Part shown: piece after piece, positions 1 through 32,407 of the stretch
Position numbering within the stretch: the stretch's first letter is position 1
Layout of the letters: every line of letters starts with the position of its first letter
The notes under the pieces: model-generated
The model's input: only the letters and a program-made list of their open reading frames with translations
Told to the model about the DNA's origin: nothing
Database searches by the model: none
Position numbers and translations under genes: made by a program
Source of the DNA: Desulfobacterales bacterium
GTDB taxonomy: Bacteria; Desulfobacterota; Desulfobacteria; Desulfobacterales; C00003060
DNA length: 32,407 nucleotides
Reading direction: 5' to 3'
NCBI GenBank assembly: GCA_023129535.1
Contig: JAGMBW010000028.1
Span: 1-32,407 of the forward strand

Positions 1-19
1 ATAGCCATGCCGAACAGTA

Positions 20-265
20 TTGCACCCAGATAGCAAAAGTTCCCTTTCCCGGTGGTTCAAAGCGATGAGGAAGACCAACTTCAGCAGCTTTAGCGAATTA
101 CATGCCGCATTCCCAAGTGCCGACAAAGTAGGTGATTTGATCGTATTTGACATTGGTGGCAATAAGTATCGTTTGATTGCATCGATACACTGCAATCGTG
201 GCAAGGTGTACATCCGTCATGTGCTTACCCACAGCGAATATGACAAAGGAGCGTGGAAACAATGA
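20..265 (+). CDS. higB: HigB-type mRNA interferase toxin, 5' end missing or broken
   Basis: This is the toxin half of a type II toxin-antitoxin pair; family members are RelE-fold ribosome-dependent mRNA endonucleases acting in the cytoplasm. The signature segment D-I-G-G-N-K-Y-R-L-I near residue 45 and the C-terminal R-H-V-L-T-H-S-E-Y-D are typical of HigB. The readable frame opens only at a TTG and is about 15 residues shorter than usual family members. The preceding bases in another frame read A-E-Q-Y, which would suit a HigB N-terminus, so either the gene starts outside the window with a frameshift near base 20, or the N-terminus is lost. The stop codon overlaps the start of the antitoxin gene (ATGA), as expected for a coupled toxin-first higBA operon. 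Identity is fairly sure; intactness is not. Confidence 0.8.
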   Translation: MHPDSKSSLSRWFKAMRKTNFSSFSELHAAFPSADKVGDLIVFDIGGNKYRLIASIHCNRGKVYIRHVLTHSEYDKGAWKQ

Positions 266-660
266 GCGTTATAGCTGAAAACATTCAAACCCACTGGGTT
301 GTGATTAGTCCCTTGTTTTCCATTCACAATGAGAAGGAATACGACTTAGCAGTTGAACGGCTCAACAGCCTCATCGACCAAGTTGGTACCAATGAACAAC
401 ACCCTTTGTATGGGCTTCTGGACACACTCGGCACCGTGATACATGCGCACGAAGAGAAACACCATCCAATAGCAGAATGCAAGGGTAGTGAAATGCTTCG
501 GTTCTTCATGGATGAACATGGCCTTGTGGAATCTGATCTGCCGGAGATAGGTTCTCAAGCGATGGTGTCCGCAATCCTTAACGGCAAGCAGGAACTCACT
601 GTGAAGCATATCCGTGCCTTGGCTAAACGGTTCCATGTGTCAGCTGCGGTCTTTGTATAG
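262..660 (+). CDS. higA: HigA-type antitoxin with XRE helix-turn-helix
   Basis: This antitoxin would neutralise the upstream HigB-like toxin and autorepress the operon by DNA binding. The start chosen is the ATG that overlaps the toxin stop; an AGGAG at 247-251 sits 10 bases upstream, whereas an in-frame GTG nine bases earlier would place that site too close. The protein is 132 residues. The N-terminal part holds the dimerisation/toxin-contact region, and a phage-repressor-like HTH lies in the last 50 residues (E-I-G-S-Q-A-M-V-S-A-I-L-N-G-K followed by the recognition-helix region ending A-L-A-K-R-F-H-V). Translational coupling with higB is visible from the 4-bp overlap. The gene is intact. 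Confidence 0.88.
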   Translation: MSVIAENIQTHWVVISPLFSIHNEKEYDLAVERLNSLIDQVGTNEQHPLYGLLDTLGTVIHAHEEKHHPIAECKGSEMLRFFMDEHGLVESDLPEIGSQAMVSAILNGKQELTVKHIRALAKRFHVSAAVFV

Positions 661-746
661 AATCATACTTCAAAAAAAGTGTCGCGACTCTAGTACCTCT
701 ATGAGCAATGCCTATCTTGACAGTCCCGTATAAAGTTCTTACTGCA

Positions 747-775
747 GTCATTGCGAGCATAGCGAAGCAATCTCA
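747..775. repeat. Half copy of a GTCATTGCGAG...GAAGCAATCTC repeat
   Basis: A short imperfect palindromic repeat of the dispersed type seen in full at 10908-10979. It lies in the 208-bp gap between higA and the crp-like gene. Further along, near 810-836, are three 9-bp units of a TTCGTGGTG-type repeat. I see no gene or clear terminator in this gap. Confidence 0.6.
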
Positions 776-868
776 TTCACCCTGATGCCACGACTTTGCT
801 TCGGCTCCACTCGTGCCCTTCGTTTTCTTCGTGGTGTAATTCCTTTTTTTCCGGCGTGAACTATAACG

Positions 869-1549
869 TCACCGACCCCGGCGCTTAAGGCGAGCCATGT
901 CGTGGATTCGAATCGCACCTTCACTGATACTTACGAGGCCCTTCTCGCGCAACACCCTCAGCTCTTTATTGATACTTTCTCTGGTGGCGCCAACCATGCT
1001 GGCAAGATCCTTTTGGGTCAGACGGAGGTCTATCAGGATGGCGTCTGCCTCCTGGCGGCCGTAGATTTCGGCCAATTCGATGAGCTTTTTGGCAAACCTG
1101 GAAGAGATGTTGAGAAAACAAGTATCTTCCAAAAGGTCGTCGGTTTTACGCAGACGCATAGATAGGGAGTAGAGGATGGACTCGATTGCGTGTTCATTGT
1201 TTTTTAGAAATGATAGGAAGTCGCTTCGGTTCAGGACAAATACTTCCGCTGGTTCAAGTGCGACCGCATCAGCCGAGCGGGGCATCCCGTCCAAGATGGA
1301 CATCTCTCCGAAAAAATCCCCCTCAGAAAAAACCGCTAAGATGACCTCATCTCCCATCCTGGACGGGAGCACGATCTTTATAACTCCTCTGACTATAACG
1401 TACAGGCTGGTCCCTTCGCTCCCTTTGCGGAAGAGCACCTCTCCCTTTTTCAAAGATTGGCGCCTGAGTAAGGCAGCAAGACGCTCACCGTCCTCCTGGT
1501 TAAGGGACCGGAACAGGGGAACTTGTTTTAGAAATTCTTGTGGGGTCAT
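869..1549 (-). CDS. Crp/Fnr-family transcriptional regulator
   Basis: A cytoplasmic transcription factor of 226 residues, the normal length. Residues about 10-125 form a cyclic-nucleotide-binding beta-roll with the phosphate-binding cassette F-F-G-E-M-S-I-L-D-G-M-P-R-S-A-D, which keeps the Gly-Glu and Arg-Ser-Ala positions used by nucleotide-binding members. Residues about 170-220 hold a Crp-type winged HTH (L-T-Q-K-D-L-A-S-M-V-G-A-T-R-E-S-I-N-K). There is only one cysteine, so an Fnr-like iron-sulphur sensor is unlikely. It is the last gene of the gsp-direction series, downstream of the cohesin gene and separated from it by a 7-bp repeat array that ends seven bases before its ATG, leaving no evident Shine-Dalgarno. 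Whether it controls the locus is inference. Confidence 0.9.
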   Translation of the reverse strand: MTPQEFLKQVPLFRSLNQEDGERLAALLRRQSLKKGEVLFRKGSEGTSLYVIVRGVIKIVLPSRMGDEVILAVFSEGDFFGEMSILDGMPRSADAVALEPAEVFVLNRSDFLSFLKNNEHAIESILYSLSMRLRKTDDLLEDTCFLNISSRFAKKLIELAEIYGRQEADAILIDLRLTQKDLASMVGATRESINKELRVLREKGLVSISEGAIRIHDMARLKRRGR

Positions 1550-1556
1550 GGTGAAA

Positions 1557-1605
1557 TCAGTGGTCAGTGGTCAGTGGTCAGTGGTCAGTGATCAGTGGTC
1601 AGTGA
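1557..1605. repeat. 7-bp tandem array, seven units of TCAGTGG/TCAGTGA
   Basis: Seven near-perfect 7-bp units in direct repetition. The array starts seven bases upstream of the crp-like start codon and runs into the 3' end of the cohesin gene, whose stop codon (tca at 1585-1587 on the plus strand) is part of a unit. The same unit, in reverse complement, forms the arrays at 4487-4535 and 20694-20721. Confidence 0.95.
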
Positions 1606-2163
1606 CCTGTCCTTGACCTTTTCGTGTTTTCCCGTTTTCGTGTCTTCGTGATTGGCTTTTTCGCTTTTTGTTTTGATTTCTGGGGATTCGCCTGAAATGA
1701 TGAGCGGATTTACCTTGACACGACATGTGATGTCCTTCAGTTGATCGCTCATCATCTCAAGGTCGGATATTTCAATGTTGATCACGTGGTTTCCTTTCAA
1801 CCCGGCCTTAATTTCGAATGTGAGATTCAGGATCGGAAAATCTTTGCCTCTAATCCCCTTTGCCCCCGCCATGACGACAATGAGCCGGCCGGGCTTCTTG
1901 TCATTAATGATATGCATCAAGGAATCGCTGTATTTTGTCTTGACCCCCTTTTTGAAGGTAAGGATCTTAGGGTCATACTTGATGACCAGTTTTAGACCGG
2001 CCAGGTTATCCACCTGGTCAATCATAATCGGAATATCAACGGACTGGCCGGATCTTGCCGTGATTTCCGGAATGTGGAGCTCGGTTCCCGAGGCCACAGG
2101 AGCCCACAAGAGCGTAAGGGCTCCGAAAAGCAATAATGTAATCAACCTTGCCATTGGCTTCAT
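1585..2163 (-). CDS. Secreted cohesin-domain protein with repeat-encoded C-terminus
   Basis: A predicted exported protein. Residues 1-26 are a signal peptide (K-P-M-A-R, hydrophobic stretch, then A-S-G). Residues about 28-150 match the cohesin beta-sandwich: A-R-S-G-Q-S-V-D-I-P-I, L-A-G-L-K-L-V-I-K-Y-D-P-K-I-L and the closing F-E-I-K-A-G-L-K-G. In the family, cohesins bind dockerins; in deltaproteobacteria single cohesins of unknown partner are common. GGAGG lies about 10 bases before the chosen ATG. The last 20-25 residues (H-E-D-T-K-T-G-K-H-E-K and beyond) are encoded by repeat DNA: a 9-bp CACGAAGAC-type repeat followed by the 7-bp array, which supplies the stop. The original C-terminus was probably shorter. 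It follows gspE in the same direction, so it may be a T2SS-linked surface or periplasmic protein. Confidence 0.82.
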   Translation of the reverse strand: MKPMARLITLLLFGALTLLWAPVASGTELHIPEITARSGQSVDIPIMIDQVDNLAGLKLVIKYDPKILTFKKGVKTKYSDSLMHIINDKKPGRLIVVMAGAKGIRGKDFPILNLTFEIKAGLKGNHVINIEISDLEMMSDQLKDITCRVKVNPLIISGESPEIKTKSEKANHEDTKTGKHEKVKDRSLTTDH

Positions 2164-2205
2164 TCAGGCAGATCCTCCGTCCTTAGAAGTTAAGGGGCAC
2201 CTTAA

Positions 2206-2363
2206 TTGGAGTATTGCAGTATTGGAGCACTGGATAGTAACAAAATTGTAGAGATTTAGACCCATCCCTCCAATACTCCAATACTCCAATACTCCATCAC
2301 TCCAATACTCCATCCCTCCATCCCTCCATCCCTCCAATACTCCATCACTCCATTTCTCCATTT
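2206..2363. repeat. 8-bp repeat element with inverted arms (cohesin-gspE gap)
   Basis: The left arm near 2206-2239 carries TTGGAGTATTG-type units. The right arm from about 2262 to the gspE stop carries a dozen ACTCCAAT/CCTCCATC-type 8-bp units, the inverse complement of the left. It fills nearly the whole gap between the two genes and touches the gspE stop codon. Confidence 0.9.
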
Positions 2364-4052
2364 CTATTGCTCTGTAATTCGAAACACCTCTTCAATGGTT
2401 GTAATCCCGTCTAAGACCTTGTGTGCTCCGTCCTGGCGCAGCGAGATCATCCCGTGCTCAGTGGCCTTGCGCTTTATAGCATTGGCATCCGAGGTCTTCA
2501 AGATCAGACTCTTAATGGCATCATCCAGGATCATGAGTTCAAAGATGCCCATCCTTCCCATATAGCCCGTATGAAGGCACGAAGGGCAACCTTTGCCCCG
2601 GTATATCTTTTTACCTTCAAGCCTTTCAGGGGATATGCCAATGCTCCGGAGGGATTCCTCATCGGGCGTGTAAGCCACTTTGCAGTTATTGCAAATGACC
2701 CGCACCAGGCGCTGGGCCAAAATGGCGATCACCGAAGAGCTCACCAGAAAAGCCTCTATCCCCATATCAATCAGGCGTGTTACAGCGCTGGACGCATCGT
2801 TCGTATGCAACGTAGAGAAGACCAGGTGCCCCGTCAGAGCAGACTGGATGGCAATTTCCGCTGTTTCCAGGTCCCGGATCTCGCCCACAAAGATAACGTC
2901 CGGGTCCTGGCGCACAATGGAGCGCAACCCGTTGGCAAAGGTGAGATCGATCTTCGGATTTACCTGGATCTGGGCTATGCCGTCTATCTGGTATTCAATG
3001 GGGTCTTCCACGGTAATAATATTGATTTCCGAGCTGTTGATGGTACTGAGGGCCGCATAAAGGGTCGTTGTTTTGCCGCTCCCTGTTGGACCTGTCACAA
3101 GGATGATGCCGTGCGCAGATCGGATGAGTTTATCAAAAACCTCCAATTTTTCACCGGGCATGCCGAGGTCGGAAGGCCTCAGCAGCACACTCGATTTGTG
3201 AAGCAGTCGGAGGACCACGCGCTCGCCAAAGGCAGTAGGGATAGTAGAAACACGTATATCCACATTCCTGTCAGCGATCCTGATCTCGATCCGGCCATCC
3301 TGGGGAAGCCTTTTTTCCGCAATGTTCAGTTTGGCCATGATCTTGATTCGGGAGACCAGTGTTGACTGAATACGCTTCGGCGGGCTGAGCTTGTCATACA
3401 AGACTCCGTCCACGCGGTAGCGAACCTTGAGCTTATTCTGATAGGGTTCAATGTGGATGTCACTGGCGCGGGCCTTCACCGCCTGTGAAAGCATTAGATT
3501 GACGAGCCTGATAATGGGCGCATCGCTTGTCTCATCCAAAAGATCCCCGGTTTCCTCTATTTCAGAGATGATCCGGTCGCTTTCTTCCTCATGCATACCC
3601 TCAATGACATGCTCAGCAGAATCCTGGCTCATATCGTAGGCAAAATTGATGACCGAAAGGATCGCTGAATACGGGGCAAGCACGGTTTGTACCCCATCCC
3701 GGCCCAGGACCAGTTGCACGTCGTCCAGGGCTTGAAACGCAAGGGGATCATTTACCGCCACGCAGGCCTGATTTGAGGTGAGCACCGGGACCATCTTGTA
3801 TCTTTTGAGAAATTGTATGGGTATCTTTTCAGTAAAATCGGTGTTCAGATCTCCGGTTGAAAGGTCGGAAACAAATGGCAGGTCAAACTGGAGGCTCAGG
3901 GCCTTCAGCAGATCCGATTCCGAAATAGCCTTCTGGTGGATCAAGATCTCCCCTATCCGGCCCCCTTTTTGTTCCTGGATCTTGAGGGCATCCGCAAGGG
4001 CTTCTTCCACAAGCCCGCAAGTTTCTGTTAATATTTGGCCGATTAGTTTCAT
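2364..4052 (-). CDS. gspE: Type II secretion ATPase GspE
   Basis: The hexameric cytoplasmic ATPase that drives pseudopilus assembly, docked to the membrane through GspL. The 562 residues contain an N-terminal GspE/MshE domain (about 1-150), the linker R-A-S-D-I-H-I-E-P, and a RecA-like core with Walker A G-P-T-G-S-G-K-T-T at 321-329. The Asp-box/Walker B region follows, with V-G-E-I-R-D-L-E-T-A-E, then the His-box T-G-H-L-V-F-S-T-L-H-T-N. A tetracysteine zinc site is complete (C454, C457, C489, C492), which marks GspE rather than PilT. No strong Shine-Dalgarno is seen before the ATG. It lies downstream of two tiny membrane-protein genes and upstream of the cohesin gene. Confidence 0.97.
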   Translation of the reverse strand: MKLIGQILTETCGLVEEALADALKIQEQKGGRIGEILIHQKAISESDLLKALSLQFDLPFVSDLSTGDLNTDFTEKIPIQFLKRYKMVPVLTSNQACVAVNDPLAFQALDDVQLVLGRDGVQTVLAPYSAILSVINFAYDMSQDSAEHVIEGMHEEESDRIISEIEETGDLLDETSDAPIIRLVNLMLSQAVKARASDIHIEPYQNKLKVRYRVDGVLYDKLSPPKRIQSTLVSRIKIMAKLNIAEKRLPQDGRIEIRIADRNVDIRVSTIPTAFGERVVLRLLHKSSVLLRPSDLGMPGEKLEVFDKLIRSAHGIILVTGPTGSGKTTTLYAALSTINSSEINIITVEDPIEYQIDGIAQIQVNPKIDLTFANGLRSIVRQDPDVIFVGEIRDLETAEIAIQSALTGHLVFSTLHTNDASSAVTRLIDMGIEAFLVSSSVIAILAQRLVRVICNNCKVAYTPDEESLRSIGISPERLEGKKIYRGKGCPSCLHTGYMGRMGIFELMILDDAIKSLILKTSDANAIKRKATEHGMISLRQDGAHKVLDGITTIEEVFRITEQ

Positions 4053-4188
4053 ATTACCGTGGTTACTCGTTGTGGGTTACGAGTTGCGCGTTAACATTTT
4101 TCATGAAGACGTTTGTTGAGTTTGTTGGGTTTCGTAACCATGAACGGTGAACTCTGAACCTGTGAACGCTTGCTGAGTTTCTATGCTG
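4053..4188. repeat. Degenerate short repeats between gspE and the small ORFs
   Basis: The gap holds imperfect repeats of GTTACTCGT/GTGGGTTACGAGT type followed by a GAACGGTGAACTCTGAACC-type stretch. No coding capacity beyond shadow frames is seen. Confidence 0.5.
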
Positions 4189-4287
4189 CTATGTCTGTTT
4201 CTGCTGTTTTTTCTTATGGTCGTAAATAAGAACGGCAATGATGCCTGCTATTCCAATAGCACCAAGAAACAAATACACTGTTAACAT
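4189..4287 (-). CDS. 32-residue single-span membrane miniprotein
   Basis: A very short frame: M-L-T-V-Y-L-F, a hydrophobic stretch of about 20 residues rich in Ile, Gly and Ala, then a basic tail (D-H-K-K-K-Q-Q-K-Q-T). That pattern predicts one transmembrane helix with the C-terminus in the cytoplasm. AAGGGGAATGAG lies immediately before the ATG, and the stop of the preceding gene is only one base away, so translation is probably coupled. No family is recognised. Its position between gspD and gspE suggests an accessory of the secretion machinery or a chance neighbour; function unknown. Confidence 0.55.
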   Translation of the reverse strand: MLTVYLFLGAIGIAGIIAVLIYDHKKKQQKQT

Positions 4288-4288
4288 C

Positions 4289-4477
4289 TCATTCCCCTTT
4301 CTTTAACATCATTCCCAACATTAGAAAGATTGCTGACACAATGCCGCCTACGGCAAGGACAACGACTGATATCTTTCCCTGAACAAAGGGGATAATGATC
4401 ATAGAAACAACCGTTGCCTTGCTCAGGTCATAGGAGTATTTTGAAAGCTCGTTTCGGTTTCGGTCAAATAAGTTCAT
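4289..4477 (-). CDS. 62-residue two-span membrane protein, unknown
   Basis: A small protein with a charged N-terminus (N-L-F-D-R-N-R-N-E-L-S-K-Y-S-Y-D-L-S-K) followed by two hydrophobic segments, about residues 20-36 and 38-57, and a basic end K-K-G-E. It is predicted to be an inner-membrane hairpin. It sits directly upstream of the 32-residue membrane gene and just downstream of the 7-bp array that ends gspD. I do not recognise the family with confidence. The good coupling to the next small gene and the shared strand argue that it is real. Confidence 0.6.
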   Translation of the reverse strand: MNLFDRNRNELSKYSYDLSKATVVSMIIIPFVQGKISVVVLAVGGIVSAIFLMLGMMLKKGE

Positions 4478-4486
4478 TTAATTTCT

Positions 4487-4535
4487 AATCACTGATCACT
4501 GATCACTGACCACTGACCACTGATCACTAATCACT
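4487..4535. repeat. 7-bp tandem array, seven units of GATCACT/GACCACT
   Basis: Seven 7-bp units, the reverse complement of the array at 1557-1605. The gspD stop codon (cta at 4527-4529 on the plus strand) lies inside it, so the last residues of GspD are array-encoded. Confidence 0.95.
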
Positions 4536-6653
4536 GACTTCTCGACTTTTATACATCTTGATTACACCTTCCTCGATCCTGTCGATTTCATCCTTTTTTT
4601 CTTCAAATATTTTCTTGGCCTCTTCCGGGTTTTCGATGATGTGGGGGGTTAGAAATACGAAAAGGTTGGTCTTATTTTGTGTCTTGGAGACTGATTTAAA
4701 AAACCAACCCAAACCCGGGATATCGCCCAGGCAAGGAACCTTGTACGTTCCCATTTCACTAGTTTCGCCAATAATACCCCCGATAACCACGCTATTAGCG
4801 TCCTTCACAATAACCGTTGTTTCTGCTGATCGCTTGAGTGTAGTTGGTTTGTCTCCCTTCACCTCTCCTTTCAGTTTTATTACTTCTTGAAAGATTTTTA
4901 AGCGAACAAATCTTTCCTGATTAATCTGAGGGGTAACCTTAAGAGTGACCCCCACATCCTTATACTCATAACTGCTATAGTCTCTACCTATCTCCGTTGT
5001 TTCCGCTCTGGTAATATACGGGACATTCTCTCCAACATAAATCTCAGCATCCTCATTGTCAGTTGTCAAAATCTGCGGCGTAGAAAGGATATGCACATCG
5101 GAATCCTTCTTGTAGGCCCGTATTACAGCCCCTATGGTAGGAAACGTAAATTTGCCAATTGTAATCCCTTCACCCAGAACTCCCAACGAAAACCCCCTAG
5201 GGAAGATGGGACTTTTTGGAATGATTTGATACTCACCATATTCTGGTTTAGTTCCTCCAAGCCCACCGGAGCCTATAAAGCCTGCACTTTTTCTGCCATC
5301 ATGACTACCAATTTCTTCCATGGCACGCCACTCCACGCCAAGCGTGAAATCTTTATCCACATTCACTTCCATAATCAGCGCCTCAATATAGACCATCCTT
5401 CGCGGAATATCGAGTTTCTCAATAACATCCAGGAGGACAAGATAGTCGTCCTTATCTGCCCTAATTACCAGGGAATTGGTCGCCTTATCGGACAAGATCT
5501 GGACTTCCTTGGAAATAATGGGCGCTTTTCCCTTTGCGGGCGCTTTTGCCTGTTTGGAAGGGAGGGCCATTAGGACCTTGGCCAGATCTTCGGCATTGGC
5601 GTTCTGAAGATAATATACGTGGATGTCCCCCTCGCCTCGGGGGATTTCTTTGTCCAACAGTTTAATGAGTTGTTTGACCCTTAAAGTATCATCCTCAGTG
5701 GCCGCAATGATCAGAGAATTAGTCCTCTCGTCGGCTACAATCTTGACATCGGGACTCACAGGGACGCCTTTTCTCCGGGGCCGCGCCTTGACCTGAAAGA
5801 CAGGCAACAGCGACTTTACCAAAACCGTTGCCGTGGCATGTTCAATAGGTATCACCGATATCTCTGCACCGATACCCACGACATCAATCACCTTTACTAT
5901 ACGGAGCAGGCGTTTGATATTGGAAAGGACGTCAGTCACAATCAGGATGCCAGTAGGGGCGTATGAGATAATCACACTGCTCTTGGATATCAAGGGGGCA
6001 AAGAGTTTTTTCAGGTCATCGGGGTTGGCATAGTCTAAGGGAATCAGTTGCGTGACCACCTTGTCTTGGGGATCGATAGCCTCCTCGCGCAACCGCGTTT
6101 CAATGTTCTTGGATCGGGCCTGAACCGCCGGGATAATCTTTATCACGCTTCCCGCAGGCACGGTCGTAAAACCGTGCACCTCCAGGACCGATTCAAAAAC
6201 CTTGTACGCCTCTTTTACTGAGATCTTGGTCGGCGAGATAATCGTCACCTTTCCCCTGACTCCTTTATCAACCACGAAATTCTTGCCCGTCAGCTCGCTG
6301 ATGAACTTAATAAAAAGCGCGATATCGACGTTGTCAAAATCGATGGTCACATAACGCTCATCGGTCGCTTGTTCTGCAGGCATTTGTTGCTGACTGGGGA
6401 TCTCCTTTTTAGGAGGTGTTTTCTTTTTCGCTCGGATAAGCTTTTCAGGGGCAGGGGCTTTCCGGGGAGGCTTCACCACCGCAGGCCTCACACCTTCCTC
6501 ACCCGCAACACGGGCACCAAGGGCCACGGAATGACTGGCAAGCAGCCATAGGGCTACGCATAGAAGGGAGAGAATACATTTGAAGATGGAGTGCTGGAGT
6601 GCTGGAGTGCTGGAGTACTGGAGTGGTGGAGTACTGGAGTACCGGGTTTTCAT
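4527..6653 (-). CDS. gspD: Type II secretion secretin GspD
   Basis: The outer-membrane channel of the T2SS. The protein has 708 residues. After a signal sequence come the N0 domain (D-E-R-Y-V-T-I-D-F-D-N-V-D-I), N1 (T-Q-L-I-P-L-D-Y-A-N), N2 (I-S-V-I-P-I-E-H-A-T-A) and N3 (I-H-V-Y-Y-L-Q-N-A-N-A). The secretin barrel follows, with the gate region I-L-S-T-P-Q-I-L-T-T-D-N, V-G-E-N-V-P-Y-I and the closing L-F-V-F-L-T-P-H-I-I. The start chosen is the ATG at 6653, preceded by GGAGGG at a good distance. Between M-K-T-R and the hydrophobic core lie about 18 residues encoded by an 8-bp array (S-S-T-P-P-L-Q-Y-S-S-T-P-A-L-Q), giving an unusually long signal-peptide N-region. The stop is inside a 7-bp array. 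Function is certain; the exact N-terminus is not. Confidence 0.95.
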   Translation of the reverse strand: MKTRYSSTPPLQYSSTPALQHSIFKCILSLLCVALWLLASHSVALGARVAGEEGVRPAVVKPPRKAPAPEKLIRAKKKTPPKKEIPSQQQMPAEQATDERYVTIDFDNVDIALFIKFISELTGKNFVVDKGVRGKVTIISPTKISVKEAYKVFESVLEVHGFTTVPAGSVIKIIPAVQARSKNIETRLREEAIDPQDKVVTQLIPLDYANPDDLKKLFAPLISKSSVIISYAPTGILIVTDVLSNIKRLLRIVKVIDVVGIGAEISVIPIEHATATVLVKSLLPVFQVKARPRRKGVPVSPDVKIVADERTNSLIIAATEDDTLRVKQLIKLLDKEIPRGEGDIHVYYLQNANAEDLAKVLMALPSKQAKAPAKGKAPIISKEVQILSDKATNSLVIRADKDDYLVLLDVIEKLDIPRRMVYIEALIMEVNVDKDFTLGVEWRAMEEIGSHDGRKSAGFIGSGGLGGTKPEYGEYQIIPKSPIFPRGFSLGVLGEGITIGKFTFPTIGAVIRAYKKDSDVHILSTPQILTTDNEDAEIYVGENVPYITRAETTEIGRDYSSYEYKDVGVTLKVTPQINQERFVRLKIFQEVIKLKGEVKGDKPTTLKRSAETTVIVKDANSVVIGGIIGETSEMGTYKVPCLGDIPGLGWFFKSVSKTQNKTNLFVFLTPHIIENPEEAKKIFEEKKDEIDRIEEGVIKMYKSREVSD
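6587..6642. repeat. 8-bp tandem array inside the 5' end of gspD
   Basis: Exactly seven units of TGGAGTGC/TGGAGTAC on the plus strand. It is translated as part of the GspD N-terminus and is followed on the plus strand by the IVP remnant, the same order as at 18643-18760. Confidence 0.95.
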
Positions 6654-6657
6654 CTTT

Positions 6658-6752
6658 CTATCCCTCCATTTCTCCATATGTCGCCCATTCTTCTTTGACC
6701 ATATCATCTATCCAAATCACCCTTATTTCTTTTGTTCTCTAAAGACTTTATT
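6658..6752 (-). pseudogene. 3' remnant of an IVP/S23 four-helix-bundle gene
   Basis: These bases closely match the 3' end of the second IVP gene at 18691-18780. Read in two frames they give S-L-E-N-K-R-N-K-G-D and then D-D-M-V-K-E-E-W-A-T-Y-G-E-M-E-G-stop, against S-L-E-S-K-R-N-K-G-D and M-V-K-E-E-W-A-A-Y-G-E-M-E-G in the longer copy. One small indel separates the two parts and the rest of the gene is missing. Its last codons contain the Shine-Dalgarno used by gspD. The adjacent 8-bp array is also shared with the longer copy, so gene end and array were copied together. Confidence 0.85.
6662..6667 (-). promoter_or_regulatory. Ribosome-binding site of gspD supplied by the IVP remnant
   Basis: GGAGGG on the minus strand, eight bases before the ATG at 6653. 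It is formed by the penultimate codons and stop of the IVP remnant (ATGGAGGGATAG). Confidence 0.7.
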
Positions 6753-6824
6753 ATAACCTTGCAAGAGGAGCATTCCAAAAAAGTATGTAAGATTTACCCC
6801 ATTGCACTTGAAAGCTTTGCATTT

Positions 6825-6865
6825 AAGTTCCCCCCTTTTGTAAAGGGGGGTTAGGGGGGATTTTC
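6825..6865. repeat. Left C-rich inverted repeat of the DUF559 cassette
   Basis: It contains a perfect hairpin, CCCCCCTTT-TGT-AAAGGGGGG (6830-6850), followed by TTAGGGGGGATTTT. Its reverse complement is found to the right of the DUF559 gene. It ends immediately before the stop codon of that gene. Confidence 0.9.
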
Positions 6866-7213
6866 TTACAAGCGCCCATATATCTTATGCAAAACCCCAT
6901 CGATATTCGTGAATATTTCTCTTCCTGAAAACCTTAAGACTTTAAACCCAAGCCTTCCAAGAAAATTATCTCTAATTTCATCCTTTTCTAGTCCCTGTCC
7001 ATGGTAATGTTGACCGCCATCGATTTCAATAATCAGCTTTGCGGCAGGACAATAAAAATCAACAATGTAGTTCCCGATGTTTTTCTGTCTGTAAAATTGA
7101 TAGCCATTAATCTGTTTTCTTCTGATTTTCGCCCAAAGAAACCTTTCCGAATCGGTCATATTCTTTCTAAGTTCTCTTGAACGTTGTTTGAGTTGCTTAT
7201 TGAATGGAAGCAT
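6866..7213 (-). CDS. DUF559 endonuclease-like protein (Vsr-related PD-(D/E)XK fold)
   Basis: A 115-residue protein of the DUF559 family, related in fold to very-short-patch-repair and restriction endonucleases. Residues 8-30 (R-S-R-E-L-R-K-N-M-T-D-S-E-R-F-L-W) are the usual N-terminal signature. The presumed metal-binding core is N-Y-I-V-D52-F-Y-C, then E63-I-D65-G-G-Q-H69, complete for the family. DNA cleavage has not been shown for most members. The gene sits alone between gspD and the gspB-like gene, flanked on both sides by inverted copies of the same C-rich hairpin repeat, and is visibly more A+T-rich than the gsp genes. This looks like an inserted cassette rather than a secretion gene. 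The G-rich tract of the right repeat lies just before its ATG. Confidence 0.9.
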   Translation of the reverse strand: MLPFNKQLKQRSRELRKNMTDSERFLWAKIRRKQINGYQFYRQKNIGNYIVDFYCPAAKLIIEIDGGQHYHGQGLEKDEIRDNFLGRLGFKVLRFSGREIFTNIDGVLHKIYGRL

Positions 7214-7216
7214 CTA

Positions 7217-7290
7217 TAAAATCCCCCCTGCCCCCCTTTTCTAAAGGGGGGTTAGTGGAGATTTTCTCCTTTAAGAAGGGGGGGGAACTC
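7217..7290. repeat. Right C-rich inverted repeat of the DUF559 cassette
   Basis: It starts AAAATCCCCCCTGCCCCCC, has the hairpin CCCCCCTTT-TCT-AAAGGGGGG at 7231-7251, and is followed by a partly degenerate second G-run ending near 7290. It is the inverse complement of the left repeat. A third copy lies inside the gspB-like gene. Confidence 0.9.
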
Positions 7291-7351
7291 ACTACGTTTC
7301 TTGATTCATATGACCTACTTTGCCTGGGGACGTATTTCGTGAGGCTCTCCA

Positions 7352-8137
7352 TTACTCCATTCCTCTATTCCTCCCGACCATTTTTTCAAATCCTGCCACT
7401 CCGCGCAGGTTTTGCAGGTCTGAGTCCGTCCTTGCCCAGTTCTTAACCTCTGGGTCCAGCGAAACTGCTCTGTTCAAATGGTCAAGACTCTGCCTCACGT
7501 TCCCTTTAATGGCATGGAGGCACGCTAAGTTGTAATGAGAGTCCACATAATTCGGTCTGAGCTGAATCGCTTTCAAAAACAATGCACGGGCTGCTGAGTA
7601 CTTTTTGTCTTGAATATATATAACCCCTAAATTGTTTAATGCGTCTACATACTCAGGATCAAGGTCTAGGGCTTCCTCATAAAGTCTTTTAGCTTCCTGC
7701 AAGCGACCACTTTTTTGGAAATCTCTGGCCTTTTCATACAAAGAGGTAGCTGTTGAATTGAGGGTGGATTCATGATTGCTGTGCCTTGTAAAATCCCCCC
7801 CCAGCCCCCCTTTACTAAAGGGGAGAGTTTTTGAAGGCTCCCCTTTACGCCCTTCCCTATTCCCATCGCTCAAGGGAGAGGAAAGTGGGAGGCTTTCTGG
7901 CTTTGGAGTTGCCTCAAGCTCTACGGGTTCAGGAATGGGAGACCGTATCCCTCTGGAGGGTAACCACAAATAGGCCGTAAAAGCAAGCGAGATTACGAGA
8001 AAAGATGCCCACCAAAGCTTTTTGCCAGAAAAAAAAACCGGGTTGTATCGGGGTGCTGACACAATCCCACGGTATTTCTGATAACCGGCGTCTTTTTCTC
8101 TTTGGGCCTTTTTCAGGGCCTCATGGATGGAGCTCAT
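7352..8137 (-). CDS. GspB-like membrane protein with periplasmic TPR domain
   Basis: A 261-residue protein. The N-terminus M-S-S-I-H-E-A-L-K-K-A-Q-R-E-K-D resembles the cytoplasmic start of GspB/ExeB-type proteins. A transmembrane helix follows (about residues 40-58, W-W-A-S-F-L-V-I-S-L-A), then a Pro-rich linker and three TPR units (A-R-D-F-Q-K-S-G-R-L-Q-E-A-K-R, A-L-N-N-L-G-V-I-Y-I-Q-D-K-K, H-Y-N-L-A-C-L-H). It lies directly downstream of exeA, where GspB normally partners GspA in secretin assembly; that role is inferred. An upstream in-frame ATG at 8179 was rejected because the extra residues are encoded by a 7-bp array. The linker segment K-T-L-P-F-S-K-G-G-L-G-G-D-F is encoded by a C-rich repeat insertion. 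Confidence 0.8.
   Translation of the reverse strand: MSSIHEALKKAQREKDAGYQKYRGIVSAPRYNPVFFSGKKLWWASFLVISLAFTAYLWLPSRGIRSPIPEPVELEATPKPESLPLSSPLSDGNREGRKGEPSKTLPFSKGGLGGDFTRHSNHESTLNSTATSLYEKARDFQKSGRLQEAKRLYEEALDLDPEYVDALNNLGVIYIQDKKYSAARALFLKAIQLRPNYVDSHYNLACLHAIKGNVRQSLDHLNRAVSLDPEVKNWARTDSDLQNLRGVAGFEKMVGRNRGME
7790..7850. repeat. C-rich repeat copy inside the gspB-like gene
   Basis: A solo copy of the repeat that flanks the DUF559 gene (AAAATCCCCCCCCAGCCCCCC, then TTTACTAAAGGGG). It lies in the region encoding the linker between the transmembrane helix and the TPRs, without breaking the frame. Confidence 0.88.
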
Positions 8138-8141
8138 CTTG

Positions 8142-8205
8142 GATTGTCGATTGTTGATTGTCGATTGTCGATTGTCCAATAACGAATAACAAATAACAAT
8201 TAACG
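8142..8205. repeat. Two adjacent 7-bp arrays between exeA and the gspB-like gene
   Basis: Five GATTGTC-type units (8142-8176), one spacer base, then four AATAACG/AATAACA-type units (8178-8205). The first array ends four bases from the gspB-like start codon, the second four bases from the exeA stop. Confidence 0.9.
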
Positions 8206-8209
8206 ATTA

Positions 8210-9796
8210 CTATGACATTTGGTACAATAAACCCTTTGTGCGGGTACCAACAATTCCATCGGGGATTAATCCGAAATCACCCTGGAACCTCATGACCTGA
8301 TAATATGTGGGTTCGTCATAAAGGCCTGTGAGTTCAATCGTATAACCGATGTCATTTAATCTGTTTTGGAGTCTGATGACATCTGGACCCTTCATCCCCC
8401 TGACCAAATGAACATCATGGTTCTCATAGGGATATACCCAGCAAACCTTTTCGCCCCAGTGGGTCAGGATAAAGTCTCTGGTTATCGGATGCTCTTTACC
8501 GTCGGCATTGATGGCGATAGCACCGTCGGCTGTGACTTCGCGAATCAGCAGATATTGAGGGAATGGCGGGGACACGCCACCCACACGCACGCGGAAGGGT
8601 TTGCTGAACATAATATAGTGTTCGGGTTCCGCACGGAACGAATACAGGCCCAAATGAACCTCCTTTACGGCGTGAGTGCTCTTTTCCCCTGTTGAACGGA
8701 AAAGCCTGAAGAGTCCCCCAAGACTGGCTTCCTCATCAAGGAACAAGCTGGTTGCTTTCACTTCGGGTTCTGGAGAAACGGGTTTAATCTTGGGTTGCGG
8801 AAGTACGGATGGAACATTTGCGGTTTTGGCCACCGCAACCTCTTGCTCGCCCGAAATCAGTGCTGAAATCTCTTTTCTGAAATTCCACCCACTTAGGCCC
8901 GTTACAATAATCAGCAGCAAAAGGACAAATAACCAGGCAATCCTTTTCTGAAACAGCCCCCCTCTTGGGGCGGGCTCGGGTGTTACACGACCGCGGATGT
9001 CCTCGATCGCCTTCTGAACCGTTCTTTTGGATATAGTGAATTCATCTTTGGAGTAGGCGATAAGGAGGGCCCGGTCACAAACTCCGTTGATCCGCCTCGG
9101 ATTTCCTTGAGAGTATCCATAAATGGCCTCAAGGGCACTCCTTGTAAAGCGGACATTTCCTTTCCCGCCTGCCACCACGAGTCGATGTTCTACGTAGCCC
9201 TGGACGTCCTTTTTATCCAGGGGTTTCAGGTCATAGCGCACCATGATGCGCTCATCGAGCTGCCTCAAAGAGGGTGAAGTTAAAAGCTCCTTTAATTCGG
9301 ATTGCCCAACAAGGACGATCTGAAGCAGTTTTTCCTTTTCGGTCTCAAGATTCGATAGCATGCGTATCTGCTCAAGGACGGTGCGGGAAAGATTTTGGGC
9401 TTCGTCGATCAACAGGACCGCATTGCCACCCCGGCTGAAGGTCTCAAGGAGGAACTGATTCAGGCCGTCAATGTAGTCCTTCTTGGTCTGGCCAGGCAGG
9501 CCTGCCCCAATGCCAAACTCCTCATTGATGGTTCTCAAAAGTTCCATGTCGGAGATATTGGCGTTGAATATCAATGCGGTTTTTGTGGATGAATCAAGGG
9601 TACCAAGAAGTGCCCGACACAGCGTGGTTTTCCCTGTACCAATGCCGCCCGTGATAAAAATAAAGCCTTTACGTTCGTTGATGCCATAAAGAAGGTGATC
9701 AAAGGCCTCTTTGTGTTGGTGGCTAAGGTAAAGGTAGTTTGGATCGGGTGTTAAACTGAAAGGGTTTTCCTTAAAACCAAAATAAGAAGTATACAT
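8210..9796 (-). CDS. gspA: ExeA/GspA-like AAA+ ATPase with peptidoglycan-binding domain
   Basis: An inner-membrane ATPase of 528 residues; in Aeromonas-type systems GspA with GspB helps place the secretin in the envelope. The N-terminus M-Y-T-S-Y-F-G-F-K-E-N-P-F is the family signature. Walker A is G-G-I-G-T-G-K-T (50-57) and Walker B V-L-L-I-D-E-A (127-133), followed by sensor V-L-V-G-Q-S-E-L and a lid to about 270. A transmembrane helix lies near 286-303. The periplasmic part includes a degenerate peptidase-C39-like stretch (D-G-A-I-A-I-N-A-D-G, F-I-L-T-H-W) and a C-terminal peptidoglycan-binding domain (G-P-D-V-I-R-L-Q-N-R-L). The start codon is preceded by a 9-bp array only two bases away and has no Shine-Dalgarno. 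Confidence 0.92.
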   Translation of the reverse strand: MYTSYFGFKENPFSLTPDPNYLYLSHQHKEAFDHLLYGINERKGFIFITGGIGTGKTTLCRALLGTLDSSTKTALIFNANISDMELLRTINEEFGIGAGLPGQTKKDYIDGLNQFLLETFSRGGNAVLLIDEAQNLSRTVLEQIRMLSNLETEKEKLLQIVLVGQSELKELLTSPSLRQLDERIMVRYDLKPLDKKDVQGYVEHRLVVAGGKGNVRFTRSALEAIYGYSQGNPRRINGVCDRALLIAYSKDEFTISKRTVQKAIEDIRGRVTPEPAPRGGLFQKRIAWLFVLLLLIIVTGLSGWNFRKEISALISGEQEVAVAKTANVPSVLPQPKIKPVSPEPEVKATSLFLDEEASLGGLFRLFRSTGEKSTHAVKEVHLGLYSFRAEPEHYIMFSKPFRVRVGGVSPPFPQYLLIREVTADGAIAINADGKEHPITRDFILTHWGEKVCWVYPYENHDVHLVRGMKGPDVIRLQNRLNDIGYTIELTGLYDEPTYYQVMRFQGDFGLIPDGIVGTRTKGLLYQMS

Positions 9797-9798
9797 AA

Positions 9799-9946
9799 GT
9801 CTGTTGAGTCTATTGGGTCTATGGAGTCTATTGGGTCTATGGAGTCTATTGGGTCTATGGAGTCTATTGGGTCTATTGGGTCTATTGGGTCTATGGAATC
9901 TATTGAGTCAACACAACAGACACAACAGACACAATGGACACAATGG
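9799..9946. repeat. 9-bp repeat element with inverted arms (gspC-exeA gap)
   Basis: The left arm has twelve direct 9-bp units GTCTATTGG/GTCTATGGA (9799-9906). The right arm has four ACACAACAG/ACACAATGG units (9911-9946), roughly inverse complementary to the left. It fills the gap almost completely and touches the exeA start. Confidence 0.95.
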
Positions 9947-9952
9947 ACATTC

Positions 9953-10804
9953 TTATCGGAACTCGTAATTGATGTCTTGCCGCTGACCTTTTCTGCCTAT
10001 TTGCAACTGTACCCGGGAACCTGATTTCAATTTCTTGTACAAACCCAGCACATCATCCAGGCTTTTAATGCTCTTATTATTTATTCCCTGGACAATGTCG
10101 CCATTTTTCAGCCCCAGTTTCGCAAAAATGGAATCTTTTTTCATGCTGCTCAGTGCCAACCCGTCTGGCTTGCCGCCTTTGAAATGAGGCCGTATGCGTG
10201 CCCCCGACATAAGCTGGTTGATGTTTTTGAGGGATTTTTCAAGATCTGCACGGCTGACTCTTATGGTGGTTCCTTTCCCAACTGGCCTTGAGGCTAAGTG
10301 CCCCTTTTCTCTTTTTGTGGCAGCGGCTTCTTCCATTGTCAGTATTTCATCTCTATCGTCAACCCTGAGGATTACCTTTCCCCTTAAGATCATTTTGATG
10401 GTGGCATCCTGAATGCTGTCCCCTACCTTGTACAGGCCCTGTTTCCTTTTGGCGGTTTCCTCGATAACAGCAACCGCATGCCGTTGGCTACCTGTCACTG
10501 TTCCCAGAAGAGCTATCTTCAGGGAAGTGGGTTCAAGGCCTTCAATTTCTGCTGCCTCTACTTCTTCAACGGTTCTGTCTGCAGAGCCAAAGATATTTCT
10601 GTCAATAATCGACCGGTAATCACCCAAAGGCGGCTTCTCGCGCCCTTTGTCATCCGGCAACTGCTGAACCACAGAGGTCCTGGTATCGACCCGGGTTAGC
10701 CTTGCACGGACCACCCTGTAGAACGCATCAACCCCGATGTAGATCACAACGGACAATGCAAGCAGGTTGAAAATGATATGGTAACGTCTTGATATGGATT
10801 CCAC
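9953..10804 (-). CDS. gspC: Type II secretion protein GspC with PDZ domain
   Basis: The inner-membrane protein that links the platform to the secretin. The start is a GTG, chosen for the AAGGG seven or so bases upstream and the full N-terminus. Of 283 residues, about 8-28 form a single transmembrane helix (I-I-F-N-L-L-A-L-S-V-V-I). The homology region begins at D-Y-R-S-I-I-D-R-N-I-F-G and continues through L-K-I-A-L-L-G-T-V-T-G to D-R-D-E-I-L. A C-terminal PDZ domain occupies about 205-283 (K-K-D-S-I-F-A-K-L-G-L-K-N-G-D-I-V). GspC with PDZ rather than coiled coil is a known variant. Confidence 0.95.
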   Translation of the reverse strand: MESISRRYHIIFNLLALSVVIYIGVDAFYRVVRARLTRVDTRTSVVQQLPDDKGREKPPLGDYRSIIDRNIFGSADRTVEEVEAAEIEGLEPTSLKIALLGTVTGSQRHAVAVIEETAKRKQGLYKVGDSIQDATIKMILRGKVILRVDDRDEILTMEEAAATKREKGHLASRPVGKGTTIRVSRADLEKSLKNINQLMSGARIRPHFKGGKPDGLALSSMKKDSIFAKLGLKNGDIVQGINNKSIKSLDDVLGLYKKLKSGSRVQLQIGRKGQRQDINYEFR

Positions 10805-10835
10805 GATAACCCTTCATCTGTTCAAGCGATTTTTC

Positions 10836-11043
10836 AGACAGGATAACAGGATTGACATGATTTATCCCGAATTTCGCAAGCCTGACTTGGAAATTGTTAT
10901 CAGGGCTGTCATTGCGAGCCGAAGGCGAAGCAATCTCTGAGGGATGAGATTGCCACGTCGCTCCGCTCCTCGCAATGACACTCCGAGAGTATTGCGAAAT
11001 TGGGGTTTATTGATATCTCGTTTATCCTGTTATCCTGTCAAAG
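10836..11043. repeat. Nested palindromic repeat in the gspC-gspN gap
   Basis: The inner hairpin at 10908-10979 pairs GTCATTGCGAGC...GAAGCAATCTC with GAGATTGCCACGTCGC...CTCGCAATGAC. The outer arms also pair: GACAGGATAACAGG with GAATTTCGCAA on the left, and the reverse complement TTGCGAAATT with CCTGTTATCCTGTC on the right. The whole gap of about 240 bp is therefore one imperfect palindrome with no gene. Confidence 0.88.
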
Positions 11044-11045
11044 AC

Positions 11046-11945
11046 TTATGTGAATTTGATTTTAGGCTCCCCCAGGGTTCCATGAATCACGAAGGAAAGG
11101 GTTCCCCTTTTAAGACGTTGTTTGAAAAACGCCACGGTATCGTGAATGCCGGCAGTACCTTTGAAGAATGCTGCAAACGGCTCAATCGTGCCTCTGAGAT
11201 CAAGGCTGCTTCTTGCGAATTTTTCTTTCAAGGTAATCGTTCCCGATAAGGTTCCGTGCAACACTTCCCCCTTCAATTCAAGACGGGTCACGTTTATCTT
11301 CTGTTTGTCAAGAAACATTTCGGCTTCTATTTCGTTAAAGTCGAGTGAGCCCAAAGTAAAAAGAGGCTGAAAAAGCTCCACCCTCCCGCCTGACAACCTC
11401 AAATTTGCCTCCGCCGAACCATCCGTCAGGACCTTGAACGGACCTGTGTATGAAATGGTACCGTGAAGGTTTCCTTCCACACGCCGGCCAATCAGCTCTG
11501 AAAGATACGCATAGTCGCCAATGTGAACATCTCTTAATTCAATTTCCGTATCAATGAAAGCCCCCGTGCTGTCTTTCTTGAAATGGGCGCAACCCCTTAA
11601 ATCACCCCCATACGCCAGGCAGTGAAAGGAGTACTCAGATTTTCCCCGCAATAATGACCGCAGCCGGGGTTTGAGCAAAACACGATCTGCCTTCAGAATG
11701 GTTCTGTCAGGCTTATCTTTAAGCGCAAGTTCGATTCCCGTGAACTTCAAACAAACAGGGGGCCAGGGTTGTATGCGCTCGACAGAAAGAACCACCCGGG
11801 CATTTGTGTTCTCTGCACTTGTTTGCACATAGTCCCGCAAGGCATCTGAAGGAAAACGGTAGTACAAAAGCCCTGCCGTCAGAATCACGGCAAAAAGGAC
11901 ATATCCCAGGTATTTCGTATGTTTTGATGATATGAGAGCTCTCAT
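11046..11945 (-). CDS. gspN: Type II secretion protein GspN
   Basis: A 299-residue protein of the GspN group found in deltaproteobacterial and spirochaete T2SS loci. It has a short cytoplasmic start, one transmembrane helix (about residues 13-29, Y-L-G-Y-V-L-F-A-V-I-L-T-A-G-L-L-Y-Y) and a periplasmic beta-rich domain with repeated AsmA-like strands (G-I-E-L-A-L-K-D-K-P, V-E-G-N-L-H-G-T-I-S-Y, L-H-G-T-L-S-G-T-I-T-L). The exact role of GspN in secretion is poorly known. Its place between gspM and gspC supports the call. No good Shine-Dalgarno is seen at the ATG. Confidence 0.88.
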   Translation of the reverse strand: MRALISSKHTKYLGYVLFAVILTAGLLYYRFPSDALRDYVQTSAENTNARVVLSVERIQPWPPVCLKFTGIELALKDKPDRTILKADRVLLKPRLRSLLRGKSEYSFHCLAYGGDLRGCAHFKKDSTGAFIDTEIELRDVHIGDYAYLSELIGRRVEGNLHGTISYTGPFKVLTDGSAEANLRLSGGRVELFQPLFTLGSLDFNEIEAEMFLDKQKINVTRLELKGEVLHGTLSGTITLKEKFARSSLDLRGTIEPFAAFFKGTAGIHDTVAFFKQRLKRGTLSFVIHGTLGEPKIKFT

Positions 11946-11970
11946 GTGAAGTCAGCTAAAGTTGCTTAAA

Positions 11971-12075
11971 TGGAGTACTGGAGTATTGGAGCACTGGAGT
12001 ATTGGAGTGTTGGAGTGTTGGAGTGTTGATTTTTCATTACTCCATTACTCCATGACTCCATGACTCCATGACTCC
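11971..12075. repeat. 8-bp repeat element with inverted arms (gspN-gspM gap)
   Basis: A textbook example of the family: left arm of seven TGGAGTAT/TGGAGTGT units (11971-12026), a spacer of about nine bases, and a right arm of five ATTACTCC/ATGACTCC units (12036-12075). The arms are inverse complements and could fold into a long hairpin in RNA. Confidence 0.95.
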
Positions 12076-12084
12076 TTTCCCCAC

Positions 12085-12600
12085 TCACTGAAACGTCAAT
12101 ACCTGAATAATGGCATCCAAATAGCCCGGCTCCTTTTTATTTCCGCTAATGGAAATGCGTTTGATGTTTACTAAATCACCCGGTGATTCAATACGATAAA
12201 GGTATCCGACCAACTCCTCCAAAGTAATTGCTTCCAATCGCATCTCAACCATGGATTCTTTGTAAGGACCCTTGCCAGACGAGACGGAGGGTTTCATAGA
12301 CTTGATACGGGCCTTCACCTGAGCCTCACCGGCAGCCTTTTCAAGGAATGAAAAAAGCGTAAATCCCTTTTTTCGCCTGGAAAGGGTCTGCTGTATGCCT
12401 TGAGAACCTTTCTGGTAAGCCTGAAACTCAGCCCTCAGCCTTACGATCTCCTCCAGCCCCTTTTCCTTGGCCTTCAGGCCCTTTTGAATACGCGTTCTGT
12501 TTTCAAAAAAGGGAAAGATCAGAAACTGAAACACTAAGAAAATGGCTATGCAGCATGCTGCAAGCGATATCAAATATTTTTCACGTTTTGCCAGCTTCAT
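12085..12600 (-). CDS. gspM: Type II secretion protein GspM
   Basis: The 171-residue inner-membrane partner of GspL. The N-terminus is K-L-A-K-R-E-K-Y-L-I-S-L, then a transmembrane helix (about 11-30), a helical coiled-coil segment (about 35-70) and a C-terminal ferredoxin-like domain (E-M-R-L-E-A-I-T-L-E-E-L-V-G-Y-L-Y-R-I-E). The ATG is separated by three bases from a 9-bp array, with no Shine-Dalgarno. The gene overlaps the array-encoded tail of the IVP gene by 20 bases, so translation may be coupled to it. Confidence 0.92.
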   Translation of the reverse strand: MKLAKREKYLISLAACCIAIFLVFQFLIFPFFENRTRIQKGLKAKEKGLEEIVRLRAEFQAYQKGSQGIQQTLSRRKKGFTLFSFLEKAAGEAQVKARIKSMKPSVSSGKGPYKESMVEMRLEAITLEELVGYLYRIESPGDLVNIKRISISGNKKEPGYLDAIIQVLTFQ

Positions 12601-13057
12601 TTTTGTGTTCGTTGTGTCTGTTGTGTTCGTTGTGTTCGTTGTGTTCGTTGTGTCTGTTGTGTTTGTTGGGTTTGCTTTGTCCGCGTGTTTTCTGATTGCG
12701 CAGGAGATAGGTAATTAGGCCGGAATCCAGTTTAGAAACTTTTTCGGCTTGCTCATAGATGCAACGGAAGATTTTCTCGGTCAGATATTCTTGATCCAAA
12801 GCCACGTAGGCTTCACTCTGGACTTCCGTCGCCGAACTCTTTGATATGAAAAGATACTGAATAAACTCCTTGTCCCATCTCCGAGAAAAGCCCTCTGCTA
12901 TGTTACTCATCGAAGATATCGCTGCACCAGTAATCTGCCCACACAATCTAAAATCCTTTTGAAAATCCTTGCTCGCTTTTATTGCCTCATAAACAAGATT
13001 CACTAATTTCCGCGCTTCCTGCCAGCAATGTAAATCCTCAAACCTCTTAATTTTCAT
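12581..13057 (-). CDS. Four-helix-bundle IVP/S23-family protein, inserted between gspL and gspM
   Basis: A 158-residue member of the four-helix-bundle family first known from proteins encoded in 23S rRNA intervening sequences. The start at M-K-I-K-R-F-E-D-L-H-C-W-Q-E-A-R was chosen because that is the conserved family beginning; an upstream ATG adds only Leu-Gly residues from a 9-bp array. The family core S-S-M-S-N-I-A-E-G-F-S-R-R lies at about 52-64, followed by the E-F-I-Q-Y-L helix and a K-S-S-A-T-E-V-Q-S-E motif. The last 30 or so residues (H-N-E-H-N-E-H-N type) are encoded by another 9-bp array. Function outside rRNA is unknown. It interrupts the otherwise conserved gspL-gspM pair and both ends are repeat arrays, so it appears to be cargo of a repeat element. 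Confidence 0.85.
   Translation of the reverse strand: MKIKRFEDLHCWQEARKLVNLVYEAIKASKDFQKDFRLCGQITGAAISSMSNIAEGFSRRWDKEFIQYLFISKSSATEVQSEAYVALDQEYLTEKIFRCIYEQAEKVSKLDSGLITYLLRNQKTRGQSKPNKHNRHNEHNEHNEHNRHNEHKNEAGKT
12604..12675. repeat. 9-bp array, left arm next to the gspM start
   Basis: Eight units of TGTGTTCGT/TGTGTCTGT. On the minus strand it encodes the His-Asn-rich tail of the IVP protein and ends three bases before the gspM ATG. Confidence 0.95.
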
Positions 13058-13062
13058 GTTCA

Positions 13063-13144
13063 ACCCACTCAAACCCAATAGACCCAATAGACCCAATAGA
13101 CTCAATAGACCCAACAGACCCAATAGACCCAACAGACCCAATAG
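13063..13144. repeat. 9-bp array, right arm between the IVP gene and gspL
   Basis: About nine units of ACCCAATAG/ACCCAACAG. In orientation it is the inverse of the 12604-12675 type, so the IVP gene lies between two opposing 9-bp arms. It ends three bases from the gspL stop. Confidence 0.95.
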
Positions 13145-13147
13145 ACG

Positions 13148-14626
13148 TTATTGCTTCGCCCTGTCCAGTTTTATTTCAAATCGAACACGGTCGCCGGATC
13201 GGTCAAGATTGGCAGAACTGATAGTCACTGCACGAAAATGGTCTGAAGGCTCCAGTCCTTTCTTGATGCTGTCCACAGTGTTGAATGTGTCGGTCTCACC
13301 CTTGATTAGAACCGCATTCGGGTCAACCACGATGCGGGTCATGTGGACATCTGCCGATTCAGGGACCCTCAGCGAGATGTCCCTTAGCAGGTCAAGGACA
13401 TTCCTGTTCGTACTTAGTCCGGGAAGCGACAAGGCCGATTTCTTGATTTCATTTATTTTAACCTGCAACTGATGGACCGGATCCACAATGCGTTTTACGT
13501 CAGGAAGCGTTTGTTTGAAGACCTCTGTGATTTGTCGATCAAGTGACGTGTAACGTTTGTTTAAAAAATGGTAATCGACACCCAGATTAAAGGCCAGAAG
13601 ACATAGCACGACAATTAAGAAGGCGGCGGCCTTTCGAATTTCCTTTTTGTAAACGGAATACTGCTTTGTGACCTCGAATCGATCTTTTCTAAAATTAAAA
13701 CCCAGGCCCTGCCTGGCTTCCCGGACCGCCAGGGCGAGTGCGTTGTCCATGAGTGCAGGATTCCAGCCCCGAGCGATATTCTCGTCCATGTGAATCCCTG
13801 GATGCCTGGCCAGGTCCACCCGCTCCACCGGAAGCTCAAGAAACCGGTTTAAGAGATTGTCTGTGTCGGGATAAAGGCTGCCGCTGCCTGTAACGAAAAT
13901 CCTTTCGGGACGGACCGGCTTCACGGCCTGACATCCAAAGGCATGGATCGTATTTTGAACCTCTGTGCAAAACGACTTCAGACAGAACTCAATTTGCTCG
14001 GCTGCCTGGGTGCCTGGATGGCGGACAATGGCACTGCCGTTGAAGGGAAAGGTGCGAACCAGGGCAATGCGTCTGTTGAGATGAAGAATCATGGTGCTTC
14101 TTTTGAGACCTATGTCCAAAAAAAGACCTTCATCCGGTATCCCCTCCTGGCTTAACAGATAGGCAACCGTTGGCACCCCCCTGATATCCAGGACTTCGGG
14201 ATCGACCGCGAAGGTCTGCAATTGCGTCAGATATTCGGAAATATATGCTTGCTTGACAGAAGCGGCTAAGATTTCGCTTTGATCCGACCGCTCAACGATG
14301 ATCGAATCCGCAAGCACATCCTCCACTGGAAAAGGGACCATTGTCTCAAGTTCAAAGACAAAGGTCTGTCTGATCTTTTTCTTGTCTCTGAAAGGCATTC
14401 GGAGATTTCGATAAGATACATGCTCGCCCGGGATCGAGCTGATGCAGGTATCAGCCTCAGGACTTAGCTGTTCGAGGAGTGCCTTCAAAGCTTCCCCCAG
14501 GCCGCCCGCCTCTTCGATCATGACGTGGGCGCACGCTGTGACATGATACCCCCTGGCCCCACCTCTAACCTGGACTGCTGTGACAGAATCCGAGCTTATG
14601 TCAAGACCGAGGATTTTTTGTGGCAT
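13148..14626 (-). CDS. gspL: Type II secretion protein GspL (PilM-like actin fold plus periplasmic domain)
   Basis: The 492-residue inner-membrane protein that recruits GspE. Residues 1-310 are an actin-like PilM-type domain (K-I-L-G-L-D-I-S-S-D-S-V-T-A-V, E-T-M-V-P-F-P-V-E-D-V, G-L-F-L-D-I-G-L-K-R-S-T, I-F-V-T-G-S-G-S-L). A transmembrane helix lies near 340-358 (A-A-A-F-L-I-V-V-L-C-L-L-A-F), followed by a PilN-like periplasmic domain (L-L-R-D-I-S-L-R-V-P-E, V-L-I-K-G-E-T-D-T-F). This fused PilM/PilN look is usual for deltaproteobacterial GspL. No strong ribosome-binding site precedes the ATG. Confidence 0.94.
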   Translation of the reverse strand: MPQKILGLDISSDSVTAVQVRGGARGYHVTACAHVMIEEAGGLGEALKALLEQLSPEADTCISSIPGEHVSYRNLRMPFRDKKKIRQTFVFELETMVPFPVEDVLADSIIVERSDQSEILAASVKQAYISEYLTQLQTFAVDPEVLDIRGVPTVAYLLSQEGIPDEGLFLDIGLKRSTMILHLNRRIALVRTFPFNGSAIVRHPGTQAAEQIEFCLKSFCTEVQNTIHAFGCQAVKPVRPERIFVTGSGSLYPDTDNLLNRFLELPVERVDLARHPGIHMDENIARGWNPALMDNALALAVREARQGLGFNFRKDRFEVTKQYSVYKKEIRKAAAFLIVVLCLLAFNLGVDYHFLNKRYTSLDRQITEVFKQTLPDVKRIVDPVHQLQVKINEIKKSALSLPGLSTNRNVLDLLRDISLRVPESADVHMTRIVVDPNAVLIKGETDTFNTVDSIKKGLEPSDHFRAVTISSANLDRSGDRVRFEIKLDRAKQ

Positions 14627-14692
14627 TTTTCGACACTCTGGACTTTCTAAAAGTTAACGAAATCATAGCACTTCGTTTTCTGGATTCCAAAC

Positions 14693-14765
14693 CGGAGTAT
14701 TGGAGTACTGGAGTGTTTTATTCTTGTTTTTCCATTACTCCATTTCTCCAATTCTCCATTTCTCC
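14693..14765. repeat. 8-bp repeat element with inverted arms (gspL-gspK gap)
   Basis: A short left arm of GGAGTATT/GGAGTACT units (14693-14716), a T-rich spacer, and a right arm of ATTACTCC/ATTTCTCC units ending at the gspK stop. Confidence 0.92.
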
Positions 14766-14766
14766 C

Positions 14767-15756
14767 CTATTCTATCTTCCACGACACGATATCAAGTTTC
14801 TGACCCGTTCTTTTGACCATTCCCGTGACCAGCTTGGCCATGGTCCCTTTGAAACCCTTTGATGTGATCTCAAAATAGGTGCTTGAGGTGGTGAGTAAAC
14901 CAGCGTCTATTACCACACTGCCCATACCCGGAACACTCTTGTACCAGTTGGGATTTGACAGGTTGTTGTCTTCGTCCTCACGATATGCAAGCATATCCTG
15001 GATCCTCTCGTCGTCAATATCATTTGAAAGGGCCCTTAGTACCACAGGATCTGCCGTATTGATGTTGATCTTGCCATTACCATGAGGACTTAAGTAGTTC
15101 GAGATACCGGGCCTTTCCTCAGCGCCGTAAAAGAGCTCCCTGGTGATGTCTCTGACAAGAAGTAACTCCTCGAGGAATTCCACATCCGCATTCTTGCACG
15201 AATACGGCTTTTCCAGTCCGCGATAGTATGAGTTTTCCGCACCACCAAATCCGGTCACCTCGTCATCGTCCCCGCGGTCAATCCAGTCTTTGATGGCATC
15301 TACGATATTGTTTGCCTCGTCCGGCTCGAGTCCGAATTCTACCGATTGCAAGAATCGCATGAGGAGGCCTTTTTGCTTGTCATTATAGGTTTTCTTGTCG
15401 TCGTTTAATAGCTTATTGATCTGAATCCTTCCCGAATAGTCTGACACCTTGATCTCAAACCAGCCATCGCCGAACATGGCAGCCGAATTCTCAGAAAAGG
15501 TCTCTGGATCTGCCCAGGCCTCATGGAGGGAATCGACGTTACCTTCTGAGGCGTCCTCAAGCAGGACCGCGAGGGCATAGTTGAATCCTGACTTGGCAAT
15601 ATAGCCGAGTCTGATGCCATCCCGGAGATTGGCTGCTGCATACACGTCAGAGCGCATAGATCTATTGAACTCAAGCGTCACCGCAACGATTAGACCAATG
15701 ATCAGAATCGTGAGGATAAGGGCCATGCCCCTGTTGTCTCGGAGAAACCTTTTCAT
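14767..15756 (-). CDS. gspK: Type II secretion minor pseudopilin GspK
   Basis: A 329-residue minor pseudopilin that caps the pseudopilus tip with GspI and GspJ. The leader M-K-R-F-L-R-D-N-R-G is cut before M-A-L-I-L-T-I-L-I-I-G. As in other GspK proteins the +5 Glu is absent. The large periplasmic part has the GspK signatures G-R-I-Q-I-N-K-L-L, A-I-K-D-W-I-D-R-G-D-D-D, N-S-Y-Y-R-G and K-I-N-I-N-T-A-D-P-V-V-L. These include the acidic D-D-D loop implicated in metal binding in the family. The length is normal. Confidence 0.96.
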   Translation of the reverse strand: MKRFLRDNRGMALILTILIIGLIVAVTLEFNRSMRSDVYAAANLRDGIRLGYIAKSGFNYALAVLLEDASEGNVDSLHEAWADPETFSENSAAMFGDGWFEIKVSDYSGRIQINKLLNDDKKTYNDKQKGLLMRFLQSVEFGLEPDEANNIVDAIKDWIDRGDDDEVTGFGGAENSYYRGLEKPYSCKNADVEFLEELLLVRDITRELFYGAEERPGISNYLSPHGNGKININTADPVVLRALSNDIDDERIQDMLAYREDEDNNLSNPNWYKSVPGMGSVVIDAGLLTTSSTYFEITSKGFKGTMAKLVTGMVKRTGQKLDIVSWKIE

Positions 15757-15769
15757 GTTCTAATAAGTC

Positions 15770-15903
15770 ACCGCAGAGACGCTGAGAACGCAAAGGTTGT
15801 GTCTTCTCGTTCCCACGCTCTGCGTGGGAACGGATACCACCGGGCGCTCTGCGCCCTTATAAGTAAGAAGGCGGGTTACCGTCATAAGAGACGCAGAGCG
15901 TCC
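15770..15903. repeat. REP-like palindromes in the gspK-gspJ gap
   Basis: It begins with CGCAGAGACGCTGAGAACGC-type units, then a perfect 11-bp stem at 15808-15832 (CGTTCCCACGC-TCT-GCGTGGGAACG), a GGGCGCTCTGCGCCC palindrome and a GACGCAGAGCGTC palindrome. No coding sequence is seen in this gap of about 180 bp. Confidence 0.85.
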
Positions 15904-15939
15904 AGCGGATTGGATTATCCCAAATCCGCAATCCAATGA

Positions 15940-16710
15940 CTACCCTTGCCCCATTGGAAGCGCAACCTTTGTCAAGAATCTAAAGGGCGTATCAGGATCT
16001 GACTTATTTTCAAATTCGAGTAATATGGAAACCATTTGTGGTATCCTGTCCTTGAAAGCCTCGGTTGTAGAATCCCAGTTATCGTGCTCTTCACCCTCGG
16101 CGTCATGATAGGTGAAATTTACCGAGCGCAGTTTCTCGCAAAGGACCAATCCGCCGGTGTCTTCGCCGGAGGCTTCTATACCCCCCGGGGCGTCTTTGCG
16201 ATACAACACAAGACCCTCTTCCGCATCATTCTCAGCAGCATAATAACCTATCTCGGCTGTTCCAGAAGCTTGCTCTTGCTCGCTGAAGACAAGGTGCGCT
16301 CTGGAGATAAAGCGAAGGGAGTCGGCACTGCTGCCTTTGATCTCCATATCCTCGCCTACGAATTCAAAGACCTGACCGCTGTCCTCCTCTGATTTGGAGG
16401 ATTTCAGATTCCTTGGAATGTAAACAGACTCTAAATCTTCCTGCATTCTTTCCAGGGCAATCCGGGCCATTCTGTAAATATCAGCCTGATGTTCGGTCTC
16501 ATCCACGATGCGAAAAGTTCCGGTATAAGAGGTATAGATTGTGGAAAGAACAATGGCAAAAATGAACATGGCGATGAGGATTTCTACCAGGGTAAAACCT
16601 TTTGGGTTTGTTGGGTTTGTTGGGTTTGTTGGGTTCGTTGTGTCCATTGTGTCCGTTGTGTCCATTGTGTCCATTGTGTTCATTGAGTTTATTGACTTCA
16701 TTGTGTTCAT
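15940..16710 (-). CDS. gspJ: Type II secretion minor pseudopilin GspJ with array-encoded leader
   Basis: A minor pseudopilin of the tip complex. The processed protein begins at F-T-L-V-E-I-L-I-A-M-F after K-G, with the conserved Glu at +5, and its body (Y-R-M-A-R-I-A-L-E-R-M-Q-E-D-L-E, L-R-F-I-S-R-A-H) fits the family. Everything before K-G is encoded by a 9-bp array: T-M-D-T-T-N-P-T-N-P-T-N-P. Six in-frame ATG codons occur in this stretch and none has a Shine-Dalgarno, so the true start cannot be fixed; the longest frame is given. A start at the last ATG would leave a leader of about 17 residues. Because the unit is 9 bp, gain or loss of units keeps the frame. Confidence 0.9.
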   Translation of the reverse strand: MNTMKSINSMNTMDTMDTTDTMDTTNPTNPTNPTNPKGFTLVEILIAMFIFAIVLSTIYTSYTGTFRIVDETEHQADIYRMARIALERMQEDLESVYIPRNLKSSKSEEDSGQVFEFVGEDMEIKGSSADSLRFISRAHLVFSEQEQASGTAEIGYYAAENDAEEGLVLYRKDAPGGIEASGEDTGGLVLCEKLRSVNFTYHDAEGEEHDNWDSTTEAFKDRIPQMVSILLEFENKSDPDTPFRFLTKVALPMGQG

Positions 16711-16953
16711 TGGCTTTGTTGGGTCTATGGAGTCTATTGGGTCTATTGGGTCTATGGAGTCTATTGGGTCGATGGAGTCTGTTGAGTCTATGGAGTCTAT
16801 TGAGTTTATTGGGTCTATTGAATTTATTGAGCTTATTCAGCTTGTTCAGCTTGTTTGGGTTTTAACACAAGAGACACAATGAACACAACAAACACAACGA
16901 ACGGGAGCGTAGCGACCACACACAACAGACACAACAGACACAATAAACGCAAT
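16602..16953. repeat. Large 9-bp repeat element spanning the gspJ start and gspJ-gspI gap
   Basis: The left arm runs to about 16858 and has over 25 units drifting through TTGGGTTTG, TTGTGTCCA, GTCTATTGG and GTCTATGGA. The right arm (16865-16953) has ACACAATGA/ACACAACAG units interrupted at 16901-16917 by GGGAGCGTAGCGACC. It is the biggest array in the window. Confidence 0.93.
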
Positions 16954-17364
16954 TTACCCGGTTTCCGGCATAAATCTATACAGCCTGAGACCATACTCGT
17001 ACTGCCCATCCTCACCCCAGGAAATGATTAAATCAAATTGTTTGAGGTAGTCAGAAACATTTTCAGGGCTATCAAAAACAACATCGCTCATCGTCAGGTC
17101 CCAGCGATACCCCGGAAAATCCTCGCCGAAATCACCTGAATCAGAAGTAAGGTCGTGCGGGTCCCCGGCCTCTATTTCAGCCATCTTACCATGGGCCAGA
17201 AAGGAGGCTGTGGTGCTGAATTTGGCTTCACTGGCCAAGGATAGACTTTGAGATTGTGATCCGAGCACAGCCACCAGGGCAATGGCAATAAGGGCTACGG
17301 CCACCATCACTTCTAAGAGCGTAAAGCCGGAAGTCCCGGAATTTCTGCAACTTAGTGAGACCAT
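16954..17364 (-). CDS. gspI: Type II secretion minor pseudopilin GspI
   Basis: A minor pseudopilin of the tip complex. The leader ends S-G and the mature part starts F-T-L-L-E-V-M-V-A-V-A-L-I-A-I with Glu at +5; A-H-G-K-M-A-E-I-E is the usual GspI motif after the helix. The ATG at 17364 gives a 13-residue leader of normal size. The frame is open back to an ATG at 17490, whose first residues (M-E-Q-W-S-I) come from an 8-bp array. That longer version would give a leader of about 55 residues and is not preferred, although the GGAGGGG at 17392-17398 lies rather far from the chosen ATG. Confidence 0.9.
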   Translation of the reverse strand: MVSLSCRNSGTSGFTLLEVMVAVALIAIALVAVLGSQSQSLSLASEAKFSTTASFLAHGKMAEIEAGDPHDLTSDSGDFGEDFPGYRWDLTMSDVVFDSPENVSDYLKQFDLIISWGEDGQYEYGLRLYRFMPETG

Positions 17365-17404
17365 TGGTCTTTGCTCGACAATCGATTCATCCCCTCCACA
17401 TACA

Positions 17405-17498
17405 GTAATGGAGTAATGGAGTGCTGGAGTAATGGAGTAATGTATTTCGGGGAACAAAGATTTTTTGTATTCAATACTCCATTGCTCCATTACTCCAA
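17405..17498. repeat. 8-bp repeat element with inverted arms (gspH-gspI gap)
   Basis: The left arm is GAGTAATG/GAGTGCTG units (17405-17442), then a spacer of about 30 bases, then a right arm ACTCCATT/GCTCCATT (17472-17498). On the minus strand the right arm reads GGAGTAATGGAGC, a ready-made ribosome-binding site plus ATG. Confidence 0.93.
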
Positions 17499-17503
17499 CC
17501 TAA

Positions 17504-18160
17504 TCATTCAATTTCCACATATCTCTCAAAAACTTTGACTCTTCCCAGAAAAGGACTCAGCACCAGGGTAAATTCCCTGCCATCTTCTGCCGCAAGATGA
17601 ATCGCTGATTGTTCGATGTAACCCTTCTTAGTAAAATGGATGGTCGCCTCTCCATCGACCTCCTTGCCCCTTGCCCTGGACCAAACATCCATTATGGTAA
17701 CTCCCTGTGGGAGCTGGAATGCTTTTTCGAAAGCGAGCGCCCGTCCTTCATCTGTCATGTCCGCCGACTCTATCCAAAACCGGTTCGACTCAAGGTCGAA
17801 ATGAAGCCTGTACTTCGTTTGCTCCCGGATTGCCTCATTTTTCAAGTTCCTGACGGTCCCGACGACTCGCCGTACAGTGCCCTTCAGGTCATCGGTCAAC
17901 ATGGCATAACGAAATTTCGGAACAGTCCAGACCAGTGTCAGCCCGATTAGAAAGATAACAACAGTTAACTCGATGAAGGTGTAACCTTTGCCGTTCCGGT
18001 TCAACTCAGGGTGTAACCGTTCACGGAGTGTTGGAGTAATGGAGTGTTGGAGTAATGGAATATGCGAAAGAACAAGAATACGCGTATCAAATAGATTTTG
18101 AATTGCCGAATGAAAACCCAAAATCCAGGATCGAAGGGCTCCAATACTCCATTGCTCCAT
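17504..18160 (-). CDS. gspH: Type II secretion pseudopilin GspH with uncertain start
   Basis: A minor pseudopilin. The processed form starts at Y-T-F-I-E-L-T-V-V-I-F-L-I-G-L after N-G-K-G, with Glu at +5. The body (A-I-R-E-Q-T-K-Y-R-L-H-F-D-L, I-H-F-T-K-K-G-Y-I-E) fits the GspH domain. The only in-frame ATG is at 18160, inside an 8-bp array, giving M-E-Q-W-S-I and a leader of about 60 residues, far too long for prepilin peptidase substrates. A TTG at 18004 would give a six-residue leader but has no clear Shine-Dalgarno. The repeat element probably displaced the original start. Coordinates give the longest frame. Confidence 0.87.
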   Translation of the reverse strand: MEQWSIGALRSWILGFHSAIQNLFDTRILVLSHIPLLQHSITPTLRERLHPELNRNGKGYTFIELTVVIFLIGLTLVWTVPKFRYAMLTDDLKGTVRRVVGTVRNLKNEAIREQTKYRLHFDLESNRFWIESADMTDEGRALAFEKAFQLPQGVTIMDVWSRARGKEVDGEATIHFTKKGYIEQSAIHLAAEDGREFTLVLSPFLGRVKVFERYVEIE

Positions 18161-18177
18161 TACTCCATTACTCCAAA
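18025..18177. repeat. 8-bp repeat element with inverted arms (gspG-gspH gap)
   Basis: The left arm is TGTTGGAG/TAATGGAG units (18025-18060), then an 80-base spacer, then a right arm of ACTCCATT/GCTCCATT units (18139-18177) that touches the gspG stop codon. The element reaches into the 5' part of the gspH reading frame. Confidence 0.92.
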
Positions 18178-18178
18178 T

Positions 18179-18625
18179 TTATTCCAGTTCCCAACTGTTC
18201 ACATCTTCATCCTTACCTTCCCCACCAGGTTCTCCATCAGGACCGTAGGAGGAAAGGTCTAAATCCCCGTGAACGCCCGGGGAAAGATACACATATTCAT
18301 TTCCCCATGGATCTTTGGGGACCTTCCCTTTTTCCAGGTACCCACCCTGGCGCCAGGCTTTGGGAAGCTGGCCTACTGTAGGGGGTTCGACCAGTGCCTG
18401 AAGACCCTGGTCAGTGGTGGGATACGAGCCGCTGTCCAGCTTGTACAGCTTCAGGGCAGTCTCTATGCTTTCTATTTGAACCATGGCCTTCATGCGTCTG
18501 GCCTCTTCCGGCCTGCCCATGATTCTGGGAATAATAAGCCCTGCCAGAATGCCCAGGATCACAATGACGACCATGAGTTCAATCAGCGTAAAACCACGAT
18601 CTTGACCGAATCCGAGCCTTTTCAT
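18179..18625 (-). CDS. gspG: Type II secretion major pseudopilin GspG
   Basis: The main pseudopilus subunit, 148 residues. The leader M-K-R-L-G-F-G-Q-D-R-G is cut before F-T-L-I-E-L-M-V-V-I-V-I-L-G-I. The family body follows: I-I-P-R-I-M-G-R-P-E-E-A-R-R, I-E-T-A-L-K-L-Y-K-L-D-S-G-S-Y-P-T-T-D-Q-G-L-Q-A-L. The C-terminal D-P-W-G-N-E-Y-V-Y-L and the acidic S-Y-G-P-D-G-E loop fit the calcium site of the family. AGGAGG lies four bases before the ATG, the strongest ribosome-binding site in the operon, as expected for the most abundant subunit. Confidence 0.98.
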   Translation of the reverse strand: MKRLGFGQDRGFTLIELMVVIVILGILAGLIIPRIMGRPEEARRMKAMVQIESIETALKLYKLDSGSYPTTDQGLQALVEPPTVGQLPKAWRQGGYLEKGKVPKDPWGNEYVYLSPGVHGDLDLSSYGPDGEPGGEGKDEDVNSWELE

Positions 18626-18642
18626 AAAACCTCCTGGTTGAA

Positions 18643-18677
18643 ATGGAGTGCTGGAGTATTGGAGCGCTGGAGTATTG
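18643..18677. repeat. 8-bp array, left arm of the IVP cassette in the gspF-gspG gap
   Basis: Four units TGGAGTGC/TGGAGTAT. It is followed on the plus strand by the IVP 3' end, the same order as at 6587-6752. It pairs in orientation with the right arm at 19149-19183. Confidence 0.93.
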
Positions 18678-18690
18678 GCTTTTCATTACT

Positions 18691-19153
18691 CTATCCCTCC
18701 ATTTCTCCATATGCCGCCCATTCTTCTTTGACCATATGATCTATCCAATCGCCCTTATTTCTCTTGCTTTCTAAAGACCGTATCAGTCTTATAAGTTCGT
18801 TCTCGACTTTGTAACAGAAGGAATCGAGTTTCTCGAACTCTTCATCAGAGATAAGATGCCCTGCTTTGGATGCAAAAAGTCCTGATACGGTTTCACCAAG
18901 TGAAGCAAGGGCAACATAGAGGAATTTGGATATATTCACGAATAGAACGGCGGCAATAGCCCTCCGCGATGTTCCGGTGTATAGAATCCGCACCAGCCAT
19001 TTGTTGACTTGCTATCTTTTTGAATTCAAAAGGAAAACCCTTGAATTCTTCCAAAATCATAGTGTGCAACAAAATGGCATCTTGCCACACACGCAACTTT
19101 TGATAGCCACGATTCAAGTTGTATCTTGTTGTGTTCTCGAACTTGTTCTCCAT
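18691..19153 (-). pseudogene. Four-helix-bundle IVP/S23-family gene with one-base frameshift
   Basis: A second member of the IVP family. The first part begins M-E-N-K-F-E-N and contains Y-Q-K-L-R-V-W-Q-D-A, Q-M-A-G-A-D-S-I-H-R-N-I-A-E-G-Y-C-R-R. The second part, in another frame, continues F-L-Y-V-A-L-A-S-L-G-E-T and ends M-V-K-E-E-W-A-A-Y-G-E-M-E-G. Removing one base from the T-run at 18925-18927 (an A-run on the coding strand) restores Y-I-Q-F-L-Y-V-A-L-A-S, so the two parts join into one family protein of about 150 residues. The break could be a true mutation or a sequencing error. Both ends are enclosed by opposing 8-bp arms, and the right arm supplies the GGAG and ATG of this gene. Confidence 0.88.
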
Positions 19154-19183
19154 TACTCCACCACTCCATTACTCCAATACTCC
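19149..19183. repeat. 8-bp array, right arm of the IVP cassette
   Basis: Units ACTCCATT/ACTCCACC/ACTCCAAT, inverse complementary to 18643-18677. It lies just downstream of gspF on the minus strand. Confidence 0.92.
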
Positions 19184-19194
19184 GTTTCACCGTT

Positions 19195-20421
19195 TCACCT
19201 TATCATCTGATTCATCTCAAAAATAGGCAACAATATAGATACAACGATAAAGCCTACAATCAAGCCCATAATTAGGATCATCACCGGCTCGAGCATGGAA
19301 GTCATGGCCATAATCTGAGATTCCACATCCCTATCATAGGTGTCTGCAATCTTGCCGAGCATCTTTTCCAGCTCCCCGCTCTGCTCACCGACGGATATCA
19401 TCTGAATGACAATAGAGGGAAACCACCGGCTTTGAGCAAGGGGGCTGGCAAGACTTTTGCCAGCTTGTATTTCCTCCATCGCGTTGTCAATCACATCGGC
19501 AATCATCACATTATTGACAATGTTCCGAACGATTTGAAGAGCTGATATTAGTGGCACGCCGGCCTGGAGCAGGCTGCCCAGGGTCCTTCCAAACCGACCC
19601 AGGGCTATTTTGTTGTTGATGGGTCCGAGAACGGGGATACGGAGCTTGAGCTCATCCCACACGTAACGGCCCCTCGGGGTGTTTTTTAACTGTTTCAGTA
19701 TTACAATAGCGCCTCCTGTTGCCAGCAGGATTAGCCACCAAAAAGACTTCAGGAAATTGCTAACATTAATTAGAACCACGGTAGGGAGGGGGAGGGTCTG
19801 ATGCATCTCCTTGAAAATCTGTGTAATATTGGGCACAACAAAAGCGATCAAAAAGAACAGGACCAGGGTTCCTATAAAGAACATAAAGACCGGATAGGCG
19901 AGAGCCGCCTTGAAGCGACCTCTCAAGGCCTGTTCGTTTTCACCAAGATCTGCCAGACGCTCCAAAACCACGTCAAGAGATCCAGACGCCTCTCCTGCAC
20001 GAACCATATTAACATAGACATTTGAAAATATTCTGCGATGGCTGGACAGGGTATAGGCCAGACTGTTTCCTTCGTTGACGGATTCCTTGATCTGAGCCAT
20101 GACCTTCTTAAAGGATGGGTTGGTAATTTGTGAGATCAGTCCCTCTAAAGACCCGACTAAAGGCACCCCTGCACCCAATAAGATGGAGAGTTGGCGTGTG
20201 GCAACAGAAACCTCTCCTGGTTTGATTCGCTTGAAGAGAGCTGATATTGAAACGGGGGCAGAACGGAGGTCTCTGGGCCTGGCCGACGTCTCTGTTACCT
20301 CGACAGGGAAAATTCCGGAGCCCCTGAGCCTATGGCGGGCCGCCACCGGGCTGTCGGCATCAATGATGCCGTTTACGCTCTTGCCGGACCCATCAAGAGC
20401 CGTATATTCATAAACGGGCAT
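19195..20421 (-). CDS. gspF: Type II secretion inner-membrane platform protein GspF
   Basis: The 408-residue polytopic core of the assembly platform and the first gene of the locus. The N-terminus M-P-V-Y-E-Y-T-A-L-D-G-S-G-K is characteristic. Two T2SSF domains follow, each with the R-Q-L-S-I-L-L-G-A-G-V-P-L / R-T-L-G-S-L-L-Q-A-G-V-P-L motif (about residues 70 and 280). Three transmembrane segments are visible: about 168-190, 222-240 and 375-400. The end I-L-L-P-I-F-E-M-N-Q-M-I is the family C-terminus. The length is normal. The operon promoter should lie in the repeat-rich region upstream. Confidence 0.97.
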   Translation of the reverse strand: MPVYEYTALDGSGKSVNGIIDADSPVAARHRLRGSGIFPVEVTETSARPRDLRSAPVSISALFKRIKPGEVSVATRQLSILLGAGVPLVGSLEGLISQITNPSFKKVMAQIKESVNEGNSLAYTLSSHRRIFSNVYVNMVRAGEASGSLDVVLERLADLGENEQALRGRFKAALAYPVFMFFIGTLVLFFLIAFVVPNITQIFKEMHQTLPLPTVVLINVSNFLKSFWWLILLATGGAIVILKQLKNTPRGRYVWDELKLRIPVLGPINNKIALGRFGRTLGSLLQAGVPLISALQIVRNIVNNVMIADVIDNAMEEIQAGKSLASPLAQSRWFPSIVIQMISVGEQSGELEKMLGKIADTYDRDVESQIMAMTSMLEPVMILIMGLIVGFIVVSILLPIFEMNQMIR

Positions 20422-20464
20422 AATAAAGACCTAAAGTGATCGGTTCAAGGTTCAAATGACTTTA

Positions 20465-20549
20465 GACAGGATTTACAAGATAAACAGGATATTTATTTGC
20501 CCCGCCGTTGGCGGGGCAGAAAAATCATGTAAATCCTGTTCATTCTGTC
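20465..20549. repeat. ACAGGATTTACA-type inverted repeat with GC hairpin core
   Basis: The arms GACAGGATTTACAAGATAA and the reverse-complement-like ATGTAAATCCTGTTCATTC enclose a perfect 9-bp stem, TGCCCCGCC-GTT-GGCGGGGCA (20498-20518). It has the same nested design as the repeat at 10836-11043. Confidence 0.88.
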
Positions 20550-20610
20550 AAAATATCTTTTTTTAAGGTTATGCCGTGAACGTTGAACCGCTCAACCTGG
20601 GAAAGAGTTT

Positions 20611-20682
20611 GTTGTGTCTGTTGTGTCTGTTGTGTTTATTGTGTCTGTTGTGTTTATTGTGTCTGTTGTGTCTGTTGTGTTT
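20611..20682. repeat. 9-bp array, eight units of GTTGTGTCT/ATTGTGTCT
   Basis: Eight clean 9-bp units in direct repetition, the same family as 12604-12675. Confidence 0.95.
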
Positions 20683-20693
20683 ACATTGACAAT

Positions 20694-20721
20694 GATCACT
20701 GACCACTGACCACTGATCACT
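20694..20721. repeat. 7-bp array, four units of GATCACT/GACCACT
   Basis: The same unit as the arrays at 4487-4535 and, in reverse, 1557-1605. Confidence 0.93.
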
Positions 20722-20723
20722 GA

Positions 20724-20747
20724 TCAATTGTGTTTTGACACAATTGA
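20724..20747. promoter_or_regulatory. Perfect 10-bp palindrome, possible operator
   Basis: TCAATTGTGT-TTTG-ACACAATTGA: a 10-bp inverted repeat with a four-base loop. It lies about 160 bases upstream of the TPR/barrel gene and about 300 upstream of gspF. It has no T-run, so a terminator is unlikely. Its TTGTG...CACAA half sites recall Crp/Fnr-type operators, but the spacing between them is not the canonical one. Confidence 0.4.
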
Positions 20748-20906
20748 GATCATAAAACCATGTTAACAACAATCACTGTTGAGTGTCAAGCGTATGGGAG
20801 CAACTGAACAAATAGCGCTTGACGGCACGGATTGACGTGTGCTATGGGCTAACTTCGTCATTTATCCATTCATTTGTTTCGCATCTGGTTGGAAGGGAGG
20901 ATCTGT

Positions 20907-22490
20907 ATGCACCGTGTTATCAATAGTTGCTGCTCCCTTATCACACTTTTGTTAATCTGCTTGTGTTTCCCTCTCACTTTGCCTGCCCAACAAAGCGCCC
21001 TGAATTATTTTGTAGATGGTGTGGAGGCTTACGATATGGCTGATTACGAAGAGGCCATACGCTCGCTTGAAAAGGCCATCGAGTTAAAGCCCTCAAACCT
21101 TGAATTTCAATATTACCTCGGTCTTACCTATAGTGCGATGGGCAGAGGTGAGGATGCCCTTAAGGTCTTTGATTCCATTGTTAGGGAAGAGCCTGTCAAG
21201 TTTCAGAAGGCCTACTTTGAAATAGCAGCCCTCTATTCAAAGCAAAAAGAATATCAAAAGGCGCTAAATACGCTGAGTCTTGTGGAAAAAATCAGTCCGG
21301 GCGATTCCCGCATTTATCTTGAAAAAGGATACGCTTACAAGAATCTCCAGGATTATGACAGGGCCACAGGAAGCTTCAACAAGGCAAAAGACCTTGATCC
21401 TGGGCTGGCTCAGGTGGTCTATTACAACATTGGTGCGATCTATTTTGAAACCGAACAATTTGATCGGGCCGAAGATGTGTTCAAGAAGGCTATTGAGGTC
21501 GATCCCGAAACTGCTACGGCTGAGAATGCGCGGCAGTCGATCACAAATGTCCGGTCGGCAAAGAAGGCACGAAAGCCATGGTATCTGTCCGCCTCTTTTA
21601 CGTGGGGTTATGATGACAATGTGTTTTTTCAGGCCCTTGAGGCAGCCGATATAGTTAGGGAAGGCAGAGTCCTGGATAAGGGGGACGAGTTTCAGACTTT
21701 TCTTCTCGCCGGGGGCTACAAGTTCATTAACAGGAAGGATCTTGAAGTAGGTGCAGGCTATACGCTTTACTGCACCGGCTATGAGGAGCTGACGGATAAC
21801 AATCTCCTGGGACATATACCGTATATCTATCTTCAATACAACGAGCATCCTGTCTATTTCCGTGTCCAGTACGATTTTAGCTACTATTATGCCGGAGGGA
21901 GGCGAAATGGCCAGGACAAGGGATTTTACTTAACCTTTGGAGATAGCTCTGACGACACAATGCGCATGCACAGCATCATGCCGACCATCACGATCGTAGA
22001 GCCTTATGACTTGAGGAGCGAGATCACCCTCAACTATCAGGATAAGGAATATCTGGACGGGATAACGCCTGATGCCTGTCATTATTCAGGAGGGATAGTC
22101 CAATCTTATAAATTGCCCAATAGTGAACGCTATCCGCGAGTGGGCTACAAATACGGTTACGAAGACGCTTCTCCTGAAGAATCTTCTTATCAATATCACG
22201 AGGCTCTTATGGGGTTTTCGTCCCCCATCTCCTGGGGGGTCCGTGGCGATGCCTCTTTGACTTATGCGAGGACATATTACCACAGAAATCCAGATGTCGT
22301 AGCAGATGGGAAGCGTCGCGACAAAAAATATATGTTTGCGATCTCTTTGACCCGGCCCCTTTCTGAGCGGTTCCAGGTCCTATTTTCTTACAACTATACC
22401 CACAACAATTCAAATGTGTCAGATAATGAAATAGACCCGTACAAATTCAGAAAGAATGTATACACCCTGTCGGTTACGGGAATGTTTTAG
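20907..22490 (+). CDS. TPR protein with C-terminal outer-membrane beta-barrel
   Basis: A 527-residue exported protein. The chosen ATG follows GGGAGG with a six-base gap; an ATG 33 bases earlier lacks this. The signal peptide is about 29 residues (hydrophobic core L-I-T-L-L-L-I-C-L-C-F, end L-P-A). Residues about 30-210 hold five or more TPR units (Y-E-E-A-I-R-S-L-E-K-A-I-E-L-K-P, Y-Y-L-G-L-T-Y-S-A-M-G, Y-N-I-G-A-I-Y-F-E-T). From about 225 on, alternating aromatic strands (F-T-W-G-Y-D-D-N-V-F-F, V-R-Y-D-F-S-Y-Y-Y type) suggest a beta-barrel ending in the terminal Phe expected by the BAM complex. It heads a plus-strand run with the FecR and giant genes. Its precise function is unknown; a porin or assembly modifier is possible. 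Confidence 0.8.
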   Translation: MHRVINSCCSLITLLLICLCFPLTLPAQQSALNYFVDGVEAYDMADYEEAIRSLEKAIELKPSNLEFQYYLGLTYSAMGRGEDALKVFDSIVREEPVKFQKAYFEIAALYSKQKEYQKALNTLSLVEKISPGDSRIYLEKGYAYKNLQDYDRATGSFNKAKDLDPGLAQVVYYNIGAIYFETEQFDRAEDVFKKAIEVDPETATAENARQSITNVRSAKKARKPWYLSASFTWGYDDNVFFQALEAADIVREGRVLDKGDEFQTFLLAGGYKFINRKDLEVGAGYTLYCTGYEELTDNNLLGHIPYIYLQYNEHPVYFRVQYDFSYYYAGGRRNGQDKGFYLTFGDSSDDTMRMHSIMPTITIVEPYDLRSEITLNYQDKEYLDGITPDACHYSGGIVQSYKLPNSERYPRVGYKYGYEDASPEESSYQYHEALMGFSSPISWGVRGDASLTYARTYYHRNPDVVADGKRRDKKYMFAISLTRPLSERFQVLFSYNYTHNNSNVSDNEIDPYKFRKNVYTLSVTGMF

Positions 22491-22495
22491 CACTT

Positions 22496-22531
22496 CTAAG
22501 TGCCTAAAGTGAACTAAAGTGCCTAAAGTTG
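22496..22531. repeat. Short CTAAAGTGC-type 9-bp repeat
   Basis: Four imperfect 9-bp units (CTAAAGTGC/CTAAAGTGA) with one extra base in the middle, in the 60-bp gap before the FecR gene. Confidence 0.8.
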
Positions 22532-22550
22532 GACGTATAAAGGGGCAGTT

Positions 22551-23678
22551 ATGAACAGATCTAAGTTCGTCATAATTTGCTGCATTATTCTGGGGGTCAT
22601 GCTTTTAGTTTTGCCCTTTTCTGCTCATGCCGCTCAAAAGATCGGAAAGATCACAAGACTCACAGGCACAGCGGAGATACTCCGCGAAGGTATTCCAAGC
22701 CCGATTACTGTATCCGTGGGGATACCCGTTCAACTCCGTGATTTGATTGAGACCGGTGCAGATTCCAACCTTCGTATTGAACTTATAGACGGCAGCATTC
22801 TGAGCGTGGGTGAAGAGGCGGATCTCGACTTAGCTGAATTTGAATTCGACCCTGACGAGAAGAAGCGGAGCGCCCTCTTTGGAATGGACATAGGTAAAGT
22901 TCGCGTTTTTGCCAATGATCTTGTGGCCTTTAGACAGCGTGACTTTAACATCAAGACGCCCACGGCTGTCTGCGGTGTGCGGGGCACCCTGTTTTTGGTG
23001 TGGGTTAAATCAAAAACCATTACGCGGGTGGTTACCTTCGATAAACCGGTACATGTTGCCAATATACAAATGCCTGAAAAGTTTGTAGTTCTCACAAAAA
23101 ACTTACTAACCGATATCAAGAAAGGCAAAGTACCTACCAGACCGGTTCTTGCCACTCCGGAGATGCTCAGAGAATTACGAAAAGGGCTTGAAGAGGCGCC
23201 GACTGCTCCAGCGACTACAGAAACAACGGAGACGACGGAGGAAACTACGACCGAGGAGACCACGACAGAGGAAACGACTACCGAGGAGACCACGACAGAA
23301 GCAACTACCACTGAGGAGACTACTACCGAGGCTACAACAACGGAAGAAACTACTACTGAGGCTACTACGACTGAAGCTACCACAACGGAAGCAACGACTA
23401 CTCAAGCCACGACAACTGAGGCCACCACAACGCAAGCCACAACGACTACTGAAACAACGACAACCACGGCAGCAACTACAACTCTGCCTCCAACCACGAC
23501 TCAAGCTACTACGACGACAGCTCCAACCACAACAACTACAACTACTACGACAACGACCACAACAACGACGACCACAACAACGACGACCACGACGACGACC
23601 ACAACAACGACGACAAGTACATTTACGACAACGACCATACCTCTATCAACACTGCCGGAACCTCCGGGGACGCCTTAG
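22551..23678 (+). CDS. FecR-domain protein with long Thr-rich tail
   Basis: A 375-residue exported protein, ATG preceded by AAGGGG. The signal peptide is about 28 residues (V-M-L-L-V-L-P-F-S-A-H-A-A). Residues about 35-175 form a FecR-type domain: I-G-K-I-T-R-L-T-G-T-A-E-I-L, L-R-D-L-I-E-T-G-A-D-S, G-S-I-L-S-V-G-E, I-K-T-P-T-A-V-C-G-V-R-G-T. There is no sigma-factor partner or inner-membrane helix, so it is more likely a periplasmic or surface FecR-like protein than a signalling anti-sigma factor. From about residue 220 the chain is T-T-T-E-E and T-T-E-A repeats and then an almost pure Thr run, ending L-S-T-L-P-E-P-P-G. Such tails are often O-glycosylated stalks in surface proteins. Confidence 0.85.
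   Translation: MNRSKFVIICCIILGVMLLVLPFSAHAAQKIGKITRLTGTAEILREGIPSPITVSVGIPVQLRDLIETGADSNLRIELIDGSILSVGEEADLDLAEFEFDPDEKKRSALFGMDIGKVRVFANDLVAFRQRDFNIKTPTAVCGVRGTLFLVWVKSKTITRVVTFDKPVHVANIQMPEKFVVLTKNLLTDIKKGKVPTRPVLATPEMLRELRKGLEEAPTAPATTETTETTEETTTEETTTEETTTEETTTEATTTEETTTEATTTEETTTEATTTEATTTEATTTQATTTEATTTQATTTTETTTTTAATTTLPPTTTQATTTTAPTTTTTTTTTTTTTTTTTTTTTTTTTTTTTTSTFTTTTIPLSTLPEPPGTP
23215..23640 (+). repeat. Coding repeat: Thr-rich tail of the FecR protein
   Basis: About 140 codons, mostly ACN with GAA/GAG, GCN and CAA interspersed. The protein repeat is strong but all four Thr codons are mixed, so the DNA repeat is weak. Only short stretches, such as ACA-ACA-ACG-ACG-ACC, recur exactly. 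Confidence 0.9.
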
Positions 23679-23870
23679 GGGGCCAGATAAGGTTCCAGCC
23701 CACTCAATATGCCGGAATGGAGTCTATCCGACAGATCAACAATTCAGAACAGTCGAAGATTCCCTGTCCTGATTTATCGGGACTGCAGGGAGCTTCAATC
23801 AATATGGTGTAGAGAAAGAAAAAAGGGGTCTACATTCTTGACAACAGGCTCTCTTTTTAAGGAGAAGATA

Positions 23871-26800
23871 ATGGAGCCAAAAAGATTTCTCAAAACCACA
23901 ATCTCTGTGGCCGTGATTATCATCACAGCAGTTACCTTTACCGCAAGTCTCGCCTTAGCTCAAACGACCCCAAGTGAGTATATTCAGCAAGGGCGAAATT
24001 ATCTATCTCAGCAGACTATGCAGGGCGTAGTGGATGCCAATGCGAGCTTTTACGCTGCCCTTGAAATAGAACCGACTAATCCTGAAGCCAACTTCTTCTA
24101 TGCCCTCACTCGCCTTGGAGCCCTTTTTGACAATAATGTGAGCTATACTGCTAGTGCCCCGATTGAAAACATAAAGGAATTGCTTGACGGCTTCGGGGTA
24201 AGCACTGAAGGGAGGAACATATTCGACTGGACAGCTAAGTTCCCTGAAGATGCAGAGGGGGATATCATACTCCCCTCATACACTCCGTCTGGCCCAGCCA
24301 TTCAGGAATTCTTGCAATCCGTACTTATCCCAGAAATTGAAGCGGCGCTTGATAATCTTTCTATCATCGACGATACCTTCAGCATAATCTTGGATGACTC
24401 AGAGACGGGAGAGTATACTACTTATAACGTAGAGGTGGACTATGGTGACGTTCTTCTGTACAGATCGCTGCTCCATGCGGTAAAGGCTACAATTTTGATC
24501 ATATCTTCCTATGATCTTGATGGCGATATAGATGAGATAGTCGATAAGATCAATAATGACGTATTCAACATTAATAACGACCTTCTCGACGTATACCCGG
24601 ATTTCCTCAAGCTCTTAGCCGATGGCGACACTATGATCGGCCAGGCAAAGACCGCCATCCTTGCGGCCATCGATAGTTATAATGCTGCTTCCACTTTTAT
24701 GAGGGAAACAGAAACCGATGACCAGTGGGATGATCTGATAACCATCGATCCTGACGAAGAGAACGAGGAGGCAGCCTTCAGAGGCCTTCTTGCGGATATC
24801 AAAGATTCCTTGACCAACCAGCAGCCTGTAACCCTTGCAGAAATTGAAGAAATCTGGCAGTTGACTGACGATCAGGGCCGTATGGTTGTTATGTGGATTG
24901 ATAAGGACTTGCACGGCAACTTTATTGAGGGTGACTATTACGGCGTAGATAGCTGCGAATTTCTCTCTTGCAGCGGAGAGGTGGAGGGTTTCTCTATAGT
25001 TGACTCAACCGTGACAATTCAAACTGCCTGTGGTGGCTGGTGGCCGTGTACAGCCACACTCACAGGAACTTTAAGTGCTGATGGCACCCAGATCACATCC
25101 GGTAGTTATAATGCACAAAACCCTGATGAGAGCTGGTCCGGTACGTTTTCCGGCACAAGAACCAGCTTTGATGAAGATTCCATCCGTGTCGATTTCAGCG
25201 AGTTTTTTGACGACCCTATCAGCATTCGGGATTACTCGCCGGAATTTACTCACGACCCCTATACAGATGATATCCTCTTAAACCGTATAAGCTCTTTTCC
25301 GGATAGAACATTCTCGGGCATCTTTCCGGACGGCATAGTACCTGAAGAATATGATGTGTATATTGATAAGGTCATCATCTGGGGAGGAAACAGTGACAGC
25401 GGTCCATTTACGTTTTTCTCTTGCTTTGTAAACGGACTGGCACCATGGGATGCAGGATCGCTCACCGTGTACGGACCCGATGGTTTCAGATATGACTTTG
25501 ATATCGAGCAGGATATCAGAGCCCATTACAAATTTGGAACAGACTACAGGCACCAGGTATCAGAAACCCTGCCCGAGGGATGGTATGATTTTGACCTAAA
25601 GGACAAGGAAGGCCAAGAGTATGATGCGGATAAACATTTTACGCCCAACCTGATCAATGTGGTTGATATGTCTGCGGGGATTTCTCCGGCAGCCGGTGCT
25701 TACGTGAATACAATCACCCCCACCTTTAGTTGGACCCCTGTAACGCACGAAACGATCGGTACGCTGTATTACCGCGTTAACATCACGGATTGGAACCAGA
25801 AGGTGACTATCTACACCTCGGACAGGTCACCTGATACCAGTGTTACAATACCAGACGCATTTCTTGAGTCTAACACCGCTTACAAGTGGCAGGTCCAGGT
25901 CTTTGACAGCCAGAACGACATAACTGCCAACAACCTCTCATGCAGCGCCTGGAAAAGCTTTTCCACAGGCGACCCTGATGAGCCCTTAGCCATCGAATCG
26001 GCCTCTGTCAGGAGTAGAATATTTCCTGATAAGGATCAAACCCAGTTTCGCATCAGGATAAATGGGCCCGCCCCGGACGATGTGCAGTCCATAACCGTCA
26101 CGGGGGATGCCTTTTCCTATAGCTTTACCAGTGCCGATCTCTGGCAAGACGGCGACTATTATTATAACCATGATGGAATCCTCCCTGACGGCACCTACAC
26201 CTTTACAGTGGTAAATGATAGAAACGGCAATACCGTATCGGTAGATAAAGAATTCAATTTCAATCGCCTGCCCATCCCTGCGGATCTTTCAGTACCACAC
26301 CAGGCATACATCATCGAAACGACCATGGCGAGCTTTAGCTGGTTGTCTGTGACCGACGAGACAGCAAGCCCCCTTTATTATAGGATTGTGATCTTTGATT
26401 TCGGCGGGAAGCTTATTCATAAATCACAATGTTCAACAACAACCACGGCTACCGTGCCTGCCAACATTCTCAAACCCAACAACCCTTATTACTGGCGTGT
26501 TGTTGTATTTGATAAGGAGACAAATCCGGAAAATTGCTCCATCAGCGGGAATTGGAGCTTCTATGTTTCCGAGAAAGAGGATTCTGACAGTGACGGAATG
26601 GATGATACCTGGGAAGTAGAGAACTTTGGAGATCTTTCTCATGACGGTACAGCCGATACGGATTCTGATGGTCTGACGGATCTTAACGAGTTTCAAAACG
26701 GTACCGGTCCTAACGATCCTGACACTGATGGAGATGGCATACTGGATGGTTGGGAAGTTTCCAAGGGCCTCCAGCCATTACTAAATGATGCTTCTGAAGA

Positions 26801-29800
26801 CCCTGATGAGGATGGTTATACCAATATCGGGGAGTACCGGGCCGGATCTAATCCACAGGATACTAACTCTACGCCTCCGTCCCCGAGCGTTTCCTGCCCG
26901 CCATGGGTGGCCTTTGACCCGACGATTCCCCATGAGACATGGTCCGGGGCCACGGTGATCTTAAAAGGGATGGCCAAAGATTACGGTACGTCTCTGACCT
27001 ATGTATGGGACTTTGGAGACGTGTCAGCGACCAAAAGCGGGACAGTCGATGATCCCTACAACATTTCTACAACCCACGTGTACACAGGTGAGGTGGGTAC
27101 ACCATTTACAGCGACCCTGACGGTCACCGATGCCAATGGTAGGGCCGGTTCTGCCACCTTCCGCGTGGTAATCAGGGAGGACATGCTGAGCACCCGGATC
27201 AACAAGGCGATTGATGACGGCATGTGGTACCTTCATACCACATTATCCCGCTACGAGCAGGATGGTCATTCATATGGTTATTGGAGCGATTACTACAAGG
27301 TTGGTTATACCGGAGGCGTCATCCAGGCCTTTGAAAATCAGGGGCATCTTGCCGCTGGCAATGCGGATGAAAACCCTTACGTCGAGGATGTGCAAAGGGG
27401 GCTTAACTATTTGTTGAGTGAGATTAAATCTGTTTCTATCGGTCCTCAGGGCCCCGAGGGACAGCGCGATCCGGATGGAAATGCCAACGGCATCGGACTG
27501 GCCTGCTACGAGTCCCATCCGCTTTATGAAGCTGGCATTGCCCTCATGGCCCTGGCCAGCAGTGGCAGTCCCGACCAAATTGCTCAAGTAGGAGGGCCGG
27601 ATGTGGTTAATCGCCGCTTTGGCGACATCGTGCAGGATATGGTCGATTATTTTGCCTGGGCCCAGACCGACGAGGACGGAGAGGGAGAGGGTTTCGACCA
27701 TCGCGGTGGCTGGCGCTATTCTGCCAACAGCGGTGATGCTGATATGTCTGTGACGCAATGGCCGGTCATTGGCATGGAGGCGGCTGAGAAAAACTGGGGG
27801 ATTGTACCTCCGGCCTGGGTCAAGACAGAATTGAGGGATCATTTCCTCCTTTATGTCCAGGCCAGTGATCCTGCCGACATGTATCAAAAAGACTTTATAT
27901 ATAGAGACTTGGATGCAGACAATTATGTTAGTATTGGTGATTTGCGACTAACCGTGGTTAAGCTACCATGGGGTTCAATTGTTTATCCCTGTGAAAGCAC
28001 GGTAGCAGATGGCGATGAGGATGAGGATGTTTGGTCCGACCTTTGTAGTTTTGCATTTAGCGAAATGCATGCCGATCCGAATTCGAATTTTAAGTATGAT
28101 TGCGATGAGGCAATTTACCGTGACATGGATGAAAATGGTGCCGTGAGTGCAGGCGATGTTCGTTTGTCTGAAGCGGGTGGGTATTCATACGGTTCGGTAG
28201 TGGGTGCTGGAGATTCTGATGCGGGAACAGTGCTCATACACTTCAATTCTGATGAGAAGTTCCTGGATTACAATTACAACAGCGTATTTGACTGGCTTTA
28301 CGTTTACGGTGGATTTGGCTACGAGTATCCATCGGATTGGGTGAACCCCGGCAAAACCGGGGCAGGCATCGCCTGCAAGGCCTGGGTAGGTGTGGACGTC
28401 TCAGACAATACCGTCCAGATTGCCCTGGACTATATCGACGGGAACTGGAATCACTACGAACATATATTTTCATATGACGAAGGTGACCTTTGCGCAGATC
28501 TTTATGCCCTGTATGCCGTCACAAAGGGGATGCGGGCCTACGGGATCGAGAACATAGGTGAGCACGATTGGTACCAGGAATATGCCCAGTGGTTTGTGGA
28601 CTACCAGTACAACGACGGCCACTGGGAGGATGATGGCTACTGGGTAAATAGCGACTTAGCAACCGCCTGGGGCGTGCTGATCCTGACCCAGTCTGTTTTT
28701 AACCCCCCACCCATTGCTGTGGCTACTGCCACGCCACAATCAACTGGCCCGGGGCAGTCGATTACCTTTGATGCCTCGGCCTCTTATCACCTGAATCCCC
28801 AGCGTAGTATAGTTTTGTATCAATGGGATTTTGATGACGGCGATGGCCTCAACTGGGATCCGCCGGGTGCAACAGGCCAGGTGGTCACCCATGCGTATGA
28901 TCCGGTCCTGGCCGCGGGCGAGTCTATTTCGTACACAGTCACCTTGCGTGTGGTCGACGATGAAGACCAGGCAGATACCGTCACAGTCCATGTTGTTATC
29001 AGCAGAGAAAATCATCCGCCGGTTGCCGATCCTGGTGGGCCTTATGTCGTGGAGCTTGGGGAGGAATTGACACTGGACGGATCCGGTTCCTATGATCCGG
29101 ATGCGGCGGATAATATTGTATCCTATGCTTGGGAGCTTGATGGTGATCAAGATTTTGACGATGACAGCGGTTCTACTGTTGTCTGGGCGAGGAGTCAATT
29201 GGGTATCTTTGACATAGGCCTCAGAGTGACGGACCTTGCAGGATTAAGCCATACAGCGTGGACTACGGTTCGGGTGATCCTGCCTATCACGTCAACCCCG
29301 AATACGTCCGCCACAGAGGACGAACTCTATAGCTACCAGGTGACGGCCACTGGCGACGACCTTAGTTACAGCCTGCTACCACCATCCCCCGAGGGTATGT
29401 TCATAAATCCGTTGACGGGCGAGATAACCTGGATACCAACTGAGAGTGACGTTGGCGAGCACGAAATTACTGTGCGGGTCTCTGGTGGCGGTGGCTATTC
29501 GGATCAGACCTTCACACTGGCTGTTGCGGAGGTGGATGACAGGCCGACTCTTGAGATTGCCAGCGATCCTGTGCCCCTTTACGCCATGCCAGGTCGGGCA
29601 TACAGTTTGACACTATGGGGGGCAGATGAAGAAACTGATTGCCCTAATTTGGTTTTTGCCTTTGTTGGCACTTCCAACCCTCCTAATGGGATGACGATCT
29701 CACAGGGAGATTGTACCTCTGAGATTCGCTGGGTTCCGGCCGCAGGGGATGCCGGGTATACTCTGACCAATATCCAGGCCGAGGTCTTTGACAATGCCTT

Positions 29801-31703
29801 TCAGGCATCTGATCCGGTCTCCTTTGATGTTTGCGTGTTAGATCCCCTTGTGATTCAGCCCTATGTCCGGGTGCTGCTTCGCACAAACGGGGTAGATGTT
29901 GCAGAGGAGTTTATCATTGCAGGTGGTCTGCCCCACAGTTCAACAGCTTACTATTCCTATGAGCTGATTGATACTGAGAGTGAACAGGTCATAGATTCGG
30001 GCGAGATCTATGAGGAGAACGGGGAGTTCCGGTATAGCTTTTCCACGGTGGGCCGCAGTGGCACCTACCGGCTCAAGGTGACTGACGGGCTGGGCTTTAC
30101 CAGTGTCTCGGGACCTATTGTGATCAGGGATGTGACGATTACGCCAGTTGCCATGGATGATACCAGTCCCATTGACACCGCAACAGGAGACACTCGATCC
30201 GTGCAAGATACAGGCACGGTTTACAATGGGGCGACCATTGATATCCCTGCTGAGTCCTCCGAGGCTGAGGCATTCACATTGACCTTTATGCTGGTAACAG
30301 AGGGCCAGCCTTATACCTCAACGACGGCGCCTTTTGGTGATGTGGTAGAGCTCAAGGCCGAGGCAGAAGGAGAGGAGATCACCTTTACCAGGGCGATTGA
30401 AGTCACGTTACCGTATGGAAATATACCCGGTATTGACAGGCCTGAAGATCTCAGGGTTTATACCTTTGATCCAGATCTGGGCCGCTGGGCACCTGTTTTC
30501 AACTATTCTGTAGATACTGTCAATGAAACGATCACCTTCCGTGTCACCCATTTTTCTCTGTTTACGGTGGCTCAGCCAGAGGAGCTCAGTAGACCGATCA
30601 GTGGCGGCACCTTCACCAAGGACTACCGGATGATTGCCTTCCCGTGCCATCCGGATGAGCCTGATCTGGCGGCCAATCTTGCCGGCACGCTGGGGGGCTA
30701 TAACGATACCATGTGGCGGTGTTTTGCCTTTAACAAGAGCAAGCTGGGATACGATGAGGCCAACGACACAGGCTTTGCCAATACCTATCCCTTAAAGCCG
30801 GGCAAGGCATATTGGCTTATTTCAAGGGAGACCAGGACCCTTAATGTCAAGGGCCTTAGCCTCGACACCACCGCCCCCTTTGAGGTCACGCTGCATCCGG
30901 GCTGGAACATGGTGGCAAACCCATATAACACGGCCATTGACTCGACCAACACATATTTCAAGGTCAGTGCTGACGGCGTGACTTTTGAGGATCTGTCAAC
31001 CACTGCACTTACCGATAACTACCTGTATAAATTTGATCCTCACCAGGATGCTCATGGAAACACGATCTGGTACACTCATTTCACCATTGATGCTGAGCCA
31101 ATGCAGCCCTATGAAGGCTACTGGCTGTACAGCTACAGCTCATCTGATGTGATTATTCGTTTTGAGCCCAAAATATTGGTGCTGAACCAGACCAACGAGC
31201 CGCCCCTTTTCAATCGCATGATATGGCTTGCTCGCAGGTCTGTGCACAGGCTGATGAATGCTGTCTCTACTATCTGCCTGGCTGATAACGGAGGCGGTAA
31301 CCAACCACCGCCACCGCCGAGCAATCCTGGCACAAGCTCAAGCAGTATCGGCGCAACCAGTGCCGGAGGCGGAGGAGGGTGCTTCATTGCCACAGCAGCC
31401 TACGGGTCCGTGCTTCATTCCCATGTGAAGATACTAAGGGAATTCCGAGATATCTATCTGCTCACCCATGAGGCGGGAAAGAAGTTTGTTGCCCTCTATT
31501 ACCGTTATAGTAATTCCATTGCCGAACTGATTGCAGAGCATGCGTCCTTAAGATATGTAACGCGTATCCTGATCTTCCCACTGATCGCCTTTAGCGCCTT
31601 TATGCTTTATGCGAGTCCAATCTTGAAAGTCATTGTGATGATATCTTTGATGTGGGCTGCATGCTGGATTATGTGGCGGGAGTTCAGGAAAAAGGGGCTT
31701 TGA
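23871..31703 (+). CDS. Giant modular surface protein with CFI-box C-terminus
   Basis: A 2610-residue protein. The start follows AAGGAG with a good gap and gives a clear signal peptide (cut after residue 30, L-A-L-A); the frame is open upstream but without a signal. Modules in order: helical/TPR-like region (31-270); two fibronectin-like domains (about 600-700 and 800-900); thrombospondin type 3 calcium repeats (about 904-1004, [10 protein letters not shown]); PKD (1007-1102, W-D-F-G-D); alpha/alpha-toroid of prenyltransferase/squalene-cyclase type (1107-1610) interrupted by dockerin-like EF-hand loops (1337-1464); two PKDs (1612-1804); two putative-Ig/cadherin-like domains (1806-1993). A ZU5-like region (2110-2234) and an S-G-G-T-F / [11 protein letters not shown] module (2245-2430) follow. 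A Pro/Gly/Ser linker leads to the CFI box C2504-F-I-A-T-A-A-Y-G-S and a hydrophobic C-terminal segment with a basic end (2563-2610). Adhesion or polymer binding at the surface is likely, but unproven. Confidence 0.9.
27880..28262 (+). other. Dockerin-like EF-hand insertion within the toroid domain
   Basis: Two matching motifs, Y1344[17 protein letters not shown] and Y1416[17 protein letters not shown], place Asp/Asn/Ser at EF-loop positions 1, 3, 5, 9 and 12. A third loop, [12 protein letters not shown], directly precedes the second. The flanking protein is a toroid repeat on both sides, and the DNA of this stretch is visibly more A+T-rich, suggesting an inserted module. Confidence 0.65.
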
Positions 31704-31750
31704 CTTTGGTTCTGTTAACGAGGTGAGATTTCGGTTGAGTCAAATGGTTG

Positions 31751-31809
31751 CGGTTGCGCAGCTCGTTACGTCTCGCGTATTACGGTAACCGAAACGAGCA
31801 GCGCAACCG
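31751..31809. repeat. 17-bp inverted repeat after the giant gene
   Basis: CGGTTGCGCAGCTCGTT (31751-31767) and AACGAGCAGCGCAACCG (31793-31809) pair at 16 of 17 positions with a 25-base loop. There is no following T-run, so a factor-independent terminator is not supported; it may still end or stabilise the transcript. Confidence 0.75.
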
Positions 31810-31824
31810 AACAACTAATAACAA

Positions 31825-32016
31825 ATGATAGGGGAAGAAAAAGCCGGGACTATTGTTAGAGCCATTGAAGATATTGATGATCTGGCAACAAAGCAAGATA
31901 TACTCGTGCTAAGAAATGACATGCTTAAATTGAAGGTTGAGTTGATAAAGTGGAATGTCGGCACTATGGTTGCCATGACTGGTATCTTTGGTCTCCTGCT
32001 CAAACTCTTCGGGTAA
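31825..32016 (+). CDS. Small coiled-coil protein with C-terminal membrane helix
   Basis: 63 residues: a charged helical N-terminal part (A-T-K-Q-D-I-L-V-L-R-N-D-M-L-K-L-K-V-E-L) and a C-terminal hydrophobic helix (V-G-T-M-V-A-M-T-G-I-F-G-L-L-L-K-L-F). The A-T-K-Q-D motif and layout recall the C-terminal part of DUF1640/CCDC90-like bacterial proteins, which are usually longer, so this may be a short member or a remnant. No Shine-Dalgarno is visible. Function unknown. Confidence 0.5.
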   Translation: MIGEEKAGTIVRAIEDIDDLATKQDILVLRNDMLKLKVELIKWNVGTMVAMTGIFGLLLKLFG

Positions 32017-32064
32017 ATCTTCCTCTTGATTTGGATCTTCCTGAACCGCAACAGCGAGCGCATT

Positions 32065-32199
32065 CCCCGCAGGTTCTGCCTGACGGCAGTGCTTCGCGGG
32101 CTGCGGGGTTAGCGAGCGAATACAAAAATGACAAAATTCCTTACGGTCGAAGATTTCCCGCAGGTTCTGCCTGGCGGCAGTGCTTCGCGGGCTGCGGGG
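32065..32199. repeat. Two direct copies of a 43-44-bp palindromic repeat
   Basis: Copies at 32065-32108 and 32157-32199 differ at one base. Each has nested palindromes (CCCCGCAG...CTGCGGGG and CTGCCTGACGGCAG). The remaining bases of the right end, to 32407, show no credible gene: the frames over 31950-32342 consist of this repeat and low-quality translation. Confidence 0.88.
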
Positions 32200-32407
32200 A
32201 GCTTCAATATGTTTTTGACCCCCTCCCTTTTTTCCCTCTTTCCACAACCCGGACTACAAGAAATCAAACCATCACCCCTGCAACATTATCTTGCCCGCCC
32301 TACCAAATTGACCCGAAGATGACAAAGCTCTGGTTGTTGTGAGGGTTCCTCTGCCATAGCTTGCGTTCCTTTTTTCGTATAAGTTCAGCTGTCTATTTTT
32401 TTGACAA

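Follow-up and report, generated by a model that had tools for sequence, protein, structure and literature searches.

The start of gspD in a Desulfobacterales bacterium probably lies in the right half of a decayed element with a 23S rRNA-intervening-sequence protein gene between inverted arms

Results

An IVP gene remnant and an 8-bp array at the start of gspD

The window (the whole stretch of DNA analysed, 32,407 nucleotides, positions 1 to 32,407 of contig JAGMBW010000028.1 in assembly GCA_023129535.1 from a Desulfobacterales bacterium) holds genes of a type II secretion system (T2SS) operon. Between the TPR gene and the secretin gene gspD there lie, in reading direction, an 8-bp array (the left or 5' arm), an inserted segment with a DUF559 ORF, a 3' remnant of an IVP (23S rRNA-intervening-sequence protein) gene and a second 8-bp array (the right or 3' arm; Table 1). 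The inserted segment lies between the left arm and the IVP remnant and is missing at the corresponding junctions of two relatives, G020 and G005. The original prediction, that a remnant of the end of the IVP gene near 18.7 kb adjoins an 8-bp array here, holds in the alignments: by BLASTN within the window, 6657-6746 matches 18690-18778 at 92.2% over 90 columns (E 2.4e-32), and the local score of the remnant against the IVP 3' end is 143, the best of 1945 other places in the window scoring 34. The similarity extends in register across the spacer into the array (6611-6746 versus 18644-18778, 118/135 identical, 87%). A 411-base IVP probe (18715-19125), searched at E<=1e-3 in 22 genomes of the genus, matched itself, 6682-6746 and the gspD junction of G020, and had no further match. 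The GGAGGG said to be supplied by the last IVP codons is indeed built from them and lies 8 nt upstream of the in-frame ATG at 6653; the array is open in all three frames. The right arm folded alone gave nothing unusual (z -0.5), the stem being broken up at gspD.

Table 1. Positions of the gspD element, the other IVP elements and the inverted array pairs in the window
Feature	Position	Strand	Remarks
gspD (T2SS secretin)	4527..6707	-	in-frame ATG 6707, 6677, 6653; next in-frame ATG/GTG/TTG is GTG 6527
Right (3') arm of TPR-gspD element	6587..6640	-	8-bp array, consensus ACTCCAGC, 6.8 copies, within gspD frame
3' remnant of IVP gene	6657..6746	-	from alignments and probe search
Later insertion within TPR-gspD element	6747..7346	.	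DUF559 ORF and CCCCCTTT..AAAGGGGG-type repeats; limits approximate, by eye
DUF559 ORF, 115 aa	6866..7213	-	PF04480, E 1.5e-37
Left (5') arm of TPR-gspD element	7347..7374	-	8-bp array; covers last codons and stop of TPR gene
TPR gene	7352-8179		stop overlapped by left arm
IVP-less inverted array pair, gspM-gspN	11971..12075	-	hairpin, z -7.2
Open IVP ORF at gspL-gspM	12581..13141	-	9-bp arms 13073-13146 and 12603-12672
IVP-less inverted array pair, gspK-gspL	14694..14765	-	z -4.8
IVP-less inverted array pair within 5' part of gspI ORF	17404..17497	-	z -5.8
IVP-less inverted array pair, start of gspH ORF	18032..18175	-	z -5.0 for 18020-18160
Right arm of 18.7-kb IVP element	18644..18678	-	upstream of gspG
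Frameshifted IVP gene, same subfamily as gspD remnant	18691..19153	-	N half 18893-19153, C half 18691-18993
Left arm of 18.7-kb IVP element	19148..19183	-	own-arm inverted score 42, best of 43 partners

The IVP gene of the 18.7-kb element is itself broken, its halves being held by two overlapping ORFs. When folding was compared with that of shuffled sequences, this element reached z -6.2 and the gspD element of G020 z -5.05, and the four folded IVP-less pairs of the operon likewise beat their shuffles (Table 1). The IVP at gspL-gspM has a 75%-identical relative, also with 9-bp arms, at the exeA-TPR junction of G005. An Rfam search of the window and 16 further IVP loci of the same genome returned no rRNA, only tRNAs at two loci (L011 and L012).

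The gspD junction in related genomes

The TPR-gspD junction was compared in 15 genomes including our own; G001, G007, G010, G012, G014, G018 and G019 were left out of this series, in most cases for an incomplete or absent gspD in the assembly. No array pair is present at the junction in 8 of the 15 (G003, G004, G006, G008, G011, G013, G016 and G021). G020 carries a left 8-bp arm, an IVP 3' part and a right arm, and our genome the left arm at 7347-7374, the DUF559 cassette, the IVP 3' end and the right arm; G005 has the 8-bp arms only, G002 a residue of three units, G009 an inverted CACGAAAG pair, G015 an inverted 9-bp pair and G017 other inverted repeats (by eye). The TPR frame terminates within the left array in our genome, G020 and G005 (..RGME, ..GGME and ..GGME, respectively), and the left arms of our genome and G020 align at 37/44 positions. 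Arrays turn over elsewhere in the operon too: exeA-TPR, gspL-gspM and gspM-gspN are array-free in some species and hold different array families in others, sitting there between stop and start codons.

That an insertion reshaped the start of gspD, as first proposed, is borne out by this comparison, in which the displacement can be seen. GspD of element-free relatives starts about 7-15 residues ahead of the hydrophobic core (by eye), and a second, array-free gspD-like copy in the G020 bin reads MERIPRHLLC at the place of ..LQHPIPRHLLC in the array copy, a difference suggesting loss of the native ATG at the edge of the right arm. The array-free copy may derive from another strain. In our genome no in-frame ATG, GTG or TTG occurs from the array to codon 61 (GTG 6527), and the gspD frames of G020 and G005 likewise run through their arrays behind upstream ATGs; since the first in-frame start after the array lies beyond the signal-peptide core, the array is probably translated into GspD. 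It could instead be an untranslated leader with a non-standard start codon just after it, and near-cognate ATC and ATT codons are present there, start codons being beyond what sequence can fix; we nevertheless regard this as unlikely, given the lack of standard starts before codon 61 and the shared framing in the two relatives. A different history has also been weighed: the 18691 locus would have donated a copy of an IVP 3' piece and a single array to the front of gspD, or later sequence exchange would have taken place between the two copies of our genome. Both copies lie within one operon and match in register at 87% over 135 columns, and over 6657-6746 the remnant agrees with the 18691 copy at 83/89 positions and with G020 at 79/89 (with extra gaps in the latter), so the two own copies may have exchanged sequence. 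Yet at this junction G020 too carries an insertion of that subfamily, with both its arms, our gspD copy still has its left arm, and 28 bases (TAATAAAGTCTTTAGAGAACAAAAGAAA) are identical in our remnant and G020 and different in the 18691 copy, and we consider a local copying event or exchange quite unlikely to be the explanation. Based on the shared place, the matching left arm and the 28 identical bases, we read the gspD copy as an old insertion: it is probably a decayed, sense-oriented insertion shared with G020, and the simplest reading would be a single shared ancestral insertion that decayed differently in the two species, perhaps with later exchange between the own copies.

IVP genes commonly lie between inverted arms

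PF05635 matches number 18 in our genome and 0 to 19 per genome in the genus. The IVPs of the window match PF05635 only, PF05635/TIGR02436 being the family that marks the 23S rRNA intervening-sequence (IVS) element. Most IVP loci of the genus have inverted arms, often tandem arrays. Loci were defined as full-length or nearly full-length PF05635 matches, most short fragments remaining unused, and arms were taken as 200 bases in a test of 43 genus loci (45 before L092 and L099 were dropped for short flanks), as 130-160 in an enlarged genus set (91 loci, one of 92 having been dropped for a short flank here and in the unit-sharing comparison below) and as 180-200 in loci from the rest of the phylum. 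In the 43-locus test the own-arm score had a median of 42 versus 16 for swapped arms, 39 loci reached at least the 99% level of 500 random windows, the own partner was the best in 29, and the inverted orientation exceeded the direct one in 38; the observed sum of arm scores was reached by none of 10,000 permutations. In the enlarged set the score was at least 24 in 80/91 loci and below 24 in 11/91; arrays above the shuffled 99% level were present in both arms at 49/91 loci and in at least one arm at 76/91, which leaves 42/91 where at least one arm has no clear array, and 48 of the 49 double-array loci had the same period in both arms, mostly 7 bp. When arms were swapped within a subfamily, own arms did only slightly better (127/204 swaps; 42/66 loci), a weak excess, and strict arm-to-arm matching was set aside.

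An IVP was found at E<=1e-10 in 104 of 198 genomes sampled from the phylum; outside the genus, 26/29 loci reached the 99% control and the own partner was best in 16/29. Among loci in which both neighbours could be called (a neighbour being, crudely, the longest frame in the flank), the IVP gene was co-directional with both in 53/64 genus loci, 59/63 named loci of the GTTATT subfamily described below and 20/28 further phylum loci. The IVP end and the array belong to one unit, as originally supposed; that unit is not an IVP end with a single array but an IVP gene flanked by two inverted arms, and what the first reading had caught was half of something real and wider in scope.

Array units mostly go with the IVP subfamily

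Non-orthologous IVP pairs shared the array unit in 38/38 cases at >80% protein identity and in 60/71 at 60-80% (98/109 at >=60%), compared with 7.5% of 53 pairs at 50-60% and about 1-4% below 50%, a level of sharing reached by none of 999 permutations. Pairs with similar outer flanks (21/4095) had been removed, flanks being compared over at most about 530 bases per side, and some orthologous loci may remain; within single genomes, where loci cannot be orthologous, 16/21 pairs at >=50% identity shared the unit. The unit types include GTTATT, GATTGTC and the 9-bp TTGGGTCTA, each with its own IVP subfamily.

The GTTATT subfamily was followed in 68 named loci, 4 of which are apparently the same as genus loci already counted, from Desulfobacterales, other Deltaproteobacteria, Scalindua, Ignavibacteriales, Aminicenantes, many Bacteroidetes and Patescibacteria including Magasanikbacteria. 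Left arms of these loci contain GTTATT 85 times versus AATAAC 19 times, and right arms AATAAC 131 times versus GTTATT 6 times; the word is present in the left arm of 37/68 and the right arm of 44/68, and among the 53 loci with <55% identity it is still the commonest hexamer common to both arms (25/53). Among 87 genus IVPs belonging to other subfamilies, none has it in the left arm. Inspection by eye shows GTTATT at the loci of Scalindua, Ignavibacteriales and Aminicenantes and at many from Bacteroidetes, and different words in Patescibacteria and at some loci from Deltaproteobacteria. Since the unit spacing in this subfamily is mostly 7 or 8 bp, the word is kept more than the period.

Counted as overlapping matches, in which a long array counts many times (contig C217 of G020 alone gives 16), GTTATT occurs 63 times in G020, 45 in our genome, 27 in G017, 20 in G008 as the next and 4 in G003 (whose unit is GGTATT). 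Among the IVPs fetched, this type comes from four genomes (G020, our own, G017 and G003), of which the first three have the highest counts. TGGAG matches, likewise overlapping, number 196 in our genome, 237 in G020 and 107 in G003, and for the cognate IVP of the TGGAG arrays a search of the 22 genomes gave no intact copy, the own copy being frameshifted. Abundance therefore does not track a live gene, and a dependence of array number on a live IVP gene, considered from these overlapping counts, was rejected.

Signs of movement

The right end of one IVP-derived element has 52 matches in G003 (<=3 mismatches; two matches overlap); the same pattern had one match in G006 and none in our genome, and a reversed control had none. 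Five right ends and three left ends in G003 diverge at the same base (by eye), and five copies with an IVP fragment and right end, chosen as fragmentary PF05635 matches, miss the middle of the IVP gene; G006 has a full-length copy with both ends. Judged by eye, this family has sharp ends, the right one palindromic, in the G003/G006 subfamily only. The original claim that IVP end and array had moved as a unit is upheld in part, with clearer signs from these right ends and from the IVP shared by gspL-gspM and exeA-TPR than from gspD.

Rival accounts of the arrays and of their movement were weighed. According to a study of heptamer arrays, such repeats may be prone to slippage (PMC4679880), and the arrays at the TPR-gspD junction do differ between species, but if the arrays were ordinary slippage repeats and IVP genes stood next to them by chance or site preference, the inverted matching of the two arms would be unexpected, as would units common to related IVPs at unrelated loci and across phyla and the shared periods at 48/49 loci; we consider this account very improbable. 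Movement by a reverse transcriptase was rejected, a search of our genome (98% complete) having returned no RVT_1 match. The ends of the G003/G006 elements are sharp in a way that we take to resemble the ends of HUH transposons, which makes mobilisation in trans by Y1 transposases a serious rival. On that account the elements would be passengers moved through their hairpins by HUH (Y1, IS200/IS605- or RAYT-like) transposases, the IVP being cargo or a protector of the RNA; Y1_Tnp matches occur in 20/22 genus genomes, G003 included, and Y1 genes lie elsewhere in our genome, and the palindromic right end with its 52 matches would fit. Against it, G007, 96% complete, lacks a Y1 match despite its 6 IVP matches, the sharp ends are confined to one subfamily, and the pairing of IVP subfamily and unit fits recognition by the IVP itself. 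We hold passenger status to be possible but doubtful.

Discussion

We consider it likely that a mobile element, a sense IVP gene between mirror-image arms, was inserted between the TPR gene and gspD before our species and G020 separated and has since decayed, the feature at gspD being its right half. As we picture it, an IVP gene (PF05635/TIGR02436, a four-helix bundle) would lie sense to the host operon between mirror-image arms, in many cases arrays of 7-9-bp units, so that the transcript could form a long hairpin around the IVP frame, and the IVP may recognise its own unit in RNA or DNA. The common ancestor of our species and G020 would have received the element at the TPR-gspD junction, where the insertion may have removed the native gspD start; translation would now begin at ATG 6653 behind the GGAGGG of the IVP tail, and the right arm would be read as the N-region of the GspD signal peptide. 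We give an even chance to the wider proposal that IVPs are sequence-specific partners of short-tandem-repeat arrays, that an IVP with inverted arrays makes up an unrecognised minimal mobile element of several phyla spreading in sense orientation between operon genes, that orphan heptamer to nonamer arrays, known ones included, are its non-autonomous derivatives, and that the rRNA IVS is a special case.

Several known systems share part of this anatomy. A report on the Coxiella burnetii 23S rRNA IVS describes an IVP-family (S23) frame inside terminal inverted repeats that fold to a stem, with heptameric repeats (GACAGAT) just upstream of the frame (PMC4990558). In common with it, the elements described here have an IVP frame within stem-forming inverted repeats (80/91 genus and 26/29 phylum loci); unlike it, they lie in protein-coding operons with up to 19 IVP matches per genome, and their arms are often tandem arrays with a unit paired with the IVP subfamily. 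REPIN/RAYT systems consist of a protein gene with its own inverted repeats, the repeats being also dispersed without the gene, and show subfamily-specific pairing. A repeat specific to a protein subfamily is found here too, but the IVP is a four-helix bundle and RAYT a tyrosine HUH transposase, a Y1 HUH domain being absent from the window IVPs, and the repeats are tandem arrays of mostly 7-9 bp instead of REP palindromes. IS200/IS605-like elements have defined ends and subterminal hairpins without terminal inverted repeats. Avd of diversity-generating retroelements is a fold relative of the IVP, but such a system needs the reverse transcriptase for which our genome gave no match. TAACTGA and other heptamer arrays are described, in the study already cited, as intergenic tandem 7-mers near start codons in several phyla, with 169 direct-repeat sets of one unit and one indirect repeat (PMC4679880); the terms S23, four helix and intervening do not appear in its main text. 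The elements here share the intergenic tandem 7-mers near start codons, but their arms are inverted pairs where that study reports direct repeats of one unit, with a single indirect one. Among open-licence PMC papers we recognised none that links IVP/S23 genes with genome-wide arrays, the Coxiella heptamers aside; PMC5041132, considered as a source on S23, was discarded, its "S23" being a figure number.

By analogy, the element is in anatomy like an rRNA IVS placed in mRNA and in its pairing of protein and repeat like REPIN/RAYT. It departs from each in one defining feature, lying outside 23S rRNA in the one case and having no HUH transposase in the other, and we class it with the IVS kind, as a variant in protein-coding operons. 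Structures of the IVP family have been solved (2GSC, 2RLD), and we know of no function for the family outside rRNA; as its subfamilies are tied to particular array units, the family now has a role that can be tested, and the heptamer arrays that have been puzzling in many genomes have a potential origin. What is seen at gspD suggests a way in which an element of this type could take over the start of a gene in a core operon and then persist in more than one species. In the same operon, the gspJ frame is array-coded as far as the prepilin site (PKG-FTLVE), and this array, like that of gspD, may be translated.

Arrays and repeats in the type II secretion operon

The entire leader peptide of gspJ appears, from the reading frame, to be array-derived, because the 5' part of the ORF (16602-16943) consists of a 9-bp array that runs in frame as far as the prepilin cleavage motif of the product, NPTNPTNPTNPKG-FTLVE. 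At the exeA-TPR junction (8142-8204), the left arm belongs to the GTTATT family, the right one to the GATTGTC family, and at the same junction in the relatives G009 and G020, GTTATT is paired with AAATCC-type units; all three arm pairs are chimeric.

By eye, the DUF559 ORF is bordered by CCCCCCTTT..AAAGGGGGG-type repeats at 6820-6860 and 7219-7280, and a further copy of this type lies within the TPR gene (7790-7830), where it is read in frame. On this visual reading, the ORF and its repeats look like a second type of small repeat-flanked cassette.

IVP elements and related copies at other loci

The IVP elements of L011 and L012, two further IVP loci of this genome, are near-duplicates of each other. 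At a third locus, L015, the IVP frame, followed rightwards from 1501, meets no stop; it crosses the array of the right arm and becomes part of a longer protein, giving an open frame of 414 aa, and the extension beyond the array looks, by eye only, like a substrate-binding protein.

Positions of IVP elements and of a tandem coding repeat
Feature	Position	Setting
IVP element, L011	1280-2014 (locus coordinates)	between two tRNA genes
IVP element, L012	1325-2044 (locus coordinates)	between two tRNA genes
Long tandem coding repeat	23232-23616	terminal part of ORF 22551-23678

The G020 bin holds a second gspD-like copy (L285, contig C450), at which no array was found and upstream of which the stretch read contains no TPR gene. 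In the relative G003, an IVP-derived element (L231-L237) is multi-copy and MITE-like; the copies read have sharp ends and a deleted IVP, and the right end of the element has 52 matches. The tandem coding repeat in the window has periods of 15, 30 and 45 bp, and its product is Thr-rich.

Follow-up and report, generated by a model that had tools for sequence, protein, structure and literature searches.

Stand-alone genes of the DUF559 nuclease family are often enclosed by two inverted hairpins with an intrastrand-triplex layout, and gene and hairpins occur as one unit at unrelated genomic sites. The third block of each hairpin mirrors the hairpin's own arm, and gene-less motifs are dispersed in the same genome. 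Since the same package is found at unrelated places in many phyla, it looks like a tiny mobile element. It is highly probable that gene and hairpins form one mobile unit, by whatever means. The favoured explanation, held here with reasonable confidence, is that the nuclease acts on its own repeats to move them, as part of a minimal mobile element about 430 bp long.

The window, i.e., the whole stretch of DNA that was analysed, comprises 32,407 nucleotides and represents contig C152 of a Desulfobacterales draft genome of 2.9 Mb. In this window, the DUF559 gene (PF04480; Pfam E 1.5e-37) occupies positions 6866–7213 on the minus strand and encodes 115 aa with a predicted Vsr/homing-endonuclease-like fold. 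The original prediction that inverted repeats bound this gene was borne out, with one motif near the stop codon and the other near the start. The left (3'-side) motif (6830–6861, plus strand) has a hairpin at 6830–6850, the linker TTA at 6851–6853 and the mirror tag GGGGGGAT at 6854–6861. The right (5'-side) motif (7221–7251, minus strand) has a hairpin at 7231–7251, the linker CA, which is 2 nt compared with 3 nt in the left copy, and a mirror tag at 7221–7228. In both motifs 8/8 positions obey the G.GC, A.AT, T.AT triplet rule. The two hairpins are in inverted orientation with both tags pointing at the DUF559 gene; there are 4 bases between the left tag and the stop codon and 7 between the right tag and the start codon. 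The proposed mobile unit of triplex hairpin, DUF559 gene and triplex hairpin spans 422 bp (6830–7251, minus strand), its limits lying close to those of homology with a copy in a congener (L039). From its sequence, a degenerate further repeat half appears to lie beside the right hairpin (7252–7290, no strand assigned), outside detector scoring.

A solo copy of the repeat had also been claimed for the gspB-like gene, and it is present there, at 7793–7825 on the minus strand, inside the TPR open reading frame (7352–8179, minus strand; Pfam TPR) that is the upstream neighbour of the element. The solo motif is in frame and forms a linker peptide, which is missing from 13/13 congener TPR orthologues with a translated linker. 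The other neighbour is a gspD-like secretin gene (4527–6707, minus strand; Pfam Secretin). With up to three mismatches allowed, CCCCCCTTTNNNAAAGGGGGG is found at 6830–6850, 7231–7251 and 7805–7825, the last copy with one mismatch. Its matches in the window number five, two of them overlapping by one base, compared with 0.04 expected, and 0/100 shuffles reach five. Mirror-image third blocks occur only three times in the entire 32 kb.

The window is unusually rich in other repeats. Tandem arrays with units of 7, 8 and 9 bp, several of which are inverted pairs of one unit, lie at 1557–1604, 2262–2361, 4488–4537, 6587–6640, 9798–9943, 11971–12075, 12603–12683, 13073–13146, 16602–16902 and 20610–20726. 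The stretch upstream of gspD occurs twice, at 6611–6751 and 18644–18783, matching at 88% and 84% in its two pieces. This duplicated stretch resembles the end of a small gene, and a similar stretch lies ahead of gspD in a congener (G020).

The AlphaFold2 model of the window protein, for which the alignment drew on 45 of the loci, has a pLDDT of 90.6. In VIA-align, it matches 3HRL, the solved structure of a DUF559-type protein from N. gonorrhoeae, with Z 15.7 (rmsd 0.8, 89 aligned), the homing endonuclease I-Bth0305I with Z 10.9 (rmsd 2.8, 90 aligned), and Vsr with Z 10.0 (rmsd 2.1, 96 aligned). Judged by the modelled fold, the characterised nucleases closest to it are I-Bth0305I and Vsr. EDxHD is the name of the motif of Vsr-like homing endonucleases, and the match to I-Bth0305I gives the model a catalytic fold of this type. 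Across 45 sequences, residues R16, T20, E23, W27, Q43, D52, F53, E63, D65, G66, H69, D78 and R81 do not vary. Profile, fold and the invariant acidic and His residues (E23, D52, E63, D65, H69, D78) agree in making DUF559 a predicted PD-(D/E)XK nuclease of Vsr-like type. According to the accessible text of an earlier study, YcjD was assigned to the PD-(D/E)XK superfamily and its profile detects Vsr (PMC1189080). A similar nuclease-like domain fold is also seen in mitochondrial ribosome chains of Toxoplasma and Tetrahymena (PDB 9i05, 9g6k, 6z1p).

The repeats were originally described as hairpins with C-rich arms; the hairpins stand, but the hairpin-only description does not, each having a third, mirror-image block. 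The common layout is a hairpin, a linker (usually 3 nt: TTA, CTA, TTG, TCA or CCG) and a G-rich tag on the gene side, for example AAAGAGGGG-TTA-GGGGAGAT, GGGGAGAGGG-TTA-GGGTGAGG and AAAGGGAGG-TTG-GGAGGGAT. The linker is 3 nt long in 145/176 detected motifs. The tag mirrors the 3' arm of the hairpin, with A or T allowed opposite A. Read from sequence, such mirroring follows the base triplets of an antiparallel purine (class II) triplex, i.e., G.GC, A.AT and T.AT. For 101 repeats with A or T among the first six arm positions, the hairpins being chosen with the help of the tag, the mirror orientation scores 7.68/8 and the direct one 6.93/8; mirror is better in 50 and worse in 5, and 0/2000 arm-tag reshufflings reach the observed mean. 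In an unbiased form of the test, which takes the strongest G-arm hairpin and a fixed 3-nt linker and does not use the tag for the choice, 225 repeats have a mean of 6.06/8 compared with 4.43 (sd 0.08) for shuffled pairs; the top of 1000 shuffles is 4.74 and the direct orientation gives 3.93. The unbiased test also covered 56 loci with differing 5' and 3' arms: in 35 the tags matched their own arm more closely, 16 were tied, and in 5 the other arm gave the better match.

To our knowledge, templated mutation by slippage or strand switching produces direct or inverted repeats and never mirror repeats, and because of this we infer that the mirror rule reflects selection on a folded structure. A plain direct repeat of the arm was rejected, since the direct orientation scores worse than the mirror in both tests. 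Used in a looser scan, the direct mode still finds a motif at 98/130 loci, because many arms are G runs in which mirror and direct cannot be told apart. A G-quadruplex could form in the CCCTCTCC type, yet it does not need tags that mirror the A positions of the arm, and NMR excludes it for the TM_ECO repeat of E. coli (PMC4666352). The CCCCCCTTT-type hairpin follows the rules for a triplex fold, the in vitro triplex being that of TM_ECO oligonucleotides. An RNA family was likewise discarded, the search giving nothing beyond a chance match to U4, whose E of 0.32 does not reach the cut-off.

In species genomes, the 80 nearest DUF559 loci are spread over Desulfobacterota, Brocadiaceae, Chloroflexota, Bacteroidota, Nitrospirota, Nitrospinota, Zixibacteria, Elusimicrobiota, Omnitrophota, Patescibacteria, Pseudomonadota and further groups. 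In an initial scan, a hairpin of the window type was found near both ends of many of them, and, when flanks were read, an analogous hairpin with a different sequence turned up at many loci that lack CCCCCTTT. Analogous hairpins were also seen by eye at several plasmid-borne cyanobacterial and rhizobial genes and at neisserial DUF559 genes. Three DUF559 matches are in phages.

For counting, 137 loci were collected and three duplicates and four loci with short flanks were dropped, leaving 130 stand-alone DUF559 loci, and a motif was scored when a hairpin with a mirror tag faced the gene within 220 bp. Upstream motifs were counted at 83 of the 130 loci and downstream ones at 93; 69 loci have both and 107 have at least one. 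At 214 neighbouring control open reading frames, taken from the DUF559 loci themselves, the corresponding numbers are 6, 15, 1 and 20, the association statistics being uncorrected for shared ancestry. The original prediction was to be given up if DUF559 genes mostly lacked the repeats, and the large majority carry them. Block-shuffled flanks contain no motifs. When linkers up to 45 nt are allowed, 124/130 loci are positive, compared with 1/130 shuffled 5' flanks. Tags in the 260 flanks point toward the gene in 176 cases and away in 70. The strict detector misses 23/130 loci on both sides; being conservative, it passes over arms in which a T is close to the loop (L173) and the degenerate copies that adjoin ycjD (L164). 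Large DUF559 fusions, which are weak DUF559 matches mostly inside a large open frame, have the motif in 0/11 loci in the 2–3 kb scanned.

These counts bear on the most ordinary reading, namely that the hairpins are C-rich intrinsic terminators or chance G/C runs beside a gene. Some hairpin is indeed found in 119/226 control 5' flanks, but a gene-facing mirror tag on both sides is nearly confined to DUF559 loci, and the control open reading frames refute this reading, which is now extremely improbable.

Several loci have features of their own. In L124, L127, L129 and L136 (some Firmicutes and a Gastranaerophilales), a second small hairpin seems, by eye, to be placed in the linker between hairpin and tag. 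In L104, L105, L106 and L110 (Methylobacter and relatives) and in L114 and L120 (Nitrosomonas), the element apparently lies just ahead of an hsdS-like gene, judged from flank sequence. In a Sphingomonas plasmid (L172), DUF559 and a triplex hairpin are found between sufB and sufC.

Mobility of the unit was assessed by pairwise comparison of 155 loci. They give 41 pairs at least 78% identical across the domain, 37 of which have 350 bp comparable on both sides. Homology extends at most 150 bp on each side in 24 of these 37 pairs, is confined on one side only in 9 and continues on both sides in 4. The 24 pairs include paralogues within one genome (L248–L250), and homology often ends at the outer hairpin edge. 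For example, between the window element and L039, which are 79% identical and at different sites, homology ends 56–59 bp upstream and 32–38 bp downstream of the domain, and the outer hairpin edges (window/L039) are at 56/61 bp upstream and 39/32 bp downstream. Similarly, in the pair L040/L041 homology ends at 69 compared with a hairpin edge at 67, and at 54–56 compared with 54. Because these 24 pairs share only gene and hairpins amid differing DNA, the unit must be one that moves, and the earlier idea of a minimal mobile element with terminal inverted repeats is upheld by this together with the motif counts.

Both hairpins were identified in 85 elements, whose median length is 429 bp; the bases immediately outside them are A-rich reading outward. 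As in DNA transposons, they have terminal inverted repeats, with gene-facing tags. The target duplications that were to be looked for at the element ends did not appear in this set, duplications of 3–6 nt being no commoner than with shuffled flanks. Empty sites were found in part: the window site is empty in 15 congener loci in which the TPR-gspD pair has no DUF559 gene between its members, but divergence is too high for the ends to be placed at base level. Searches in congeners, E. coli and Acinetobacter gave no clean pre-insertion site at base resolution. In E. coli, strains without ycjD have an efflux operon in its place, so ycjD cannot be used as an empty site. One Acinetobacter locus has intact, decayed and absent versions of DUF559 among species, and the element at this locus is old. 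A query with a DUF559 island of S. meliloti was fully matched in one record only. Internal in-frame stops are present in 8/155 loci (L082, L083, L100, L102, L217, L225, L246, L247), which were left out of the protein alignments; several of these genes are still flanked by triplex hairpins and are decaying copies.

Movement could also be of the homing type, with DUF559 cutting an element-free allele or target, double-strand-break repair copying gene and hairpins, and the hairpins serving as protection or homology arms and not as substrate. The closest characterised fold, I-Bth0305I, would suit this, as would the lack of target duplications and the single free-standing gene. Homing, however, needs a conserved cognate site with homologous flanks, and flanks are unrelated beyond 150 bp on either side in 24/37 pairs; it also leaves dispersed gene-less hairpin pairs unexplained, and there is no intron or intein. 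Homing-type spread is therefore considered unlikely, and the self-moving element remains the preferred reading.

Gene-less copies are plentiful in the genome of the window. It has one stand-alone DUF559 gene, one large fusion and 83 exact copies of CCCCCTTTNNNAAAGGGGG, compared with 0 for the reversed control. Triplex motifs, 71 in total, were seen in 36 of the 37 repeat loci that were read. Many gene-less copies are inverted pairs with the tags outside and a short spacer inside, which is also the architecture of REPINs. The genome also has a MITE of about 150 bp with inverted ends AGTGC(C/T)TGAACGAAAACC and two triplex hairpins inside (L178, L183, L184, L187, L193, L194, L197, L208, L211), mostly with 4-bp target duplications (AATT, AAGT, AGTT, AACT).

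The co-occurrence of gene and repeat was examined in 297 genomes of the phylum, DUF559 being scored as present at E 1e-15 or better. At least five copies of the exact CCCCCTTT type occur in 30/66 genomes with DUF559 and in 18/231 others (odds ratio 9.9, p 2.4e-11, ancestry not fully corrected). The original prediction was also to be abandoned if the repeat proved common without DUF559, and this is partly so: the repeat is strongly enriched with the gene, but it occurs in those 18 genomes too, and no DUF559 was found in the 81%-complete genome of a congener with 118 copies. The CCCCCTTT type is absent from 28/66 DUF559 genomes, some of which have other arm types. If the comparison is limited to the 60 nearest relatives, gene and repeat are weakly linked at a threshold of at least 5 copies (p 0.09) and clearly so only from 20 copies upward (p 0.001). 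In E. coli, ycjD, a DUF559 gene, is present in 3364/5375 matched genomes, counting matches that cover 80% or more of the query. A sample of 60 rows taken across the ranking includes 37 with ycjD, which have 14–34 places matching the query, mostly its repeat (median 22), and 23 without, which have 1–20 (median 5; p 2e-9), E. coli being clonal and the rows therefore not independent. O157:H7-type strains without ycjD keep about 14 places.

The repeats in genomes without DUF559, and the MITE that carries the repeat between its own target duplications, would fit a passenger role, in which DUF559 is cargo persisting between two triplex repeats that owe their movement to another enzyme. However, the cargo is one protein family in at least 10 phyla, and the class of repeat tracks the DUF559 tree, with 38 changes over 123 tips compared with a mean of 61 and a minimum of 53 in 500 shuffles, ancestry being not fully corrected. 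Y1 (REP-type) transposases are present in 53/60 relatives regardless of the repeat, including repeat-free genomes, and 3/7 Y1-negative genomes have at least five repeats; presence of Y1 is thus non-discriminating, being found with and without the repeat, and RAYT-driven movement was rejected. A passenger role for DUF559 is quite improbable compared with a nuclease acting on its own repeats.

The right tag of the window element, GGGGGGAT, and the 7 bases to ATG (7214–7228, minus strand) are the probable Shine-Dalgarno region of the nuclease gene, supplied by the repeat. An in-frame start accompanies a 5' motif at 95 loci; in 61 of these, the start codon lies within 15 nt of the last G of the tag (median 11), and on this ground the repeat probably supplies the ribosome-binding site, which would tie gene and repeat together. 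The same position of the tag is compatible with a housekeeping nuclease whose expression the motifs merely regulate, DUF559 resolving triplex hairpins at forks or acting in Vsr-like mismatch repair. The Vsr-like fold speaks for this, as does the DUF559 protein VsrA of Caulobacter, which the accessible text of PMC12907096 ties to DNA damage. Left unexplained are the transfer of gene and hairpin between unrelated sites, the second hairpin past the stop codon and the presence of up to nine copies per genome. For example, one genome (G274) has nine DUF559 matches, and most copies read there have repeat types of their own, in which tag and arm match. A purely housekeeping function is very unlikely.

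In the favoured explanation, the element would consist of an intrastrand-triplex hairpin, the DUF559 nuclease gene and a second triplex hairpin in inverted orientation. The G-rich strand would fold when single-stranded, and DUF559 would recognise the triplex hairpin and nick one strand near the hairpin base or the linker; the DNA it acts on would most likely be single-stranded, either at a replication fork or in the course of repair. The bounded segment, either the gene-bearing unit or, in trans, a gene-less hairpin pair, would then be copied or moved without target duplication. We infer that DUF559 would thereby both cut the repeat and drive the movement. By a narrow balance of judgement, DUF559 nucleases and triplex hairpins are taken to be a new, bacteria-wide class of self-moving elements with folded three-stranded ends, of which the BoxC/TM repeats would be gene-less offspring.

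We know of no enzyme or purpose previously proposed for intrastrand triplex repeats. They are common structured bacterial repeats linked to genome instability, one type alone numbering 3,610 in 262 genomes (PMC4666352), and they gain in DUF559 a concrete partner gene with a biochemically testable prediction. Conversely, DUF559, a widespread family with a solved structure (3HRL) of unassigned function, gains a proposed role. If the nuclease does act on the repeats, this would be, to present knowledge, the first mobile element with ends recognised as a DNA triple helix, and it would give a reason for the selection that keeps triplex-forming DNA in bacteria.

Among known systems, the Vsr-like homing endonucleases such as I-Bth0305I share with the DUF559 unit the nearest characterised catalytic fold and a small mobile nuclease gene, but the unit lies outside introns and inteins, has its own terminal hairpins and occupies unrelated sites; because its flanks are unrelated, it is not strictly a homing gene. 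The E. coli Vsr mismatch endonuclease is similar in fold and small size, whereas DUF559 is flanked by repeats and multi-copy in some genomes. IS200/IS605 elements and MITEs also have hairpin ends and gene-less derivatives, but the DUF559 unit has neither a HUH transposase nor target duplications.

REP/REPIN-RAYT systems have short palindromes around one small nuclease gene and abundant gene-less inverted pairs. The DUF559 unit resembles them in both respects, and no target duplication is seen in it. It differs in having a PD-(D/E)XK nuclease in place of a HUH Y1 transposase, and a triplex-type mirror tag behind a TTA-type linker in place of a GTAG- or CGTC-tagged palindrome. DUF559 is the sole gene of the unit, and neither of the two Y1 matches of the genome is on the window contig among the matches listed. 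Having neither Y1 transposase nor REP tag, the unit is similar to REP/RAYT but distinct. The accessible text of the RepRanger paper does not contain the words endonuclease, DUF, RAYT or transposase (PMC12306157), and no paper joining DUF559 to palindromic or triplex repeats was found in the open-access literature.

The closest relatives of the repeats themselves are the TM_ECO, BoxC and PIT motifs. BoxC has a history near envM. TM_ECO, BoxC and PIT have been described as intrastrand triplex motifs, TM_ECO having the pattern CCCTCNCCC N3-6 GGGNGAGGG N3 GGGNGAGGG with TTA or CCG as the second loop and occurring in 3610 copies in 262 genomes, 23 of them in MG1655 with five inverted pairs (Holder et al., 2015, PMC4666352). 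The oligonucleotides melt at 70–82 °C and form, by NMR with 18 reported imino signals, a stable triplex and no quadruplex in vitro, and the TM_ECO triplex was undetected by in vivo footprinting in E. coli; the accessible text reports no mobility gene near the motifs, and DUF559, ycjD and endonuclease are absent from it (PMC4666352). The repeats described here share with these motifs a C-arm, loop, G-arm, 3-nt linker (TTA or CCG) and mirrored G third strand, and they are likewise dispersed and at times in inverted pairs; the CCCTCTCCC-armed type fits the published pattern and the CCCTCTCC type is the TM_ECO pattern. The DUF559 element is thus a candidate owner of a very common bacterial repeat, a link between gene and repeat for which no precedent was found in the open-access literature. 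What sets the present motif apart from TM_ECO, BoxC and PIT is that it encloses DUF559 genes, in a range of arm sequences, as a single mobile unit.

Follow-up and report, generated by a model that had tools for sequence, protein, structure and literature searches.

The window is the whole stretch of DNA that was analysed (32,407 nt) and it contains three copies of a gene for an IVP protein. The copy at 18.6–19.2 kb lies between two inverted arrays of 8-bp units, found by inverted-repeat search and TRF. The left arm (positions 18639–18678, plus strand, TGAAATGGAGTGCTGGAGTATTGGAGCGCTGGAGTATTGG) consists of (TGGAGTAT)n and is the 3' arm in the IVP sense; the right arm (positions 19150–19189, plus strand, CCATTACTCCACCACTCCATTACTCCAATACTCCGTTTCA) consists of (ACTCCATT)n and is the 5' arm. 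Each arm is 40 nt, the two are 83% complementary, and the spacing between them is 471 nt. The IVP gene is on the minus strand (positions 18691–19153) and its PF05635/TIGR02436 match is split over two ORFs: profile positions 1–56 are found in ORF 18893–19153 and positions 56–109 in ORF 18691–18993, which is in a different frame. Because the N- and C-terminal halves match in two frames, this is a frameshifted copy. In the profile search its N-terminal half scores 35 bits, above the curated cut-off. The preliminary description had placed an IVP gene between a left and a right 8-bp arm here. The layout is real, with coordinates correct to a few bases, and a gene of this family is enclosed, but the copy is not intact. 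The element at 18643–19183 is a fossil. No intact IVP of the TGGAGTA type was found in the genus.

The second copy is intact. Its IVP domain (positions 12728–13039, minus strand, 91 bits) is a homologue of the solved structures 2gsc and 2rld, and it is enclosed by 9-bp arrays, (TTGTGTTCG)n on the left (positions 12603–12674, plus strand, from tandem-repeat and inverted-repeat calls) and (ACCCAATAG)n on the right (positions 13073–13146, plus strand, inverted with the left arm). This element occupies the gspL-gspM junction. The third copy (positions 6587–7374) is decayed. Its remnant on the minus strand (positions 6587–6768) has an 8-bp arm (6587–6640) and the 3' end of an IVP gene and is 87% identical to positions 18644–18778; the opposite 8-bp arm is at positions 7347–7374 (plus strand, TRF and inverted-repeat search). 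A DUF559 gene (positions 6866–7213) inside this copy at first seemed to be another gene carried by the 8-bp arms, a reading that was rejected. It belongs to an element of its own (positions 6831–7251, minus strand, with arms at 6831–6864 and 7218–7251) that is nested in the IVP remnant.

The window also has hairpins of the same kinds of units that enclose no gene. Three are made of 8-bp arms with a short spacer, as had been proposed at the outset: 2205–2365 (arms 2205–2234 and 2268–2365), 11971–12075 (arms 11971–12028 and 12035–12075, with a 7-nt loop) and 18025–18175 (arms 18025–18062 and 18139–18175), the last at the gspG-gspH junction. An empty 9-bp hairpin with a 2-nt loop is at positions 9798–9949 and a cluster of empty 9-bp hairpins at 16602–16953. 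An array is present at nearly all junctions of the type II secretion operon (positions 14767–18625), and arrays lengthen the predicted GspH and GspJ ORFs at their N-termini (MEQWSIG... and MNTMKSINSMNTMDTMD...). Elsewhere in the window, positions 22551–23678 encode a FecR-like secreted protein with a long Thr/Glu repeat tail that derives from 15-bp repeats (positions 23232–23616).

Eighteen IVP matches in this genome are over the curated cut-off of the PF05635/TIGR02436 profiles. The 160-bp flanks of each gene were scored for inverted complementarity, and a score of at least 12 was taken as positive. Positive flanks are found for 17 of the 18 IVP genes and for 5 of 248 non-IVP ORFs from 302 kb of sampled stretches; control intervals moved 750–1000 bp within the same loci gave 3 positives out of 640. 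The 8-bp arm layout is therefore not a product of chance, and inverted arrays do flank IVP genes more often than random genes, a comparison that the preliminary description had proposed. The single remaining IVP gene of the genome (L006) has only weak arms. Arms are found around 72 of 85 IVP genes in the order, around 26 of 29 in the phylum (one IVP per genome, all from different genomes) and around 9 of 10 on named plasmids. In about 20 other phyla, a set that spans Bacteroidota, Acidobacteriota, Clostridia, Cyanobacteria and Patescibacteria, the count is 71 of 80, compared with 18 of 320 mispaired flanks. Clear arms are absent for approximately one in eight IVPs. The arms are tandem 6–10-mers with about 28 paired bases and 88% identity, the 5' arm is G-rich in 62 of the 72 cases in the order, and element length is mostly 415–600 bp (approximately 420–600 bp). 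A universal arm motif across elements was rejected, the 4-mer excess being slight. Two IVP elements that are 95% identical (L011 and L012) are each flanked by two tRNA genes.

Two other gene families show a comparable arrangement. Complementary arms surround 27 of 29 GxxExxY genes (PF13366, PDDEXK_3; L283–L312), where they are inverted 8–10-bp tandem repeats of the types CACAGAG, ACACGGAT and AACGCAGATG, and 21 of 24 DUF559 genes (PF04480; phylum-wide, L254–L276), where they are inverted, C/G-rich and palindromic. Each family has its own arm style. Between co-directional genes the ratio of sense to antisense is 18:0 for GxxExxY and 14:0 for DUF559. Both families are presumably PD-(D/E)XK-type nucleases. 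DUF559 would represent a second class of one-gene element, and the arms around the two families suggest that one-gene elements form a wider class, concealed among the 'hypothetical proteins' encoded between genes of operons.

Comparison of orthologous junctions reveals full and empty versions of the same site. The gspL-gspM gap is 550 nt in this genome, where it holds the arms and IVP, whereas in six sisters it does not exceed 17 nt (3–17 nt, usually 3–8 nt, between stop and start codon). Arms and gene are absent together from these sister sites, as the check for empty sites in sister strains had anticipated. Genome G032 has a 58-nt hairpin with a different unit at gspL-gspM. The gspF-gspG junction varies among sister genomes: at one extreme it is 41 nt and has no array, others have short hairpins, and at the other extreme it holds a different IVP element, whose arms are of the CGTGTC type.

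On plasmids of cyanobacteria the junction can be read to the base. Between plasmids that are 97–98% identical, a whole element of about 420 bp is present or absent. The empty site in the Trb region, GTTAAAAAGTAATTAACAAATAAATATG, is found on closed, named plasmids of Nostoc linckia, Tolypothrix PCC 7712 and N. carneum. The full site, found in Trichormus variabilis and Scytonema, reads GTTAAAAAGTAAT, then the element from AAATCAGAATTCAG through IVP to TCCTGAGTTCTTCTTT, then GTAATTAACAAATAAATATG. Relative to the empty plasmids, a 5-bp duplication, GTAAT, flanks the 423-bp element. On the left the heptamer arm starts no more than 3 nt from the duplication, and on the right the distance is about 7 nt; the arms are terminal inverted repeats. 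The Trichormus and Scytonema copies differ by 14 bp, which corresponds to two heptamers in one arm. At a second site TTCTA is present on both sides of a 79%-identical IVP that has the unit of the Trb-site element. Three further sites have about 9 degenerate bp, 2–3 bp and no clear duplication. Element ends are resolved solely by closely related pairs of full and empty plasmids, and a scan of 148 elements whose arm ends are fuzzy, having been taken from local alignment, gave no excess of target duplications. IVP elements are also located within CRISPR operons of cyanobacterial plasmids, twice between cas6 and cas4 and once between cas10 and cmr3 (L407, L409 and L422), and in conjugation operons (L405 and L410).

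These sites bear on the proposal that the host makes short-tandem hairpins and that IVP genes drop into the ready-made loops. Gene-less hairpins are indeed abundant (of the 169 arrays counted in 302 kb of the genome, 97 are in inverted pairs), and one junction can carry different IVPs with different arms (L018 compared with L044), as such a process would predict. Against it, empty junctions are mostly without any array, the target duplications are outside the arms, genomes that have no IVP have almost no arrays, and the unit tracks the IVP lineage between species. The proposal is already contradicted at the resolved sites, and we regard it as very improbable.

Arm units vary among loci and IVP lineages, but the two arms of one element match. 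The similarity of units follows the identity of the proteins (Mantel r 0.49; 0 of 5000 permutations reach 0.1). For pairs of elements in different genomes with unrelated outer flanks, i.e., at non-orthologous sites, the unit is shared by 88% at protein identities of at least 80%, by 77% at 70–80% and by 15% at 60–70%; among all different-genome pairs at 40–50% identity it is shared by 1%. Units are shared across families by L095 and L100 (AAGCTGA), by L064 and L153, and by L040, L139 and L217 (AAGGGTTC). Since related IVPs at unrelated sites in different genomes have the same unit, the arms travel with the gene. Genomes G007, G008, G018, G005 and G031 each have 140–470 occurrences of a 9/10-bp unit, AAAGTGCCT/AAAGTGAGCT, alongside one IVP subfamily; G017 has 325 matches to this unit and only a fragment of the cognate IVP. 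The suggestion that IVP proteins spread with stem structures outside rRNA agrees with these results, in that the arm sequence tracks the IVP lineage and the arms and gene are gained and lost together.

Some loci are intermediate in form. In G032, 8-bp arms enclose just the last ~37 codons of an IVP gene as the result of an internal deletion, and at the Trb site plasmid pC052_E of Nostoc C052 has one arm and the first part of IVP. These two loci link full elements to gene-less hairpins, and the 'empty' hairpins are best read as deletion derivatives of IVP elements. The original idea of a gene-carrying repeat element in full and empty versions is upheld by the gain and loss of the element as a unit and by the deleted intermediate in G032. 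Array density per Mb is 553 in this genome (18 IVPs), 553 in G005 (19 IVPs), 430 in G017 (19 IVPs), 118 in G007 (6 IVPs) and 20 in G028 (2 IVPs), and 0–21 in four well-sampled genomes without IVP, one of them from the same genus. Arrays are thus not abundant where IVP is absent. Neither of the two observations that the preliminary description had named as refuting it, IVP genes elsewhere in the genome that have no arrays and plentiful arrays in genomes without an IVP gene, was made. The correlation between array density and IVP number has a Spearman rho of 0.73 (p 1e-5, n = 28), where the p value is optimistic as the genomes are related, and so not independent, and some samples are small. The number of arrays of a single unit is linked to an intact cognate IVP weakly (p = 0.045), because debris, e.g., that of TGGAGTA, outlives its gene.

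The ratio dN/dS between related IVPs, within-genome paralogues included, has a median of approximately 0.09. This ratio indicates that IVP is under purifying selection and that its copies are selected for function; selection on each copy is expected if IVP acts largely in cis. Between co-directional neighbours IVP is in the sense orientation 132 times and antisense 8 times. One could propose from this that the element is a regulatory module that serves the host, with IVP binding a hairpin in the operon mRNA and stabilizing or uncoupling the neighbouring genes. The sense orientation within operons, the location at gene junctions and the purifying selection are all compatible with such a role. 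However, the elements are patchy at orthologous junctions, many copies are decayed, some are borne on plasmids, and the units are private to IVP lineages and not to host genes. We give this proposal very little credence.

The predicted structure of the IVP at positions 12728–13039 has a pLDDT of 90.6. When this model was searched with Foldseek, the IVP/S23 structures 2gsc and 2rld came first, followed by Avd (4dwl, TM 0.85 by target) and the complex of a diversity-generating retroelement (8ub7). By profiles and Foldseek, IVP is the sole gene of the element, so that no known recombinase is encoded there, and IVP itself has no known recombinase fold. Three Y1_Tnp genes are present in the genome, all outside IVP arms. 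One of them (L314, positions 1415–2080) is located between near-identical 33-bp palindromes (AGAAACCAGGTTTTT and AAAAACCTGGTTTCT) in a REP/RAYT-like arrangement.

The likeness to Avd raises the question of movement at the RNA level. An operon transcript would fold, the stem would be cut out by RNase III as in the 23S intervening sequences (IVS), and a reverse transcriptase acting in trans would copy it back, for which IVP would serve as a cofactor in the manner of Avd. The fold, the strong sense bias and the cutting by RNase III at the first heptamer repeat in the Coxiella IVS (PMC4990558) are in favour of this route. On the other hand, no RVT_1 reverse transcriptase was matched in the 98%-complete genome with its 18 IVPs, and the sense bias is equally expected from a plain need for host transcription. 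Mismatches in the stems do not show an excess of G-U over A-C (148 compared with 187), so that selection on an RNA stem is not supported. The folding energy of one element in the window is well below that of mononucleotide shuffles (-181.5 compared with -135), but this is not the case for the other element. A DNA route is favoured because of the target duplication and the lack of a G-U excess. The RNA route retains some probability, as IVP has the fold of Avd, its genes show the sense bias and there is a precedent in rRNA, but we consider it unlikely.

The feature at 18639–19189 is probably a copy of a minimal transposable DNA element, with inverted tandem-repeat arms at its termini and a single gene, IVP, that is matched to them; IVP would recognize its own arms and direct movement. 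Sequence comparison shows insertion as a unit into gene junctions, a short duplication at two sites, clade-specific ends, decay, and selection on the protein. We infer that IVP acts on the stems. The form recognized would be DNA, probably hairpins that are extruded or single-stranded, with the arms of the same element serving as multi-site binding tracts, and IVP would direct movement of the element mostly in cis. Either IVP or an enzyme of the host would do the cutting and joining. The unit could change without loss of the match between the arms through tandem slippage together with templated correction from arm to arm. Copies decay by frameshift and internal deletion to gene-less hairpins. 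For the sense bias in operons, the best explanation is that the gene has to be transcribed from a host promoter. A stronger form of this interpretation is more doubtful, and we offer it tentatively: IVP may itself be a DNA-processing enzyme of a new class of transposition proteins, a four-helix bundle that forms pentamers, has near-invariant Q, R, S, N, E and E residues and recognizes the tandem-repeat hairpin ends of its own lineage. The 23S IVS and the Avd of diversity-generating retroelements would then be derived or specialized relatives, and its debris would make up a large part of the heptamer repeats of bacteria.

To our knowledge, no function has been assigned to IVP/S23 proteins since they were discovered in rRNA intervening sequences, and we know of no general explanation for the excess of 7–9-bp tandem repeats in bacterial genomes. 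One family of mobile elements would account for both the protein and the scattered repeats, and it supplies IVP with a partner that can be tested, namely the arms that flank its gene. In the open-licence literature we found no account of IVP-heptamer elements outside rRNA, although absence there is not proof.

The 23S rRNA IVS of Leptospira and Coxiella have the same plan as the IVP elements: an inverted-repeat stem with an S23p/IVP ORF in the loop, in the sense of the host transcript. The Coxiella IVS is 428 nt, and upstream of its ORF it has heptameric repeats whose number varies (PMC4990558); the IVP elements are similar in length. However, the elements described here have a tandem-repeat array as the stem, are multicopy and dispersed, have a 5-bp duplication at two sites and give rise to gene-less derivatives; neither the window nor any of 60 sampled IVP loci gave a match to an rRNA family. 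The parallel drawn in the preliminary description therefore holds for the plan, but the evidence of mobility is at the DNA level, in the target duplication, and selection on an RNA stem was not seen. REPIN/RAYT systems are similar in that inverted repeats flank a gene, gene-less inverted doublets occur genome-wide and the type of repeat is specific to the gene lineage (PMC3116915). They differ in that the IVP elements have a four-helix bundle in place of a Y1 (HUH) transposase, tandem-array arms and a gene that is present in many copies in a genome. Terminal inverted repeats, target duplication and internally deleted non-autonomous copies characterize MITEs and their parent transposons; IVP elements have such repeats and deleted copies, and a target duplication at the two sites described above, but the full IVP element encodes no DDE, HUH, serine or tyrosine recombinase. 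The Avd of diversity-generating retroelements has its fold in common with IVP, a homology to PF05635 that has been noted (PMC10053308), and the IVP elements tie the IVP fold to these systems; unlike Avd, IVP here has no adjacent reverse transcriptase, template or variable repeat. Heptameric repeats such as GGGAATC in Xanthomonas and GGGGATT in Nostoc resemble the IVP arms in that they form intergenic arrays that are sometimes inverted and vary in length between relatives, and the study that catalogued them reported no general link to mobile elements (PMC4692102). In contrast to that picture, the heptamer-type arrays described here represent the arms and remnants of IVP elements.
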